NCBI RefSeq assembly: GCF_000768065.1 | Contig: NZ_JRKM01000001.1 | Coordinates: forward strand, 3,454,001-3,518,000 | Length of the DNA stretch: 64,000 nt | Reading direction: 5' to 3' | Source: Aquabacterium sp. NJ1 | GTDB taxonomy: Bacteria > Pseudomonadota > Gammaproteobacteria > Burkholderiales > Burkholderiaceae_C | Shown: positions 1 to 64,000 of the stretch, in pieces | Layout: each line of letters begins with the position of its first letter | How positions within the stretch are numbered: position 1 is the first letter of the stretch | Translations under genes and position numbers: made by a program | The notes under the pieces: generated by a model | Told to the model about the DNA's origin: nothing | The model's input: the letters and a program-made list of their open reading frames with translations, nothing else | Database searches by the model: none

Positions 1-1795
1 CATCGTGATGGGCCTGATCATGCTGCTGCGTGGTTTCGCCGATGCGGTGATGATGCGCGCCCAGCAGGCCATGGCCTTTGGTGACAACGCCGGCTTCCTG
101 CCGCCGCACCACTTTGATCAGGTCTTCACCGCCCACGGCGTGATCATGATCTTCTTCGTGGCCATGCCCCTGGTCACGGGTTTCATGAACTACGTGGTGC
201 CGCTGCAGATCGGTGCGCGCGACGTGGCCTTCCCCTTCCTGAACAACTTCAGCTTCTGGATGACGGCCGGTGGCGGCATCCTGGTGATGGTGTCGCTGTT
301 CATTGGTGAATTCGCCAAGACCGGCTGGCTGGCCTACCCGCCGCTGTCGGGCCTGATGCAATCGCCTGACGTGGGGGTGGACTACTACCTCTGGTCACTG
401 CAGATCGCGGGTATCGGGACGACGCTCTCAGGTATCAACCTGATCGCCACCATCATCAAGATGCGCGCGCCCGGCATGACCATGATGAAGATGCCTGTCT
501 TCACCTGGACCTCGCTGTGCACCAACGTGCTGATCGTGGCCTCCTTCCCCGTGCTGGCCGCCACCCTGGCGCTGCTGACGGCTGACCGCTACCTGGGCAC
601 CAACTTCTTCACCAACGACATGGGCGGCAACCCCATGCTGTACGTGAACCTGATCTGGATCTGGGGCCACCCCGAGGTCTACATCCTGGTGCTGCCCGTG
701 TTCGGCATCTTCTCTGAAGTGGTCTCCACCTTCAGCGGCAAGAAGCTGTTCGGTTATGCCTCCATGGTCTATGCCACGGTCGTGATCACGATCCTGTCCT
801 ACCTGGTGTGGCTGCACCACTTCTTCACCATGGGTTCGGGCGCGAGCGTGAACTCCTTCTTCGGCATCACGACGATGATCATTTCGATCCCGACGGGCGC
901 CAAGATCTTCAACTGGCTGTTCACGATGTACCGTGGCCGCATCAAGTTCGAAGTGCCCATGCTGTGGACGGTGGGCTTCATGATCACCTTCGTGGTGGGT
1001 GGCATGACCGGCGTGTTGCTGGCCGTGCCGGCCGCCGACTTCGTGCTGCACAACAGCCTGTTCCTGATCGCGCACTTCCACAACGTGATCATTGGTGGCG
1101 TGGTGTTCGGCCTGTTTGCCGGCATCAACTTCTGGTTCCCCAAGGCCTTCGGTTATCGCCTGGATGCCTTCTGGGGCAAGGTCTCCTTCTGGTGCTGGTT
1201 CATCGGCTTCTGGGTGGCCTTCACCCCGCTGTATGTGCTGGGCCTGATGGGCGTGACCCGCCGCATGAACCACTTCGATGACCCCTCGCTGCAGATCTGG
1301 TTCCAGATCGCTGCTGTGGGCGCGGGCATCGTGGCACTGGGCATTGGCGCCTTTGGCGTGCAGCTGCTGGTCAGCTACCTCAAGCGCGACCAGCTGCGTG
1401 ACGAAACCGGTGACATCTGGGGTGGCCGCACCCTGGAGTGGTCGACCGCTTCGCCCCCGCCCGACTACAACTTCGCGTTCACGCCCATCGTGCATGACAA
1501 CGATGCCTGGCATGACATGAAGCAACGTGGCGCCAAGCAACCGATGGTCGGCTTCAAGTCCATCCACATGCCCAAGAACACGGCCTCCGGCTTTGTGATC
1601 GCGATGCTGGCCACCGGCACGGGCTTCGCGCTGATCTGGCACATGTGGTTGTTTGCCGGCCTGGGCTTCGTCGCCACCATCGCCGCCGCGATCGTGCACA
1701 CCTTCAACTACGACCGTGATTTCTATATCCCGGCCGATGAAGTGGCCCGCTCCGAGCAAGCTCGTGCAGGCAGCTCGATGGCCTCGGCGGCCTGA
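1..1795 (+). CDS. cyoB: Cytochrome bo3 ubiquinol oxidase subunit I (5'-partial)
   Basis: Catalytic subunit of the heme-copper quinol oxidase that oxidises ubiquinol and reduces O2 to water in the inner membrane. The reading frame is open from the first base. It begins inside the region matching E. coli CyoB around the RGFADA motif, so roughly the first 65 residues lie upstream. Seen: the [11 protein letters not shown] helix with a heme-ligand histidine, the [11 protein letters not shown] motif (His-Tyr cross-link and CuB ligand), the WLHHFFTMG histidine pair, and the HFHNVIIGG helix carrying the heme histidines. The frame ends with a soluble tail typical of CyoB rather than CoxA. It is followed 26 nt later by cyoC. 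The family call is secure; only the 5' end is missing. Confidence 0.97.
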
Positions 1796-1821
1796 TCGAA
1801 CAAGGTAGTAAACACAACACC

Positions 1822-2439
1822 ATGGCTATCGCATCTACGCATGTAAACGGGGCGCCGGTCTTCTACGACAACGGCGACCACCACCCTCAGCAAGGCACGC
1901 TCCTGGGCTTCTGGCTCTACCTGATGAGCGACTGCCTGATGTTCGCGGTGCTGTTCGCCGTGTACGCCGTGCTGGGTCACAGCTACGCGGCCGGCCCCTC
2001 GGGTGCCGACCTGTTTGACCTGCCGCTGGTGGCGGTCAACACGGCGCTGCTGCTGTTCTCGTCGATCACCTATGGCTTTGCCATGATCGCGATGCAAAAG
2101 GGCAGCAAGGGCGGCGTGCTGGGCTGGCTGGCCATCACCGGCCTGTTCGGCCTGGGCTTTTTGAGCCTGGAACTCACCGAGTTCGCGCACCTGATCCACG
2201 AAGGCGCGGGCCCCTGGCGCAGCGGCTTCCTGTCCTCGTTCTTCACGTTGGTGGGCACACACGGCCTGCACGTGACCTTCGGTTCCATCTGGCTGGTTAC
2301 GCTGATGGTGCAGGTGAGCAAGCTGGGCCTGACGCCCGAGAACAAGCGCCGCCTGATGTGCCTGTCGATGTTCTGGCACTTCCTGGATCTGATCTGGATC
2401 GGCGTGTTTACCTTCGTTTACCTGATGGGCACGATTTAA
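1822..2439 (+). CDS. cyoC: Cytochrome bo3 ubiquinol oxidase subunit III
   Basis: Membrane subunit III of the bo3 quinol oxidase, 205 residues, the usual CyoC length. It has about five hydrophobic segments and the family signatures [13 protein letters not shown] near the N terminus, [10 protein letters not shown] in the middle, and the C-terminal [18 protein letters not shown] helix. The ATG at 1822 is 26 nt after the cyoB stop. It is non-catalytic and stabilises the complex. The downstream gap to cyoD is unusually long for this operon (125 nt) and holds a structured repeat described separately. Confidence 0.96.
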
Positions 2440-2452
2440 GGACCACCCCCTA

Positions 2453-2511
2453 CGGCCTTCGGCCGCCCCCTCAAGGGGGCAACGCTGACGGACCGGCGAA
2501 GCCGGATCCGT
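2453..2511 (+). repeat. Triple-hairpin intergenic repeat between cyoC and cyoD
   Basis: Three hairpins follow each other. CGGCC-TTC-GGCCG is at 2453-2465. GCCCCC-TCAA-GGGGGC is at 2465-2480. A longer stem has arms at 2488-2497 and 2501-2511 around a GAA loop, with one bulged A. None is followed by a T run, so this is not a standard terminator, although it sits inside an operon. Similar short GC-rich palindromic units are scattered between genes in Burkholderiales genomes. Calling it a member of such a dispersed family is from general knowledge, because no second copy was noticed in this window. Confidence 0.6.
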
Positions 2512-2564
2512 GGCGTTCGCTGGGTCAGGGCCAAGGCGCAGTCTGGTACGTATTGGAGTTATTT

Positions 2565-2939
2565 ATGGGTCAACATTCTCACGACGACCACCACGAAGAA
2601 GGCGGCTACCACGCCACCTACAAGGGCTACCTGATCGGCTTCCTGCTGTCGGTCGTGCTCACGGCCATCCCGTTCTGGCTGGTGATGGGCAAGGTGCTGC
2701 CTTCGCCGCGTGTCACGGCTTTCGTGATCCTGGGTTTTGCCGCCGTTCAGATGATCGTGCACATGATCTATTTCCTGCACTTGAACGCCAAGGTGGAAGG
2801 CGGCTGGTCGCTGCTTGCCATGGTCTTCACCGTGGCTTTGGTTGTGATCATGTTGTCGGGTTCGATCTGGGTGCTCTACCATCTCAACACGAACATGATG
2901 CCCAGCATGGACCCTGCGGCCATGCGCAACATGCCGTGA
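2565..2939 (+). CDS. cyoD: Cytochrome bo3 ubiquinol oxidase subunit IV
   Basis: Small subunit IV, 124 residues with three membrane helices. It starts MGQHSHDDHHEEGG, a His/Asp-rich cytoplasmic tail common in proteobacterial CyoD, and carries the QMIVHMIYFLHL helix. The ATG at 2565 is chosen because a GGAG sits 6 nt upstream (2555-2558); the longer open frame from 2358 only runs through cyoC and the repeat. The stop overlaps the GTG start of the SURF1 gene by 4 nt (GTGA), indicating translational coupling. No cyoE is found next to it. Confidence 0.94.
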   Translation: MGQHSHDDHHEEGGYHATYKGYLIGFLLSVVLTAIPFWLVMGKVLPSPRVTAFVILGFAAVQMIVHMIYFLHLNAKVEGGWSLLAMVFTVALVVIMLSGSIWVLYHLNTNMMPSMDPAAMRNMP

Positions 2940-3721
2940 CCCTGACCAAGCAGCAACATACCCCCCGCTCAAGCAGAACGCTGGCCGCGATTTTCATCGC
3001 GGCCGCTTTTGCTTTGGCGGGCTTCTTGTCCCTGGGCGTCTGGCAGGTCGAGCGTCTGGCCTGGAAGGAGGCACTGCTGGCCCGCGTGGCGCGGCATGTG
3101 CACGCGGTGCCTGCGCCTGCACCTGGGCCGGCTGACTGGCCGCATCTGCAGCGCGAGGCGGACGAATACCGGCGCTTGAGCGTGCGTGGCCGTTTCGCCC
3201 ATGAACGTGAAACGCTGGTGCGGGCCAGTACCGAGTTGGGATCGGGCTACTGGGTGCTCACGCCGCTGCAAACGGATCAGGGCTTCTGGGTGCTGGTCAA
3301 CCGGGGCTTCGTGCCCACCGAGATGAGTGCACGTGCCGCGCGGCAGACACCCGAGCCGGTTGGCGAGCAGACGGTGATCGGCCTGCTGCGCCTGTCCGAG
3401 CCGGGCGGCAGCCTCTTGCAGAAGAACGATGCGGTACATGGCCGCTGGTATTCGCGTGATGTCCCGGCCATGGCGGCGGCGCAAGGCCTGAGCGCTCAGG
3501 CCGTGGCGCCTTATTTCATCGATGCGGTTGTGCCGGACGGGCAGGGCGCCGATACCAGCTGGCCACGGCGTGGCCTGACCGTCCTGCAGTTCAGTAACAA
3601 CCACCTGGTGTATGCCTTGACCTGGTTTGCGCTGGCAGCCATGACGGCGGGCGCCATGGGCTACCTGGTGGCCGACGAGCGGCGCTTGCGCCGGTTGAGC
3701 GGGCAGCGCAACAAACCATGA
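2936..3721 (+). CDS. SURF1 family oxidase assembly protein
   Basis: A 261-residue protein with the SURF1 plan: an N-terminal membrane helix ending in LGVWQVERLAWKEALLARV, a periplasmic domain, and a C-terminal helix with NNHLVYALTWFALA, the family's C-terminal signature. SURF1/Shy1 proteins help insert heme into terminal oxidases, best known for aa3 cytochrome c oxidase. A copy fused translationally to a cyo operon suggests a role in bo3 biogenesis here, which is inference. The GTG start at 2936 overlaps the cyoD stop; the longer frame from 2510 runs through cyoD. The 3' end overlaps the kinase start by 4 nt (ATGA). Confidence 0.9.
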   Translation: MTLTKQQHTPRSSRTLAAIFIAAAFALAGFLSLGVWQVERLAWKEALLARVARHVHAVPAPAPGPADWPHLQREADEYRRLSVRGRFAHERETLVRASTELGSGYWVLTPLQTDQGFWVLVNRGFVPTEMSARAARQTPEPVGEQTVIGLLRLSEPGGSLLQKNDAVHGRWYSRDVPAMAAAQGLSAQAVAPYFIDAVVPDGQGADTSWPRRGLTVLQFSNNHLVYALTWFALAAMTAGAMGYLVADERRLRRLSGQRNKP

Positions 3722-5049
3722 TCAGCCCGCTCGCCGCGCTTCCCGCCGAGCCTGTCTCACCCACGGGTGACGTGGCTTTGGCGCCGGAGCGGCTGGCGCA
3801 CAGCAACAACCTGCTGCAGCTGATCCAGATGCGCTGGCTGGCCGTGGCGGGCCAGTTGTTCACCATCCTGATCGTCGAGTTCGTGCTGGGCATGTCCCTG
3901 CCGGTCATCGAGATGGTCACGCTGCTGGCGGTGCTGGCGGTGTTCAACATCGCGAGCTGGTTGCGCCAGCGCCTGGCCCTGCCGGTGAGCAATGGCGAGT
4001 TGTTCGCGGGTCTGCTGGTGGATGTGGGTGTGCTGACCTGCCAGTTGTATTACTCGGGCGGCAGTGCCAACCCTTTCATCTATCTGTACCTGCTGCAAGT
4101 GGCCGTGGGTTCGGTGCTGCTGCGGCCCATCTACACCTGGGCCATGGTGCTGGTCACCAGCCTGTGTTTCGTGGCGCTCACGCAATGGCATCGTCCGCTG
4201 GCCTTTCCGGATGTGGGTGGGCCCGCGCCGTCTGCACACTATGTGGGCGGCCTGCTGGCGTGTTTCCTCATCAACGCGTCGCTGCTGGTCATCTTCATCG
4301 GGCGCATCGGGCGCAATCTGCGGCAACGCGACGCGCGCCTGGCCGATTTGCGCCAGCGTGCCGCAGAAGAGGAGCACATCGTCCGAATGGGGCTGCTGGC
4401 ATCGGGCGCGGCGCACGAACTGGGCACGCCGCTGGCCACGCTGTCGGTGATCCTGGGCGACTGGGCCCGCATGACGCCGTTTGCGGCCGAGCCCGAGTTG
4501 CGCGAAGAGATCGAGCAGATGCAGGTGCAGGTCAGCCGCTGCAAGTCCATCGTCACCGGCATCCTGCAATCGGCTGGCGAGACGCGTGGCGAGGCGCCTG
4601 AAGAAACCACCTTGCACGATTTTCTGGATGAGCTGGTGGAAGAGTGGCGCCAGACCCGGCCGGTCAAAGAGCTGATTTTCGACCGCCACAACTTGCCCGA
4701 CGTGCCTTTCATTGCCGACACCGCACTGCGGCAGATGATCGACAACGTGCTGGACAACGCGCTGGAGGCCGCACCACAAGGCCTGTTGCGCGTGCAGGCC
4801 AGTTGCGAGGACGACACCTTGACCCTGCGCGTGCAAGATCAAGGGCCGGGCTTCACACCGCAGATGCTGCAGCGCTTTGGCAAGCCGTATGAATCGAGCA
4901 AAGGCCGGCCTGGTGGTGGGCTGGGCTTGTTCCTGTCGGTGAACGTGGCGCGCACGCTGGGTGGGCGCATCGAGGCGCACAATCGCCCGGGCGGTGGGGC
5001 CGAAGTGGTCATCACGCTGCCATTGGCATCGCTGATGACCTCAAAATAA
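3718..5049 (+). CDS. RegB/PrrB/ActS-type redox sensor histidine kinase
   Basis: A 443-residue kinase with about six N-terminal membrane helices (residues 35-200), then dimerisation and ATPase domains. Seen: GGSANPF at residues 114-120, matching the GGxxNPF quinone-sensing motif of RegB; the H box AAHELGTPLATL with His233; Cys275 in VSRCKSIV, where RegB has its redox-active cysteine; the N box NVLDNALEAA; and the G boxes DQGPGF and GGGLGLFLSV. RegB-type kinases sense the quinone pool and oxygen and control respiratory genes. Overlap with SURF1 and the adjacent RegA-like gene place it as a redox control unit of the cyo operon (inference). Confidence 0.9.
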   Translation: MISPLAALPAEPVSPTGDVALAPERLAHSNNLLQLIQMRWLAVAGQLFTILIVEFVLGMSLPVIEMVTLLAVLAVFNIASWLRQRLALPVSNGELFAGLLVDVGVLTCQLYYSGGSANPFIYLYLLQVAVGSVLLRPIYTWAMVLVTSLCFVALTQWHRPLAFPDVGGPAPSAHYVGGLLACFLINASLLVIFIGRIGRNLRQRDARLADLRQRAAEEEHIVRMGLLASGAAHELGTPLATLSVILGDWARMTPFAAEPELREEIEQMQVQVSRCKSIVTGILQSAGETRGEAPEETTLHDFLDELVEEWRQTRPVKELIFDRHNLPDVPFIADTALRQMIDNVLDNALEAAPQGLLRVQASCEDDTLTLRVQDQGPGFTPQMLQRFGKPYESSKGRPGGGLGLFLSVNVARTLGGRIEAHNRPGGGAEVVITLPLASLMTSK

Positions 5050-5055
5050 CGCCCC

Positions 5056-5592
5056 ATGCAAGCCCAACGCCAACTGCTCATCGTCGAGGACGATGACGCC
5101 TTCGCCCGCACCTTGGCACGCTCCTTCGAGCGCCGGGGTTACGAGGTGCTGCGCGCGTCCTGCCTGGCCGAGGTGAAGGGGCTGCTGCAAACGCATCGCC
5201 CGGCTTATGCCGTGGTGGACCTCAAGCTGGCCAGTGGTGACTCAGGCCTCGCTTGCGTGCAAGACCTGCAGGCCCATGACCCCGACATGGTGATCGTGGT
5301 GCTGACGGGGTACGCCAGCATCGCCACGGCGGTGGAGGCGATCAAGCTGGGCGCGCGCCACTACCTCGCCAAGCCGGCCAACACCGATGACATCGAAGCG
5401 GCGTTCTCGCGGGTCGAGGGTGACACCGATGTGGAGTTGACCGAGCGGACGACCTCGATCAAGACGCTGGAGTGGGAGCGCATCCACGAAACGCTGGCCG
5501 AGACCGGCTTCAACATCTCCGAGACGGCCCGGCGCCTGGGCATGCACCGCCGGACCCTGGCCCGCAAGCTGGAAAAGCAGCGCGTGAAGTGA
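5056..5592 (+). CDS. RegA/PrrA/ActR-type response regulator
   Basis: 178 residues: a receiver domain with acidic residues EDDD at 11-14, phospho-acceptor Asp55 in VVDLKLASG, Lys in YLAKPA, then a short linker and a Fis-type helix-turn-helix at the C terminus (SETARRLGMHRRTLARKL). This helix is nearly invariant in RegA/PrrA/ActR. The gene starts 6 nt after the kinase and is almost certainly its partner. RegA-type regulators control oxidases, electron carriers and carbon or nitrogen fixation genes. The direct target here is presumably the upstream cyo operon, but no binding site could be assigned. Confidence 0.93.
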   Translation: MQAQRQLLIVEDDDAFARTLARSFERRGYEVLRASCLAEVKGLLQTHRPAYAVVDLKLASGDSGLACVQDLQAHDPDMVIVVLTGYASIATAVEAIKLGARHYLAKPANTDDIEAAFSRVEGDTDVELTERTTSIKTLEWERIHETLAETGFNISETARRLGMHRRTLARKLEKQRVK

Positions 5593-5614
5593 GCCTGCGC
5601 GACCAGCGGGCTGA

Positions 5615-6028
5615 TCAGTAGGTGGACATGGGCGTTTTGCCCGCTGCCGGGGTGCTGCTGGCCGACGCCGTTGATGGCACGACGTGCCAGACACCGTTGC
5701 GGCCATCGCCATTGCGGTCGCCCGCCTTGGTGTCGCCGGCGAAGTAGTACAGCGGCTTGCCATTCCAGGCCCATTGCTGCGCGCCATCACGCTCGAAGCG
5801 ACTGGCCTCGGGGGCGAGCTTGGCATCCGCTGCGGGCGCCGCGGTGTAGGCTGGCCAGTTCTGGGCGCAGGGCCCTTGGCAACTGCTCTTGCCGGGCTGG
5901 TCTTTGTCAAAGGTGTACAGCGTGCGGCCACTTGCATCGGTCAGGATGCCGCCCTGCATCACGGGTTGCGCGTGTGTGGCCGTGGTCATGATGAGCCCAC
6001 AAAGGATCAGCAAAGGCAAGCGTTTCAT
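5615..6028 (-). CDS. Secreted PF03640-like small protein (COG4315 type)
   Basis: 137 residues with a signal peptide (MKRLPLLILCGLIMTTATHAQ). It continues GGILTDASGRTLYTFDKD, SSCQGPCAQNWPAY and WAWNGKPLYYFAGD, the hallmarks of the secreted repeat family PF03640 (putative lipoprotein repeat, COG4315). It has no lipobox cysteine, so it is expected in the periplasm as a soluble protein. Biochemical function of the family is unknown. The C-terminal tail is Ala/Ser/Pro rich. It converges on the RegA-like gene with a 22-nt gap. Confidence 0.85.
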   Translation of the reverse strand: MKRLPLLILCGLIMTTATHAQPVMQGGILTDASGRTLYTFDKDQPGKSSCQGPCAQNWPAYTAAPAADAKLAPEASRFERDGAQQWAWNGKPLYYFAGDTKAGDRNGDGRNGVWHVVPSTASASSTPAAGKTPMSTY

Positions 6029-6363
6029 GGTGCATTCCTGGTTTTGAATGGTTGGTCATGCCATCGGATGGCGCGGTCAGGCTGAAGTCGACGAATATTC
6101 TGATGCTGACCCTCGCCGCCAGCAATAACCCTTTTGTAATCAGGTATTCAAGCTGTTTCACTGGATACCGTGGAGGGTTTGAATCCCCCTTTCTTGCGTG
6201 AAAAGTAGCTCCCTTTCAGAGAAATTAAAGTCAATCCGCTGGTGCTTCTGACGAAACTCCTGACTGAGGTGGAACGGGTTTGCCTGGATTTGCCTCCCGC
6301 CATTGATTGGCGTTTCGGCGTATTCAACTTTTCGTTCGGTGTCTCAAAGGGATCGGAATCACC
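6029..6363. other. Divergent intergenic region (335 nt)
   Basis: This stretch separates the start of the secreted protein gene (minus strand) and the chemoreceptor gene (plus strand), so it should hold both promoters. It is more AT-rich than its surroundings between about 6090 and 6250. A TAAAG at 6226-6230 recalls a flagellar sigma-28 -35 element, but no GCCGATAA-like -10 follows at the right distance. I found no gene, tRNA or convincing operator here. Confidence 0.6.
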
Positions 6364-8853
6364 ATGAGCCAAGCCCAAGCCTCCTTGCTCGCACGCCTGT
6401 TTGCGCGCGCCCCATTGAAACAGGCCGCAGAAGCCTTGCAGCAGCAGACACAAGCACGAGCGGAGGCCGAGGCCATGCTGGCGGCCGTGAACAGATCGCA
6501 AGCGGTGATCGAGTTCAAGCTGGATGGCACCGTTCTTCACGCCAATGACAATTTCCTGAAGACCCTGGGTTACCAGCTCGATGACATCAAGGGCCGGCAC
6601 CACAGCATGTTTGTCGAACCCAGCTACGCAGCCTCGCACGAGTACCGCGCCTTCTGGGACAGGCTCAACCGGGGCGAGTTCGATGCGGGCGAATACAAGC
6701 GCATCGGCAAGGACGGCAAGGAAGTCTGGATCCAGGCCTCGTACAACCCCGTGCTGGACGCGCAAGGTAAGCCCATCAAGGTAGTCAAGTACGCCACCGA
6801 CATCACCCAGGCCAAGCTGCGTGCCGCCGATTTCGAAGGGCAGCTCAATGCGGTTGGCAAGGCGCAGGCGGTGATCGAGTTCGGCCTGGACGGCAAGATC
6901 CTGCACGCCAACGACAACTTCCTGAACACGCTGGGCTACTCGCTCAGCGAGATCGTGGGCCAGCACCATTCGATGTTCGTCGACCCGGACTTTCGCAACA
7001 GCGTGGACTACCGCCTGTTCTGGGAAAAGCTCGGGCGTGGCGAGTACGACGCGGGGCAGTACAAGCGCCTGGGCCGGGGCGGCCGTGAGGTCTGGATCCA
7101 GGCTTCGTACAACCCGATCCTGGACATGAACGGCAAGCCCTTCAAGGTGGTCAAGTACGCCACCGACATCACGCAGGCCAAGCTGCAGGCTGCCGACTTC
7201 GAAGGCCAGCTCAAAGCCATCAGCAAGGCGCAAGCGGTGATCGAGTTCAGCCTGGACGGCAAGATCCTGCACGCCAACGAGAACTTCCTGAGCACGCTGG
7301 GCTACACGCTCAGCGAGATCAAGGGCCAGCACCATTCGATGTTCGTCGACCCGGACTTCCGCAACAGCGTGGACTACCGCCTGTTCTGGGAAAAGCTCGG
7401 GCGTGGCGAGTACGACGCAGGGCAGTACAAGCGCCTGGGAAAGGGCGGCCGTGAGATCTGGATCCAGGCCTCGTACAACCCCATCATGGACATGAACGGC
7501 AAGCCCTTCAAGGTGGTCAAGTACGCCACCGACGTGACGGCCGAGGTCCATGCCAACAACATGTTGAGGCAGGCTGTGGAGCAGGCTCAGCACGTGACCA
7601 GCGCCGCCAAGGATGGCGACCTGAGCCAGCGCATCCCGCTGGAAGGCAAGAGCGGCCCGATCGAGACCCTGTGCTCGGGCGTGAACGTGTTGATGGAAAC
7701 CACCGCGGTGATCTTTGATGATGTGGGCCGTGTGTTCGGCGCCCTGGCCGAGGGCGACCTGACCCAGCGCATCACGCGGGATTACAGCGGCACGTTTGAC
7801 CAGGTCAAGCGCGACGCCAATGCCACCAGTGAAAAGCTGGCCGCCATCATTGCCGATGTGGGGCGCGTGTTCTCGGGCATCGCCACCGGTGACCTGACGC
7901 AGCGCATCACCCGTGATGCACAAGGCACCTTCGAGCAAGTGAAGAACGACGCCAATACCAGTTGCGACACGCTGGCCGGCATCATCCAGGAAGTGCGTGC
8001 GGCCGCCGATGCGCTGACGGGCGCGGCCACGCAGGTCAGCAGCACGGCGCAGGCCCTGTCGCAATCGGCCACGGAGCAGGCTTCGTCGGTGGAAGAGACC
8101 ACCGCGTCCATCGACCAGATGTCGGCCTCGATCACGCAGAACAGCGAGAACGCCAAGGTGACCGACAGCATGGCCTCCAAGGCCAGCACGGAAGCGGGCG
8201 AGGGCGGGCATGCGGTGACGCAGACCGTGGACGCCATGAAGCAGATCGCGCAGAAGATTTCCATCGTGGACGACATTGCCTATCAGACCAACCTGCTGGC
8301 CTTGAACGCGGCCATCGAAGCGGCGCGTGCGGGCGAGCATGGCAAGGGCTTTGCCGTGGTGGCCGACGAGGTGCGCAAGCTGGCCGAGCGCAGCCAGGAA
8401 GCCGCACAAGAGATCGGTGACCTGGCTGGCAACAGCGTGTCGACCGCCGAGCGCGCCGGCAAGCTGCTGGGTGAGATCGTGCCCTCGATCCAGAAGACCA
8501 GCGACCTGGTGCAGGAGATCGCCGCCGCCTCGCAAGAGCAGAGCCAATCGGTCGCGCAGATTGGTGGGGCGATGGGGCAATTGAGCAAGGCCACGCAGCA
8601 AAATGCATCGGCATCTGAAGAGCTGGCCGCCACATCGGAAGAGCTCTCAGGCCAGGCCGAGCAGCTGCAGCAGGCGGTGGCCTTCTTCAACCTGGGCCAG
8701 GGCAATGCATCCAGCATGAAGGGCCGGCCTGATGCCTTCAACGGTGCGGATCGCCGCGCGCCCAACTCACCCATGCGCACCCTGAACAAGGTTGAGCCCG
8801 CCGCACCGAAGATGGCGGCAACCGGCACGCACGGCAACTTCCGTCCGTATTGA
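6364..8853 (+). CDS. Soluble methyl-accepting chemotaxis protein with three tandem PAS domains
   Basis: 829 residues without membrane helices. Three PAS/PAC units (about residues 41-162, 163-284, 285-393) are near-identical and spaced by exactly 122 codons. Three HAMP-like segments follow near residues 412, 460 and 506 (GDLSQRI and two [10 protein letters not shown]). Then comes the coiled-coil MCP signalling domain, with the hairpin tip around residue 636 ([20 protein letters not shown]). It is predicted to sense a cytoplasmic signal, probably redox, through the PAS domains and to control a CheA kinase. ATG 6364 is preferred over the upstream TTG at 6307 because a purine-rich AAAGGGA precedes it. 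A cheR follows 24 nt downstream. Confidence 0.93.
6484..7542 (+). repeat. 366-bp in-frame tandem repeat (PAS1-PAS2-PAS3)
   Basis: The PAS-encoding DNA repeats with a strict 366-bp period: units begin at 6484, 6850 and 7216. Units 2 and 3 are almost identical over long stretches (for example 6961 onward against 7327 onward, differing at only a few third positions). Unit 1 is more diverged. This is a recent in-frame amplification by recombination within the chemoreceptor gene. Confidence 0.9.
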
Positions 8854-8877
8854 TCGAGCAGGCAGGAGGGCTGGCGT

Positions 8878-9684
8878 ATGGAGGCGCTGCGTGACGACAC
8901 CTTTCACCGCATCACGAACCTGATGCATGCGGAGATCGGGCTGTCCTTTGCCGAGAGCAAAAAACCGCTGGTGACATCCCGGCTGTCGGCGCGCGTCCAG
9001 CGGCTGGGCCTGCACAGCTTCGACGAGTATGTCGACCTGATCTCGGGGCATGAAGCGGGCGGCGAGTTCCAGATGGCCGTGGACTTGCTGACCACCAACG
9101 AGACCTACTTCTTTCGTGAGCCCGCGCACTTTGATCTGCTGGCACGCGAGGTGATGCGGACCAAACCGCGCCGGCTGTCGGTGTGGAGCGCAGCCTCATC
9201 GTTTGGCGACGAGGCCTACAGCATCGCGATGCTGCTGGCCGACTTGCAATCGCAAGGGCGCATGGGTGCCGACTGGTCGGTACTGGGCACCGACATCAGC
9301 GACCGTGTGCTGCGCAGTGCCAGCACGGGCATCTACCCGGCTGAGCGCTTGCGCCATGTGTCCACCGAGCGGCTCAAGCGCTACTGCCTGCGTGGCGAGG
9401 ACGAATCCGAAGGCCTGGTGCAGATCCAGGATCGCTTGCGCGAACACGTGCGCTTTGGCCAGCTCAACCTGTGTCAGGACGCCAGCTGCGTGGGGCCCTT
9501 TGACGTGGTCTTCCTGCGCAATGTGCTGATCTACTTTGACGCGGCCACCAAGCGCGCCGTGGTCGATCGCGTCCTGGGGCGGCTGCGGCCAGGCGGCTTG
9601 TTCTTCATCGGCACGGCCGAAGGGCGCGCACCTTGCACCACACCGTTGCAGCCATTGGCACCAGGGGTCTTTCGCAAGGCATGA
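8878..9684 (+). CDS. cheR: CheR-type chemoreceptor glutamate methyltransferase
   Basis: 268 residues. The N-terminal helical domain is followed by a SAM-binding domain: TTNETYFFREPAHF, the SAM motif VWSAASSFGDEAYSIAMLL, GTDIS, FDVVFLRNVLIYFD and the C-terminal GGLFFIGTAEG. CheR transfers methyl groups from SAM to glutamates of chemoreceptors for adaptation. The SAM loop reads SSFGDEAYS where most CheR proteins have a G-E-E-P variant, a mild divergence. ATG 8878 has a good AGGAGG about 10 nt upstream. The position directly after the triple-PAS receptor suggests a dedicated pair. A terminator follows. Confidence 0.93.
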   Translation: MEALRDDTFHRITNLMHAEIGLSFAESKKPLVTSRLSARVQRLGLHSFDEYVDLISGHEAGGEFQMAVDLLTTNETYFFREPAHFDLLAREVMRTKPRRLSVWSAASSFGDEAYSIAMLLADLQSQGRMGADWSVLGTDISDRVLRSASTGIYPAERLRHVSTERLKRYCLRGEDESEGLVQIQDRLREHVRFGQLNLCQDASCVGPFDVVFLRNVLIYFDAATKRAVVDRVLGRLRPGGLFFIGTAEGRAPCTTPLQPLAPGVFRKA

Positions 9685-9690
9685 TGTGGG

Positions 9691-9719
9691 CCGGGCACCA
9701 TCCCGCCCGGTTCATTTTT
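9691..9719 (+). terminator. Rho-independent terminator after cheR
   Basis: Stem CCGGGC (9691-9696) and GCCCGG (9705-9710) with an 8-nt loop, followed by TTCATTTTT (9711-9719). This is the classic hairpin plus T-tract form, 6 nt after the cheR stop. Confidence 0.75.
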
Positions 9720-9732
9720 GACGCCTGACCCC

Positions 9733-10665
9733 ATGCAAGCCTTGCTGCAAGCCATCGCGACGATGGCCATGCCCCTCGACGCCCAGCGTATCTTCCACGG
9801 ACGGGGCGGCCTGTACCCCGGCAGCGAACAATGGGTGCTGGACGCCTTCCCGCCCGTCTGGGTGCTGACCAGCTTCGGGCCGGTCACGGATGAAGCCCTG
9901 GCCACCATCGAGGCCGCACTGACGGTGCGCTGGCAGCAGCTCGCCCCTGATCAGCCTTTGAACTGGGTCTTCCAGAGCCGGTATGAAGGCCAGGCCGAGA
10001 CCCGCCTGATGGCCGGCGAGGTGCCCCAGCCGCATGTGGTGAGCGAACAGGGCGCGCGCTATCGGGTGCATGTGCTCAAGGGCCAGAACCATGGCCTGTT
10101 TCTCGACATGGCCGAGGGCCGGCGCTGGGTGCGCGAGCATGTGGCGGCTCGCCCCGGCATCAAGGTGCTCAACCTGTTTGCCTACACCTGTGCCTTTTCG
10201 GTGGTGGCCCTGCAGGCCGGCGCGCGGCACGTGCTCAACCTGGACATGAGCGATGGCGCGCTGGCCATCGGCAAGCAGAACCACGCGCTCAACGGCCTCA
10301 CGGATGGCGCCAGCTTCATGCCGCACGATGTCTTCAAGACCTGGGGCAAGATCACGCGCATCGGCCCTTATGACCTGATCATCGTGGACCCGCCCAGCTA
10401 CCAGAAGGGCAGCTTCGTGGCCACCAAGGACTACGCCCGCCTCATGCGGCGTCTGCCTGATCTGCTGATGCCGGGTGGCTATGCGTTGTTGTGCCTGAAC
10501 GCGCCCGAGCTGGATCTGGCCTTTTTGCAGGATCAGATGCGTGAGCTGGCCCCCGAGCTGACGTTCGAGCAAAGGGTGGCCAACCCCGCTGTGTTCGCCG
10601 ACGTGTCACCCGAGCGTGCGCTCAAGGTGCTGGTCTACAAGGCTCCGGCCTTGCCGCCTGCCTGA
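9733..10665 (+). CDS. Class I SAM-dependent methyltransferase (RlmI/COG1092-like)
   Basis: 310 residues from ATG 9733; a TTG five codons upstream (9718) lies inside the terminator T-tract and is not preferred. Seen: KGQNHGLFLDMAEGRRWV, the SAM motif VLNLFAYTCAFSVVALQAGA, LDMSDGAL, the catalytic-type motif DLIIVDPPSYQKGSF and a C-terminal strand. The DPPSY motif and this order match the RlmI/RlmK group of rRNA cytosine or guanine methyltransferases. The N-terminal PUA domain of RlmI is absent, so the exact substrate cannot be named. It is convergent with the next gene. Confidence 0.82.
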   Translation: MQALLQAIATMAMPLDAQRIFHGRGGLYPGSEQWVLDAFPPVWVLTSFGPVTDEALATIEAALTVRWQQLAPDQPLNWVFQSRYEGQAETRLMAGEVPQPHVVSEQGARYRVHVLKGQNHGLFLDMAEGRRWVREHVAARPGIKVLNLFAYTCAFSVVALQAGARHVLNLDMSDGALAIGKQNHALNGLTDGASFMPHDVFKTWGKITRIGPYDLIIVDPPSYQKGSFVATKDYARLMRRLPDLLMPGGYALLCLNAPELDLAFLQDQMRELAPELTFEQRVANPAVFADVSPERALKVLVYKAPALPPA

Positions 10666-10678
10666 TGCGTGTGAAGCC

Positions 10679-11146
10679 TCAAGGCTTGGCTTGGGTGGCC
10701 TGGGCTTCTTTTTCCAGCAGCCTGTCCACCCGTGCGCTGGCGCGGTTCTTGACGATGAAGCGCTCCAGCCCGCTCACGTCTTCCATGAGCTGCTCGGCCT
10801 GCGTCACGCAGGAAGCCAGGCGTTTGGCCTGATCGCGCTTGCTCAGTTGGCTCCAACGTTTTTCGGCGGCCTTGAGCATCTCGTCGGCTGCGGGGTTGCG
10901 CAGGCCGCGCCGGTAAGCCACGCCGATGTAGACAAAGCCCAGTTCGGTGTCGTGCAGGATGGCCTGGTTGCGGGCCTCTGATCGGGGTTGCGCCTTGCGC
11001 TCGATCACACGCGCTTCGAACGCGGCCGCGCAATCCGCTGCTTCCAGGAAAAAGGGGTTGGGGGGCGCGGAGGCCGCCTCACTTTGCGCCGCAGCAGTGT
11101 GGCCCAGCAGTGCCGCGCAGGTGACGATGACAAGGTGTCTGAACAT
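10679..11146 (-). CDS. Secreted hypothetical protein
   Basis: 155 residues with an N-terminal signal peptide (MFRHLVIVTCAALLGHTAAAQ). The mature part is helical and charged, with only two cysteines (in EAADCAAAF and LASCVTQAE) that could form a disulfide. No enzyme motif is recognised. It ends 14 nt from the methyltransferase stop on the opposite strand, and a short palindrome (10674-10687) spans the junction. Likely periplasmic; function unknown. Confidence 0.7.
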   Translation of the reverse strand: MFRHLVIVTCAALLGHTAAAQSEAASAPPNPFFLEAADCAAAFEARVIERKAQPRSEARNQAILHDTELGFVYIGVAYRRGLRNPAADEMLKAAEKRWSQLSKRDQAKRLASCVTQAEQLMEDVSGLERFIVKNRASARVDRLLEKEAQATQAKP

Positions 11147-11451
11147 GGTTTGACTATGTCACAAGCCGGATCGCCCATGCCCCAGCGCAGGTTGTGATGC
11201 CTGATATTTACAAGCCCTTTCGATCATAAATAATTAATAAAATCATTTATTGATATTCGTGGCGAGATTCATATTCCTTATGAATGGGTAAACCGGTCTG
11301 AAGCGATAAATAGTGGCCATTTCAGTCAGTAATCGCACCAGCTGCTTTCTGGCATCACACCTAGACTTGGTCCTCAAGAGACCTTCCCGCATTCATTCAT
11401 CCAATCTGGGCAGCACGTCCGGCTTCTGGCCGTTTGCCCGTCAGGCAGTCC
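11147..11451. other. Divergent intergenic region (305 nt), AT-rich
   Basis: The region lies between the starts of the secreted protein (minus) and the PAS chemoreceptor (plus). From about 11200 to 11340 it is markedly AT-rich, including AAATAATTAATAAAATCATTTATT-like sequence around 11225-11255, consistent with promoters for both genes. No clear sigma-28 promoter, riboswitch or small gene was found. Confidence 0.6.
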
Positions 11452-13038
11452 ATGCGCAGTAATTTGCCCATCCTTGATGAGGCCTTCCCTTTCCCTGTTG
11501 GTGAATCTCTGGTGTCCACGACCGACCTCAAGGGCCGGATCACCTATTGCAACCCGGCTTTCATCCACGTCAGTGGCTACACGCGCGAGGAATTGCTGGG
11601 CCAGCCGCATAACCTGATTCGTCACCCCGATATGCCGGCCGAGGCGTTTCGGGACATGTGGGCCACGATCCAGTCCGGGCAGCCCTGGACGGCCTTGGTC
11701 AAGAACCGCCGCAAGGACGGTCGCTACTACTGGGTGCGGGCCAATGTGACGCCGCTGATCGTGGATGACAAGCCCGTGGGCTACATGTCCGTGCGCACGG
11801 CCCCTTCCGCGGCGGACATCGCGCAGGCCGGGCAGTTGTATGCCCGCTTGAACGCGGATGCGCAGCGCGCTGACAAGCAACTGGCGCTGCGTTGCGGGCA
11901 TGTGATTCGCCTCGACTGGGTGGGGCGTGTGCGCGCCCTGTTCAACCTGGACCTGGCGGGGCAGTTGACACTGGCGGCGGTGATCCTGGCTTCGCTGTCT
12001 TTCCTGATGGGGGCGGTGGCCGCGGGAGGCCTGTCCTTGCTGCAGGGGTGGGCCAGCCTGATGGCCAGTGTGGTGCTGATCGGCCTGGTGTCGCTGGGGC
12101 GTGCGGCTTTCGTGCGCGTCGCCTTCAGCCCGATCAAGGGCTTGCTGCGTTACGCCAACGTGCTGGCGGCGGGCGACCTGTCGGTCACCTGCCACTCGGA
12201 TCGTGCCGATGTCATCGGGCAGTTCACCCGCTCGCTCAACCAGTTGCAGGTCAACCTGCGGGCCATCGTGCGTGACGCGCGCACCGAGGTCGACCACATG
12301 CTCGTGTCGACCCAGGAGATCGCGCAAGGCAATCAGGACCTGTCGGCCCGCACCGAGTCTCAGGCCAGCAGCCTGGAGCAGACCACCGCATCGATGGAGC
12401 AGATCACGGGCACGGTTCGCCAGAGCGCCGATACCGCCGAGCACGCCGCCAGCCTGGCTGTGCAGACCACGTCCATGGCGCAGCAGTGCGATCATGCCGT
12501 GGGTGACCTGACACAAACCGTGGTGGACATGGAGGCCTCCTCCAAGCGCATCAACGACATCATCCAGGTGATCGACAGCATCGCCTTCCAGACCAATATC
12601 CTGGCCTTGAACGCAGCGGTTGAAGCGGCACGTGCGGGTGAGCAGGGCCGTGGCTTTGCGGTGGTGGCGGCCGAGGTGCGCGCCTTGTCGCAGCGCACGG
12701 GCAATGCGGCCAAGGAGGTTCGGCAGCTGATCACCGTTTCTGGTGAGAAGGTGCTGGCATGCAGTGAACTGAGTGGCTCGGCACGAGGCGCCATGCAGCA
12801 CGCGCTGCAGTCGGTCGACAGCATGGGCACCCTGGTCGCCGAGATCAGCCATGGGGCGAAAGAGCAGCTCACGGCGATCTCGCAGGTGAACACGGCCGTG
12901 ACGCAGCTGGAAGACATCACGCAGCAGAACGCGGCGGCGGTCAACCAGATTGCTTCTTCCTCTTCGTCGCTGGCCGAGCGTGCACGCGTGCTGGCCGAAG
13001 CGGTCAAGGTGTTCCGGCTGGAAGCGTCTGCGCATTGA
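11452..13038 (+). CDS. Aer-like PAS methyl-accepting chemotaxis protein
   Basis: 528 residues from ATG 11452 (a TTG at 11434 is the alternative). An N-terminal Aer-type PAS domain is at about residues 15-120 ([47 protein letters not shown]). Two hydrophobic helices follow near residues 170-220, then HAMP and the MCP signalling domain, with the tip [21 protein letters not shown]. Aer-type receptors bind FAD in the PAS domain and report energy or redox state, which is the expected role. There is no CheR-docking pentapeptide at the C terminus, which ends FRLEASAH. Confidence 0.92.
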
Positions 13039-13080
13039 AGCCTGCGAGGGGTTGCCGCCATTTTGTGGCATGGTGTTGGC

Positions 13081-13305
13081 ATGAACGACCAGCCCAACAA
13101 CCCCTTGCATGGCGTCACCCTGGCGCGCATGGTGGAAGACCTCTCTGACTACTACGGGTGGGAGGAGCTGGGACGGCTGATCCCGGTTCGCTGCTTCACC
13201 TTCGAACCCAGTGTGTCTTCCAGCCTGAAGTTCCTGCGCAAGACGCCTTGGGCGCGTGAGAAAGTCGAGGCGCTCTACGTGCACACCTTGCGGCTGACGC
13301 GCTAA
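13081..13305 (+). CDS. VF530 family (DUF2132) small protein
   Basis: 74 residues starting [21 protein letters not shown]. The motifs [26 protein letters not shown] and [14 protein letters not shown] are the conserved core of the VF530/DUF2132 family. A structure of Vibrio VF530 led to a proposed DNA-binding role, but function is not established. ATG 13081 is chosen because the family begins at this point; an in-frame ATG at 13063 is also possible. A hairpin (CCTGGC/GCCAGG, 13316-13332) follows. Confidence 0.85.
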
Positions 13306-13315
13306 GCGGAGCCGG

Positions 13316-13332
13316 CCTGGCGCGGTGCCAGG
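13316..13332. terminator. Possible bidirectional terminator hairpin
   Basis: CCTGGC (13316-13321) and GCCAGG (13327-13332) around a 5-nt loop, between the convergent VF530-like and hydrolase genes. There is no T run on either side, so activity is uncertain. Confidence 0.35.
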
Positions 13333-14172
13333 TCACAGGCCTTGCAACTGGGCCATCAAGGCCTCGGTATAGGCTGGCAACTGATGGATGTCGCCATGGC
13401 CTGCCTGCGGGAAGCGCAGCAACACGGCCTGCGGCTTGATGGCCTGGAGTTGCTCTGCGTGCGCGATGGGGATCAGGGTGTCGCGCTCACCATGGAAGAT
13501 CACGACCTTGGCCTGGACATCGGGCAGCCAGCGATCGGTGTGCAGCGGGTAGCGCAACACGGCGCCGGGCACCCAGGGGTAATGTGCCTGGGCCATGGCC
13601 TCGATGCTCGTATAGGGCGAGACCAGCAGCAACAGATCGGTGGGCACTTGTGTGGCCAGGTAGGTGGCCAGGCCTGAGCCGAGCGAGCGGCCGAAGATCA
13701 CGTGCTTGAGTCCCTGGTATTCGGGGGCCACCTGTTGCCAGGCGCGCATCACGTCGTCCAGCAACTGGGCTTCGTCCTCCATGTGGCCTGAGCTTTTGCC
13801 ATAACCCCGGTAGTCCAGCATGAACAGGTCGTAGCCGCTGCGCCGCCAGAAGTCCGCATTGGTGAACCAGGTGGCCACATTGCCCGCGTTGCCGTGCAGA
13901 TAGAACACGATGCCGCGCGTGTGCCGTTGGCCATTGACCAGGGGCTGGCGCAGGTGCAGAGCGTGCAGGCGCGCGCCGGGCACGTTCACCCACTCTTCCT
14001 GGGTGTCTGCTTCATGGAAGGTGTGGTCCTGGGCCAGCACCGTGGGCACGAACAAGAGCTTTTCTTGCCTGGACCAGATGTAGCCCACGGCAGCGGCCCA
14101 GCACAGGACGGGCAGCAGCACGAGCGCCAGCGCCAGGCGCCGAAACCAGCGAGAAGAATAAGTGGTGGACAC
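13333..14172 (-). CDS. Membrane-anchored alpha/beta hydrolase (Bem46/YfhR-like)
   Basis: 279 residues: an N-terminal membrane anchor (LALALVLLPVLCWAAAVGYIW), then an alpha/beta hydrolase domain. Seen: FYLHGNAGNVATW (oxyanion region), LDYRGYGKSSG, nucleophile elbow FGRSLGSG, catalytic Asp in HGERDTLIP and His in AGHGDIHQLP. This arrangement fits the Bem46/ABHD13/YfhR family of serine hydrolases, whose substrates in bacteria are unknown. The catalytic domain probably faces the periplasm or the inner face of the membrane near its anchor. Confidence 0.85.
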   Translation of the reverse strand: MSTTYSSRWFRRLALALVLLPVLCWAAAVGYIWSRQEKLLFVPTVLAQDHTFHEADTQEEWVNVPGARLHALHLRQPLVNGQRHTRGIVFYLHGNAGNVATWFTNADFWRRSGYDLFMLDYRGYGKSSGHMEDEAQLLDDVMRAWQQVAPEYQGLKHVIFGRSLGSGLATYLATQVPTDLLLLVSPYTSIEAMAQAHYPWVPGAVLRYPLHTDRWLPDVQAKVVIFHGERDTLIPIAHAEQLQAIKPQAVLLRFPQAGHGDIHQLPAYTEALMAQLQGL

Positions 14173-14256
14173 GTGTGAGGTCTGTGATCGGTTGTGGGCT
14201 CTTTATGCCACAGTGCGTCAGGGGATCGAGCCCCATGATCAAAAACGCAGGATGGT

Positions 14257-14757
14257 ATGAACCTTCGGATTCGGGATTTTCAGCCGGCAGACAAGGACGC
14301 CGTGGACACGCTGGTGCGCGAAGCGTGGCTGGAGTTGGCACCCATCATGCCGGGCTGGCATGAGCTGGCGCCGCGCCTCACGGCCTTGACGCAGCATGCG
14401 GACCACAGCGAGGTGCTGGTGGCCGAGCGGGGCGGCCGGCTCATCGGCGCAGTGGGCTATGTGGGGGCGAATCAGCCTCGCCCCGATTTCTTCGCGCCGG
14501 AGTGGCCCATCGTGCGCCTGTTGTCGGTGGCGCCGTTCGGGCGTGGTGCCGGCGTGGGCCAGCGCCTGCTGGAAGAATGCATCGCGCGTGCGCAGCGTGA
14601 CCATGCGCCTGCGCTGGCCTTGCACACCACGCCAGTGATGGCCAGCGCGCAGCGCTTGTATGCGCGGGCAGGCTTCGAGCTGGAACGCACGCTGCCCGAT
14701 ATGTATGGCGTGCCGTATGTGCTGTTGCTCAAGAGGCTGAACGAGCCGGCTGCTTGA
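14257..14757 (+). CDS. GNAT family N-acetyltransferase
   Basis: 166 residues with a single GNAT domain: an N-terminal IRDFQPADKDAVDTLV strand-helix; the acetyl-CoA loop RLLSVAPFGRGAGVGQRLLEEC (motif A, V-x-P-x-x-R/G-x-G-x-G); and the C-terminal SAQRLYARAGFELE typical of the fold. It probably acetylates a small amine or protein N terminus, but the substrate cannot be predicted. Divergent from the hydrolase (84-nt gap). Confidence 0.88.
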   Translation: MNLRIRDFQPADKDAVDTLVREAWLELAPIMPGWHELAPRLTALTQHADHSEVLVAERGGRLIGAVGYVGANQPRPDFFAPEWPIVRLLSVAPFGRGAGVGQRLLEECIARAQRDHAPALALHTTPVMASAQRLYARAGFELERTLPDMYGVPYVLLLKRLNEPAA

Positions 14758-14859
14758 GCATGCGGCAAGAGTCCCGTGTGCGGCAAGGTTGATCCGAAGC
14801 CCGTATGCTGGCTGGCTTGGCAGGCCATTCGTCGATGGCTGCAAGCACGTTGGTGAACC

Positions 14860-16071
14860 ATGTTGATGTCTCATTTGCGCGAGCTGTTCGCGCAGACGCA
14901 GTTCGTGCGTTTCTGGGTGTCTCGTCTGGCCGGGATCATGGCCAACCAGATGTTGATGGTGGCGGTGGGTTGGCACATGTACGACCTCACCGCCAGTGCG
15001 TGGGACCTGGGCATGGTGGGCCTGTTCCAGTTCGTGCCCGCGCTGGTGATGACCTTGCCGGCCGGGCAGGTGGCCGACCGCTTCAACCGGGCGCGCATCT
15101 TCGCCGCTTGCATGCTGACGCAGGGGGGTGTGGCCTCCTTGCTCTTGTGGGCCACGTTGTCGGGTCATGCTTCGCGTGAGCTGATCCTCGGGCTGTCGGT
15201 GGCGCTGGGCCTGGCTCGGGCCTTCCAGATGCCGGCGCAGCAGGCACTCACGCCCTTGCTGGTGCCACGCCATTTGCTGCAGCGGGCCATTGCCGTGAGC
15301 TCCAGCGGCATGGAGGTGGCGGTGATTTCCGGGCCGGCCCTGGGTGGCTTGCTCTACACAACGGGCGCCAGCACCGTGTATGTGACCTGCACGGCGCTGC
15401 TGCTGTTGGCCTTCACGCTGGCCGTGTTGATTCGCTATGACTTCGTGCCCGCACGCAAGGCCAGTTCATGGGGCGATGTTTTTGCCGGCCTGCACTTCGT
15501 GTGGCAACGCAAGGTGCTGCTGGGCGCCACCTCGCTGGACTTGTTCGCCGTCTTGCTGGGTGGGGCCACGGCCTTGTTGCCCATCTATGCCAAGGACATC
15601 CTGCACACCGGGCCGATGGGGCTGGGGCTTTTGCGGGCGGCACCGGCCGTGGGTGCCTTGAGCATGTCGCTGGTGCTCACGCGCTGGCCGCTGGACCGCA
15701 AGGTGGGCCCCAAGCTGTTGATGGCCGTGGGCGTGTTTGGCCTGGCCACCTTGGTGTTCGGCCTGTCGTCGAGTTTCTGGTTGTCCATGGTCGCGTTGGC
15801 CGTGACCGGGGCGGCCGACAACGTGAGTGTGGTCACGCGGCTGACGCTCACACAGCTTGAAACACCCGACGAGATGCGGGGCCGGGTGGCCGCCGTCAAC
15901 TCGATCTTCATTGGCGCCTCCAATCAGCTGGGCGAGTTCGAATCGGGCGTCACGGCCGCCGCGTTCGGGGCGGTGGGCTCTGTGGTGCTGGGCGGTGTCG
16001 GCTCCATGCTGATCGCGCTGGCCTGGACCAGACTGTTTCCGGATCTGGCCAAACGTGATCGCATGACGTGA
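14860..16071 (+). CDS. MFS transporter (EntS/MFS_3-like exporter)
   Basis: 403 residues with about 11-12 membrane helices. It begins LFAQTQFVRFWVSRLAGIMANQML and carries GQVADRFNRARI between helices 2 and 3, the MFS signature loop. A long conserved SGPALGGLLY segment and RGRVAAVNSIFIGASNQLGEFESG follow, both typical of the EntS-like MFS_3 group (siderophore or drug exporters). The substrate is not deducible from context because no siderophore genes are nearby. Its stop lies in a 12-bp perfect palindrome (16071-16082). Confidence 0.85.
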   Translation: MLMSHLRELFAQTQFVRFWVSRLAGIMANQMLMVAVGWHMYDLTASAWDLGMVGLFQFVPALVMTLPAGQVADRFNRARIFAACMLTQGGVASLLLWATLSGHASRELILGLSVALGLARAFQMPAQQALTPLLVPRHLLQRAIAVSSSGMEVAVISGPALGGLLYTTGASTVYVTCTALLLLAFTLAVLIRYDFVPARKASSWGDVFAGLHFVWQRKVLLGATSLDLFAVLLGGATALLPIYAKDILHTGPMGLGLLRAAPAVGALSMSLVLTRWPLDRKVGPKLLMAVGVFGLATLVFGLSSSFWLSMVALAVTGAADNVSVVTRLTLTQLETPDEMRGRVAAVNSIFIGASNQLGEFESGVTAAAFGAVGSVVLGGVGSMLIALAWTRLFPDLAKRDRMT

Positions 16072-16124
16072 TGGGCGCCCATGTGAGCCATCAAGGCGCC
16101 ACGCGGTCGCGAACGGTGCCTGCT

Positions 16125-17768
16125 TCAGCCCGGGTAGGCGCGCTGCAGGATGGCGTCCACGGCCAATGAGCGCGTGTCGATGCTGCCCACCACGCGGCCC
16201 CATTGCGGATCCAGCCTGGTCTGGATGAAGGCATCGGCCACTTGACTGGGCGCATGGCGCTGCAGCAGGCAGGCCTGGGCCAGCAGCACCAGGCGCTCGG
16301 CAAAGCGGCGGCCCAGGGCTTCGAGCTGCTCAGGCGGTTCCTTGAGCATGTCCAGCAAGCCTTGTCGCGCGGCCTTGAGCCGGGCATCGCCGCCCATGCC
16401 TTGGGCCAGGTCGTCCAGCAAGGCCATGGCCGCGGCAGGCTCCTTGCTGATGGCGCGCATCACATCCAGGCACATCACATTGCCTGAGCCTTCCCAGATC
16501 GAGTTGACGGGTGCTTCGCGGAACAGGCGGCCCATCACACCCTCGTCCACATAACCATTGCCACCGAAGATCTCCATGGTCTCGCCGGTGAGCTCGACCG
16601 CGCGCTTGCAGACCCAGAACTTGGCAGCCGGCGTCATCACGCGCTTCCAGGCCTTTTCGACTGGGCTGTCGTCGCGCTCGTAGGCCTGGGCCAGGCGCAT
16701 CATCAGCACCACATTGGCTTCGTTTTCCAGCGCCAGGTCGGTGAGCACGGCGCGCATCAGGGGTTGGTCCACCAGCAGGCGACCGAAGGCCTTGCGTTGA
16801 CGGGCATAGGCCAGGCCTTGCACCAGGCCCTGGCGCACCATGCCGGCGCTGCCCACCACGCAATTGAGCCGCGTGTACGTGGCCATCTCGATGATGGTGG
16901 GGATGCCGCGGCCGGGTTCGCCCATCAGGATGCCGTGGGCGTCCTTGAACTCGACTTCGCTGCTGGAGTTGCTGCGGTTGCCGACCTTGCCCTTGAGGCG
17001 TTGCACTTCGACGGGGTTCTTGCTGCCATCGGGGCGCCAGCGTGGCACGAAGAAGCAGCTGGGGCCGCCCTCGGCGGTGCGTGCCACCACCAGGTGGGCA
17101 TCGCACATGGGCGCGGAGAAGAACCACTTGTGGCCGCGCAGGGTGTATTCACGCTCGCCCTGGCCGGTGGGCGTGGCCAGGGTGGTGTTGGCGCGCACGT
17201 CCGAGCCGCCTTGTTTTTCCGTCATGCCCATGCCGATCCAGATCGATCGTTTGCTGGCCAAGGGCAGGTCGCGCGGGTCGTAGTCCGGGCTGAGCAACTG
17301 ATCCTTCATGGCCGACCACAGCGCGGGTTCACGCTGGATCAGGGGAATGGCGGCCTGCGTCATCGTGGCGGGGCACAGCGTGCCGGCTTCGACCTGACCA
17401 TGCATGTAGAAGCCCGCGGCCCAGGCCGCCCATCGGCCCTGGCGATCATCTGCAAAGGGCATGGCGATCAGGCCTTGCCCGCGGTACAGCGCCATCAGGC
17501 CGTGCCAGCTGGGGTGAAAGTTCACCTGGTCCACCCGGCGCCCGCGGGCGTCAAAGGACTTCAACTCGGGCGTGTAGCGGTTGGCCTGGTCAGCCAGGGC
17601 ATAGGTTTCCGCCTGGCCCAGCGTGGCACCATAAGCCTGGAACTGTGGGGCGAAGTCGGATGCCCCGGCACGTTCCAAGGCTTCCCGCAGGGGTGCATCG
17701 GTGTCGAACAGGTTGTAGTCTTGCAGCTCGTCGAACTGGTTCGTGATCTCGTGCGTTTGCCAGGTCAT
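16125..17768 (-). CDS. aidB: AidB family acyl-CoA dehydrogenase
   Basis: 547 residues, the AidB length. The N terminus has HEITNQFDELQDYNLFDTD and the core has GMTEKQGGSDVRANTT, ETMEIFGGNGYVDEG and SIWEGSGNVMCLDVMRA, all AidB-specific. AidB is an FAD-binding acyl-CoA dehydrogenase homologue of the E. coli adaptive response to alkylation. It binds DNA and FAD, and its natural substrate is unclear. Here it is divergent from a TetR regulator, which suggests TetR control instead of Ada (inference). Confidence 0.9.
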   Translation of the reverse strand: MTWQTHEITNQFDELQDYNLFDTDAPLREALERAGASDFAPQFQAYGATLGQAETYALADQANRYTPELKSFDARGRRVDQVNFHPSWHGLMALYRGQGLIAMPFADDRQGRWAAWAAGFYMHGQVEAGTLCPATMTQAAIPLIQREPALWSAMKDQLLSPDYDPRDLPLASKRSIWIGMGMTEKQGGSDVRANTTLATPTGQGEREYTLRGHKWFFSAPMCDAHLVVARTAEGGPSCFFVPRWRPDGSKNPVEVQRLKGKVGNRSNSSSEVEFKDAHGILMGEPGRGIPTIIEMATYTRLNCVVGSAGMVRQGLVQGLAYARQRKAFGRLLVDQPLMRAVLTDLALENEANVVLMMRLAQAYERDDSPVEKAWKRVMTPAAKFWVCKRAVELTGETMEIFGGNGYVDEGVMGRLFREAPVNSIWEGSGNVMCLDVMRAISKEPAAAMALLDDLAQGMGGDARLKAARQGLLDMLKEPPEQLEALGRRFAERLVLLAQACLLQRHAPSQVADAFIQTRLDPQWGRVVGSIDTRSLAVDAILQRAYPG

Positions 17769-17783
17769 GGGTCGTCTCCATCC

Positions 17784-17796
17784 AGCCCTTGGGGCT
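17784..17796. promoter_or_regulatory. Inverted repeat between aidB and TetR gene
   Basis: AGCCC-TTG-GGGCT, a perfect 5-3-5 palindrome, lies in the 36-nt gap between the divergent aidB and TetR starts. It is a candidate TetR operator by position only; GC-rich palindromes of this length are common by chance. Confidence 0.35.
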
Positions 17797-17804
17797 TGTC
17801 TTGC

Positions 17805-18455
17805 ATGCCAGCCAGTCTAGGAAAAAAGCCTGCCTCAGGTGTTCGGGTTTCAGCAGCCACACGGCGCAAGCCGCGGCAGGCGCGGGCGCGCGTGAGTTCG
17901 GAGGCCTTGCAGGAGGCCTTTGTTCGGGTTTTGATGGATCGCGGTTATGCCGGGGTGACCATCCGCGAAGTGGCGGCCGTGGCCGGCGTGGGCGTGGGCA
18001 CCTTCTACGAGTACGTGGCCAACAAGCAGGCACTGGCCGCCTTGACCATCCACATGCGTGTCAAACGGTTGGCACAGGCCATGGGGGCGTACGTGCAGGC
18101 GCACCAGGGGGCGCCCATGCTGGCGCTGGTGCAGGGCCTGATCGACGCACAACTCGGCCTGGTGATGGACGAGGGGGCGGTCTGGGCCGCGCTGTTCATG
18201 CTGGAGCGCCAGGTGTCCAGCCCTGATGCCTACCGCAAGCACTACGACCAGTTCGTGGCGCTGTGGGCGCAGGCCTTGTCGGCGTCTGCCCAAGCGCCAG
18301 CGCCAGAGCGGGTGCCGGTGGTGGCGCGCATGGTGCACACCATGGTGTATGGCTGGGTCACACAGAGCCTGCTCACGCAGGGGCCCGAGCTGGACAGGGC
18401 CGCACTGCACGCCGAGGTGCAGCGGGCCGTGGGGGCCTATCTGGCGGCCTTGTGA
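17805..18455 (+). CDS. TetR family regulator divergent from aidB
   Basis: 216 residues from ATG 17805; the longer frame upstream runs through aidB antisense and is not real. After a basic N-terminal tail (RRKPRQARARVSSEAL) comes a TetR helix-turn-helix: AFVRVLMDRGYAGVTIREVAAVAGV and GTFYEYVANKQALAALTI. The C-terminal ligand domain is helical. It probably regulates aidB, its divergent neighbour. The stop abuts the stop of the PEP-CTERM gene with no gap. Confidence 0.88.
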   Translation: MPASLGKKPASGVRVSAATRRKPRQARARVSSEALQEAFVRVLMDRGYAGVTIREVAAVAGVGVGTFYEYVANKQALAALTIHMRVKRLAQAMGAYVQAHQGAPMLALVQGLIDAQLGLVMDEGAVWAALFMLERQVSSPDAYRKHYDQFVALWAQALSASAQAPAPERVPVVARMVHTMVYGWVTQSLLTQGPELDRAALHAEVQRAVGAYLAAL

Positions 18456-19136
18456 TCAGGCGCGGGGCTGGCGCAGCTTGCGGGCTGCGAACAGGCCGCC
18501 CATGGCCAGGCCTCCTTGCAGCAGCAGGGCCAAAGAGGTGGGCTCGGGTACCACCGACACATTGGTGATGGCCGCGTTGAACGTGTATTCGTCGTGGGTC
18601 GAACCCAGTTCGCTGCCGCTGTCCTTGCTCAGGAAGACCTGACCGCCGCCGCTCGTGGCCGCTTGTTGCGCTGCAAACAGCGCGAAGGCGCTGGACGAGT
18701 CCAGCAGCGGGGTGGCGTCCGTGGTGGCCTCGAACGAGAAGGTGAACGCATCGGTGTGGCTCACGCCTTCTTGCGACCAGGCATTGCTCAGGTCCAGCGA
18801 GAGACCATATGTGCCGCCGAACTGGTAGAGCGAGCCAATCTGCTGTGCTTCCGTGTCACTGGGGTGGGCGCCATCCAGATGCAGCTCGGCCGTGTAGGTG
18901 GGCGCAAAGGTGGTGGTGGCGCCGTCGGTCAGCAGCGGGGTGCTGTCATCGAAGGTCAGCAAGAGGTAGCCCGACTCGGCCAGGCTGGGCGACAGGGCCG
19001 CGCCCGAAGCCTGCTGCAGCGTGAAGTCGATGCGCAGCGGCGCCGACGATTGCGCCTGGGCCTGACCGGCTGCAAACAGCAGGGGCAGGGCAAGGATGCT
19101 GCCCGACTGGATGACTTTGCTGGTAAAGGCTCGCAT
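18456..19136 (-). CDS. PEP-CTERM sorting domain protein
   Basis: 226 residues: a signal peptide (ALPLLFAAGQAQAQ), a beta-rich Ser/Thr/Ala/Asp-rich extracellular region, and the C-terminal VPEPTSLALLLQGGLAMGG followed by a basic RKLRQPRA tail. This is the PEP-CTERM signal recognised and cleaved by exosortase (EpsH type) in bacteria that make exopolysaccharide. The protein should be exported and released or attached to the envelope or matrix. No exosortase gene is in the window. A sigma-54-like promoter element lies 47 nt upstream. Confidence 0.9.
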   Translation of the reverse strand: MRAFTSKVIQSGSILALPLLFAAGQAQAQSSAPLRIDFTLQQASGAALSPSLAESGYLLLTFDDSTPLLTDGATTTFAPTYTAELHLDGAHPSDTEAQQIGSLYQFGGTYGLSLDLSNAWSQEGVSHTDAFTFSFEATTDATPLLDSSSAFALFAAQQAATSGGGQVFLSKDSGSELGSTHDEYTFNAAITNVSVVPEPTSLALLLQGGLAMGGLFAARKLRQPRA

Positions 19137-19180
19137 GCTGGTCTCGTGTTGTGTGTTGTTGATCGTTTGTCGTTGAATTG

Positions 19181-19198
19181 TTGCATCCGACGTGCCGG
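19181..19198 (-). promoter_or_regulatory. Possible sigma-54 promoter of the PEP-CTERM gene
   Basis: On the minus strand the sequence reads CGGCACG-TCGG-ATGCAA. The -24 GG is at 19196-19195 and the -12 GC at 19184-19183, exactly 10 nt apart, with good agreement to TGGCACG-N4-TTGCA. The PEP-CTERM start codon is 47 nt downstream. PEP-CTERM genes are known to be controlled by RpoN with PrsK/PrsR in some betaproteobacteria. A similar chance match occurs inside a coding region near 14336, so this is suggestive only. Confidence 0.5.
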
Positions 19199-19266
19199 AG
19201 CGACCTCCCTCAAGTCGGTGTAGATTGGGGCGATTTCCTGAGCGAACCCATCAGCAGAGAGCCCCG

Positions 19267-19929
19267 ATGCCGCCCTCCAAGCGCCCGATCGACCTGAACA
19301 CCTATGCCCGCGCGGACATCCTGCGCGCCTTCAACAGCCGCTTGCTGCCGCAGTTCAGCACCACGTGTGAGGTGGAGGTGACCGGCATCAAGCGGCAGGC
19401 CGAGGCCGCGGGCGTGTCGTTTTTCGTGGCCTTGAGCCATGCGGTGTCCAGTGCGGTCAATGCGGTGCCCGAGTTGCGCCACCGCATGATCGATGGCGTG
19501 CTCTACGAGTTCGAGCGTGTGGACCCGGGCTACACCGTGGCGCGCGAGGGCGACCTGTTCAGCTTCTGCGACGGCGAGCACACCTCCGACTTCGGCCGCT
19601 ATTGCGAAGAGACGCAGCGCCGCATGGACGCCGTCAAGCGGCAGCCCGATCTGAGCGTGGGCGAGAAGCACCACATGTTCTTCATCACCAGCATCCCCTG
19701 GTTCAGCTTCACGGCGTTCACGCACCCGTATGACCCGGTCTACGGCTACATCCCGGTGATCACGCTGGGGCAGTACACCGAGCGGGCCGGCGCCGTGGTG
19801 ATGCCCGTGGCCGTGCAGGTGCACCATGGCGTGGTCGATGGCCTGCACGTGGGCCGCTTCTATGCAAAATTGAATGAGCTGAGCCGCCAGGCGGCGTCAT
19901 GGCTCAAGCTGGGGCCTGATCGGGCTTGA
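19267..19929 (+). CDS. Chloramphenicol acetyltransferase-fold protein (CatA-like)
   Basis: 220 residues from ATG 19267. Seen: PIDLNTYARADILRAFNSR at the start, the central SFTAFTHPYD, and VQVHHGVVDGLHVGRFY near the C terminus, which contains the CAT catalytic HHxxxDG motif. The fold and catalytic His/Asp match class A chloramphenicol acetyltransferases. However, many environmental CAT-fold proteins do not confer resistance and acetylate other substrates, so no resistance claim is made. Its last 26 nt overlap the end of the nuclease-like gene on the opposite strand. Confidence 0.8.
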   Translation: MPPSKRPIDLNTYARADILRAFNSRLLPQFSTTCEVEVTGIKRQAEAAGVSFFVALSHAVSSAVNAVPELRHRMIDGVLYEFERVDPGYTVAREGDLFSFCDGEHTSDFGRYCEETQRRMDAVKRQPDLSVGEKHHMFFITSIPWFSFTAFTHPYDPVYGYIPVITLGQYTERAGAVVMPVAVQVHHGVVDGLHVGRFYAKLNELSRQAASWLKLGPDRA

Positions 19930-20785
19930 TCGTTTCACCGAGCTGGGCTTGGGCATCGGCCAGGTCATCAGGCCGCCATGGCGTGGACTTGGCCAGCGCC
20001 ATCCAGACAGGAAAGGGCAAGGGGCGGTGGACGTGTCGGGCGGGCCGCACTTGCTCAAGCTGCCCGGTGTCGATGTCGCCATGCACCACCCAGATGCCGA
20101 AGGCTTCGGGGATCTCGTTGGGCTTGGCGATGCCGGCCGGGAACACGTAATAGCAGGCGCCACCCAGCCACTGATAGGCCTCGCGCTTGGCCGCATGGCG
20201 CAGGTCGGACAGCAAGTCAGCGCGGCTGACCTTGATCTCGTGCACGACGGGCTGAAGGTAGGCCTCGACCGAGGTATGGCGCACCGAGAACACATCGGGG
20301 CGGGCCATGCGCCAGCTGCCTGTGGATTCAGGCGCCGGGGTGGTGGCTGCGGCTTCCAACGGCCACAAGCCCGGATCAGGCAGGGCTTCTGAGGCCACCC
20401 ATGCGGGATCGGCGGCGGCTTGTTCGGGCGCCTGAACATGGGCTTGAACGTGGGCCTGAACATGGGCTCGCAAGGCCAGCTCCAGCCAGACCAGCCGGCC
20501 CGCATCGACCAGTTGCCGCGCCACGCGCTGCGCCAGCCGTTCGTGCCGGCTCATCGCGCGCAGATTGCGCTGCCGACTGGCGGCCAGTGCTTCGAAGCCC
20601 GAAGGACTCAGGCGCAAGGTGTCACGGCCGGCTTCGTCCGTGTGGGCCTCGATCAGGCCCGCGGCCAGCAGATCCAGCTCGATCGGGTCACGGCAAGGCC
20701 AGCCCGCCGAGCGCCAGATCTTCATCAGGCGCGACAGATGGGTGCGTCCCAGTGTCCAGGATGGGTCGTGAGAGGCGTGCTCCAT
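19904..20785 (-). CDS. Winged-helix plus MmcB-like PD-(D/E)XK protein under a LexA-type box
   Basis: 293 residues. An N-terminal helical region (about 10-105) looks like a winged helix: HLSRLMKIWRSAGW, ELDLLAAGLIEAH, TLRLSPSGFEAL. A short linker with a triple HVQA repeat (about 107-118) follows. The C-terminal part has RPDVFSV (Asp164), VHEIKVSRADLLSDLR (Glu183, Lys185), CYYVFPAGI, then IPEAFGIWVVHGD. This D-ExK layout matches MmcB-type putative nucleases (RADV...EIKS...FYFAVP...GLIVAD). A perfect CTGT-N8-ACAG palindrome touches the start codon. Predicted: DNA-damage-induced, DNA-acting protein; both domains are inferred by eye. The ATG at 20785 would give a nearly leaderless transcript. Confidence 0.65.
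   Translation of the reverse strand: MEHASHDPSWTLGRTHLSRLMKIWRSAGWPCRDPIELDLLAAGLIEAHTDEAGRDTLRLSPSGFEALAASRQRNLRAMSRHERLAQRVARQLVDAGRLVWLELALRAHVQAHVQAHVQAPEQAAADPAWVASEALPDPGLWPLEAAATTPAPESTGSWRMARPDVFSVRHTSVEAYLQPVVHEIKVSRADLLSDLRHAAKREAYQWLGGACYYVFPAGIAKPNEIPEAFGIWVVHGDIDTGQLEQVRPARHVHRPLPFPVWMALAKSTPWRPDDLADAQAQLGETIKPDQAPA
20431..20466. repeat. 12-bp tandem repeat, three copies
   Basis: Three 12-nt units (CCTGAACATGGG-type) at 20431, 20443 and 20455 encode the HVQA repeats in the linker of the MmcB-like protein. In-frame units of this kind usually change linker length without disrupting domains. Confidence 0.7.
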
Positions 20786-20806
20786 AACTGTATAAGTATA
20801 CAGTTA
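20785..20806 (-). promoter_or_regulatory. LexA-type SOS box overlapping a -10 element
   Basis: A perfect inverted repeat with 9-nt arms, TAACTGTAT and ATACAGTTA, around AAGT. It contains CTGT-N8-ACAG, the LexA box of beta- and gammaproteobacteria, and differs from the E. coli consensus only at the outer edge and centre. On the minus strand it also contains TATACT (20800-20795), a near-consensus -10. The ATG at 20785-20783 is part of the box edge, so LexA bound here would block transcription of the MmcB-like gene. Confidence 0.7.
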
Positions 20807-20829
20807 CGAGGCTGCCGAGCCGGCATCAA

Positions 20830-21417
20830 TCAGCCCGCGCGGGCCATGGGCGCCACGCCGATCAAGGCCTGGTGGCCCCAGAAGGCAAAGGCCGCCCAGG
20901 CCACCACGCCCACCACCACGGTGAGCGCCGTCCCGATGGTATTGCCGCTGGGGTAGGTGGTGCCAGCGGCACGGTCGCGTTGGCGCGAACTGCGGAAGTC
21001 GAGGATGGCCCAGACCAGGAAGGCGGCGAACAGCACCACGTCGGCCAGCTTGCCATTGGCCAGCAAGTGCGCCAGCGCCCAGACCTTCACCGCCAGGATC
21101 ATGGGGTGATGCAGGCGGGCCTTGATCGCATTGCCCGGCACATAGGCGGCAGCCAGGAAGACAAACGAGATCAGCACCAGCAGCGCGGCGATGTGGCGCA
21201 TGGCCACCGGAGGTGTCCACAGCACTTCAGGCTGCAGGCGTGCCTGACCGAAACCCCAGACCATCAAGGCGAAGCCGGCGATCGACACCAGCGAATACAG
21301 CCCCTTCCAGGGCAGCTCGCCGATGCGCGCGCGCATGTGCGTGCGCCAGCCCTCGGCCACGATGCGCACGGAGTGCACGCCCAGAAAGACCACCAGACCC
21401 AGAATCAACCACGTCAT
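20830..21417 (-). CDS. nnrU: NnrU family membrane protein
   Basis: 195 residues with about six membrane helices. It begins MTWLILGLVVFLGVHSVRIVAEGWR and has AAYVPGNAIKARLHHPMILAVKVWALAHLLANG, the core signature of NnrU, a heme-associated membrane protein first linked to nitrite/NO respiration. The ATG at 21417 is preferred because family members start at this point; an ATG at 21453 also exists but lacks a ribosome site. No denitrification genes are nearby, so the role here is open. Confidence 0.88.
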   Translation of the reverse strand: MTWLILGLVVFLGVHSVRIVAEGWRTHMRARIGELPWKGLYSLVSIAGFALMVWGFGQARLQPEVLWTPPVAMRHIAALLVLISFVFLAAAYVPGNAIKARLHHPMILAVKVWALAHLLANGKLADVVLFAAFLVWAILDFRSSRQRDRAAGTTYPSGNTIGTALTVVVGVVAWAAFAFWGHQALIGVAPMARAG

Positions 21418-21506
21418 CGCCAAGCCCCAAGCAAAGATCAGTGAAGGGCCCATTATGGTTGTTTCGCGTCCACCACCGGGCGCAGTAGGCTGGCTAGAAT
21501 GGGCCG

Positions 21507-22925
21507 ATGACCATCCGCTTCATGCCTGCAGGGGGGCTGCGTGCCGTGTTGTGTGGGGTAGCCGGCGCCTGGTGCGTGGCTGCTCATGCAGCGTCGTCTC
21601 TGCCAGCTGTTCAAACAGATTCACCGGATGCCGCGCCCCCGGCTGCGGCGGCCTCGGCACCCGAGCCCGAGCCCGTGTCCTCGTCGGCCCACAAGCTGTA
21701 TGAACAGGCCCGCCACCAGCTGGTGCAGGTGCGCACCTTGTTGAGCGGGCAGGGCAGCCAGTCTTCGGTTGGATCAGGTTTCTTCGTGGGTGAAGGTGGC
21801 TTGATCATCACCAACTACCACGTGGTCAGCCAGGTGGCCTTGCAGCCCCAACGCTATCGCCTGACTTATGCCGGTGTGGACGGCCGACAGGGTGCACTGG
21901 ACCTGCTGGCTTTTGACGTGGCCCACGACCTGGCCGTGGTGCGGCCCAGCGAGGCGGGTGGGGTGGCCATCAAGGGCTTGTCGTTCCGGTCACGCGCCAC
22001 GCCACTGGACAAGGGCGAGCGCATCTACTCCTTGGGCAACCCGCTGGACGTGGGCTTTGCCGTGGTGGAGGGCACCTACAACGGCCTGGTGGACCGGGGC
22101 TTCTACCCCACCGTGTTTTTCAGTGGTTCGCTCAACCCCGGCATGAGCGGCGGGCCCACGCTGGACGAACAAGGCCGTGTCATGGGCGTGAACGTGGCCA
22201 CGCGCCTGGACGGGCAGCAGGTGAGCTTCCTGGTGCCGGGCGAGTTTGCCGAAGACCTGCTGGCGCGGGCCCGCAAGGCCACGCCCATCAAGCAGGCCGT
22301 TTACCCCGAGGTGACGCGGCAGTTGCTGGTGCACCAGGACTTGCTGACCCAACGCTTCATGGCCCAGCCCTGGCGCTCGGCCGGGCACGCGCACTACCGC
22401 ATCCCCGTGCCGCAAGAAACCTTCATGCGCTGCTGGGGCAACAGCACGCAGCCTGATAGCAAGGGCCTGGAGTTCGAGCGCTCGGACTGCTCCATGAACC
22501 AGTCGGTGTTCATCAACAGCAGCCTGTACACCGGCAACCTGGCCACGCGCCACGAGATCTACGACGGCAGCAAGCTGGGTGCCTGGCGCTTTGCGCGGCA
22601 GTACTCGAAGAGCTTTCGCAACGAGTACTTCGGTGGTGCCGGCGCGCGCACGGCCGCCCAATGCAGCGAGCGCTTCGTCACCAACGATGGCCTGACCATG
22701 CGCGCCGTCATCTGCCTGAACGCCTACAAGAAGCTGCCGGGCCTGTATGACATGGGCGTGCTGGTGGCCACCCTCAATGACGACACCGCCGGCGCACAAG
22801 GCCGGTTCGACGCCAAGGGCGTGAGCTTTGACAACGCCATGAAGCTGGCGGATTTCTACCTCAAGGGTTACGGATGGATTCCCACGAAGAAGGCCGAAGC
22901 CGAATCGAAGCGCCCCTCGCGCTGA
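21507..22925 (+). CDS. Secreted trypsin-like serine protease
   Basis: 472 residues: a signal peptide (VLCGVAGAWCVAAHAA), a Pro/Ala-rich spacer, then an S1/HtrA-like protease domain. The triad is visible: His105 in TNYHVV, Asp141 in HDLAVV and Ser214 in NPGMSGGPTL. No PDZ domain follows. The C-terminal half (about 260-460) is unrecognised, with cysteines (RCWGNST, ERSDCSMN, AAQCSERF, AVICLNA) that could form disulfides. Probably periplasmic. The last 52 nt overlap the FHA gene, indicating coupled expression. Confidence 0.88.
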   Translation: MTIRFMPAGGLRAVLCGVAGAWCVAAHAASSLPAVQTDSPDAAPPAAAASAPEPEPVSSSAHKLYEQARHQLVQVRTLLSGQGSQSSVGSGFFVGEGGLIITNYHVVSQVALQPQRYRLTYAGVDGRQGALDLLAFDVAHDLAVVRPSEAGGVAIKGLSFRSRATPLDKGERIYSLGNPLDVGFAVVEGTYNGLVDRGFYPTVFFSGSLNPGMSGGPTLDEQGRVMGVNVATRLDGQQVSFLVPGEFAEDLLARARKATPIKQAVYPEVTRQLLVHQDLLTQRFMAQPWRSAGHAHYRIPVPQETFMRCWGNSTQPDSKGLEFERSDCSMNQSVFINSSLYTGNLATRHEIYDGSKLGAWRFARQYSKSFRNEYFGGAGARTAAQCSERFVTNDGLTMRAVICLNAYKKLPGLYDMGVLVATLNDDTAGAQGRFDAKGVSFDNAMKLADFYLKGYGWIPTKKAEAESKRPSR

Positions 22926-23917
22926 TCGAGCGCCTGGACCGCGATGGCCACGTGCTGCAGAGCACGCTGGTCTACCGCTGGCCCATGAAGATCGGCCGCT
23001 CTTTCGAGGCCGACCTGGTGCTGGATGACCCGCATCTGGCGCCGCTGCATGCCGAGCTGGACGAGGTCAACGGCGAAGTGCAGCTGCGGGTGGGCGAGAC
23101 CATCAACGGCGCGGTGGTGGGTGCCACGCACCTGAAGGCGGGCGAGGCCATGGCACTGGGCGTGGCGCGCGCGCTGCGGCTGGGCAACACGCGGCTGCGC
23201 GTGCGCCTTGCCAGCGAGCCCATGGCCCCCGAGCGGCCGCTGGACCGCCATCTGGTGCAGGCGGCACTGGCGCCAGCGGGCACCTCGCTGTGGCGCGTGG
23301 TGCTGCCTTTGTTGTTGATCTCGCTGCTGGCCATGCTGTTTGACGAGTGGCTGGACAACGACCCTGGTACGCCACTCAACAACTACCTCAGCTCGGGCCT
23401 GATCCTGCTGTCGGTGACGCTGGGCTGGGCGCTGTTCTGGTCCTTGGGCAGCAAGCTGTTTCAGGGCAAGCTGGACTACCTCGCCCATTTGAGATTGACC
23501 TTGATCTATGGCCTGGTGTGGACCGTGCTGGACGCGGTGCTGCCCTTGCTGGCCTTCGCCACGGACTGGTCTTTCCTGTCGCATGTATCGGGTGTGGTGG
23601 GGGCCGGTGTGCTGTGCGCGCTGGTCTGGGCCCATCTGGGTTTGATCCTGCCGGGGCACCGTGCCGGTTTGACCGTGGGCGTGGCCACCATGTACCTGGT
23701 GGGGCTGGGCTTGCACATCTGGCTCAACGAGCAACGCATCGGGCAGGCCTTTACCGAACGCTACGTGACGGCCTTGCCGCCGCCCGCCTGGCGACTCGCA
23801 CCGGCGCAACCCACCTCGGTGTTGATCCAGGACGCACGCGGGCTGAAAGCCAAGCTGGACCGCCAGGCCAAGGAAGACCAGGCGGATGATGCGACCGATG
23901 TCGGTGGTGACGACTGA
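22874..23917 (+). CDS. FHA domain membrane protein
   Basis: 347 residues: an N-terminal FHA domain (about 15-115: MKIGRSFEADLVLDDPHLAPLHAEL, where R and the LxPLHAEL strand match the phosphothreonine-binding family), a short linker, then about six membrane helices (135-290) and an acidic C-terminal tail (EDQADDATDVGGDD). FHA domains bind phosphothreonine peptides, so it may report a Ser/Thr kinase signal at the membrane, but no such kinase lies nearby. It overlaps the protease gene by 52 nt and precedes the phytochelatin-synthase-like gene by 23 nt. Confidence 0.8.
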   Translation: MDSHEEGRSRIEAPLALIERLDRDGHVLQSTLVYRWPMKIGRSFEADLVLDDPHLAPLHAELDEVNGEVQLRVGETINGAVVGATHLKAGEAMALGVARALRLGNTRLRVRLASEPMAPERPLDRHLVQAALAPAGTSLWRVVLPLLLISLLAMLFDEWLDNDPGTPLNNYLSSGLILLSVTLGWALFWSLGSKLFQGKLDYLAHLRLTLIYGLVWTVLDAVLPLLAFATDWSFLSHVSGVVGAGVLCALVWAHLGLILPGHRAGLTVGVATMYLVGLGLHIWLNEQRIGQAFTERYVTALPPPAWRLAPAQPTSVLIQDARGLKAKLDRQAKEDQADDATDVGGDD

Positions 23918-23940
23918 GCCATGGCCGTAGGGGCTGTCAG

Positions 23941-24651
23941 ATGATGCGAAAGCCCCGACGCGCTGCTGCGATGGCTGCCTTGGCGGCAGCGCTGATGGCG
24001 GGCATGTGCGCCTTCCAGGCGTGGGCCGAGCCGCCTCAGGCAACGGCGCTGGAGTCCGCTGCAACGGCGTCAGCGGCTGTTTCGATCAAGGCCTTTCCTG
24101 CTTATCAGGACGCCGCCTTGCTGGCACGCGCCTGGGCCTTGCCCGTGGCCTCGCGCTACAAGCCGCTCATCGAGTACCAGCGCAACGCCACCTTCTGCGG
24201 GCCCACCAGCCTGGCCAATGTGCTGCATTCATGGGGGCAGGCCGCTGATCAGAGCCATCTCCTGGAGGGCACCGATGTCAGCACGGTGCTGGGCTACCTG
24301 CCCAAGGGCCTGACGCTGGACGAACTCGCCGATGTGGCCCGCCAGAAACTGGGCAAGTCCGTCACCGTGATGCGGGGGCTGGACCTGGCCGCGTTCCGCC
24401 AGCACATGAAGCGCAGCAACGACCCCACCCGGCGTTACGTGATCAACTTCTCCCGGCAGCCCTTGTTTGGATCAGGCGGCGGGCACCACTCACCCATCGC
24501 GGGTTATCTGACCGACGAAGACCTGGTGCTGGTGCTCGACGTCAACAGCGATTTCGGCCCCTGGCTGGTCAAGACTGATCGCCTGTGGGCGGCCATGAAC
24601 ACGGTGGACGGCCGTTCGAACCAGCTTCGTGGGTTGTTGCTGATCGAGTGA
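23941..24651 (+). CDS. Phytochelatin-synthase-like secreted cysteine peptidase
   Basis: 236 residues with a signal peptide (AALMAGMCAFQAWAEP). The catalytic features of the phytochelatin synthase family are present: Cys86 in ATFCGPTSLANVL, His182 in GGGHHSPIAGY and Asp200 in LVLDVNSDFG. The His-to-Asp spacing of 18 equals that of the Nostoc enzyme. Bacterial members are usually one-step peptidases that cut glutathione to gamma-glutamylcysteine; only some make phytochelatins. The export signal suggests periplasmic action on glutathione or related thiols. It is the last gene of the protease-FHA unit. Confidence 0.8.
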   Translation: MMRKPRRAAAMAALAAALMAGMCAFQAWAEPPQATALESAATASAAVSIKAFPAYQDAALLARAWALPVASRYKPLIEYQRNATFCGPTSLANVLHSWGQAADQSHLLEGTDVSTVLGYLPKGLTLDELADVARQKLGKSVTVMRGLDLAAFRQHMKRSNDPTRRYVINFSRQPLFGSGGGHHSPIAGYLTDEDLVLVLDVNSDFGPWLVKTDRLWAAMNTVDGRSNQLRGLLLIE

Positions 24652-24711
24652 GGGCCACAGGTCTGTTTCAAGCCCGCATCCAACACGCGGTGAGAACGGC
24701 ATCAGTCCATG

Positions 24712-26061
24712 TCAGGTCTTCAAAGGCCAGCGCACATGCACCGCCAGGCCCCCGAGTTGAGCCGAGCGTTCGGTGTCGATGCGGGCGTGGTGCACGGCCG
24801 CGATGCGGCGCACGATGGACCACCCCAGCCCACTGCCGCTTTGCCCGCTGCCCAGCACCCTGAAGAAGCGTTCGCCCAGTCTGGGCAGGTCGGCTTCGCT
24901 CAGGCCCGGGCCGCTGTCTTCCACGCTCAGTTGCGGCGCCTGCTGGCCATCGCTCATGGTGACCAGAATCCGTGCGCCATCCGGGCTGTAGCGGGCCGCG
25001 TTGTCAATGAGGTTGCGCACCAGCACGGCCAGCAAGGCCGCATCACCTTGAATGGGGCTGTGATCCACGCCTTGCAGCTCGATGCTTTGCCCGCGCGCCA
25101 AAGCCTGGGGGGTGATGTCGGCCATGATCTGCCGCGTGAGGGGGACCAGGTCCACCGTGCTCATGGGCAAGGGCTGGCCGGCTTCCAGCCTGGACAAGGT
25201 CAGCAGCTGTTCGACCAGCCGGGTGGCGCGGTCACAGCCTGCCAGCGTGGCCTGCAGGGCATGTTTCCGCGCGGCCTCTTCGGTCTCGGCCAGTGCCACC
25301 TGGGCCTGCGTGTGGATGGCGGCGATCGGCGTGCGCAGCTCATGGGCCGCGTCCGCGGTGAAGCGCCGCTCTGCATGGAGCAGTGAAGAGATACGCCCGA
25401 ACAAGGCATTGAGCGCCTCCAGCATGGGCGCCAGGTCGGCGGGCAGGTTGGGCAGGTGAACCGGGTCCAGTGCATCGGCGCGGCGGCTTTGCAGCACGTC
25501 GCGAATCTGGCGCAAAGGCAGCAGGCCGCGGCGGATCGCCAGCCAGACAGCCAGCATCAGCGCCGGCAAGGCAAAAGCGATGGGCCACAACACGCTGCGC
25601 AAGATGGCCTTGAGGATGTCGGCGCGCGAGTCGATCTGCTCGCCCACATAGACCTGTACATCTCGCTCGGCGCCATGCGTGGCGAAGATGCGCCAGCGCA
25701 CGCCGCCAATGTCGACGGTGCGAAAACCTTCGCGCCAGTGCTCGGCCATGTCCACCATGGGTTGAGCGGGGGCGTTGGCCGTGCGCATGGACAGCCGACC
25801 TTCATGGAAGATCTGGAAGGCCACCTTGGGCGCATAACGGTGCAGCACCGGGGCGTCCAGCCCGCGTTCATCATCGTCGTGTTCGAAGTCTTGCTGGGCC
25901 ACCAGCAGCGCGGCGGCCTGTGTCAGGTGGCCGTCGAGCAGTTCATCCAGTTCATGGCGCGCATCACCCCAGGTCAGGCCTGCGGCCACCAGCCACACGG
26001 TGAGCACGCTGCCGATCACCAGCAGCAGCAGGCGGGTCTGGATGGACGTGGCTGGTTTCAT
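24712..26061 (-). CDS. QseC/PmrB-type sensor histidine kinase
   Basis: 449 residues: two membrane helices (about 10-30 and 160-180) enclose a periplasmic sensor of about 130 residues, then HAMP, HisKA and ATPase domains. Seen: H box ADAAHELRTPIAAIH, LSRLEAG, N box NLIDNAARYSPDG, G boxes EDSGPG and GSGLGWSIV. The start overlaps the regulator stop by 4 nt (ATGA). The position at the end of the SHP-DHC-cytochrome b run suggests it senses redox or a small molecule tied to that system (inference). Confidence 0.9.
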   Translation of the reverse strand: MKPATSIQTRLLLLVIGSVLTVWLVAAGLTWGDARHELDELLDGHLTQAAALLVAQQDFEHDDDERGLDAPVLHRYAPKVAFQIFHEGRLSMRTANAPAQPMVDMAEHWREGFRTVDIGGVRWRIFATHGAERDVQVYVGEQIDSRADILKAILRSVLWPIAFALPALMLAVWLAIRRGLLPLRQIRDVLQSRRADALDPVHLPNLPADLAPMLEALNALFGRISSLLHAERRFTADAAHELRTPIAAIHTQAQVALAETEEAARKHALQATLAGCDRATRLVEQLLTLSRLEAGQPLPMSTVDLVPLTRQIMADITPQALARGQSIELQGVDHSPIQGDAALLAVLVRNLIDNAARYSPDGARILVTMSDGQQAPQLSVEDSGPGLSEADLPRLGERFFRVLGSGQSGSGLGWSIVRRIAAVHHARIDTERSAQLGGLAVHVRWPLKT

Positions 26062-26732
26062 GATTGGCTTGCGATCACCTTGGGCAGGATGTAGCCCACG
26101 CCCCGCACGGTTTGGATCAGGCCATTGCCCAGCTTGCGCCGCAGGTGGTGCACATGCACTTCCACAGCGTTGCTGTCGATCTCCTGGCCCCAGCTGTAGA
26201 GATGCTGTTCCAGTTGCTCCCGTGACAGCACGCGGCCGGCATTGAGCATCAAGGCATGCAGCAGGTCGAACTCGCGGCCAGAGAGGTTCACGGGCTCGCC
26301 CGCCTGAAGCACCGTGCGCGAAGCCGGGTCCAGCTCGACATCCTGCGCGCGCAGGTGCTCGACCGGCTGGCCATGCGCCCGGCGGATCAGGGCGCGCAGG
26401 CGGGCGGCCAACTCATCGAGGTCCACCGGCTTGATGACGTAATCATCGGCACCCTGGTTCAGCCCCTTGATGCGGTCGGGCACGGCATCACGCGCGGTCA
26501 GCACCAGGATGGGCAGGGTCAGGCCGGCACGGCGCGCCATGGCCAGCACGTCCATGCCATCGCGTTTGGGCAGGCCGAGGTCCAGCACGGCGGCGCCGTA
26601 GTCTTGCGCGCGCAACTCGCGCTCGGCGGCTTCGCCATCACGCACCCAGTCGACCTGGAAGCCATGCAGGCGCAGGCCGGCTTGCAGGCCATCGCCCAGC
26701 AGGGGGTCGTCTTCAGCAAGCAGGATGCGCAT
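26058..26732 (-). CDS. OmpR-family response regulator (QseB-like)
   Basis: 224 residues: receiver with LAEDDPLLG and phospho-Asp in VLDLGLPKRDG, Thr in LTAR, Lys in YVIKPVDLDEL, then a winged-helix DNA-binding domain (LSGREFDLLHALMLNAGRVLSREQL ... NAVEVHVHHLRRKLG ... RGVGYIL). It pairs with the downstream overlapping kinase. It follows the cytochrome b gene after 23 nt, so the two-component pair is probably co-transcribed with the electron-transfer genes. Confidence 0.93.
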   Translation of the reverse strand: MRILLAEDDPLLGDGLQAGLRLHGFQVDWVRDGEAAERELRAQDYGAAVLDLGLPKRDGMDVLAMARRAGLTLPILVLTARDAVPDRIKGLNQGADDYVIKPVDLDELAARLRALIRRAHGQPVEHLRAQDVELDPASRTVLQAGEPVNLSGREFDLLHALMLNAGRVLSREQLEQHLYSWGQEIDSNAVEVHVHHLRRKLGNGLIQTVRGVGYILPKVIASQS

Positions 26733-26755
26733 GGTGTGGTCTGGCCGTGGGTTGC

Positions 26756-27460
26756 TCAGTCATCGTCATCATCATCGGTGGCGCCACCAGTATGGGTTTG
26801 ACCCATCGCATGCTGGGCGGTTTGTTGCGGTGCAGTTTGCCACTGCTGCCACCAGAACCCCAGCACGGCCACCAGCATCAGGGCCGCCACGGTGGCCCAG
26901 GCTCGGCGGATGCCATCCTGTGCCTGGCCTGGCTTGCGGCCCGTGACCATGGCACGCACCAGGTTCTCCTTGTGCAGCCAGCTGCTGAGCACCACGCCGG
27001 CCACGTGCACGCCCACGAGGAGCAGCATCAGGTTGGCCAGCACCTCGTGGGTTTCTTCCAGCCATTCGCCGCCCAGCTCGTTGTAGTTGGCCCAGCCGGT
27101 GCTGGTCACCATGGCCGTCAGCCCGAGGATGAGCATGATGGCCAGCGCACCGGCAGGGTTGTGCCCCACATGGTGTTCAGGCTGGCCGCCGGGCAGCGAG
27201 CGCAGGTAGCGCAGCACCGTGCCGGGCCCGCGCACAAAGCTGCTGAAGCGGGCGTAGCGTGTGCCCATCAGGCCCCAGACCAGGCGGAAGGCCACCAGGC
27301 CGGCCATGGTGTAGCCCAGGGTCACGTGGACCAGGCGAAAGCGTTCGGTCTCGGCCGTGAGGTAGGCGCCGGCAAAGCACAGCACCATCAGCCAGTGGAA
27401 CAGCCGCACGGGCAGGTCCCACACGAGGACCTTAGCGGGGGATGCGGATGAATCGCTCAT
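26756..27460 (-). CDS. Membrane cytochrome b of the SHP-DHC electron-transfer operon
   Basis: 234 residues from ATG 27460 (MSDSSASPAKVLVWDLP); GGAG lies just upstream, so this start is preferred to the longer frame. About four membrane helices carry likely heme-b histidines: RLFHWLMV, RLVHVTLGY, and EETHEVLANLMLLLVGVHVAG. Di-heme cytochrome b561 type. It ends in a hexa-aspartate tail. In SHP operons this cytochrome b is the membrane entry for electrons from the quinone pool to DHC (from the known gene order). It overlaps the DHC gene by 29 nt. Confidence 0.85.
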   Translation of the reverse strand: MSDSSASPAKVLVWDLPVRLFHWLMVLCFAGAYLTAETERFRLVHVTLGYTMAGLVAFRLVWGLMGTRYARFSSFVRGPGTVLRYLRSLPGGQPEHHVGHNPAGALAIMLILGLTAMVTSTGWANYNELGGEWLEETHEVLANLMLLLVGVHVAGVVLSSWLHKENLVRAMVTGRKPGQAQDGIRRAWATVAALMLVAVLGFWWQQWQTAPQQTAQHAMGQTHTGGATDDDDDD

Positions 27461-27908
27461 TGAAATCTCCTTGGTCGGCACGCGTGTGGCAGGCCGCGCA
27501 GTTGGCGGGGCTCTTGATGCTGGCGCGTTGCCATGTGCGGGTGGACACCTCGTCGTGTTCATGCAGGAACCACGAGGATTGGGTGATGCGGTCTTGCGGC
27601 GGGGCGCTGCGTGAACCGGCGTTGGCGGCCAGCCAGGTGCTCAGGGTCTTGGTGGTGGCCGCATCCAGCGAGGCGTCGGTACCGAAGTGCTTGGGCAGGC
27701 CGTTCATCAGGCGTTGCCAGGATGCGGCGGGCAGCATGCCGGGCGGGTAGGCCACGTGGCAGGCCGAGCATTCCTGCTGGTATTTGGGCAGCAAGGGCAC
27801 GCGGGCGCGGCCTTCGTGCTCGTCATCGTCGGCATGGGCACCGAAGCTCGTCAATGCCAGCAACAGCCCGGCAGCGGCCAGGTTCAGGGTTCGGAGGGTG
27901 ATCGGCAT
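27432..27908 (-). CDS. dhc: Diheme cytochrome c (DHC)
   Basis: 158 residues with a signal peptide (AAGLLLALTSFGAHA). Two heme-attachment sites are visible: CSACH near residue 47-51 and CAACH near 137-141. The sequence between (WQRLMNGLPKHFG, WFLHEHDEV) matches the diheme cytochrome c family found beside SHP. Periplasmic. It follows shp by 15 nt and overlaps cytochrome b by 29 nt. Known DHC proteins transfer electrons to SHP. Confidence 0.9.
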   Translation of the reverse strand: MPITLRTLNLAAAGLLLALTSFGAHADDDEHEGRARVPLLPKYQQECSACHVAYPPGMLPAASWQRLMNGLPKHFGTDASLDAATTKTLSTWLAANAGSRSAPPQDRITQSSWFLHEHDEVSTRTWQRASIKSPANCAACHTRADQGDFNERFIRIPR

Positions 27909-27923
27909 GGTGGGGCTCCTGAT

Positions 27924-28409
27924 TCAGGGCTTGAGCGTCAGCAGCCAGGCCAGCACGTCGGCCCTTTCGGCCGGTGTGCATTCGCGCCCGACCACGTCAT
28001 TGCAGTTGCGGCGGAACCATTTCTCGGTCTTGGCCGTATCAGTGAAGCGTTCGGGGTTGAAGGCCGGTGCCAAGGGGCGGATGGACCGGCCCGTGGCCGC
28101 GTGCTGGCCCTCGCCCGTGGGCTTGGTGCCGTGGCAGCTGGCGCAGGCCCATTCACGGCCATGTTTGCTGGTGAAGAACTGCTGGCCCTTGCTGGCGTCC
28201 GGGCGGGTGCCGGCTTGCTGGCTGTAGGTCGCCAGCAGTTGCGCGGGTGTGCCGGTCTGGGCGTGTGCCGCCAAGGGCAGGCAGCATGCGGTGACCAGAC
28301 TCGCGACCAGTCCGGTGTGCGGTGTGGTGAGGGAGGCAGTGATGCACCCGGCAATACGCCCTGTGATGAGGCGCAGGCGGTGCAAGCTGCTGGGGAAGGT
28401 TGGCATCAT
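27924..28409 (-). CDS. shp: SHP-type (DUF1924) oxygen/NO-binding monoheme cytochrome c
   Basis: 161 residues with an N-terminal export signal ending near AAHAQ. One heme site CASCH (Cys89, Cys92, His93) lies in REWACASCHGTKP. The C-terminal FRRNCNDVVGRECTPAE matches the Sphaeroides heme protein family, whose sixth ligand is an asparagine that detaches to bind O2 or NO and which has an unusual disulfide nearby. Here Asn135 and the Cys136/Cys144 pair fit. First gene of the shp-dhc-cytochrome b-two-component run. Confidence 0.85.
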   Translation of the reverse strand: MMPTFPSSLHRLRLITGRIAGCITASLTTPHTGLVASLVTACCLPLAAHAQTGTPAQLLATYSQQAGTRPDASKGQQFFTSKHGREWACASCHGTKPTGEGQHAATGRSIRPLAPAFNPERFTDTAKTEKWFRRNCNDVVGRECTPAERADVLAWLLTLKP

Positions 28410-28574
28410 GGCGGCTCTCCTTGCTTGCTGCGGATGATGGTTGGGCTGTCTTACGGCTGGCTTAAGGCGCTGGTGACCGACGGCGGGCGCCCGTTGGTAT
28501 CGTTTGATCCTGATCAGCTTTTGCCGACAGACAGAGGCAACATTCCTCTTGGCATGAGTCGCTTTGGCTGGTTA

Positions 28575-28593
28575 AATGTGAAAAATTCACATT
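28575..28593. promoter_or_regulatory. Perfect inverted repeat upstream of second PEP-CTERM gene
   Basis: AATGTGAA-AAA-TTCACATT, 8-nt arms around 3 nt, centred 25 nt before the start codon. It is AT-rich in an otherwise GC-rich region and lies in the divergent gap between shp and the PEP-CTERM gene. Good candidate operator for an unidentified dimeric regulator. No such site is in front of the other PEP-CTERM gene. Confidence 0.55.
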
Positions 28594-28608
28594 ATTGGAA
28601 CCGGCGCC

Positions 28609-29679
28609 ATGGATCGTTTTGCCCTTCGTGCCACCGCGGCGGCCTGCCTGCTGGCCGCCCTGTCCTCTACTGCTTCGGCTGGCGTCTTCGGCACGCTGGG
28701 CAATTTCGACGTGGTCAATGACACGGGCTCGACCGCCTATGGCTTCGAGATCGACCTGGAAGGCCTGCACAGCTCGGACATCACCGACACCTTCGGCGGT
28801 GCCGGGCGCGGCTTTCCCACCTCGGTGGAGCGTTATGGCGCGCCCAGCATCACCGAGTACAACAATGGCAGCATCTTTGGCGTCAAGGTCACCTACCAGG
28901 CGATCTACAGCGGTGGCAGCTGGAGCGTGGGCACACCCAGCGGCGTGTTCAACACCCCGGGCGAGAGTTGCTGGACGGGCGGCAACATCGGTTATGGCCC
29001 TTCCACGCCCTGTGACCACTTCGGCGTGGGCACCATTGGCAACCCGACCGGGACCACCTACTCGTGGTTGACCGAGTCCTCCCCCGGTGTGCTGAGCAAT
29101 GCCAAGGTCAACCTGCCCGCGCCCGTTTGGGCGGTGACGCCTTCGCCCAACCCTGCCGTGGCACAGCCTGTGGTGGTCGCGCAGATCCAGGCGCCCCAGC
29201 CCGAGGTGGAGGCGCAATTCGGCACCGCCGTCTGGGTCAAGGTCTACACCACGGAGTTGGAAAACAAGGTTGAACTGGAAGAGCTGGTGGGGGGCAATCC
29301 CAAGGTGAAGGAAGCCGAGAACCACACCGAGATCGAATGGCAATTGCTGCAGACCGACCCGGGCAACCCGCTGGCGGGCCAGCTTGAAAACGGGGGCGGG
29401 GCCGCGGTGGGTGAAAAAGCCCAGTCCATCCTGCGCCGCTACGAGTTCTACAACTACAGCGGCGCGTATGACGGCGAGACCCACGAGGCCTTGCCTGTGC
29501 TGGGTGACAGCCACCCTGGCGACGGCGAGTTGGGCTCGTTCATCGGCGCGCAGAACGTGGCGCTCAACCTCGATGGCAACCCGGTGGCGGTGCCTGAGCC
29601 CGAAACCTGTGCGCTGGCCGGCAGTGGTCTGGCCATGGTCCTGCTGGCGGTGAAGCGGCGCAGGGCCAAGCGCGCCTGA
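28609..29679 (+). CDS. PEP-CTERM sorting domain protein
   Basis: 356 residues: a signal peptide (AACLLAALSSTASA), a Gly/Asn/Thr-rich extracellular body with one cysteine pair (ESCWTGG, TPCDHFG), an acidic coiled segment (VYTTELENKVELEEL), and the C-terminal VPEPETCALAGSGLAMVLLAV helix with a basic RRRAKRA tail. This is the PEP-CTERM exosortase signal. Probably surface- or matrix-associated. The cysteine inside the sorting helix is unusual. It is preceded by a perfect inverted repeat. Confidence 0.9.
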   Translation: MDRFALRATAAACLLAALSSTASAGVFGTLGNFDVVNDTGSTAYGFEIDLEGLHSSDITDTFGGAGRGFPTSVERYGAPSITEYNNGSIFGVKVTYQAIYSGGSWSVGTPSGVFNTPGESCWTGGNIGYGPSTPCDHFGVGTIGNPTGTTYSWLTESSPGVLSNAKVNLPAPVWAVTPSPNPAVAQPVVVAQIQAPQPEVEAQFGTAVWVKVYTTELENKVELEELVGGNPKVKEAENHTEIEWQLLQTDPGNPLAGQLENGGGAAVGEKAQSILRRYEFYNYSGAYDGETHEALPVLGDSHPGDGELGSFIGAQNVALNLDGNPVAVPEPETCALAGSGLAMVLLAVKRRRAKRA

Positions 29680-29792
29680 ATCCACGGCGGTGGGGCAATC
29701 TTCTCAATCACGCCCTTAGGCAAAAACGACTGGCCGTTTGGCGCGGCCCGTTTCACCATGAGCAGCCCTGACTCCAAAAAAGGACCGCTGCC

Positions 29793-31244
29793 ATGCCCAA
29801 GCTCACCACCGCCTCCGGCATCCCTGTTGCCGACAACCAGAATGCACTGACAGCAGGGCCACGCGGTCCCATCCTGCTGCAGGACTTTCACCTCATCGAG
29901 AAGCTCCAGCACTTCAACCGCGAACGCATCCCCGAGCGAGTGGTGCATGCCAAGGGCTCTGGTGCTTACGGCACCTTCACCGTCACGCACGACATCTCGC
30001 GCTACACCAAGGCCAGGCTGTTCGAGGCCGTGGGCAAGCAGACCGAAGTCTTCGTGCGCTTCTCGACCGTGGGCGGCGAGCGCGGCAGTGCCGACACCGA
30101 GCGCGACCCGCGAGGCTTTGCCATCCGCTTCTACACAGAAGAAGGCAACTGGGACCTGACGGGCAACAACACGCCCATGTTCTTCATCAAGGACCCGATC
30201 AAGTTCCCTGATTTCGTGCACACGCAAAAGCGCGACCCGCAGACCAACCTCAAGTCCCCCACGATGATGTGGGATTTCTGGTCCCGGGCGCCCGAGTCCC
30301 TGCACCAGGTGACGATGCTGTTTTCTGACCGCGGCACACCCGATGGCTACCGCCACATGGACGGTTTTGGCAGCCACACCTTCAGCCTGATCAACGCTGC
30401 TGGCGAGCGTGTGTGGGTGAAGTGGCACCTCAAGACCAGGCAGGGCATCCAGAACCTGAGCGCATCGGAGGCCGTGCGACTGGCAGGCACCGACCCCGAT
30501 TACGCCCAGCGCGACTTGTACAACGCCATCGCCCGCGAGAACTTCCCGCGCTGGCAGGTCTACATCCAGGTGATGACCGAGAGCGAGCGCCTGAACTGGG
30601 AGAAGAAGACCGGCTGGAACGCCTTCGACCTCACCAAGGTCTGGCCGCATGGTGACTTTCCCCGCATCCCCGTGGGCATGATGGAGCTCAACCGCAACCC
30701 GGTGAACTACCACGCCGAGGTCGAGCAGGCCGCGTTCAGCCCGGCCAATGTGGTGCCCGGCCTGGGCTACAGCCCCGACAAGATGCTGCAAGGCCGCCTG
30801 TTCGCCTACCACGATGCCCAGCTCTACCGCGTGGGCACCAACCACCAGCACCTGCCGGTCAACCGCCCGCGCTGCCCCTTCCACAACCAGCAGCGTGACG
30901 GCGCCATGGCCATCGACAACGGTGGTGCGGAGGTCAATTACATGGCCGTGGAGGCCCAAGGCTCGGCACCTCAGGGTATGGGCCATGGTGACCCGGGCTG
31001 GCCGCTCGAAGGCGTGGCCGCGCGTTACGACGCACGCGGGCAGGAGGACGACTACACCCAGGCCGGCAACCTGTTCCGCCTGATGAGCGTGCAGGAGCGC
31101 CACAACCTGTTCAACAACATCGCAGGCCCGCTCTCGCAGGTCAGCAATGAGATCCAGGCGCGGCAGCTCGCCCATTTCGACAAGGCCGACCCGGCTTACG
31201 GCGCTGGTGTCAGGGCCGCCCTGGCGGCCAGAAGCACGTCGTGA
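29793..31244 (+). CDS. katA: Monofunctional heme catalase (small-subunit clade)
   Basis: 483 residues. Seen: LQDFHLIEKLQHFNRERIPERVVHAKG with the distal His, FSTVGGERGSADTERDPRGFA, NNTPMFFIKDPIKFPDF with the distal Asn, and RLFAYHDAQLYRVG with the proximal heme Tyr. Length and motifs fit the small-subunit group. It decomposes H2O2 in the cytoplasm. GGA of AAAAAAGGACC precedes the ATG. No clear OxyR site was found upstream. Convergent with the CLC gene (7-nt gap). Confidence 0.96.
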   Translation: MPKLTTASGIPVADNQNALTAGPRGPILLQDFHLIEKLQHFNRERIPERVVHAKGSGAYGTFTVTHDISRYTKARLFEAVGKQTEVFVRFSTVGGERGSADTERDPRGFAIRFYTEEGNWDLTGNNTPMFFIKDPIKFPDFVHTQKRDPQTNLKSPTMMWDFWSRAPESLHQVTMLFSDRGTPDGYRHMDGFGSHTFSLINAAGERVWVKWHLKTRQGIQNLSASEAVRLAGTDPDYAQRDLYNAIARENFPRWQVYIQVMTESERLNWEKKTGWNAFDLTKVWPHGDFPRIPVGMMELNRNPVNYHAEVEQAAFSPANVVPGLGYSPDKMLQGRLFAYHDAQLYRVGTNHQHLPVNRPRCPFHNQQRDGAMAIDNGGAEVNYMAVEAQGSAPQGMGHGDPGWPLEGVAARYDARGQEDDYTQAGNLFRLMSVQERHNLFNNIAGPLSQVSNEIQARQLAHFDKADPAYGAGVRAALAARSTS

Positions 31245-31251
31245 ACCGGTC

Positions 31252-32478
31252 TCAACCCATCGGCTGGTGCTTGGCCTGCTCAATGCGCTGAGCTCTGTAG
31301 ATGCCTGTGTGGCCCGAGAACAGATAGCTCACCACACAGGCCACGGCCGCGAAGATGCCAATGGGCGCGCCAAACAGCTCCATGGCCATGAGCGTGCAGG
31401 CCAATGGGGTGTTGGCGGCGCCGGCAAACACCGCCACAAAGCCCAACGCGGCCATGAAGCCGATGGGCTGGTGCAACAGCGGCGCCAGGGCGTTGCCCAG
31501 CGTCGAGCCGATGAAGAACAGCGGCGTGACCTCGCCGCCCTTGAAGCCACAACTCAGCGACCACACCGTGCTGATCAGCTTGACGGCAAAGTCCCACGCG
31601 GGCACCGCCTGCTGAAAGGACTCGGTGATGGCAGGCAGGCCCAGCCCCGCATAACGCCAGCCATCGCCAAACCACACCACCGCAGCCAGCACCAGGCCAC
31701 CGAACACAGGGCGCAGCGGCGCATGAGCGATCCAGGCTTTCATGCGGGCCGACAGCGCGTGCGTGGACGTGGCAAACAGCATGCCGATCAGCCCGAAAAT
31801 CATCCCGGCCAGCACCACCGAGATCAGCGCCCACACGGACAGCGGCGGGATCACCCCCGCCACGTAGTGCCCATGCTGCACCCCCCACAGGCGCGTGACC
31901 TGATCGGCCACGATGGCCGACACGAAACAAGGCCACAGGGCGTCATAACGCATGCGGCCCACCATCAGCACCTCCAGGCCAAACACGGCACCGGCCAGCG
32001 GCGTGCCGAACACCGAGGCAAAGCCTGCGCTGATGCCGGCCATCAGGAGCAGCCGGCGGTCATGCGGCGACAGCTTGCACAACTGGGTGAGTTGATCAGC
32101 CAGCGCACCCCCCATCTGCACGGCCGTGCCTTCGCGGCCCACCGAGGCGCCGAACAGATGCGAGATCACCGTGCTCACCAGGATCAGCGGCGCCATCCGC
32201 AAAGGGATGGTCTTCTTCGGGTCGTGGATCTCGTCGAGCAGCAGGTTGTTGCCACCCTCCACGCTTTGCCCGAACTTCAGGTAGACCCAGCCCACTGCAA
32301 AGCCCGCCACCGGCAGCAGCCAGATCAACCAGCGATGGGCCTCGCGCGTGGCGGTAGCCCAGTCCAGCGAAACCAGGAACAGCGCAGATGCCGAGCCGGC
32401 CAGGATGGCCACCAGCGTGGCCAGGATCAGCCACTTGCCCACCTGGGGCAGCAAGTCAATGGGCTCGGTGAGTTTCAT
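31252..32478 (-). CDS. CLC-type anion antiporter, CLC-F (fluoride) subfamily-like
   Basis: 408 residues from ATG 32478 (MKLTEPIDLL); the longer frame adds 16 poorly supported residues. About ten membrane helices. Key CLC motifs are changed in the way typical of the fluoride/proton antiporter branch: GREGTAVQM replaces GREGPTVQ but keeps the gating glutamate, and the GSGIP selectivity loop is replaced by GGNNLLL. If so, it exports fluoride. No fluoride riboswitch was recognised upstream, only a long hairpin. A chloride role is the alternative. Confidence 0.75.
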   Translation of the reverse strand: MKLTEPIDLLPQVGKWLILATLVAILAGSASALFLVSLDWATATREAHRWLIWLLPVAGFAVGWVYLKFGQSVEGGNNLLLDEIHDPKKTIPLRMAPLILVSTVISHLFGASVGREGTAVQMGGALADQLTQLCKLSPHDRRLLLMAGISAGFASVFGTPLAGAVFGLEVLMVGRMRYDALWPCFVSAIVADQVTRLWGVQHGHYVAGVIPPLSVWALISVVLAGMIFGLIGMLFATSTHALSARMKAWIAHAPLRPVFGGLVLAAVVWFGDGWRYAGLGLPAITESFQQAVPAWDFAVKLISTVWSLSCGFKGGEVTPLFFIGSTLGNALAPLLHQPIGFMAALGFVAVFAGAANTPLACTLMAMELFGAPIGIFAAVACVVSYLFSGHTGIYRAQRIEQAKHQPMG

Positions 32479-32781
32479 GCGGTGGGGACACGTCCATGGC
32501 TGTGGTGCACACCTCATGCAAGCCACAGGCCATGTGGATGGCTTGAAGCACCGATTCTAAGTGTCGTGCCTGCGTCGACCGGCACGCTTGATTCAGGGTT
32601 TGTGCCTTACGCCGTCCACAACAGGCGCCCGGCAGTTTTCGTGGCGGTCCGCGCTGTTTTTTGCCCTAACCGCTTGGTTGTGCTCTCTTTTTCGGACGCA
32701 TCGCCTGTCCGTTGTGAGCGGGGGTGGTCCTGGTTCGTGGCATCCTCGCACCTCATGCAGGCCATTGCCAAGCGAGACAAC
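32479..32781. other. Divergent intergenic region with hairpin (303 nt)
   Basis: It separates the CLC gene (minus) and thiolase gene (plus). Closest to the CLC start, ATGGCTGTGG (32496-32505) pairs with CCACAGGCCAT (32523-32533), a 10-bp stem with one bulge. In the CLC mRNA this would be a leader hairpin ending about 18 nt before the start codon. The rest holds no gene that I could support; promoters for both sides must lie here. Confidence 0.5.
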
Positions 32782-33978
32782 ATGAGCGAACAGCAGCAAG
32801 ATCCCATCGTCATCGTGGGTGCCAAGCGCACGCCGATCGGCGCCTTCCAGGGGCAATTCCAGGCCATGAGTGCCACGGCATTGGGCGGCGCGGCCGTGGC
32901 AGGCGCCTTGGCGCAAGCCGGCTTGTCGGGCAGCGCCGAGATCAGCGAGGTGCTGATGGGCTGCTGCCTGATGGCCGGCCTGGGGCAGGCGCCTGCGCGG
33001 CAGGCGGCCATCGCGGCGGGCTTGCCCGTGTCAGTGGGCGCGACCACACTGAGCAAGATGTGCGGCTCGGGCATGAAGACCACCATGCTGGCGCACGACC
33101 AGTTGCGTGCCGGCGTGGCCGACTTCTTCGTGGCCGGCGGCATGGAGTCCATGAGCAACGCGCCCTACCTGCTGCCGGCCGAGCGCGCCGGCCAGCGCCT
33201 GGGCCACGGCCGCACCATCGACCACATGTTCTTTGATGGCCTGCAAGACGCTTATGGCGGCGAGCTGATGGGCCATTACGCCGACCTCGTGGCCGAGCAG
33301 CAGGGCTACACCCGCGCCCAGCAGGATGCTTATGCCACCGACTCGGTGCTGCGCGCCCGTGCCGCCGTCGAGGCCGGCCTGTTTGCTGACGAGATCGCGC
33401 CCGTGACCCTCAAGGGGCGTGGCGAGCCTGTGCTGATCAGCCAGGACGAAACCCCCTCCAAATGCCAGCCCGACAAGATCACGCGGCTCAAGCCCGCCTT
33501 CCGGCCTGACGGCACCGTGACCCCGGCCAGCTCGGCCTCCATCTCGGATGGCGCGGCCGCCCTGGTGCTCACGCGCGGTAGCGTGGCCAAGCAACGCGGC
33601 ATGGCCGTGCTGGCCCGCATCGTGGCCCACAGCACCTATGCCGGCGAGCCCGGCCTGTTTGCGACCGCACCGGTGCCTGCCATCCAGCGCGTGCTGGACA
33701 AAGCCGGCTGGCGCGCCGCCGATGTCGACCTGTTCGAGGTCAACGAAGCCTTTGCGGTCGTGGCCCTGCATGCCATGCGCGAGCTGGGCCTGCCGCACGA
33801 CAAGGTCAACGTGGCCGGCGGTGCCTGTGCGCTCGGCCACCCCATCGGTGCCACCGGCGCGCGCATCATCGTCACCCTGATCCATGCCTTGCGGCGCACC
33901 GGGGGCCGCCGTGGCATCGCGTCTCTGTGCATTGGCGGCGGCGAGGCCACGGCCATCGCCATCGAGATCCCGGCCTGA
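32782..33978 (+). CDS. Acetyl-CoA C-acyltransferase (thiolase)
   Basis: 398 residues from ATG 32782. Seen: the thiolase nucleophile KMCGSGMKT, the GGMESMSN signature, VNEAFAVVALHAM, and GGACALGHPIGATGARI plus SLCIGGGEATA with the second catalytic Cys. It catalyses acetoacetyl-CoA formation or the last step of beta-oxidation. The chain-length preference is not resolved from sequence; the pairing with enoyl-CoA hydratase 50 nt downstream suggests fatty-acyl or related degradation. The very long open frame upstream is antisense to the CLC gene. Confidence 0.93.
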   Translation: MSEQQQDPIVIVGAKRTPIGAFQGQFQAMSATALGGAAVAGALAQAGLSGSAEISEVLMGCCLMAGLGQAPARQAAIAAGLPVSVGATTLSKMCGSGMKTTMLAHDQLRAGVADFFVAGGMESMSNAPYLLPAERAGQRLGHGRTIDHMFFDGLQDAYGGELMGHYADLVAEQQGYTRAQQDAYATDSVLRARAAVEAGLFADEIAPVTLKGRGEPVLISQDETPSKCQPDKITRLKPAFRPDGTVTPASSASISDGAAALVLTRGSVAKQRGMAVLARIVAHSTYAGEPGLFATAPVPAIQRVLDKAGWRAADVDLFEVNEAFAVVALHAMRELGLPHDKVNVAGGACALGHPIGATGARIIVTLIHALRRTGGRRGIASLCIGGGEATAIAIEIPA

Positions 33979-34028
33979 TCCCCGTTCACCCAGCGCTTTC
34001 GTTTTACCCACCTCACTCCATCGTCACC

Positions 34029-34799
34029 ATGATCGAACTCGACATCGACGCCAGCGGCCACATCGCCACCATCACCCTCAACCGCCCGCCCGCCAACGCC
34101 TGGTCGCTCGACGGCCTGCGCCAGCTCAAGGCCACGGTTGAAAAGCTCAATGCCGACACGCGTGTGCGCGCCATCATCGTCACCGGCCAGGGCCCCAAGT
34201 TCTTCAGCGCCGGTGCCGACCTCAACGTGATGGCCGGTGGCGACAAGGCCGTGGCCCGCGACGTGGCCCAACGCTTCGGCGAAGCCTTTGCCACGCTGCA
34301 GGAAGCCCGCGCCGTGGTGATCGCGGCCATCAATGGCTACGCCATGGGCGGTGGCCTGGAATGCGCCTTGTCGTGCGACATCCGCATTGCCGAGCAGCAC
34401 GCGCAGATGGCCTTGCCCGAATCCTCGGTGGGCCTGCTGCCCGCCGGTTGTGGCACGCAGACCTTGCCCTGGCTGGTGGGCGAAGGCTGGGCCAAGCGCA
34501 TGATCCTCACCAACGAACGCGTGGATGCCGCCACGGCCCTGCGCATCGGCCTGGTCGAAGAGGTGGTGGACACCGGCGCTTCGCTGGCCAAGGCCCAGGA
34601 GATGGCCCAGCGCGTGACCACGCTCAGCCCCGAGGGCGTGGCCTACAGCAAGCAACTGGTGCACGCGGCACGCCAGGGTGTGCCCCGTCATGCCGCCTTG
34701 TCGATGGAGCGCGAAAAGTTCGTCGACCTGTTCGACAGCCCCAACCAGCGCGAAGGTGTCAACGCCTTCCTGGAAAAGCGCAAGCCGCAGTGGACCTGA
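34029..34799 (+). CDS. Enoyl-CoA hydratase/isomerase family protein
   Basis: 256 residues. Crotonase fold motifs: ITLNRPPANAWSLDGL, KFFSAGADLNVMAGG (first oxyanion hole), INGYAMGGGLECALSCDIRIA (second oxyanion hole) and ALPESSVGLLPAGCGTQTL with the catalytic Glu position. Hydrates trans-2-enoyl-CoA in beta-oxidation. It follows the thiolase gene, likely as one transcription unit. The start at 34029 is the family start. Confidence 0.93.
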   Translation: MIELDIDASGHIATITLNRPPANAWSLDGLRQLKATVEKLNADTRVRAIIVTGQGPKFFSAGADLNVMAGGDKAVARDVAQRFGEAFATLQEARAVVIAAINGYAMGGGLECALSCDIRIAEQHAQMALPESSVGLLPAGCGTQTLPWLVGEGWAKRMILTNERVDAATALRIGLVEEVVDTGASLAKAQEMAQRVTTLSPEGVAYSKQLVHAARQGVPRHAALSMEREKFVDLFDSPNQREGVNAFLEKRKPQWT

Positions 34800-34894
34800 T
34801 CGATTGACGCGTTGCGGTGACCGCTTGTAACGGACGGTTCACCGCCCACGTGTATCCTTTCCCCCTGTTTCATCACATGCTGTAGGACAACCCC

Positions 34895-35296
34895 ATGAAA
34901 CTCAACCGCAAAGCCATCGCTCTGACCGTGGCCATCGCCCTGAGCCACACCGCCGGCCTGCAGGCCGCGCAAGCCGCCATGATCGCCACCGATGCCGTGG
35001 CCGTGACCAGCGCCGATGCCCAGGTGGCCGCCCGCCGCGCCCAGGTGCTCGAGACCCTCAACCGTGCCGACGTGGCCCAGGCCCTGATTCAAAAGGGTGT
35101 GGACATGGACGCGGCCCGCGCCCGTGTGGCCTCCTTGTCCGACGCCGAAGTCACGCAACTGGCCGACCAGCTGGACAAGGCGCCTGCCGGTGCTTCCGAC
35201 ATCCTGGGCACCATCGTGTTCATCTTCGTGCTGCTGCTGATCACCGACATCCTGGGCTTCACCAAGGTGTTCCCGTTCACACGCTCGATCCGCTGA
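34895..35296 (+). CDS. PA2779 family small membrane protein
   Basis: 133 residues: a signal peptide (ALTVAIALSHTAGLQAAQA), an Ala-rich helical segment (AARRAQVLETLNRADVAQALIQKGVDMDAARARVASL), and a C-terminal hydrophobic helix (ILGTIVFIFVLLLITDILGFTKVFPF). Matches the PA2779 family, which occurs next to PA2778-type C39 peptidases. Function unknown. It starts 95 nt after the hydratase and is followed 7 nt later by the peptidase gene. Confidence 0.85.
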   Translation: MKLNRKAIALTVAIALSHTAGLQAAQAAMIATDAVAVTSADAQVAARRAQVLETLNRADVAQALIQKGVDMDAARARVASLSDAEVTQLADQLDKAPAGASDILGTIVFIFVLLLITDILGFTKVFPFTRSIR

Positions 35297-35303
35297 TCGC
35301 GTC

Positions 35304-36287
35304 GTGCGTCGCACCTCGCGCCTGATTGGTGCGTTGACGCTGTCTTGCAGCCTCATCGTGATGACGGGGCTGCAGGGCTGCGCGTCGCTGGAGGCGCATC
35401 AGACCAGGGCCTTGCTGGCCCAGCCGCCAACAGACATCCCCGCGCAGGTGGCCTTGTCTGCCACGCCTTTCTTCCCTCAATCCGAACTGCAATGCGGGCC
35501 CGCGGCCCTGGCCACGGTCATGAGCGCCGCCGGTGTGCCCACCAGGCCTGACAGCCTGACCTCGTCGGTCTTTGTACCAGCCCGTGGTGGCAGTTTGCAG
35601 ATCGAGATGCTGGCGGCACCCCGCAGCCATGGCCTGGTCAGCACCCGCATCCAGCCTGATATGCAGGCCTTGTTGCACGAGGTGGCGGCCGGGCACCCCG
35701 TCGTGGTGCTGCTCAACCTGGGCTTGAGCCTGTACCCGGTCTGGCATTACGCCGTGGTCATCGGTTATGACTTGCCGGCGGGTGACGCGCTTTTGCGTTC
35801 TGGCACCACCGAATTGCAGCGCCTGCCCTTGTTCACGCTGGAACACACCTGGGCGCGATCGGGTCAATGGGCTTTTGTCGTCCTGCCGCCTGATCAACTG
35901 CCCGCGTCGGCCAGCGAGGCGGATGTGACCGATGGCCGCGTCACCTTCGAGCGCCTGGCCAAGCCTGAGCAGGCGGCGCAGGCTTACCGTGTGGCCCTGC
36001 AACGCTGGCCCGACAGCCTCGTGCTGGGGCTGGGCCTGGGCAACACCTTGTTCGCCTCCGGTGATGTGCGTGGCGCAGCCGATGTGCTCGAGCGCGTGGC
36101 CAGGCAACACGACAGCGCCGCAGCCTGGAACAACCTGGCCATGGCGCGCCTGAAACTGGGCGAGCGGGATGCAGCCATGGCGGCAGCCCAGGCTGCGCTC
36201 AAACGCGCGCAGGCCAGCGAGCCGAAGTGGGTGAGCGCCGCGCAGGCCACGCTGGACGAAGTGCGGCAAACCCTCTCGGGGAAATGA
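35304..36287 (+). CDS. PA2778 family lipoprotein C39-like peptidase with TPR tail
   Basis: 327 residues from a GTG at 35304. Lipobox LQGC with Cys26; peptidase domain with Cys64 in LQCGPAALATVM and His148 in VWHYAVVIGYD, the C39/papain-like pair; C-terminal TPR-like helices (RLAKPEQAAQAYRVALQRWPDS ... LGLGNTLFASGDVRGAADVLE ... AWNNLAMARLKLGERDAA). C39 peptidases typically cut leader peptides after Gly-Gly; its neighbour PA2779 protein is an obvious candidate partner. Role in Pseudomonas is also unknown. Confidence 0.85.
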   Translation: MRRTSRLIGALTLSCSLIVMTGLQGCASLEAHQTRALLAQPPTDIPAQVALSATPFFPQSELQCGPAALATVMSAAGVPTRPDSLTSSVFVPARGGSLQIEMLAAPRSHGLVSTRIQPDMQALLHEVAAGHPVVVLLNLGLSLYPVWHYAVVIGYDLPAGDALLRSGTTELQRLPLFTLEHTWARSGQWAFVVLPPDQLPASASEADVTDGRVTFERLAKPEQAAQAYRVALQRWPDSLVLGLGLGNTLFASGDVRGAADVLERVARQHDSAAAWNNLAMARLKLGERDAAMAAAQAALKRAQASEPKWVSAAQATLDEVRQTLSGK

Positions 36288-36327
36288 CGGGCGCGAGGCG
36301 GATCAGGCGCCACCCTAGGGATAGCCT

Positions 36328-36359
36328 CCCCCTAAGTTTGAAGGGGTCTCCCCCTTAGG
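36328..36359. repeat. Nested inverted repeats upstream of the WYL-like gene
   Basis: CCTAAG (36331-36336) is the reverse complement of CTTAGG (36354-36359), and inside them AAGGGG (36341-36346) matches CCCCTT (36351-36356). The structure lies between the C39-peptidase gene and the WYL-like gene, so it could be a terminator of the first or a regulatory site of the second. There is no T run. Confidence 0.4.
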
Positions 36360-36446
36360 CGGGTTTTGTGTGGCGGGCCCTTTGCTTACGATGCATTCAA
36401 TGACGAGCGTGGTGTCAACCGCGTGCACAAAAAAAGGGGGTGCGTC

Positions 36447-36872
36447 ATGGGCATTGATACACAAACTGTCGCCTGGGCGGGCATCGCCGTTGGTTTGGTC
36501 GGCATCGCCTGGGCCATCTTCTGGCCGGTAGAGCCGCACCCCGGCATCAATCCCATCTCCACGCACTGGGATCTGGTTTACGTGGATGACGATGGCGTCA
36601 TGCAGTTCACCATGGTGCGTGTGCTCAAGATCAACCCGACCACGCGCCGCATGACGGCCTGGTGCGCCAGCAGCGGCAACGAGCGGGTGTTCAAGCTCAG
36701 CAAGGTGGTCAAGGCCACGGACGTACGCAGCGGCGCACGCATCAACATCGCCCGCTTGATCGACAAGCCGCGGGTGTTGAGCGACAGGCCTGCACCCAGC
36801 GCGGCACCTGACAGCACGCAGGGGGATTCGGTGGGCAGTTGGTGGAGCACCTCGCGCCTGGGCCTGCACTGA
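36447..36872 (+). CDS. Orphan membrane-anchored WYL-like protein
   Basis: 141 residues from ATG 36447, where a strong GGGGG ribosome site precedes it. An N-terminal membrane helix (TVAWAGIAVGLVGIAWAIFW) is followed by about 65 residues with the WYL-type strand pattern: WDLVYVDDDGVMQFTMVRVLKIN, RMTAWCASSGNERVFKLSKVV. WYL domains usually sense ligands or nucleic acids inside transcription regulators. Here there is no DNA-binding domain, so this is a WYL-like domain on the membrane. Assignment is by pattern only. Confidence 0.6.
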   Translation: MGIDTQTVAWAGIAVGLVGIAWAIFWPVEPHPGINPISTHWDLVYVDDDGVMQFTMVRVLKINPTTRRMTAWCASSGNERVFKLSKVVKATDVRSGARINIARLIDKPRVLSDRPAPSAAPDSTQGDSVGSWWSTSRLGLH

Positions 36873-36911
36873 GGGCTTTTGCCAGCACGAAGTCGCACCC
36901 AGGGGGCGACA

Positions 36912-37712
36912 ATGCAGGCCATGCCCACCCCCACCCCCAACTCAAGCGCCCAAGCCGCCGCCACCATCCTGGTGCAGCGGCGCCTTCATGGTCAGCAAGG
37001 TCCTTGTCTGCCTGAGCCGCTGCGCCCGCAGACCCTGGACGACGCCATGCGCATCCAGCTGGCCAGCATGCCCCTGATGGGCGACGCCATCGCGGGCTGG
37101 AAGTGCGGCACCCCCGGGCCCGACAAGCTGGTGGTGGCGCCCATCTACGCCCGCACCGTGCACCGGGCCAGCGAAAAACCTTGTCCCGTCTGGGCCCATG
37201 GCGGCATGGTGCGTGTCGAGCCTGAACTGGCTTTTGTGCTGGGCCGAGACCTGCCCGCACGCGCGCAACCCTACACACCCGATGAGGTGGACGACGCCAT
37301 CTCCGCCACCCACCTGGCGCTGGAGCTGATCGACAGCCGCTACAGCGAGCCCAGCGTCCTGAGCTTTGCCGACAAGCTGGCCGATGGCCTGGTGAACCAG
37401 GGCCTGTTCATCGGCCCTGCCGTTGATGGCGAGCAAGCCAGCCTGACCAACGTCATGCCGATTGCGATCCAGGTCGAAGGCTCGCCCGAGCAGGTGCGCG
37501 CCGGCCAGCATCCTGACCCCCTGCCACGTTTGCCGCTGTACTGGCTGGTTGAATACCTGCGTGAGCAGGGCATGGGCTTGCAAGCCGGGCAGGCGGTGAT
37601 CACGGGCTCTTATGCCGGCACGTTTCCCTTGCCCGTGAGCCAGGGCATCACCTTGCGTTACGGCGATCTCGGTGAGTTGCGCGTGCGGTTTTCGGCGCGG
37701 GCAAGAGCCTGA
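36912..37712 (+). CDS. Fumarylacetoacetate hydrolase-family hydratase (2-keto-4-pentenoate hydratase-like)
   Basis: 266 residues from ATG 36912. Motifs: PLMGDAIAGWKCGTPG, VRVEPELAFVLGRDLP (metal-binding Glu residues), LALELIDSRY, FADKLADGLVNQGLFIGP, QAVITGSYAGTFPL. These fit the MhpD/2-oxopent-4-enoate hydratase family. The usual role is adding water to a dienoate in aromatic or meta-cleavage pathways; the other pathway genes are not here, so this is a likely stand-alone copy. Convergent with putA (21-nt gap). Confidence 0.87.
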   Translation: MQAMPTPTPNSSAQAAATILVQRRLHGQQGPCLPEPLRPQTLDDAMRIQLASMPLMGDAIAGWKCGTPGPDKLVVAPIYARTVHRASEKPCPVWAHGGMVRVEPELAFVLGRDLPARAQPYTPDEVDDAISATHLALELIDSRYSEPSVLSFADKLADGLVNQGLFIGPAVDGEQASLTNVMPIAIQVEGSPEQVRAGQHPDPLPRLPLYWLVEYLREQGMGLQAGQAVITGSYAGTFPLPVSQGITLRYGDLGELRVRFSARARA

Positions 37713-37733
37713 TTCGGCCCGTTTCGGTCGGTC

Positions 37734-40700
37734 TCAACCCAGGCTCATCAGGCTGGCATTGCCACCCGCTGCGGCCGTGTTGACCGCGATGCTCTGCTCG
37801 CGCAGCAGCCGCCACACGCTCAGCGCGCCAGCTTGATGCCAGCCCGTTGGCAGGGCCAGCAAAGGCAGGATAGGGCCGGGTCGCTCGCTGAGGTACTCGG
37901 CCATCTCGATGATGTCGGTGCGCTCGGCGTGCATCAACACGGCGCACCAGTCGGCATCGGCCATGTCGCGCACCAGCGTGATGCGATCACGCACTTCGGG
38001 CGGCAGTTCATACAGCAAGGGCCGCCTGGAGGGGTGGTCCATCCACACGGCCTGGGCGCCCGCGGCCAGCACGGTGCACAGCTGGTAGATCAAGTCCGAT
38101 GCGGCATTGGCCAGGCAGAGCACAGGGCCCTTGGGCAGCAGGCGGTAGCGGTTGCGCTCGCCGGTGGGGCCGGGCAGTTCGCCATCGAAACCCAGCGGGC
38201 TGATCTGCATGAGGTACTCGGCCTCTTGCTGCAGTGCATGGGCATGGGGCACAGATGGCATGTGGGTCATGTGGGGCATGTGAGGCACAGGTGCGGCGCC
38301 CAGCCAGTCGCACAGCGCTTGCAGTGGCATCAGCGCTTCGTCCGATGGGCGCCTGCTGGCCATGCTGCGCAGCGTGTCGGCGCGCAAGCTGGTGTCGGCC
38401 TGGGTGTGCAGCAGTCGGTGCAGGTAGAGCGGCCCGCCGGCCTTGGGGCCGGTGCCCGAGAGGCCTTCGCCGCCAAAGGGTTGCACGCCCACCGTGGCGC
38501 CGATCATGTTGCGGTTCACGTAGATGTTGCCAATCTGGGCACGCTCGGTGATGAAGTCGATGGTTTCGTCGATGCGGCTGTGGATGCCCATGGTCAGGCC
38601 GTAGCCGGTGGCATGCAGCTGCTCGATCAGCGTGCCCAGTTCACCGCGCTGGTAGCGCAGCACATGCAGCACGGGGCCGAACACCTCCTGCACCAGTTCC
38701 TGCAGGCTGCTGATCTCGATCAGGGTGGGGGCGGCAAAGCAGCCTGAACTGTTCTCTTGCACGGCATCCACGGCGGTGTCGGCCTGGAAGACATCCCGGT
38801 CACAGGCCCGCATGGTGGCCACATGCAGTTCGATGGCCTCCAGGGCGTCCTGGTCGATCACCGGGCCCACATCGGTGTGCAGGCGGTCGGTCGGGCCCAG
38901 GTGCAGCTCGCTCATGGCGCCGCGCAGCATGTGTAGCACGCGGTCGGCGATGTCGGCTTGCAAGCACAACACGCGCAGCGCCGAGCAGCGCTGGCCCGCG
39001 CTGTCAAAGGCCGAGGTGAGCACGTCGCTCACCACCTGTTCAGGCAGGCCCGATGAGTCCACGATCATCGCGTTCTGACCACCCGTCTCGGCGATCAGGG
39101 GCAGGGGCTGGCCTCGTTCGTTGACGCGTGTGGCCAGTTGGGCTTGCAGCCAACGTGCCACTTGGGTGGAGCCGGTGAACATCACCCCCCGGGTCGCCGC
39201 ATGGTTCACCAAAGCAGCGCCAATGGTTTCACCATCGCCCGGCAGCATCTGCAGTGCGGCCAGCGGCATGCCGGCCTCATGCAGGATGCGCACGGCCTGC
39301 GCGGCGATCAGCGGTGTCTGCTCGGCAGGCTTGGCCAGCACGGTGTTGCCCGCAGCCAGCGCAGCGGCAATCTGGCCGGTGAAGATGGCCAGCGGGAAGT
39401 TCCAGGGGCTGATGCACACCACGGGCCCCAGGGGCTGGTGGTGGCCGTCGTGCAGGTCCTGGCGGATCTGGGCGGCGTTGTAGCGCAGGAAGTCCATGGC
39501 TTCGCGGACCTCACCCATGGCGTTGGGCAGGGTCTTGCCGGCTTCGCGCGCCAGCAGGTTGAGCAGCATGGGCACACGTTCGGCCATCAGGTTGGCGGCC
39601 TGGTCCAGCATGGCGGCGCGTTCGGCCACGGGGCGGCGTTGCCAGGTCGGGGCATAAGCGGCGCTGGCTTGCGCGGCCTGGTCCACATCGCTCAAGCTGG
39701 CCCAGCGCACGCGGCCCACGGTGTCGCGGCGTTCCGCGGGGTTGCGTACCGTGTGCCAGCAGGCGTCGTGCGTCGACAAGGCGTGGGCCACCATGGGCTG
39801 CACGTCGATCTGTGGCAAGGCCTCTCGCGACAGGTCCGCATGCAGCTGGATCAAGGTGGCTTCGTGGTTCAGGTCCAGCCCGAGGCTGTTGGGGCGCGAG
39901 GGGCCATACAGGTCTGCCGGCAAGGGGATGGCGGGGTGCGGGGCGCCGATCACCCCTTCGACTTCGGCGTGGCGCAGCACGCTGGTGGCGGGGTCTTCCA
40001 GCAAGGCTGTGAGGTCGATGCGTTCGTCGGCCACCCGGTTGACGAAGGAGCTGTTGGCACCGTTTTCAAGCAGGCGCCGCACCAGGTAGGCCAGCAGCGT
40101 TTCATGCGTGCCCACCGGCGCGTAGATGCGGCAGGGGCGGCCCAGCCCGCCTTGATCAACGGGGCTCACCACCAGGTCGTACAAGGGCTCGCCCATGCCG
40201 TGCAGGCACTGGAACTCGTATTGGCCCGGCTGGAAGTGGGGGCCTGCGAGTGCGTGTACGGCAGCCAGCGTGTGCGCGTTGTGCGTGGCGAACTGCGGGT
40301 AGACCTCGGCCGGTGCAGCCAGCAGCTTGCGCGCACAGGCCAGGTAGGCCAGGTCCGTGTGGGCCTTGCGGGTGTAGACCGGGTAATCCGCCTGACCCTC
40401 GATCTGCGCGCGTTTGATTTCGCTGTCCCAGTAGGCGCCTTTGACCAGCCTCACCATCAAGCGGTGGCCACTGCGGTGCGCCAGATCGATCAGGTAGTCG
40501 ATGACAAAAGGCGCGCGCTTCTGGTAAGCCTGCACCACGAAGCCGATGCCATCCCAGCCTTGCAAGGCCGGCTCATGGCACAGGCGCTCGATGAGGTCCA
40601 GTGACAAGGACAAGCGTTCGGACTCTTCCGCATCGATGTTGAGCCCGATGTGATAGTCGCAGGCCAGCGTGCTCAAGCGCAGCAGACGTGGGTAGAGCTC

Positions 40701-41534
40701 GTCCATCACGCGGGCGTATTGCGAGCGGCTGTAGCGTGGGTGCAGCGCGGACAACTTGATCGAGATGCCCGGGTTGTCGTACAGGTGGCGGCCTTGCGTG
40801 TCTTGCGCCATCGCGTGGATGGCGGCCTCGTAGGCCCGCATATAGCGTTGCGCGTCCTCATCAGTGAGGGCGGCTTCACCCAGCATGTCGTAGGAGTGGC
40901 GAAAGCCTTTGGCCTCGTGTTTGCGGGCGTTGCGCAGGGCCTGCTCGATGGTCTCGCCGATCACGAACTGCTCGCCCATCAGGCGCATGGCCACGTCCAC
41001 ACTCTTGCGGATCAGGGGCTCGCCGCCTTTGATGGCCACACGTTTGAGTGCGGCACGCAAGCCGGTCTCACCATGGGTGCTCACCAGTTTGCCGGTCAGC
41101 ATCAGGCCCCAGGTGGTGGCGTTGACAAACAGCGAAGGGCTGTGGCCCAGATGGGCGGCCCAGTCGGTGTCGCCCACCTTGTCGCGGATGAGAGCGTCGC
41201 GCGTGGCCTGGTCCGGGATGCGCAGAAGGGCTTCGGCCAGGCACATCAGGGCCACGCCTTCGTGCGAGGACAGCGAGAACTCCTGCATGAGCGCCTGCAC
41301 CAGGCCTTCGCGGCCGGCGGCCACCTGGCGTTGCCGCAAGCGGGTGGCCAGATCCAGCGCGAGGGTGCGGGTGGCGCTGGCCTGCTCGGGTGCCAGTGTG
41401 GCGTCGGCCATCAAGGCTTGCACGCAGGCCGACTCTTCGCAGCGTGTGGCGCGGTCAATCGCATCACGCAGCGGGCCGTGGGGGGCGCGCAAGGCTTGCC
41501 CGAGTGTCTGGAAGGGGCGAGGGTCTGGCGTCAT
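37734..41534 (-). CDS. putA: Bifunctional proline/P5C dehydrogenase without ribbon-helix-helix
   Basis: 1266 residues. The first domain is proline dehydrogenase (about 160-480: RLVKGAYWDSEIKRAQ; IGFVVQAYQKRAPFVIDYL). It is followed by P5C dehydrogenase (about 590-1030: ISPWNFPLAIFTGQIAAALAAGN, catalytic Cys in SAGQRCSALRVL) and a C-terminal ALDH-like extension of the longer PutA type. There is no N-terminal RHH DNA-binding domain, so it is unlikely to repress its own gene. A His/Met-rich linker (PHMPHMTHMPSVPHAH) is near 1090. Oxidises proline to glutamate; membrane associated through FAD. Confidence 0.95.
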   Translation of the reverse strand: MTPDPRPFQTLGQALRAPHGPLRDAIDRATRCEESACVQALMADATLAPEQASATRTLALDLATRLRQRQVAAGREGLVQALMQEFSLSSHEGVALMCLAEALLRIPDQATRDALIRDKVGDTDWAAHLGHSPSLFVNATTWGLMLTGKLVSTHGETGLRAALKRVAIKGGEPLIRKSVDVAMRLMGEQFVIGETIEQALRNARKHEAKGFRHSYDMLGEAALTDEDAQRYMRAYEAAIHAMAQDTQGRHLYDNPGISIKLSALHPRYSRSQYARVMDELYPRLLRLSTLACDYHIGLNIDAEESERLSLSLDLIERLCHEPALQGWDGIGFVVQAYQKRAPFVIDYLIDLAHRSGHRLMVRLVKGAYWDSEIKRAQIEGQADYPVYTRKAHTDLAYLACARKLLAAPAEVYPQFATHNAHTLAAVHALAGPHFQPGQYEFQCLHGMGEPLYDLVVSPVDQGGLGRPCRIYAPVGTHETLLAYLVRRLLENGANSSFVNRVADERIDLTALLEDPATSVLRHAEVEGVIGAPHPAIPLPADLYGPSRPNSLGLDLNHEATLIQLHADLSREALPQIDVQPMVAHALSTHDACWHTVRNPAERRDTVGRVRWASLSDVDQAAQASAAYAPTWQRRPVAERAAMLDQAANLMAERVPMLLNLLAREAGKTLPNAMGEVREAMDFLRYNAAQIRQDLHDGHHQPLGPVVCISPWNFPLAIFTGQIAAALAAGNTVLAKPAEQTPLIAAQAVRILHEAGMPLAALQMLPGDGETIGAALVNHAATRGVMFTGSTQVARWLQAQLATRVNERGQPLPLIAETGGQNAMIVDSSGLPEQVVSDVLTSAFDSAGQRCSALRVLCLQADIADRVLHMLRGAMSELHLGPTDRLHTDVGPVIDQDALEAIELHVATMRACDRDVFQADTAVDAVQENSSGCFAAPTLIEISSLQELVQEVFGPVLHVLRYQRGELGTLIEQLHATGYGLTMGIHSRIDETIDFITERAQIGNIYVNRNMIGATVGVQPFGGEGLSGTGPKAGGPLYLHRLLHTQADTSLRADTLRSMASRRPSDEALMPLQALCDWLGAAPVPHMPHMTHMPSVPHAHALQQEAEYLMQISPLGFDGELPGPTGERNRYRLLPKGPVLCLANAASDLIYQLCTVLAAGAQAVWMDHPSRRPLLYELPPEVRDRITLVRDMADADWCAVLMHAERTDIIEMAEYLSERPGPILPLLALPTGWHQAGALSVWRLLREQSIAVNTAAAGGNASLMSLG

Positions 41535-41564
41535 CGCCTCCTCACCTTAAGCGAAGCTGCGGGT

Positions 41565-43964
41565 TCAGTAAAGCAGGTAGCCCGCGCGGCGCGTCATGAA
41601 ATCACGCAATCGGTCTTGCCAGCTTTGTTCGATGGCTTCGACAGGCTGCCCCTGGCGCAAACGGGCCAGGGTATCGCGAGACCCGACCATGCCCAGGGTC
41701 TTGTCCAACTGGAAGCCAGGCGACAACTGGGTCAGGGCGCGCGTGAGGCTCAGGCCCAGCTTCTGCGCATCGAACTGGTCCTTCTGGGTGAGCTTGAACT
41801 GCACGCCATGGCACAGCTGGCCTTGATAAGGGCCGCTGTTGGGCGTGAACTCGGCGGGGCTGATGGCCAGACCGGGCAAGGCATCGGCTTGCAGGGCCTG
41901 CGTGAGCTGGTTGGCATCCAGCCAGGGGGCGCCCACCCACTCGAAAGGCCGATCTGTGCCGCGGCCCACGCTGATGTTGGCGCCTTCCACCCAGGCCACG
42001 CCGGGGTAGAGCAGGGCGGTGGTCGGGGTGCGCAGATTGGGTGAGGGCGGGATCCAGTCCAGGCCGGTTTGATCAAAGCGCATGTCGCGCTTGTAGCCCT
42101 GCATGGGGATGACCTTGAGCTTCACTTCCAGGCCGGTGCGGCTGCGGATGTCGTCGCGCAGCCAGCCGGCCAGTTCGCCCAGGGTCATGCCGTGTTGCAC
42201 GGGCCATTCGGCAAATGCGGTGAAAGAGCGCAGCTTGGCATCCAGCACAGGCCCGCCCACACGCTGCGCGCCCAGGGGGTTGGGGCGGTCCAGCACCACG
42301 AAGTTGAGCCCGGCCTGTGCGGCGGCTTGCATGGCCTCGCCCATGGTGGACACATAGGTGTAGAAGCGCACGCCCGCGTCCTGCATGTCGAACACCAGGG
42401 TGTCGAGGTCCTTGAGCATGTCGGGTGTGGGGCGCAGCTGTTTGCCGTACAGGCTGATCAGGGGCAGGCCCGTGGCAGCGTCCATGCTGGTGGCGATCTG
42501 GCCCTCCTGGTCGCGGTTCAGGCCATGCTCGGGTGTGAACACCTTGCGCAGTTGCAGGCCGGGCGCGGTGTGCAGGCGGTCCAGCGTGCGCCAGCCTTTG
42601 GCGTCCATGGCCGACAGGTTGGTGATCAGGCCCAGGCGCTGGCCTTGCAGCGCGTCATAAGCATGCTGGCGCAGCACGTCGATGCCGGTTTGCACGGGCG
42701 GGCCGGGGTTGCTCAAGGCCTGGGTGGCCCAGCTTTGGGCGGGCTCGCTCAACGAGGGCCAGCGTGCGCTGATCTGCTCGGCGGTGAGGGCGGGGCGCTG
42801 GCTGGCCAGCAAGGCCTGGATCTCGCGGCGCAGTGGGCGGGCGTCGCCCAGGCCGCGCGGGTGCACGCGGTTGCTGAGGATGATGAGGTATTGCCGGTTG
42901 TACAGGTCGATCCACAGGCCGGTGCCGGTGTAGCCGGTGTGGTCGATCATGCCCAGTGGTGGCAGGGACTCGCGTTGCGCATTCAAGGGCGCATCCAGCG
43001 CCCAGCCCAGGCCGCGCCAGTCGGGCTGGTTGCTCGGGGCCTGGGGTTGCATCAGGCGCTGCAACGTGTCCTGACGCAGCAGCGGGTAGGCGCGGGCGGG
43101 CTGTTTGTGCTGGGTATCGGTTTGGGCATCACCAGCTGCCACGTGCAGCATGGCGCGGGCAAAGCGGGCCAGGTCGTCTGCGGTGCCAAAGAGGCCGGCG
43201 TGGCCGGCCCAGCCACCCATGCGGCGTGCAAAGGGGTCGTGCACGGTGCCGCGCAGCATGCGGCCGTCGCTCAACAGCTCGGTGGGCGCAATGCGGGGGC
43301 GCCAGTCGGCGGGGGGCTCGAAGGTGGTGTCCTTCATGCCCAGGGGTTTGAAGATGTGGCGCTGCGCGTAGTCCGGCAGGCTGTGGCCGCTCACGCGCTG
43401 CACCAGTTCACCCAGCACGATGAAGTTGATGTCGCTGTAGACCATGCGCGTGCCAGGTGGGGTCCTTGGCTTTTCGGCGATGACCTTTTGCAGGCCGGCC
43501 TGGTAGCCCGACCACGGCGGGCTGTCATCCAGATCGGGGCGCAGGCCGGAGCTGTGCGCCAGCAGTTCGGCCACGGTGATGGGGCCTTTGCCGTTGGCGG
43601 CGAACGCGGGCCAGTAGCGGGCTACCGGGGCATCGAGCTTGAGCTTGCCGCGCTCGACCAGTTGCATCACGGCGGTGGTGGTGGCCACGGCCTTGGTCAG
43701 GGAGGCGAGGTCGAACACGGTGTCGGTGCTCATGGCTTCGCGCTCAGGTTGCAGGGCGCGCCAGCCATAAGCCTGCCGGAACTGCACGCCGTCTTCGTTG
43801 CCAATGATCACCACGGCGCCGGGCAGCTTGCCTGCATCCATCTGGGCGTGCACGGCTGCGCCAATGGCCGGGCCCAGGCGGTCGGCCAAGGTGTCATGCG
43901 CAGGCGATGCAGCAGCCGCAGCCACACAGGCGGCAATCAGCCAACAGGTCAGCAGCAGGCGCAT
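41565..43964 (-). CDS. AmiE-like serine hydrolase fused to NamZ (GH171, DUF1343)
   Basis: 799 residues from ATG 43964 (MRLLLTCWLIAAC); the longer frame from 44084 is less likely. An export signal is followed by a beta-lactamase-type domain: nucleophile Ser88 and Lys91 in DLASLTKAV, Tyr176-Ser-Asp178 in VYSDINF, and an HTG box near DHTGYTGTG. From about 425 to the end, a DUF1343/NamZ domain (GLITNLSAM, TPEHGL, VFDMQDAGVRFYTYVSTM, VLDRPNPLG). In Bacillus, AmiE (peptide removal) and NamZ (exo-muramidase) are separate neighbours in the MurNAc recycling operon. Here they are one secreted protein. Confidence 0.87.
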   Translation of the reverse strand: MRLLLTCWLIAACVAAAAASPAHDTLADRLGPAIGAAVHAQMDAGKLPGAVVIIGNEDGVQFRQAYGWRALQPEREAMSTDTVFDLASLTKAVATTTAVMQLVERGKLKLDAPVARYWPAFAANGKGPITVAELLAHSSGLRPDLDDSPPWSGYQAGLQKVIAEKPRTPPGTRMVYSDINFIVLGELVQRVSGHSLPDYAQRHIFKPLGMKDTTFEPPADWRPRIAPTELLSDGRMLRGTVHDPFARRMGGWAGHAGLFGTADDLARFARAMLHVAAGDAQTDTQHKQPARAYPLLRQDTLQRLMQPQAPSNQPDWRGLGWALDAPLNAQRESLPPLGMIDHTGYTGTGLWIDLYNRQYLIILSNRVHPRGLGDARPLRREIQALLASQRPALTAEQISARWPSLSEPAQSWATQALSNPGPPVQTGIDVLRQHAYDALQGQRLGLITNLSAMDAKGWRTLDRLHTAPGLQLRKVFTPEHGLNRDQEGQIATSMDAATGLPLISLYGKQLRPTPDMLKDLDTLVFDMQDAGVRFYTYVSTMGEAMQAAAQAGLNFVVLDRPNPLGAQRVGGPVLDAKLRSFTAFAEWPVQHGMTLGELAGWLRDDIRSRTGLEVKLKVIPMQGYKRDMRFDQTGLDWIPPSPNLRTPTTALLYPGVAWVEGANISVGRGTDRPFEWVGAPWLDANQLTQALQADALPGLAISPAEFTPNSGPYQGQLCHGVQFKLTQKDQFDAQKLGLSLTRALTQLSPGFQLDKTLGMVGSRDTLARLRQGQPVEAIEQSWQDRLRDFMTRRAGYLLY

Positions 43965-43978
43965 GACGCGGCCTATGC

Positions 43979-45409
43979 TCAAGGCACGCTGGCCACGTTG
44001 GACACCGGCTTGTAAGACGATGGTGCCATGGGCATCTTCTTCACGTTCAGGCCCGCTGTGCTGTAGTGGTTGCTGGCGTTCCACAGCAGCCAGCCCTGCG
44101 CGTGCACGTCTTCGGCGGCCTGGATCTGGGCGCGGATTTCCTTTTCGCCGAACACGCGGCGGTCAAAGGCATAGTCCTTGAACGACTGCAGCCAGGGGCG
44201 GAAGCGCACACCACCCATGCCCGAGCGCTCGATGGCCGCTTGCAGCGAGTGGTGCACGATCTCGTAAGGCGAGCCCACGGCCATCACATGGCCCGGGATG
44301 CCCCAGGTGAAGCCCGAGGGGTAGAGCATGGGCGAGAGGTAGTCCAGCCGGTCAGCCAGCATCTCCAGCTGCTGGCCGATCAGGGTGTCGTTGAGGTTCC
44401 AGCACACATAACCAAAGATGTCGGCTGACATGTAGACGTTGTACCTGGCCAGGCGTTGCCGTGCCTTGTCCAGGAAGGCCGAGATCATGAAGGGGCGCAC
44501 CTCCCAGGTATTGGGCTGCGAGAACTGCAGGCCGGGCGTATCGGGGAAGCGCACGTAATCGAACTGGATCTCGTCAAAGCCCAGCTTGGCGGCTTCTTCG
44601 GCCATGGCCACGGCGGGCTCCCAGGCGGCCGGGATGGAAGGGTCCAGCCAGGACAGGCCCTCTCGGTCTTTCCAGATGGCGCCGCTGCTGGTCTTGATGG
44701 CCCACTGCGGCTTGACCGTGGCCATCTTGTCATCCTTGAAGGTGACCACGCGGGCGATCAGGTAGATGCCCTTGTCGTGCAGCTCCTTGATCAGCGCGGG
44801 CATGTCGTGCACGGTGACCACGGTCTGCTTGGGGTAGCCCAGGGCCTCCCAGACTTCGCTGCGGTAGGGCACGATGCCGGCGTCGCCCTTGACGTCGATC
44901 ACCAGGGTGTTGAGGTCGGTCTGGGCCATCAGGGCCAGGGCGTCGCCGCGCAGCTTGCTGCTGCCGATGCCCCAGGCCGACAGGTACAGGCCGCGTGATT
45001 CGAACTTGTGCAGTGTCAGCGTGGTCGGGCCGGCGTTGGCGGTCTGCAGCTGGCCTTGCTGCTGGCGGTAGCCCGGCATGCGGGCGCCAACCGGTTGGCC
45101 GGCCATGGATGCGGGCAGGGTGAAGCGGCCGTCATGGTCGGTGCGCACGGTCGTGTCGCCGCTGACCACATACGCCAGCGGGATGCCCTGCCGGGTGTCG
45201 GCGTCGATGACCATGCCGCGCAAGGGGGCGGCGACCGCCGTAGGTGTGACCGCAACCGGCGCCACCGAAGGGGCCGGTGCCACCGAGGCCACCGGTGCCG
45301 GCGTGCTGGCCGCGCGAGGCTGGGCACGCAACGAGACGCTGAGCGTCAGGCCAGCCAGCACCACGAAGCCGATGGCCAGTGCGATACCTTGTTTGCGTGA
45401 GGCGTTCAT
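43979..45409 (-). CDS. DUF4015-type putative glycoside hydrolase with regulatory-like domain
   Basis: 476 residues: a signal anchor (GIALAIGFVVLAGLTLSVSL), a Pro/Ala/Val linker, a carboxypeptidase-regulatory-like beta domain (about 62-130: RGMVIDADTRQGIPLAYVV, VRTDHDGRFTLPA), then the DUF4015 barrel (GLYLSAWGIGSSKLRGDAL, LVIDVKGDAGIVPY, FDEIQFDYVRFPD, DRLDYLSPMLYPSGF). DUF4015 resembles glycoside hydrolases of alpha-amylase-like fold; the substrate is unknown. It overlaps the deacetylase by 4 nt and precedes the AmiE-NamZ fusion by 14 nt. Confidence 0.87.
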   Translation of the reverse strand: MNASRKQGIALAIGFVVLAGLTLSVSLRAQPRAASTPAPVASVAPAPSVAPVAVTPTAVAAPLRGMVIDADTRQGIPLAYVVSGDTTVRTDHDGRFTLPASMAGQPVGARMPGYRQQQGQLQTANAGPTTLTLHKFESRGLYLSAWGIGSSKLRGDALALMAQTDLNTLVIDVKGDAGIVPYRSEVWEALGYPKQTVVTVHDMPALIKELHDKGIYLIARVVTFKDDKMATVKPQWAIKTSSGAIWKDREGLSWLDPSIPAAWEPAVAMAEEAAKLGFDEIQFDYVRFPDTPGLQFSQPNTWEVRPFMISAFLDKARQRLARYNVYMSADIFGYVCWNLNDTLIGQQLEMLADRLDYLSPMLYPSGFTWGIPGHVMAVGSPYEIVHHSLQAAIERSGMGGVRFRPWLQSFKDYAFDRRVFGEKEIRAQIQAAEDVHAQGWLLWNASNHYSTAGLNVKKMPMAPSSYKPVSNVASVP

Positions 45410-46335
45410 GTCGGAGCTCCTGCGGGGAAGGCCGAGGTGATGAGCTGGTGCAGGCGTTTGCCGCTGACTTCGTCCACCATGAGGTGGCGGGGCAGGGCCT
45501 GCATGGGGTCGCTGGCGGTACAGGGCTTGTTGCCCAGGGCGAGCGAGGCCTGGTAGCCGGCCGCGGCAGCCATGTCCATCAGGCCTTCATCGAACATGCC
45601 AAAAGGCCAGGCCAGGAAGTTCACGGGCTGCCCGAAGCGATCTTGCAGCACGGCCTTGGAGCGCTGCAACTGGTTGCGGGCAAAACGCTCGAAGTCGGCA
45701 GGGGATTGCTGCTTGCGCTCGCGGACCAGGTTGGGGTGCCAGTAGGTGTGCGACTGGATGCTGTAGTGCCCCGTGGCCTGCAACTGCTTGAGCTGCTCCC
45801 AACGCATGGCATAGCTGGCGTTGGAGATGGCCGAGGGGTAGATGAACAAGGTGATGGGCCAGTTGGTGTGGGCTACCATGGGTGCAAAGACTTCCGAGAC
45901 GCTGCGGTGGCCATCGTCCACCGTGATGACCACGGCGCGTGGTGGCAGCTTGGCCAGCTTGCCCTGGCGGAAGGCCACCAGGTCGGCCAGCGGGATGACG
46001 TGCGCGCCCGTGTCCTGGATGGCTTGCAGGTGATCGCTGAAGGTGCTTTTGCGCACCGTCATGCTGTCGGCCACCGTGTCCGCAAAGCGGTGGTAGCACA
46101 GGATCAGGGCCTGGCTGGGTGGGGCAGAAGAGGCCGTGGCCGATGCAGGGTTGGATGCGGCAGATGCCGCGTGCAGCAAGGGGCTGCTCAAGCCGAGGGC
46201 CATGGCGCTGGTGGCATGTCGCAACCAGGTCCTGCGGTTCAGGCAACCGGAATCAGGCATGTCCAGCGTCGGGCCGTCCGTGGGGCCAACCGTCTGGCCA
46301 ACCAGCGGGGCAATGGTGTCGGGCGCAAGCAGCAT
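45406..46335 (-). CDS. Secreted polysaccharide deacetylase (CE4, PgaB-like N domain)
   Basis: 309 residues from ATG 46335, with an AGAGGTGG-type sequence about 12 nt upstream. Outer GTG 46353 and inner ATG 46260 are possible. A twin-Arg-like signal NRRTWLRHATSAMALGLSSPLLHA is visible. CE4 motifs: LILCYHRFAD, VVITVDDGHRSVS (metal Asp pair), HYSIQSHTYWHPN, LAWPFGMFD. These fit PgaB-like N-deacetylases acting on poly-N-acetylglucosamine or peptidoglycan. The overlap with a DUF4015 glycosidase recalls the two domains of PgaB, but split. Confidence 0.85.
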   Translation of the reverse strand: MLLAPDTIAPLVGQTVGPTDGPTLDMPDSGCLNRRTWLRHATSAMALGLSSPLLHAASAASNPASATASSAPPSQALILCYHRFADTVADSMTVRKSTFSDHLQAIQDTGAHVIPLADLVAFRQGKLAKLPPRAVVITVDDGHRSVSEVFAPMVAHTNWPITLFIYPSAISNASYAMRWEQLKQLQATGHYSIQSHTYWHPNLVRERKQQSPADFERFARNQLQRSKAVLQDRFGQPVNFLAWPFGMFDEGLMDMAAAAGYQASLALGNKPCTASDPMQALPRHLMVDEVSGKRLHQLITSAFPAGAPT

Positions 46336-46388
46336 CAGCGGGGTGTGTGCCACCTCTGTATGAAGGCGGTCAGCATGAGTATTACTTG

Positions 46389-46430
46389 CTTATCGGCTGA
46401 TGCACCGATCCTTATCGCCCTTTATCGCCT
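46389..46430. promoter_or_regulatory. Three copies of a TTATCG-type decamer upstream of the deacetylase gene
   Basis: CTTATCGGCT (46389), CTTATCGCCC (46411) and TTTATCGCCT (46421) are near-identical decamers, the last two adjacent. On the transcribed minus strand the first reads GCCGATAAG, a match to the flagellar sigma-28 -10 element, but no -35 box is at the right distance. They may be regulator sites for the deacetylase operon; no regulator can be assigned. Confidence 0.45.
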
Positions 46431-46478
46431 TGTTGCACAAGTGTTGTGGTGACGCAATTCACACTCGATACAGTCGTT

Positions 46479-47048
46479 TCACAAGCTTGACTGCATCCGG
46501 GCCATCAAACCGGCCAGCATCACGTCCAGGCCGACCTCGATGGCGGCTTCAGGCGGCTTGCCTTCCAGCAAGTTGGCGCGGTCCAGCTCGACCATGCCGT
46601 GCAGGAAAGCCCACAGGGACATGGCCAGGTCCTTGGCGTCCCATGGGGTGGGCAGGCTGTTGGCCAACTGGATGACAAAGCCCCAGATGGCGTCATGGCT
46701 GCCGAACTTGGCCTGATCGCTGGAGTTGTACTTCATCTTGATCGCATACAGCTGCGGACAGCGGCGTGCAAAGCGGATGTAGGCGCGCGCCACGGCCCGC
46801 ATCGCATCAGGTGGGGGCAGCCCTTTGGCAGCGTCCTCCAGCGTGGCCAGCAGCAGCTTGCAGCCCTCGTCGGCCATGGCCAGTTCAAGCTCGGCCTTGC
46901 TCGGGAAATAACGATACAGTGCGTTGGGCGTGACCCCCAGGCTGCTGGCCAGGGTCCGCATCGACAAGTCGGCCAGCCCATGGTCTTCAATGAAGGCGAG
47001 AGCCGTCTCCAGAACGGTCTCGCGGCTGATCTTCTTGGGGTAGGACAT
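46479..47048 (-). CDS. TetR family regulator divergent from iorAB
   Basis: 189 residues: helix-turn-helix at the N terminus (ETALAFIEDHGLADLSMRTLASSLGVTPNALYRYFPSKAELELAMADEG) and a TetR_C domain with tryptophans (WDAKDLAMSLWAFLHGMVELDRANLLEG). It lies 67 nt from the divergent iorA start and is the likely regulator of iorAB-mocA. A short palindrome just before iorA is a candidate operator. Confidence 0.9.
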   Translation of the reverse strand: MSYPKKISRETVLETALAFIEDHGLADLSMRTLASSLGVTPNALYRYFPSKAELELAMADEGCKLLLATLEDAAKGLPPPDAMRAVARAYIRFARRCPQLYAIKMKYNSSDQAKFGSHDAIWGFVIQLANSLPTPWDAKDLAMSLWAFLHGMVELDRANLLEGKPPEAAIEVGLDVMLAGLMARMQSSL

Positions 47049-47100
47049 GTGCCTACTTTACCTGCTTGGCCACCCGGCTTGACGGTTTCCACAAGAAAGA

Positions 47101-47113
47101 TGTACGCTGTACA
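47101..47113. promoter_or_regulatory. Palindrome in front of iorA, candidate TetR operator
   Basis: TGTAC-GCT-GTACA, a perfect 5-3-5 inverted repeat ending 2 nt before the iorA ATG, in the gap shared with the TetR gene. A repressor bound here would cover the ribosome site, so it may also have other uses. Confidence 0.5.
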
Positions 47114-47115
47114 CC

Positions 47116-47586
47116 ATGCATACATTCAAGCTCAACGGCCAGCCCGTTTCAGTTGATGTCGAAGACGACATGCCCCTGCTGTGGGTCCTGCGGGACGAAC
47201 TGGGCCACACGGGTACCAAGTTCGGCTGCGGCGTGGCCGCATGCGGCGCCTGCACGGTGCACATCGACGGCACGGCCATGCGCTCGTGTTCGATCCCGGT
47301 GTCCTTTGCGGCAGGCAAGGCGGTGCAGACCATCGAGTCCAAGGATGACCCCATCCTCAAGCGTTTGCAGGCGGCGTGGGTGGCACACCAGGTGCCGCAA
47401 TGCGGCTACTGCCAGTCCGGCATGCTGATGGCGGCCACCGCCTTGTTGCGTGACAAACCCCAGCCCACCGATGCCGATATCGATGCGGCCATGACCAACA
47501 TCTGCCGTTGCGGCACCTACCAGCGCGTGCGCGCGGCCATCCACACGGCGGCTTCTTCCGCATCCGCACAGGAGAAGCAGGCATGA
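47116..47586 (+). CDS. iorA: [2Fe-2S] subunit of molybdenum hydroxylase (IorA-like)
   Basis: 156 residues with the two 2Fe-2S domains of the xanthine-oxidase family small subunit: an N-terminal plant-type cluster ([15 protein letters not shown] and SCSIPV) and a C-terminal all-helical cluster ([12 protein letters not shown] and CRCGTY). It passes electrons from the Mo site of the next gene to an acceptor. Length and pairing match isoquinoline 1-oxidoreductase alpha subunits; the aldehyde substrate is not determined by sequence. The stop overlaps the next start (ATGA). Confidence 0.88.
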
Positions 47587-49838
47587 AGACCACTGTTTCT
47601 CGTCGCCAGTTCCTGATCACCGGCGCGGCCTTGTCAGGTGGCCTGCTGGTGGGATGCGGCAAGCCCTCTGCATCCGACCGCCTGGGCTCGGGTTCGATCT
47701 TGTCTGTCGAAGGGGGCGAAGTGGCCCTCAATGGCTGGGTCAAGATCGCGCCGGACGGCAAGGTGACCGTGGCCGTGCCGCGTTCCGAGATGGGCCAGGG
47801 CGTGCTGACCTCGCTGCCCATGCTGCTGGTGGAAGAGCTTGATGCCCGTTGGGAAGACGTGCAGGTCGAGCAGGCCCCCGTGGCGCAGATCTACGCCAAC
47901 GCCACCATGATGCTCAATGTGGTGCCGTTTGCCTCTGACGATGACGGCGTCCTGGCCCGCATGGTGCGTGCCAGTGTGCAGCGCCTGGGTTACGCCTTGT
48001 CGCTGCAGGTCACGGGCGGCTCGTCCAGCATCCGCGATGCCTGGGAGCCCTTGCGCCTGGCCGGTGCCACGGCCCGCGCCATGCTGGTGGAGGCTGCGGC
48101 CAAACGCTGGTCGATTGCGGCTGATCAGTGTCGGGTTGAGGCCGGGCAGGTCATCCACACCCAGACAGGCGCCAAGCTGGGTTTTGGCGAGCTGGCCAAG
48201 GATGCCGCCACGCTCACGCCACCGCAGGATGTGCGCTTCAAGGACCCGAGCCAGTACAAGCTGATCGGCAAACCTGTGCCGCGCCAGGACATCCCGGCCA
48301 AGACCGATGGCTCGGCCGTGTTCGGCATTGACGTCAAGGTCGATGGCATGGTGTATGCCGCCATCGCCCAGCCGCCCGTGTTTGGCGCCAAGGTGGCCAG
48401 CGTGGACGACAAGGCCGTCCTGCAGCGCAAGGGGGTGCTCAAGGTGCTGCGCATCCCGCAAGGCGTGGTGGTGGTGGCCAACAACTGGTGGCGCGCCAAA
48501 CAGGCCCTGGCCGAGCTCAAGATCACGTATGAGCCCTCGCTGAATGACCAGTACTCATCGGCCGAGATGCGCAAGCATTACGAAGCCGAACTGGCCGCCA
48601 ACAAAGGCTTTGCCTATGGCACCAAGGGCAACACGGACGATGCCCTCAAGCAGGCCGCCAAGGTGATCGAGGCCCGCTACTGGGCCCCTTTGCTGGCACA
48701 CGCCGCCATGGAGCCCATCAACTGCGTGGCCCAGGTCAAGGATGGCCATGTCGAAGTCTGGTGCTCGACCCAGGCACCCTCTTTGGCCAAGTGGAAGGCC
48801 GCGCAGATCGCCGATGTCGATTCGAGCAAGGTCAAGCTGCACGTGCCTTTCCTGGGGGGCGGGTTTGGCCGGCGCCTGGAAGTGGACATGGTCGAGCAGG
48901 CCGTGGCCATTGCCAAGCAGCTGGACGGCCAGCCCGTCAAGCTGCTGTGGACGCGCGAAGAGGACATGCAGCATGACGTGTACCGGCCTGCTGCCTTGTC
49001 CGAGTTCCGAGCCGCGGTGGACGACAAGGGCCGCGTGACGGCCTGGTCCAACCGCGTGGCCGCGCAGTCCGTCAGTTATGACACGGTGCGCCGCCTGCTG
49101 CCCGCCGTGGCATCGAACACACCCGACAAGAACCAGATCGAAGGCGCGTTCGACATCCCCTACGATTTCGACCACATCGCCGTCAGGCAGATCCGCCCGG
49201 AGACGCCGGTGCCTGTGGGCTCCTGGCGCAGCGTGGGCCATTCGTACAACGCCTTCTTCACCGAAAGCTTCGTGGACGAACTCGCCTGGGCCGTGGGGCA
49301 GGACCCGGTGGCCTATCGCCGCAGCCTGCTGGGCAAGCACCCGCGTCACCAGGCTGTGCTGGATCTGGCCGCATCCAAGGCGGGTTGGGGCACGCCCTTG
49401 CCCGCAGGTTGGGCGCGTGGTGTGGCCCTGCATGAGTCCTTCGGTTCGATCTGTGCTGAAGTGGCCGAGGTGTCGGTGGAAGGTGGGCAGGTCAGGGTGC
49501 ACCGTGTGGTCTGCGCGATCGACTGCGGCGTGGTGGTCAACCCCGACACGGTCGAAGCACAGATGCAAAGCTCGATCGTGTATGGCCTGAGTGCGGCCTT
49601 GTATGGCGAGATCACCCTGGCCCAAGGCCGCGTCGAGCAAGGCAACTTCCCCAGCTATGACGCGCTGCACATGGCGCAGATGCCCGTGGTCGAGACGCAC
49701 ATCGTGCCCAGTACCGCTGCTCCGGGTGGGGTGGGCGAGCCGGGCACACCGCCGATTGCCCCGGCCGTGACCAACGCCGTGTACGCGCTCACGAAAAAGC
49801 GCGTTCGCACCTTGCCGATCCAGCTGGACCGTGCATAA
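47583..49838 (+). CDS. iorB: Molybdopterin-binding subunit of hydroxylase/aldehyde dehydrogenase (IorB-like)
   Basis: 751 residues from ATG 47583. It starts with a Tat-type signal ([21 protein letters not shown], with a lipobox-like cysteine), so it acts in the periplasm. Seen: [75 protein letters not shown], and the catalytic-type [13 protein letters not shown] near the C terminus. It binds molybdopterin cytosine dinucleotide in this family. Adjacent MocA-like enzyme supports that cofactor. The exact substrate (N-heterocycle or aldehyde) is unknown. Confidence 0.9.
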
Positions 49839-49856
49839 GCAGGGCCTTCCCCAGCC

Positions 49857-50447
49857 ATGAGCATCGCCGGCCTCATCCTTGCCGCTGGGCGGGGCACGCG
49901 CTTTGGCGCCGACAAGCGTCTGGCGTGTTTGCCCGATGGGCGGACCCTGCTGGAGGCCGCGCTGGCACGCCACGCCGGTATCAGCCAGCCCTTGTTGATC
50001 GTGCTGCGCCCGGATGATGCCGAGGCCTCAGCGCTGGCCAGGCAGCACGGTGCGCGCATCCTGGTCTGCGAAGACGCCGACCAGGGCATGGGGCACTCGC
50101 TGGCCTGTGGCGCGCGGGCCTTGCTGGCGATGCCTGAAGTCGAAGGCGTGCTCATTGACCTGGCGGACATGCCTTTCGTGGCAGCGGCCACCTTGCGCCA
50201 GCTCCACCAGTGCCTGCTCGACCAAGGGCAAACAGGGCAAGCCGTGGTACCGCTCTACCGGGGCCGGATGGGTCAGCCACGCGGCCTGCCGCGCACCTGC
50301 TTCGAGGCCTTGAGCCAGTTGCAGGGTGACCAGGGGGCGCGGCACATCGTGGACTGGCAGCAGGCCCTGCACATCGAGGTCGACGACGCAGGCATCCTGC
50401 AGGACATCGACCGGCCGGCCGATCTGCCCAGCCCACCCATGGCTTGA
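49857..50447 (+). CDS. MocA-like molybdenum cofactor nucleotidyltransferase
   Basis: 196 residues. The N-terminal GLILAAGRGTRFGADKRL is the nucleotidyltransferase P-loop-like motif of MobA/MocA proteins. It is followed by DADQGMGHSLACGARALL and LIDLADMPFVAAATLRQL, typical of MocA. MocA attaches CMP to molybdopterin, giving the cytosine dinucleotide cofactor needed by the IorB-type enzyme. It starts 18 nt after iorB, which makes the link with iorAB likely. Confidence 0.87.
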   Translation: MSIAGLILAAGRGTRFGADKRLACLPDGRTLLEAALARHAGISQPLLIVLRPDDAEASALARQHGARILVCEDADQGMGHSLACGARALLAMPEVEGVLIDLADMPFVAAATLRQLHQCLLDQGQTGQAVVPLYRGRMGQPRGLPRTCFEALSQLQGDQGARHIVDWQQALHIEVDDAGILQDIDRPADLPSPPMA

Positions 50448-50613
50448 TCCAGATCGCCTGACCGGCGCATGATCGGGGCGTGAGCCCATGCCCCGAACCG
50501 GCTGCCTGTAACATCAGCCATCGGCTGCATGGCCTGCTCGGGCGGGCATGTTCATGGCCGCTTTGCTTGGCTGGTTTGCATGGCCATTTTTTTGTGGCCT
50601 TCTGGATACCCCG

Positions 50614-53600
50614 ATGACCGTCGCATCCTCTTCCGATTCCGCCGCTGGCCCCTTGAGTCGCTGGCGTCGCCCTCTGGCCGTGGTGGCCGGCCTGGCTGCC
50701 TTGTGGACCGTGGTGCCAGGCATGTGGTTGCCTGGCTGGATCAGGCCCCAGATTGAAAAATCCGCCAGCGAAGCCTTGGGGACACCGGTGGCGGTGCAAG
50801 CCGTGCAGATCCACCCCTGGACCGGTGTGGTGGCGCTCGACGGGCTGGCCATCGGGCCGGCCGCAGCGCCCATGCTGCGGGTTCAGCATGTGGAAGCCCA
50901 GCTGTCGCTGGAGTCGATCTGGCGTTTCGCGCCGGTACTGCGCCGGGTCAGCGTGCTCAAACCCGATGTCTGGGTCGAGCGCCAGTCGGCTGACCGCTTC
51001 AATTTCTCGGCCGTGCTCGACAAGCTCACGGCCGAGCCCAAGACACCCAAGCCCGAGTCCGAACCTGCGCACTTCGCGGTGTTCAACATCGAGCTGCACG
51101 ACGGCCTCATCCGCTACACCGACCGGGTGTTGAACCAGGAACACCGCATCGACCAGTTGCACATCGGCGTGCCCTTTGTGTCCAACCTGCCCAGCTTCAT
51201 CAATGTGGATGTCAAGCCGCAACTGAGCGCCCGGGTGGACGGCAGCCCCTTGTCCATCAAGGGTGACACCTTGCCGTTCGCCGAAGGCCTGCGCTCCGCC
51301 GTGCACGTGAAATGGGACGGCGTGGACGTGCCGCACTGGCTGGCCGCCGCCCAGCCTTTCATGCCCCAGCCCTGGCAGATGCAGGCCAGCGATGGCCGGC
51401 TGGACGCCGACCTGACCCTGAAGTTCGAAGAACGCAAACCGCCCGCCGTGCCCAAGCTCAGCATCGAAGGCGGGCTCAAGCTCAACAAGCTGGCCTTGAA
51501 CCTGCCCCATGCACCGGCCCTGGGCCTTGTGGACGCCGGCTGGCAGAGCCTGGAGATCCAGGGCCTGGACGCCCAGCCGCTGGAGCGCCAGGTCAAGCTG
51601 GGCGCCGTGCTGCTTGATGGCGTGAATTGGCGCAGCCGGCCTGTGGCCGCCGCGGCGCTGACTGGCCAGGCCAAGCCAGATGCCAGCCAGCGCCAGGCGG
51701 CCTTGCCCAAGGCTGCGTCGGCTCCGGTACCGGCTTCTTCCGCCTCGCCGGCACTGGCGAAAACAGCCGCATCGGCCGACAAGGCCACCCCCTGGGCCTG
51801 GTCCCTGGGCAAGCTGCGCATCGGTGTGGCGCGCCTGGACATCCAGACCGAATCCCAGCAAGCCTGGCCCGCCATCGAACAGGTGCGCGTGCAGGTGGAC
51901 GACCTGAGCAGCCAGGCCTCTGCCAAGCCCGCCGCCTGGCAACTGGCCTTGCGCGACGAGCATGACGCCAGCCTGCTGGCCCAAGGCCATGTGCAAGCGG
52001 CCAAGCAGTGGGTGGACGCCCAGCTGAACCTGAGCAAGGTGCAGATCGCGCCCTGGCTGGCGCCTGTGGCCGAGGCCTTGCCATTGCCGCTGCGCATCGA
52101 GCAGGGGCAACTGGGCGTGCAGGCGCAACTCAGCGCCCGGCTGCTGGCCGGGTCTGCGCTGGAGCCCGCTGAAGTGCGCCTGCTGTCTGGCCGTGTCTCG
52201 CTCAACCAGCTGGATGCGCGTGCCGCTCAAAAGGGGCGGGAGAAGGGGCAGGGAAAAGGCCAGGAAAAAGGTCGAGAGAAGGGCAAAGCAGCCCAGGTCG
52301 GCCAGGCCCTGGCTGACCACGTCAGGCTCGATGATCTGGCCCTCGACGGCATCCAGGCCCAGCTGGACCTGTCCGCCGCGCCGGCTTTGCGCACCCTGGC
52401 CATGGACAAGCTGAGCATCAGCAAGCTTGACGCTGCCATCACACGCGGCCCACGCGGTGAATGGATGGGCATGGCCCCACCCGCTGCTGACCAGCCCGGC
52501 CAGGCAGCCCCGTCTCGCCCGTCGACCAAGGCTGTAGCCAACACCACGCCAGCACCCCGGATCACGCTGGCCGCCCTGCAATGCAGCGCCTGCCAGTTCC
52601 AGTTCAAGGACCAGACCGTCACCCCGGCAGCCCAGTTTGAAACCCACCAGACCAGCCTGCAGCTGGCCGACCTGGGCAATGACCTGAGCCGCCCCATCAG
52701 CCTGGAGCTGGACACCCTCGCGCAAGGCAAGGGGCGCTTGCAGCTCAAAGGCAGCGTCAAGCCCCAGCCCTTGCTGGTGGATGCCAGGGTCAAGGTGGCC
52801 GGCCTGGACCTGCGCGCGGTGCAGCCCTATATCGACCCGCTGGTCAACATCACCCTGGCCGGCGCGAAGGCCCAGGCTGACGGCCAGCTGAACCTGCAGA
52901 TCCCGCCCAAGGGCAATCTGCAAGCCCGCTACAAAGGCCGCATGGGCCTGTCTGACGTGCGGGTGCTGGACCGCGTCAACGATGCCGACTTCCTGAGCTG
53001 GCAAAACCTGTCGCTGGACGGCACCGACCTCGCGCTCAATGGCGATGCGGTTGATGCCAACCTGGGCCGCATCGCGCTCAAGGACTTCTATGGCCGCCTC
53101 ATCATCAACCCCAGCGGCCAGCTCAATGTGGCCGGCATCATGCGCCACGAAGCCGGCGCCCAGGCCCGCTCGCTGACCACGCCGGAACCAGCAGCTTCTG
53201 CCCCTGCGGCCAAACCTGCAGCGTCCCCGGCTCCGACCCCTGCCGCCTCCCAGGCCCAGCCCGTGGCCACGGCCAGCGCCAAGCCCACCCCCAAGCTGCG
53301 CTGGCAGCAGATCCTGCTCAGCAAGGGCCGGGTGGACTTCACCGACAACTTCATCAAGCCCAACTACTCGGCCCGCCTGACGCAGATCGAGGGCGATGTC
53401 TCGGCCGTGTCCTCGACCAAGCCCGAGCCCGCCACCGTGAAGATCTCGGGCGCCGTGGACGACGCCGCACCCTTGTCGATCACCGGCCAGTTGCACCCCC
53501 TGGGCCCCAAGCTCTACACCGACATCCAGGGCTCGGCCAAGGGCATCGAGCTCACCCGCCTGACGCCTTACGCTTCGCGCTACGCGGGCTACGCGATCGA

Positions 53601-54456
53601 AAAGGGCACGCTGTCGGTGAACGTGCACTACAAGATCGACGGCGGCAAGCTCGAAGCCAGCAACCAGGTCTTCCTGGACCAGCTCACGTTTGGCGAAAAG
53701 ACCGACAGCCCCGAGGCCACCAAGTTGCCCGTGCTGTTTGCCGTGTCCCTGCTCAAGAACAGCCGCGGCGAGATCGACGTCAACCTGCCGATCTCCGGCT
53801 CGCTGGACGACCCGGAATTCTCGGTGGGCGGCATCATCTGGCGCGTCATCGTCAACCTGATCACCAAGGCGGTCACGGCCCCGTTTGCGCTGCTCTCCGG
53901 CGGCGGCTCGGACGAGCTGGGCTATGTGGCGTTCGACGCGGGGCAGGCCGACCTCAGCGCCAAGGCCCAGCAGGCCCTGAACACGCTGGCCACCAAACTG
54001 GCCGACCGCCCTGCGCTCAAGCTGCAGGCCACCGGGCGTGCCGACCCGGCCGTGGACGTGGAAGGCCTGCGCAAGCTGCATGTGGAGACCCTGATGCGCG
54101 CCGCCAAGGCCAAGTCGACCGGGCAGGCCATCTCGGAGGTGCAGATCGCACCCGAGGAGCGCAGCACCTGGCTGGCGGCGGCCTACAAGGCGGCGGACAT
54201 CAAGAAGCCGCGCAACCTCATCGGCCTGGCCAAGACCCTGCCTGACTCCGAGATGGAGGCCTTGCTCAAGAACGCCGCCGCCGTGGGTCCGGAGGCCTTG
54301 CGCACCCTGGCCAACCAGCGGGGTGACCAGGTCAAGGCCTACCTGTCGCGCAAGCTGCCGCCCGAGCGGGTGCTGTTGACCGCCTCCAAGGTGGGCAACG
54401 AGGGCCTGGCTGACGACAAGGGCCCCTCCACGCGCGTGCAGTTCGAGATCAAATGA
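50614..54456 (+). CDS. Giant DUF748/AsmA-like envelope protein with OmpA-like tail
   Basis: 1280 residues from ATG 50614 (an upstream ATG at 50548 gives a less typical start). An N-terminal membrane helix (RRPLAVVAGLAALWTVVPGMW) is followed by a large periplasmic AsmA/DUF748-type region (ALGTPVAVQAVQIHPWTGVVALDGLAI; PRITLAALQCSACQFQF; RVDFTDNFIKPNYSARLTQIEG). The tail is OmpA-like (YVAFDAGQADLSAKAQQALNTLATKL). A Lys/Gly-rich repeat is at about 539-559. AsmA-like proteins move phospholipids between membranes in gammaproteobacteria; here this is family-based inference. Starts 166 nt after mocA. Confidence 0.82.
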   Translation: MTVASSSDSAAGPLSRWRRPLAVVAGLAALWTVVPGMWLPGWIRPQIEKSASEALGTPVAVQAVQIHPWTGVVALDGLAIGPAAAPMLRVQHVEAQLSLESIWRFAPVLRRVSVLKPDVWVERQSADRFNFSAVLDKLTAEPKTPKPESEPAHFAVFNIELHDGLIRYTDRVLNQEHRIDQLHIGVPFVSNLPSFINVDVKPQLSARVDGSPLSIKGDTLPFAEGLRSAVHVKWDGVDVPHWLAAAQPFMPQPWQMQASDGRLDADLTLKFEERKPPAVPKLSIEGGLKLNKLALNLPHAPALGLVDAGWQSLEIQGLDAQPLERQVKLGAVLLDGVNWRSRPVAAAALTGQAKPDASQRQAALPKAASAPVPASSASPALAKTAASADKATPWAWSLGKLRIGVARLDIQTESQQAWPAIEQVRVQVDDLSSQASAKPAAWQLALRDEHDASLLAQGHVQAAKQWVDAQLNLSKVQIAPWLAPVAEALPLPLRIEQGQLGVQAQLSARLLAGSALEPAEVRLLSGRVSLNQLDARAAQKGREKGQGKGQEKGREKGKAAQVGQALADHVRLDDLALDGIQAQLDLSAAPALRTLAMDKLSISKLDAAITRGPRGEWMGMAPPAADQPGQAAPSRPSTKAVANTTPAPRITLAALQCSACQFQFKDQTVTPAAQFETHQTSLQLADLGNDLSRPISLELDTLAQGKGRLQLKGSVKPQPLLVDARVKVAGLDLRAVQPYIDPLVNITLAGAKAQADGQLNLQIPPKGNLQARYKGRMGLSDVRVLDRVNDADFLSWQNLSLDGTDLALNGDAVDANLGRIALKDFYGRLIINPSGQLNVAGIMRHEAGAQARSLTTPEPAASAPAAKPAASPAPTPAASQAQPVATASAKPTPKLRWQQILLSKGRVDFTDNFIKPNYSARLTQIEGDVSAVSSTKPEPATVKISGAVDDAAPLSITGQLHPLGPKLYTDIQGSAKGIELTRLTPYASRYAGYAIEKGTLSVNVHYKIDGGKLEASNQVFLDQLTFGEKTDSPEATKLPVLFAVSLLKNSRGEIDVNLPISGSLDDPEFSVGGIIWRVIVNLITKAVTAPFALLSGGGSDELGYVAFDAGQADLSAKAQQALNTLATKLADRPALKLQATGRADPAVDVEGLRKLHVETLMRAAKAKSTGQAISEVQIAPEERSTWLAAAYKAADIKKPRNLIGLAKTLPDSEMEALLKNAAAVGPEALRTLANQRGDQVKAYLSRKLPPERVLLTASKVGNEGLADDKGPSTRVQFEIK
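52229..52290. repeat. Lys/Gly/Glu-rich low-complexity repeat in DUF748 gene
   Basis: A purine-rich run of AAGGGGCGGGAGAAGGGG-like units encodes alternating Lys-Gly with Arg/Gln/Glu. It interrupts an otherwise regular AsmA-like region, probably as a loop insertion. Confidence 0.6.
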
Positions 54457-54644
54457 CGCACCAGGCGAGCGGGTGCGATCGCCCGCTCGACTTGCGGCGT
54501 CCAAACAACATCGGTCGAACATCCATCGAACATCTGTCAAGCGTCAGCCGGGCGTCGGCTGCGCTCGTTGCACCTGCCCGGTTGGCAAAAAGGCGCGCGC
54601 CAAAAGGCCGAGGGCCCAGCACCAGTTCGGTGAAGGGCCCTCGC

Positions 54645-54662
54645 ACCTGCTGAGAAGCAGGT
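54645..54662 (+). terminator. Hairpin, possible terminator of DUF748 gene
   Basis: A 7-bp stem with a GAGA tetraloop, directly followed on the plus strand by CAAAAAG rather than a T run. It could terminate RNA on the minus strand or stabilise the 3' end; low support as an intrinsic terminator. Confidence 0.35.
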
Positions 54663-54722
54663 CAAAAAGATGACAGCGTTGCTTTCGCAACCATCCGTGG
54701 TTTTTCGTCCTCCCGCCTTCAA

Positions 54723-54736
54723 GCGGCAAATGCCGC
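54723..54736. promoter_or_regulatory. Palindrome upstream of the winged-helix AAA regulator
   Basis: GCGGCA-AA-TGCCGC, a perfect 6-2-6 palindrome extended by CTTCAA and CTTGA-like flanks with a 2-nt bulge. It lies about 200 nt before the regulator start codon. A candidate binding site, perhaps autoregulatory. Confidence 0.35.
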
Positions 54737-54938
54737 ACTTGAGGTACTGTCGGGGTTCAGATCAGCCAATGATTTTGGTTGGATTTCTTTAGAATTGAAA
54801 CCATTGTCCAAGTCAGGTCGGCCTTTGTGCTTAATTTCTTCTTAATTAGTCCTGAAATTCGTCGGGCCTGGACGAAGATGCAGCGTTCGTGGGCGACGAT
54901 GCAGCCCAATACACTCTGACTGATCGGCTGGGGAACAC

Positions 54939-57461
54939 TTGTCGCGCAACTGTTACCGTTTTGAGCGATTCGAACTTCGTCCGAGCGAACGGGTCTTGTA
55001 CCTGGAGGGCGAACCGACGAATCTGGGGGCGCGCGCCGTTGAAGTGCTGACGGTGCTGGTGTCCGAGTACGGCCGCGTGGTCAGCAAATCCGAATTGCTG
55101 GACCGTGTCTGGCCCAACGTCGTCGTCGAGGAAAACAACCTGCAGGTGCAGATTTCCTCCCTGCGCAAATTGCTGGGTGCCAAGTCGATCGCCACCGTTC
55201 CGGGCCGAGGCTACCGCTTCTGCCTGCCGGTTGACAGCGATACCGAACGGCCAGCGGGTGCCCCTGCGGCCTCGCCGCAGACGCCCAAGGCCGTGGACGA
55301 CGTGCTGTCGGTCTTGCCGGCCATGCCCGGGCCCGTCTGGGGCCGGGAAGCTGACCAGGCTGCGCTGGATGCCCTGTTGCCCGCCCCCCTGATCACCCTG
55401 GTGGGCCAGGCCGGCATCGGCAAGACGGCGTTTGCGCTGAGCGTGGCGCATGCCTGGCGCCCCCATCGCCGCGACGGTGCCGCCTGGGTGGAACTGGCCG
55501 CCATTGCGGACCCCGATCTGGTTGTGTCCATGGTGGCGCAGGGCCTGGGCCTGTCGTCCGGCGGGCAGGATCCCCTGCACGCGCTGGTGGCGGCACTCAA
55601 GCCCTTGCAGGTGCTGCTGGTCATCGACAACGCCGAGCATGTGCTGGATGCGGTCACCCGCCTGGTGCAGGCCGTGATGGCTGGCGCCCCCGACGTGCGC
55701 ATCCTGGTGACCAGCCAGTTGCCCTTGCGCCTGCCCAATGAGCGGGTGTTCCGGCTGGGCCCCTTGTCGGTGCCCCCCATGGGGACGACGGTGGCCGAGG
55801 CCATGAAGCATGGCGCGGTGGCCTTGTTCGTGGACCAGGTCAAGGCGATCAACCGCCATTTCGAGCTGAGCCCGGCGCATCTTGATCGGGTCATCGGCCT
55901 GTGCCAGAAGCTCGATGGCGTCGCCCTGGCCATCAAGCTGGCGGCAGCCCGTGTGCCCTTGCTGGGGCTGCAGGGTGTGGAAGAACGCCTGAGCGAGCGC
56001 TTCAAGCTGTTGCACCATGGGCAGTCCGCTACGCCCACGCGCCAGCAGACCTTGCTGGCCGCGCTGGACTGGAGCCACGAGATGCTGTCTGCGCCCGAGC
56101 GCGCCGTGTTCCGGCGCCTGGCGGTGCTGGCGGGTGGCTTCACGCTGGACCTGGCCAAGGCGCTCGCGCACGATCAGGACCTGGACGAATGGGCCGTGAT
56201 CGACGTGCTGGGCTCGCTGGTGGACCGCTCGCTGGTCATGGCCGATGCCGGTGAAACGCCACGCTACCGCCTGCTCGACAGCATGCGCGATTACGCTGGC
56301 CTCAAGCTGGTCGAATCCGGCGAGTTGCCTGACATTCGCAAGCGCCACGCCCAGGCCATGGTGGCCATGATGGACGCGGCCTACGAGGATTACTGGGCGC
56401 AATCCGACGCCTCGTGGCTGTCGCATTACGGCCCGGAAATCGACAACGTGCGCATGGCGCTCGACTGGGCGGTGCAATCCGACCAGAACCTGGCGCTGCG
56501 CCTGCTGGGCGCGTCCAGCCCCTTGTTCATGCTGCTGGGCCTGGCGCCGGAGTGCCGCCAACGCGGCCAGGCGCTGGAGCAACTGGCCACCAGCCCGCAG
56601 CCGGGTGCCGACGTGGCCCGCTTCTGGCTGGAGCGCAGCCGCCTGTACTGGGGCGTGGGCAACACGCTCATGCATGACTTCGCCTTGCGTTCTTCGGCGC
56701 TCTACCGCGCCGCGGCTGACAGGCGTGGGCTTTACCTGTCCTTGCGTTGCCTGGCCGGCAGCGGTGTGCTGCCTTCCGTGCAGGCCTTGTCCGTGCTGGA
56801 CGAAATGGCCGCGCTGGAGCAGCCCGATTGGCCCATCCGCCTGTGTACGCAGCGCCTGCTGGCCGAGGTCACGGTGCTCAAGTCCATCGAGCACATGGCC
56901 GAGGCGCGCCGCGTGTGCCAGAACCTGCTGGTGCGTGCACAAAGCGCTGGGTTGGAAGGCGTGGTGTCGGCCGCACTCAATGACCTGGCTTCGATCAGCA
57001 TGGCCCTGGGCGATACCGATGCCGCCTTGCAGACCTGTGCCCAGATCCTGGCACGCGGGCGCCATCGTCGTGACAACTTCGTGCTGCATGCCTTGGCTGT
57101 GATGGCCTGTGTGGCCTTCGTCAAGAGCGACCTGGCCACGGCCCGCAGCGCCTTGACGGATTTCGTCAGCGCCTCGCGCTCGCGCGATTGGGAGTGGCTG
57201 GGCCTGTACGCCGGCCTGCTGGCCTTGATGGCCGCGCTGGAAGGCCGCCACGAAGCCGCTGCGCGCCTGCTGGGCTACACCGCCAAGGCCTATGAACAGA
57301 TGGGTTCGCGCGATGTGGTCACCGTGTACGCCTGGTCGCGCAGCAACGGCCTGGTGCAGGACGCACTGGACCCCACGGTGTTCGAGCGCCTCAAAGGCAT
57401 GGGCGCCGAGCTGGACCCCGAGTCCGTCGCCACCTGGGCCTTGTCGCCCCCACCGGGCTGA
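54939..57461 (+). CDS. Winged-helix AAA-ATPase TPR signalling protein (AfsR/MalT-like)
   Basis: 840 residues from a TTG at 54939, with GGGGA 5-9 nt before it; no ATG fits the domain start. Domains: an OmpR/ToxR-type winged helix (about 1-100: ERVLYLEGEPTNLGARAVEVLTVL, NNLQVQISSLRKLLG, PGRGYRFCLP); an AAA/NB-ARC ATPase with Walker A GQAGIGKTAF near 155 and Walker B LLVIDNAEH near 226; a helical C-terminal TPR-like half. This plan fits STAND-type transcription activators. It lies 12 nt before the cyclase-type AAA gene. Confidence 0.87.
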   Translation: MSRNCYRFERFELRPSERVLYLEGEPTNLGARAVEVLTVLVSEYGRVVSKSELLDRVWPNVVVEENNLQVQISSLRKLLGAKSIATVPGRGYRFCLPVDSDTERPAGAPAASPQTPKAVDDVLSVLPAMPGPVWGREADQAALDALLPAPLITLVGQAGIGKTAFALSVAHAWRPHRRDGAAWVELAAIADPDLVVSMVAQGLGLSSGGQDPLHALVAALKPLQVLLVIDNAEHVLDAVTRLVQAVMAGAPDVRILVTSQLPLRLPNERVFRLGPLSVPPMGTTVAEAMKHGAVALFVDQVKAINRHFELSPAHLDRVIGLCQKLDGVALAIKLAAARVPLLGLQGVEERLSERFKLLHHGQSATPTRQQTLLAALDWSHEMLSAPERAVFRRLAVLAGGFTLDLAKALAHDQDLDEWAVIDVLGSLVDRSLVMADAGETPRYRLLDSMRDYAGLKLVESGELPDIRKRHAQAMVAMMDAAYEDYWAQSDASWLSHYGPEIDNVRMALDWAVQSDQNLALRLLGASSPLFMLLGLAPECRQRGQALEQLATSPQPGADVARFWLERSRLYWGVGNTLMHDFALRSSALYRAAADRRGLYLSLRCLAGSGVLPSVQALSVLDEMAALEQPDWPIRLCTQRLLAEVTVLKSIEHMAEARRVCQNLLVRAQSAGLEGVVSAALNDLASISMALGDTDAALQTCAQILARGRHRRDNFVLHALAVMACVAFVKSDLATARSALTDFVSASRSRDWEWLGLYAGLLALMAALEGRHEAAARLLGYTAKAYEQMGSRDVVTVYAWSRSNGLVQDALDPTVFERLKGMGAELDPESVATWALSPPPG

Positions 57462-57472
57462 GAGGCACCGCC

Positions 57473-60400
57473 ATGCCGCAGCAGTCCGGGCAGGTGGCGT
57501 CCATGACCGATTGGCTGACGGCCATCGGTCTGAGTCGGCTGGAGCCCGTGCTGCGTGACAACGGCATCGCCGAAGACGTGCTCACCAGCCTGACCGAAAG
57601 TGATCTCGAAAAGCTCGGCGTGAGCATGGGGGACCGCAAGCGCTTCATGCGCGCGGTGGGCGAGTTGCTGGCCCGGGGCGCGCCGCTCGATGGGGCCGGC
57701 ACGTCTGGTGCGCTTGGCGCACATGGCCCACTTGGCCCACTTGGCCCATCGGAGGCGCCGCCCCTGCACACCGAGTTGCGCCAGCTCACCATCATGTTCT
57801 GCGACCTGGTGGACGCCACCGCACTGTGCGCTCGCCTGACACCTGAGCAGTGGCGCCAGGTCGTGCTGGCCTATCAGCAAGCGGCGGTCGAGGTCATCAG
57901 CCGTTGTGGTGGGTCGGTCGCGCAGTACCTGGGTGATGGCCTGCTGGTCTACTTTGGCTACCCGCAAGCGCAGGAAGATGCGGCCCCGCGCGCCGTGCAC
58001 GCCGGCCTGGACCTGGTGAGCAAGATCGCCTCGCTGGAGTTGTTGATCGATGGGCGCGAGCAAGTGCGCCTGCAGGTGCGCATCGGCATCGACACCGGCC
58101 GCGTGGTGATCGGTGACATCGGTGCCGGCCCCCGGCGTGAACAGCTGGCCCTGGGTGACACGCCCAACATCGCCGCCCGCCTGCAGGCACTGGCGCGCGC
58201 CAACACCGTGCTCATCAGTGACCAGACGCGGCGCCTCACGGGTGGCAGTTTCACCTACGAAGACCAGGGTGTGCATGCGCTCAAGGGCGTGACCGAACCC
58301 CGTCAGGTCTGGCGCGTGACGGGCTTGAGCGATTCGGCCAGCCGCTTTGATGCCAGCAGTGGCGAGCACCTCAGCCCGCTGGTGGGCCGGGTGCAGGAGC
58401 TGAGCCTGCTGACCGACCGCTGGCAGGCCGTGCTGCAAGGCCAGGGGCAGGTGGTGGTCTTGTCGGGCGAGCCGGGCATCGGCAAGTCGCGCATGCTCAA
58501 GGAACTGGGGGACCGCCTGGGTAATGCCGGTCTGCATGCCTTGCAACTGCAATGTGCACCCCACAAGACCGACAGCGCCTTCCACCCCTTTGTCGACGCG
58601 CTGGAGCGCCTGCTGCGCTTCAAGCCCGACACGCCCGCTGTGGTCAAGCTCGACCGCATCGACGCCTTGATACGGCCCGGCACCGAGCAGGCCCGCCAGC
58701 AAGCGGCCCTGTTGGCGGCCTTGCTGTCGGTGCCCTCGGACGGCCGGCACAACCTGCCCATCACCAGTGCGCATCAGCGCGAGCAGGACATCGTCGAGGT
58801 GCTGCTGGGCTGGCTGGAAGGGCGGGCCACAGCCGAGCCGGCCTTGCTGTTGTTTGAAGATGCGCACTGGGCGGACCCGGCTTCGGTGGCCGCGCTCAAC
58901 AAGCTCGTGGAGCGGGTGCGCCACCTGCCTGTGCTGCTGGTGGTGACGCATCGCCCCGAGTTCACGCCCGCGTTCGACCGGCAGGCCCATGTCACCGCGC
59001 TGAAGGTGCCCGGCCTGCGCCGCGCCGAGGTGGCCGCGCTGGTGTCGCGCCTCATGGGTGACAAGCCCTTGCCCCAGGCGCTGGCCGATCAGATCGAGAA
59101 CCGCACCGACGGTGTGCCGCTCTTCGTCGAGGAGTTGACCAAGTCCGTGCTGGAGCAGGCCGGCCATGCCAGTGCCCTTCAGGCCGATGGCAGCTTGCCC
59201 GCGACTTTGCGGGACTCCCTGATGGCACGGCTGGATCGCCATGCCCAGGCCAAGGAAGTGGCGCAGATCGGCGCGGTGATCGGGCGGGCCTTTTCGCGAG
59301 ACCTGCTGGCCGCCTTGTTCCCGCAGGATGCCCAGCAACTGGAAGAGGGGGTAGAGGCCTTGCTGCGCTCAGGCCTGGCCACGCGCCAGGAGTCCGAGCA
59401 GGGCGAGGTGTACGTGTTCAAGCACGCCCTGGTGCAGGACACGGCTTATGACTCGCTGTTGAAGACGCGTCGTGAGGCCCTGCACAGCACCGTCCTGCAA
59501 GTGCTGGAGTCGCGTTACCCCGAGACCGTTCGGCACGAACCGGCACTGCTGGCTCGACACGCGGTGGCGGCCGGGCGCCACCGCATGGCCATTCCCTACT
59601 GGAAGAAGGCCAGCGAACAGGCGCTGAACCGGCTGGCCCTGCACGAGGCCGTGGCCCACTTGCAGGCCGGGCTGCATGCCACCCAGGCCTTGCCGCTCGA
59701 CCCTGATCGTGACCAGATCGAATTGCAATTGCATGCCTCGCTGGGCACCGTGCACATGCTGGGCAAGGGCTGGGCGGCGCCCGAGGTCGAGCAGGCCTAC
59801 AAGCGCGCCAATGAACTGGCCAGCGCTGCCGACAAGATCGACGAGGCCATCTGGCCTTTGTGGGGCGTGTGCGTCTACCACCAGGTTCGTGGCGAGATCA
59901 GGCAGGCACAGGCCATCGGCCGGCGCATGGCGACCGTGGCCATGCAGTCCAACAGCCGCCTGGCCTGGCTGGTGAACAACATGATGCAATCGCAGCTGAT
60001 GTTCTACAGCGGGCAACTGCCGCAGGTCGCGGCCTTGTGTGAGCAGGTCGAGCACGGTTTCCATGACCCGCATGACCGTGGCCTCATCGCCTTGTACTCG
60101 ACGGACCTCAAGCTGGTGAGCATGGTGCACGGCCTGCATGCCCAGTGGATCATGGGCCAGGTGGACGATGTGGATGCGGTCTACGGCCTCATCGAGCAGC
60201 GTGCCATCGAGTTGAACCACCCGTATTCACTGGCCTGGGCACGCACCTGGGGTGTCATGGTCTACCTGCATGCGGGTGAGCTCGACAGGTTGCTGCCGCG
60301 CCTGCAGGCCGGCTGGCACATGGCCGACGAGCACGGCTTTGCCTATGTGTCGGCCATGGCCCGCTTCGCCATGGGCTGGTGCCGCACGCAACTCGCTCAG

Positions 60401-60766
60401 ATGGATGGCCAGCTGGAAGATGGCATCGCGCTGATGACGCAGGGCCTGGAGGCTTTCCAGGCCACGGGCGCCGGCATCGTGCTGCCGTTTTTCCTGGCGC
60501 AGATGGCCGAGGTGCTGGGCCAGGTCGGGCGCCATGATGAGGCGCTGGCCTGCCTGGATCAGGCCTGGGTGCAGACCGAGCGTGGCGGTGAACGCTGGCA
60601 CGAGGCCGAACTGCACCGCATCCGCGGGCACCTGCTGCAGCATGCGCCCCAGCCTGATATGGCACAGGCCACGGCCTGCTACCAGCAGGCCATCGAGGTG
60701 GCGCAGCAGCAGGGGGCGGTCGTCTGGTTGCAGCGCGCCCAGCAGGCCTTGAACAGCCTGCCCTGA
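57473..60766 (+). CDS. SAM domain, class III nucleotide cyclase, AAA-ATPase and TPR protein
   Basis: 1097 residues. A SAM domain (about 11-68: MTDWLTAIGLSRLEPVLRDN, LEKLGVSMGDRKRF), a Gly/Pro/Leu repeat linker, then a class III cyclase homology domain (about 105-250: IMFCDLVDATAL with first metal Asp, YLGDGLLVYFGYPQ with second, LALGDTPNIAARLQ with Asn/Arg transition-state residues). After that an AAA/STAND ATPase (Walker A SGEPGIGKSRM near 330; Walker B LLLFEDAHWAD near 458) and TPR-like helices. Probably an ATP- or GTP-dependent cAMP/cGMP producer or sensor. Close downstream of a winged-helix AAA protein. Confidence 0.88.
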   Translation: MPQQSGQVASMTDWLTAIGLSRLEPVLRDNGIAEDVLTSLTESDLEKLGVSMGDRKRFMRAVGELLARGAPLDGAGTSGALGAHGPLGPLGPSEAPPLHTELRQLTIMFCDLVDATALCARLTPEQWRQVVLAYQQAAVEVISRCGGSVAQYLGDGLLVYFGYPQAQEDAAPRAVHAGLDLVSKIASLELLIDGREQVRLQVRIGIDTGRVVIGDIGAGPRREQLALGDTPNIAARLQALARANTVLISDQTRRLTGGSFTYEDQGVHALKGVTEPRQVWRVTGLSDSASRFDASSGEHLSPLVGRVQELSLLTDRWQAVLQGQGQVVVLSGEPGIGKSRMLKELGDRLGNAGLHALQLQCAPHKTDSAFHPFVDALERLLRFKPDTPAVVKLDRIDALIRPGTEQARQQAALLAALLSVPSDGRHNLPITSAHQREQDIVEVLLGWLEGRATAEPALLLFEDAHWADPASVAALNKLVERVRHLPVLLVVTHRPEFTPAFDRQAHVTALKVPGLRRAEVAALVSRLMGDKPLPQALADQIENRTDGVPLFVEELTKSVLEQAGHASALQADGSLPATLRDSLMARLDRHAQAKEVAQIGAVIGRAFSRDLLAALFPQDAQQLEEGVEALLRSGLATRQESEQGEVYVFKHALVQDTAYDSLLKTRREALHSTVLQVLESRYPETVRHEPALLARHAVAAGRHRMAIPYWKKASEQALNRLALHEAVAHLQAGLHATQALPLDPDRDQIELQLHASLGTVHMLGKGWAAPEVEQAYKRANELASAADKIDEAIWPLWGVCVYHQVRGEIRQAQAIGRRMATVAMQSNSRLAWLVNNMMQSQLMFYSGQLPQVAALCEQVEHGFHDPHDRGLIALYSTDLKLVSMVHGLHAQWIMGQVDDVDAVYGLIEQRAIELNHPYSLAWARTWGVMVYLHAGELDRLLPRLQAGWHMADEHGFAYVSAMARFAMGWCRTQLAQMDGQLEDGIALMTQGLEAFQATGAGIVLPFFLAQMAEVLGQVGRHDEALACLDQAWVQTERGGERWHEAELHRIRGHLLQHAPQPDMAQATACYQQAIEVAQQQGAVVWLQRAQQALNSLP

Positions 60767-60795
60767 GCGGGTTGGCGCCTTGAGGGCCTGGCAGA

Positions 60796-61998
60796 TCAGG
60801 CTGCCGCGAAGATCTCCGCCATATTGGCCGGGTCGAAGAACTCGGCTGGCGTCACCGTCTGGCCGAACAGCCCGTAGTAGCGGTCGATCTGCTTCTGGTT
60901 GCCGGCCAGGGCCATGAACAGCTTGATGATGTCTTCGGTAGGGGGCGCCAGCTTCGCCATCTCTTGCGCGAAGCCCAGCAGCGGCACAGCGATGGCATCA
61001 CGACGGGCCTGGTAGTCGGCCAGTGCGGCGTCCACGCCTTGCGGTGTGCTCAACCCCTGGTGGATCAAGGTCGACGCCAGCTCCGCGTCCCGCAGGGCAT
61101 TGGTGATGCCGGCTGCGGTGATCGGGTCCATGGTGACGCCAGCGTCACCCACCAGGCACCAGCCGGGGCCGGCGGCCTGGCGGCAGAAGGTGCCAATGGC
61201 GCCACCGAGCCATTCATCGTCGCGCTGGCCGGCTTTGACGCGGGCAGCCAGGCCGGGCGTGAGGGTGCTGAGTTCCTGCAGGAAATGCGCCTCCATGTCC
61301 TGGCGGGCAGGGCGGGGCGCGTTACCCGGCTGGATCACCCCGATCACCGTGCGGCCATCGTTGGTTTCCCAGGCGTAGATCATGCGTTCGGGGCGGGAGT
61401 AGAACTCCACGCCATCGAGCTCGACCCCGGTGAAGTAGGAATAGAGGTTGAACGAGCCGGCCTCCTTGGGCGATTCGTTGTAGACCTCGGCGCCCACCGC
61501 GCGGGCCACCCGCGAGTGCGTGCCGTCGGCACCCACCACCACCTTGGCGTGGGCCGTGAAGCCGCTGCCATCGGCCAGCCGGCCGCGGATGCCGGTCACG
61601 CGTTCACCTTCGCGGATCACGTCTTCGAAGGTCACGCCCTGGCGCAACTCGGCGCCGGCTTCCAGCGCGGCGTCCAGCAGCACCTTGTCCAGCGCCAGGC
61701 GGCGTGGCGCCAGTGCGGCTTCGGCTTGTGTACCTGGGGGGGTGCCGCGCAGCACCAGTTCGCCCATGTCAAGCGAAAAACCGGTCAGCAAGGGGCAGTT
61801 GGTGGCCACCACGGCGTCCAGCAAGCCCCACTTCTGCAGCTGGTCCACACCCGCATGCCAGATCAGGTGGGTGGACAGGCGGACGTCACTGGGCAATTGC
61901 GCCTGGTCCACGATCAGCACCTTGTGGCCCTGGCGGGCCAGCAGCAGGGCGGTGGCGGCACCAGCACAACGGCCGCCTACGACGATGACGTCATACAT
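60796..61998 (-). CDS. FAD-dependent oxidoreductase (geranylgeranyl reductase/hydroxylase-like)
   Basis: 400 residues. The N terminus has the Rossmann motif VIVVGGRCAGAATALLLARQG. In the middle, ADGTHSRVARAVGA is the DG fingerprint. GWCLVGDAGVTMDPITAAGITNALRDAELAS is the GD motif of PHBH-type and geranylgeranyl reductase-type flavoproteins. The substrate is unknown. It is convergent with the cyclase gene and the only gene of this type here. Upstream a gap of 219 nt contains nothing I could identify. Confidence 0.83.
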   Translation of the reverse strand: MYDVIVVGGRCAGAATALLLARQGHKVLIVDQAQLPSDVRLSTHLIWHAGVDQLQKWGLLDAVVATNCPLLTGFSLDMGELVLRGTPPGTQAEAALAPRRLALDKVLLDAALEAGAELRQGVTFEDVIREGERVTGIRGRLADGSGFTAHAKVVVGADGTHSRVARAVGAEVYNESPKEAGSFNLYSYFTGVELDGVEFYSRPERMIYAWETNDGRTVIGVIQPGNAPRPARQDMEAHFLQELSTLTPGLAARVKAGQRDDEWLGGAIGTFCRQAAGPGWCLVGDAGVTMDPITAAGITNALRDAELASTLIHQGLSTPQGVDAALADYQARRDAIAVPLLGFAQEMAKLAPPTEDIIKLFMALAGNQKQIDRYYGLFGQTVTPAEFFDPANMAEIFAAA

Positions 61999-62217
61999 GT
62001 TTTGGGCTTTCAGGTTTTTTTAGTGTTTGTCACAGGTCGCATTTCGCGCAATTGCACGGCATGCGGCGCCCCTGTGTCAAGCGGCGGGGCATGCTTTTTG
62101 ACGACAAGTGCGTGTCGACGATCCGGGGTGGGGGTTTTCGGCAACTTCGCACAGCGCGGTGTTTGATGTGCTTCAAGTTCCCTGCTTTTCCACCGATCAC
62201 GGTCCCATGGAGGGTTT

Positions 62218-62517
62218 ATGAACACCATCTCATCCATTGCTTTATCGGGTGTGCATGCGGCTTCAACCCGTATGGACGTGGCGGCGCACAACATCGCCAA
62301 TGCGCAGACGCCGGGCTTCCAGCGCCAGGTCGTGCACCAGCAGAGTCAGGAAACGGAGGGCGTCATGACCACCGTGGGCAAGAGCGACGAGGTCGGGCCC
62401 GACCTGGCTGCCGACCTGGTCGCGCAGATGGAAGCCAGCTACAGCTACAAGGCCAACCTGCGCACCATCCAGACCCAGGAGCAGATGGTCGGCAGCATCC
62501 TGGACATCAAGGCCTGA
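62218..62517 (+). CDS. Mini flagellar-basal-body-rod-like protein
   Basis: 99 residues. The N terminus has SSIALSGVHAASTRMDVAAHNIANAQTPGFQRQ, the rod/hook N-terminal signature (LsG..aas.rld..a.NiANa.TpGfkr). The C terminus, AQMEASYSYKANLRTIQTQEQMVGSILDIKA, matches the terminal helix of FlgC/FlgE-type proteins. At 99 residues it is shorter than FlgC (about 135) and has almost no middle domain. No other flagellar gene is in the window. GGAGGG is an excellent ribosome site. Possibly a stand-alone accessory rod/hook component. Confidence 0.8.
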   Translation: MNTISSIALSGVHAASTRMDVAAHNIANAQTPGFQRQVVHQQSQETEGVMTTVGKSDEVGPDLAADLVAQMEASYSYKANLRTIQTQEQMVGSILDIKA

Positions 62518-62519
62518 GC

Positions 62520-62535
62520 GGCCGCACAAGCGGCC
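62520..62535 (+). terminator. Weak hairpin after the mini rod gene
   Basis: GGCCGC-ACAA-GCGGCC, a 6-bp stem 2 nt after the stop codon, without a T run. It may act as a weak terminator between the rod-like gene and dinB. Confidence 0.35.
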
Positions 62536-62583
62536 TCGGCCGGGCTTTGGCCTGCAGCGGGCCCGTCAAGTCGGTCCAGAATC

Positions 62584-63807
62584 ATGTCTGGACTGATTTG
62601 TGATTCCCTTGTGCCTTCTCGCCGCCTCATCGTCCACCTCGACATGGACGCTTTCTACGCGTCCGTCGAGTTGTTGCGCTATCCGGAATTGAAAGGCCAG
62701 GCTGTGGTCATCGGCGGTGGCCGGCGGCACCAACCCGAGTTGCAAGCTGACGGCAGCTGGCGGTTTGCCCGCCTGCGCGACTATGCTGGCCGGGGCGTGA
62801 TCACCACCGCCACCTACCCGGCACGGGCACTGGGTGTGCACTCCGGCATGGGCCTGATGAAAGCCGCCGCACTGGCGCCCGATGCCGTGCTGCTGCCGGT
62901 GGATTTTGACCAGTACCGCGCCTACTCACGGCGCTTCAAGGCCGCGGTGGCCCAGGTGGCACCCGTCATCGAAGATCGGGGCATCGACGAAATCTACATC
63001 GATCTCAGCGAGGTGCCCGGCGCGCAAGAAGCCCATGGCGACGATGAGCTGGGGGGTGTGCGCGAACTGGGGCGCCAGCTCAAGCAAGCGGTGTTCGAGG
63101 CCACGGGCCTGAGCTGTTCGGTCGGGGTGACACCCAACAAACTGCTGTCCAAGCTGTGCTCTGATCTGGAGAAGCCCGATGGGCTCACCGTGCTGACCAT
63201 GGCCGATATCCCCTCGCGCATCTGGCCCTTGCCGGCCAGCCGCATCAACGGGATTGGCCCCAAGGCGAGTGCGCGGCTGAAGGCGCATGGCATCGACACC
63301 ATCGGGCAGCTCGCGGGCACGGACCCGAACTGGCTGATGCAGGAGTTCGGCAGCCACTATGGTGCCTGGCTGCACCAGGCCGCCCATGGGCAGGATGACC
63401 GGCCCGTGGTGACCTGGCGTGAGCCCAAGTCGCTCAGCCGCGAGACCACTTTCGAGCGGGACCTGCACCCGCGCGATGACCGCGAAGCCTTGAGCCCCAT
63501 CTTCACGCGCCTGTGTGAACAGGTGGCGCAGGATCTCGCGCGCAAGGACTATGTGGGCCGCACGGTGGGCGTCAAGCTGCGTTACGACGACTTCAAGATC
63601 GTGACGCGCAGCCTGACCATGCCCACGCCGACCCGTGATGCCGGCATCATCCGCCAATGGGCCGGGCGCTGCCTGAAGACCGTGCCGCTGGACCGGCGCC
63701 TGCGGCTGCTGGGCGTGAAGATGGAGTCCTTGAGCAAGGGCGACGAAGCGGCCAGTGTGCAGGAGCCAGCCGTGCCTTATTCATTGCCTTTGTTCGAGGA
63801 GCTGTGA
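62584..63807 (+). CDS. dinB: Y-family DNA polymerase IV
   Basis: 407 residues. Motifs: VHLDMDAFYASVE with the catalytic Asp pair, VITTATYPARALGVHSGM, RGIDEIYIDLSEV with the second acidic site, SCSVGVTPNKLLSKLCSDLEKP, INGIGPKASARLKAHGI (HhH), and a C-terminal SLPLFEEL, fitting the beta-clamp binding motif. Error-prone translesion polymerase. No LexA box with CTG-N10-CAG is visible between 62518 and 62583, so it may not be directly SOS-controlled from here. Confidence 0.93.
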   Translation: MSGLICDSLVPSRRLIVHLDMDAFYASVELLRYPELKGQAVVIGGGRRHQPELQADGSWRFARLRDYAGRGVITTATYPARALGVHSGMGLMKAAALAPDAVLLPVDFDQYRAYSRRFKAAVAQVAPVIEDRGIDEIYIDLSEVPGAQEAHGDDELGGVRELGRQLKQAVFEATGLSCSVGVTPNKLLSKLCSDLEKPDGLTVLTMADIPSRIWPLPASRINGIGPKASARLKAHGIDTIGQLAGTDPNWLMQEFGSHYGAWLHQAAHGQDDRPVVTWREPKSLSRETTFERDLHPRDDREALSPIFTRLCEQVAQDLARKDYVGRTVGVKLRYDDFKIVTRSLTMPTPTRDAGIIRQWAGRCLKTVPLDRRLRLLGVKMESLSKGDEAASVQEPAVPYSLPLFEEL

Positions 63808-63812
63808 GCAGT

Positions 63813-64000
63813 ATGCCGTCCGAGCCTTTGCCTTCTTGCCAGGCCCAGCTCCAGCCCTCCGGCTTGAGCTTCACGGTGCAGCCGGGCCAGTCCCTGCTGG
63901 AAGCGGCGCTGGCATCGGGCATCTTCATGGCGCGTTCGTGCCGCAATGGCACTTGCCGTGCCTGCATGTGCCGGCTCGCTTCAGGGCAGGTGCGTTACCG
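63813..64000 (+). CDS. 2Fe-2S ferredoxin-type protein (3'-partial)
   Basis: Starts at ATG 63813, 5 nt after dinB, and runs off the window. The visible 62 residues contain LSFTVQPGQSLLEAALASGIF and CRNGTCRACMC, matching the C-x4-C-x2-C part of the plant-type 2Fe-2S cluster. It could be a ferredoxin or the N domain of a ferredoxin reductase or oxygenase reductase; the remaining sequence is needed to tell. Confidence 0.8.
   Translation, partial: MPSEPLPSCQAQLQPSGLSFTVQPGQSLLEAALASGIFMARSCRNGTCRACMCRLASGQVRY

Follow-up and report, generated by a model that had tools for sequence, protein, structure and literature searches.

The nuclease gene described here, located in a 64,000-nucleotide stretch of Aquabacterium sp. 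NJ1 DNA (the whole stretch is hereafter called the window), probably encodes a LexA-repressed, SOS-induced repair nuclease, in which a winged helix would bind DNA and an MmcB-like domain would cut it. We infer LexA binding, induction, nuclease activity, the substrate and the role in repair from the gene itself, its operator and the conservation of that operator, both predicted folds, the intact catalytic motif and the adjacency of a partner gene in relatives, as they appear in sequence comparisons and structure models. The gene would thereby be an unannotated, conserved candidate for the SOS regulon in a large group of bacteria.

The coordinates of the features are collected in Table 1. As read from the window sequence, an in-frame TAA (20804-20806) sits immediately before the LexA-type box, so that the nuclease gene has no earlier ATG, GTG or TTG start. 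It is separated from the NnrU-family gene by 44 bp, and the box lies inside this gap. At the other end, the last 26 bp of the nuclease gene (19904-19929) are shared with the 3' end of the CatA-like gene; since the two genes converge, their transcripts would be complementary there. The closest named relatives are Aquabacterium MAGs, and the dN/dS values of about 0.12 and 0.19 obtained against two near relatives indicate that the gene is under purifying selection.

Table 1. Features of the nuclease locus and of other LexA-type sites in the same genome (positions refer to the window unless preceded by G000:C1 or C1)
Feature	Coordinates	Strand	Remarks
Winged-helix + PD-(D/E)XK protein gene	19904..20785	-	293 aa, ATG start
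MarR-like winged-helix domain (predicted)	20552..20755	-	residues about 11-78
MmcB-like PD-(D/E)XK domain (predicted)	19937..20560	-	residues about 76-283; low-confidence linker about 111-155
Asp164 of PD motif	20294..20296	-	D in 120/121 distinct homologs, gap in the other
Glu183-x-Lys185 of (D/E)XK motif	20231..20239	-	both residues in 121/121 distinct homologs
LexA-type box CTGTATACTTATACAG (CTGT-N8-ACAG)	20788-20803	.	2 nt upstream of ATG
TATACT within box, candidate -10 element	20795..20800	-	putative, read from sequence
NnrU-family gene, upstream neighbour	20830-21453	-	strand shared with nuclease gene
CatA-like acetyltransferase gene, downstream	19192-19929		convergent to nuclease gene
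AidB-family gene	16125-17768	-	AidB_N + acyl-CoA dehydrogenase domains
Integron integrase locus (L001)	G000:C1:2178-5193		site C1:3678-3693, upstream of integrase domain
PA0069-family radical SAM gene (L159)	G000:C1:3942528-3944543		site C1:3943528; NF033668 above cut-off
CTGT-N8-ACAG site (L161)	G000:C1:4833538-4833553		score 15.5

The window protein gave no match to any Pfam, NCBIfam or PADLOC model, and comparison with the PDB at the sequence level yielded nothing useful either. An earlier reading, made from the sequence only, had proposed a winged helix in the N-terminal part and an MmcB-type PD-(D/E)XK domain in the C-terminal part, and both domains hold in silico, the second through profile-profile comparison and fold. 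Alignment to the Pfam family PF06319, which that reading had put forward as a check, was borne out in part. No direct match was obtained, as PF06319 did not match the protein at E ≤ 1, was absent from the 6 families matched by any of 49 alignment members and found nothing in a search of the Aquabacterium genome. By contrast, hhalign related the protein to MmcB (95.4%, E 1.9e-8, 75 columns, 21% identity). The alignments comprised the window protein with 48 of 56 usable relatives (A1) and 29 of 30 fetched MmcB loci, from 32 matches in the search (A2). PHROGs common to the nuclease domain and MmcB were also found. Because there is no direct PF06319 match, the kinship with MmcB stands on the profile-profile comparison and on the fold. 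A first Foldseek look at the PDB returned nothing at E ≤ 0.001 (best E 0.022), and a second fold comparison gave matches to 3dnx, the restriction enzyme PaqCI and AF1548. In the structure model, the nuclease domain adopts a predicted MmcB fold, and the core D and (D/E)xK residues are placed on it as expected for the PD-(D/E)XK superfamily. The protein differs from MmcB (Caulobacter; PF06319; solved relative 3dnx, SPO1766), a single-domain protein with a model of 148 positions, in its length of 293 aa and in the added N-terminal winged helix and linker.

It might be argued that the product, under LexA control, serves as a DNA-binding regulator or as a scaffold, with a winged helix that does the work and a PD-(D/E)XK fold that merely helps to hold DNA. 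This is unlikely, because the catalytic residues of an inactive nuclease should have been lost: D164, E183 and K185, which the sequence-only reading had correctly placed, are conserved in 120, 121 and 121 of 121 homologs, respectively, and H182, R188, K200 and Y204 in 119-120 of them. Relatives of the gene moreover adjoin a helicase with a nuclease-like domain of its own (see below).

The perfect CTGT-N8-ACAG palindrome reported at the start codon by the earlier reading is present, with a gap of 2 nt between box and ATG, and its interpretation as a LexA-type operator likewise holds in silico. The eight fixed bases by themselves are not remarkable: the window contains 2 such sites for 1.17 expected, and at least 2 were seen in 32 of 100 shuffles. 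The whole genome contains 41, compared to 24 for the reversed control pattern. The longer pattern CTGTATNNNNNTACAG occurs without mismatch at four positions of the genome (5.02 Mb), namely at intI, imuA, the nuclease gene and the PA0069-family radical SAM gene. When one mismatch was allowed, 7 forward and 9 reverse matches were obtained, barely above the control (6 and 8), and this list adds lexA, recA and the umuD-like gene, among others. The expectation for the core and the one-mismatch counts would suit a palindrome that arose by chance in an AT-rich promoter or that a different regulator recognises. We nevertheless consider this very improbable: the exact places of the long pattern fall at SOS-type genes, 42 of 44 genes of the clade described below have retained a site amid diverging flanks, and the 20-mer at the box scores 28.2 on an independent matrix. 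This matrix was derived only from operators upstream of lexA (n = 58) in 30 genomes, our own and 29 relatives, and operators had to be CTG-N10-CAG to enter it. This requirement could introduce bias, as could the site threshold of 13.5, which was chosen after the scores were seen. Of the 1770 control windows (200 bp each), 2 qualified at 13.5, and likewise 2 at 16 and at 20. As the eight-base core alone is unremarkable, the case for the operator rests on the matrix score, the exact CTGTATNNNNNTACAG places and the conservation within the clade.

The genome encodes LexA, with a box upstream of its gene, and LexA-type sites also precede recA, imuA, the umuD-like gene, the integron integrase gene and the radical SAM gene, which we take to be SplB-like. 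The CTGT-N8-ACAG operator at the nuclease promoter thus agrees with the LexA sites of its own species. Caulobacter LexA uses a different box. Among 15 sites of the genome scored on the matrix, that of the nuclease gene ranks second (umuD-like, 28.6; nuclease gene, 28.2; intI, 25.2; radical SAM, 24.6; imuA, 21.5; recA, 20.1; lexA, 16.9; eight lower). The start of imuA (NF033429 above cut-off) lies 16 bp from its CTGTATNNNNNTACAG site, and the radical SAM gene has an in-frame ATG 16 nt past the box, within the longest ORF. The integrase behind its CTGTATNNNNNTACAG site was assigned by NF011946 and TIGR02249, both above cut-off, and the integron of this genome is probably under SOS control. No SOS gene was recognised beside the L161 site, nor near the low-scoring sites L004, L157, L174, L175 and L176, the neighbours having been inspected for few of the 41 places. 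In the 29 relatives, lexA (L177-L205) is preceded by two CTG-N10-CAG boxes in 27 cases and by one in 2; the paired boxes lie 18-19 bp apart. Many of these boxes have CTGG or TCAG halves and would be missed by a strict CTGT-N8-ACAG search.

To what extent the operator accompanies the gene was read from its relatives. Of 200 genomes sampled from the GTDB family, 104 contain a homolog (E ≤ 0.001), and in the class-level sample, with at most 6 candidates scored per genome, 3 of 369 genomes matched the profile at E ≤ 1e-8, our own being one of the 3. We read 132 loci (102 of the 104 homolog genomes plus 30 named contigs), of which 122 were distinct and 121 long enough for a quick tree. The window gene falls in a clade of 44 genes (SH-aLRT 99), and 42 of these have a site scoring 13.5 or more; every one of the 42 sites is CTG-N10-CAG and 13 are full CTGT-N8-ACAG, the two members without such a site being L014 and L028. 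Outside the clade, a site precedes 8 of 77 genes, so that 69 of the 71 distinct homologs (of 121) without a site at 13.5 lie there. The difference is kept at thresholds of 16 and 20, with 38/44 and 30/44 in the clade versus 8/77 and 5/77 outside, and when genes are grouped by identity instead (40/49 and 31/49 inside, 10/83 and 6/83 outside). Within the clade the operator is therefore conserved among orthologs, and the sequence flanking the box has diverged while the box stays. These counts indicate that LexA control is mainly a clade feature and that predicted SOS control is not shared by the whole homolog family. The commoner form of the box in relatives, CTGTATTTATAATCAG, ends in TCAG. Because the lexA operators of these relatives also have CTGG- and TCAG-ended halves, this form looks like a local LexA code rather than decay.

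The earlier reading had further suggested that the mRNA may be nearly leaderless. Used as a -10 element, TATACT would put the transcription start at or just before the ATG, and the CTGTATTTATAATCAG form contains TATAAT, a perfect -10 as read from the sites. Nine of the 42 site-bearing clade genes have, as their closest in-frame start, an ATG located exactly 2 nt past the box; in the others the start lies 4-34 nt past it, or 48-110 nt in five. This recurrent 2-nt spacing between operator and ATG gives some weight to the idea that SOS transcripts may be leaderless, though a promoter scan of 20700-20900 found no consensus -35/-10 pair.

A further alternative is an SOS-induced defence or mobile-element nuclease acting on phage or plasmid DNA and not in chromosomal repair. 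Relatives do occur in 40 of 72,556 plasmid records, 5 of which cover at least 80% of the query, and the 15 plasmid matches listed cover 74-86% of it, hence both domains. The nuclease domain was also found in 39 of 50,697 phage records and 13 viral contigs. It is shared with PHROG 5429, a phage 'DNA repair protein' family (E 3.2e-13), and with 14 BFVD viral models that Foldseek matched at E ≤ 0.001 (lowest 3.8e-9), three of which bear the MmcB name. Among those listed, the phage matches cover only about residues 162-265 of the window protein, and we know of no LexA link for the phage 'DNA repair protein' families. A defence or mobile-element role is nonetheless quite improbable, given that PADLOC yields no match, that the two plasmid relatives examined have no LexA-type site, and that the gene is widespread in the GTDB family and, within the clade, is accompanied by a neighbour of repair type and preceded by an operator that is conserved.

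This neighbour is an ORF often found immediately downstream of the nuclease gene in relatives, in the same direction. An EndoDinG-type helicase lies directly downstream in 24 of the 29 other clade genomes of the partner search (loci L006-L034). In the example examined, from an Aquabacterium MAG (L037), the partner has DEAD_2 and Helicase_C_2 domains, and its matches to the Rad3, YoaA and DinG models fall short of the cut-offs. Its N-terminal stretch, to which Pfam assigns no nuclease domain, has H, E, RAD and EEVK motifs resembling those given for EndoDinG in the available part of PMC11981726. The downstream gene in relatives thus codes for nuclease-type motifs (H, E, D and ExK) at the N-terminus and for XPD-like helicase domains. 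EndoDinG is likened to the neighbour in relatives and not to the window protein itself. The partner search covered 80 genomes, 65 drawn from the 104 that have the nuclease gene and 15 that lack it, and detected the partner in 51, that is, in 48/65 with the nuclease gene and 3/15 without. Among the 65, 30 have the partner adjacent and co-directional and 1 has it adjacent and divergent; it lies elsewhere in 17 (including G160, where both genes are at contig ends) and is absent in 17. The match ends of the adjacent co-directional pairs range from 12 bp overlapping to 132 bp apart, and we infer co-transcription of the two genes in relatives. The Aquabacterium genome of the window is among the 17 of 65 from which the EndoDinG-type partner is absent. 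Its one Helicase_C_2 protein is plain DinG-like by eye, with no site in 3.5 kb (best score 6.0). DinG and YoaA belong to the E. coli SOS regulon.

The raw table of site against partner adjacency reads 27/31 versus 5/34. When phylogeny is considered the link is not significant, with 3 independent pairs on well-supported branches and 6 on all; as so few pairs are phylogenetically independent, it is a pattern and not proof. EndoDinG genes lying elsewhere mostly do not have LexA sites of their own: among 19 upstream stretches from 20 genomes (G160, at a contig end, was left out), only those of L229 (15.9) and L235 (18.9) exceed 13.5, and that of L226 scores 12.2. In two named Hydrogenophaga loci outside the clade (L056 and L060), the nuclease-helicase pair is divergent with the site in between. 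In Tibeticola sediminis (L048), a homolog lacking the box has the helicase downstream and adjoins a divergent gene that is mutL-like by eye.

These results are compatible with the following sequence of events for an SOS-induced repair nuclease. In the undamaged cell, LexA would occupy the box, which overlaps the presumed -10 element and abuts the ATG. DNA damage would lead to RecA-triggered cleavage of LexA and free the promoter. The MarR-like winged helix of the product would then bind DNA and the MmcB-like domain cut it. The protein would most likely be a structure-directed endonuclease that takes part in fork processing or in the repair of lesions or crosslinks. The earlier reading had described Caulobacter MmcB as SOS-induced and involved in mitomycin C resistance, in agreement with the available part of a review (PMC9578287), in which MmcB is an SOS-regulated PD-(D/E)XK endonuclease that protects Caulobacter from mitomycin C and also from cisplatin, with a proposed role in crosslink removal together with translesion polymerases. 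By analogy with MmcB, crosslink-type lesions such as those of mitomycin C and cisplatin would be candidate targets. In most clade relatives tested, the nuclease would act beside the EndoDinG-type helicase encoded directly downstream; in our genome it would act without EndoDinG and might instead cooperate with ordinary DinG, with UvrD or with ImuA-ImuB. We propose only tentatively, as a possibility we rather doubt, that nuclease and EndoDinG form a dedicated LexA-controlled two-protein machine for incision and unwinding, for instance at interstrand crosslinks or blocked forks. Such a machine would be a bacterial functional counterpart of the eukaryotic nuclease-helicase pairs of crosslink repair, and in our genome, where the helicase is absent, LexA would then control the nuclease by itself. 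Little is known of the mechanism of MmcB-type nucleases, even in Caulobacter, and a setting with a natural helicase neighbour offers a way to ask about the substrates of MmcB-like nucleases, the target of the winged helix and the handling of crosslinks in these bacteria.

The kinds of components are known; what appears new is their architecture, together with the conservation of the LexA-type site and the association with EndoDinG. In the open-licence literature we came across neither an SOS gene for a winged-helix MmcB-like protein nor a report that such a gene is paired with EndoDinG, and the literature gave no pertinent fitness data or Comamonadaceae DinG/LexA study. The available part of PMC11981726 does not mention LexA control of EndoDinG. 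An in silico study of multi-chromosome species only (PMC3323433), as far as its available part goes, predicted a regulon with LexA sites at recA, lexA, imuA-imuB and at betaproteobacterial splB and 'Helicase c2' genes. It does not there name a winged-helix MmcB-like nuclease, although one of its hypothetical genes, hypA or hypB, might conceivably correspond to the nuclease gene. In our genome, boxes are found at recA, lexA, imuA and the SplB-like gene; the box at the radical SAM gene and the helicase pattern agree with the SOS-controlled splB and 'Helicase c2' predictions of the accessible part of that study.

In the window, the AidB-family gene, at a distance of about 2 kb from that of the nuclease, is adjoined by a gene for a TetR-family regulator (17865-18455, + strand). 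AidB is an alkylation-response protein in E. coli.
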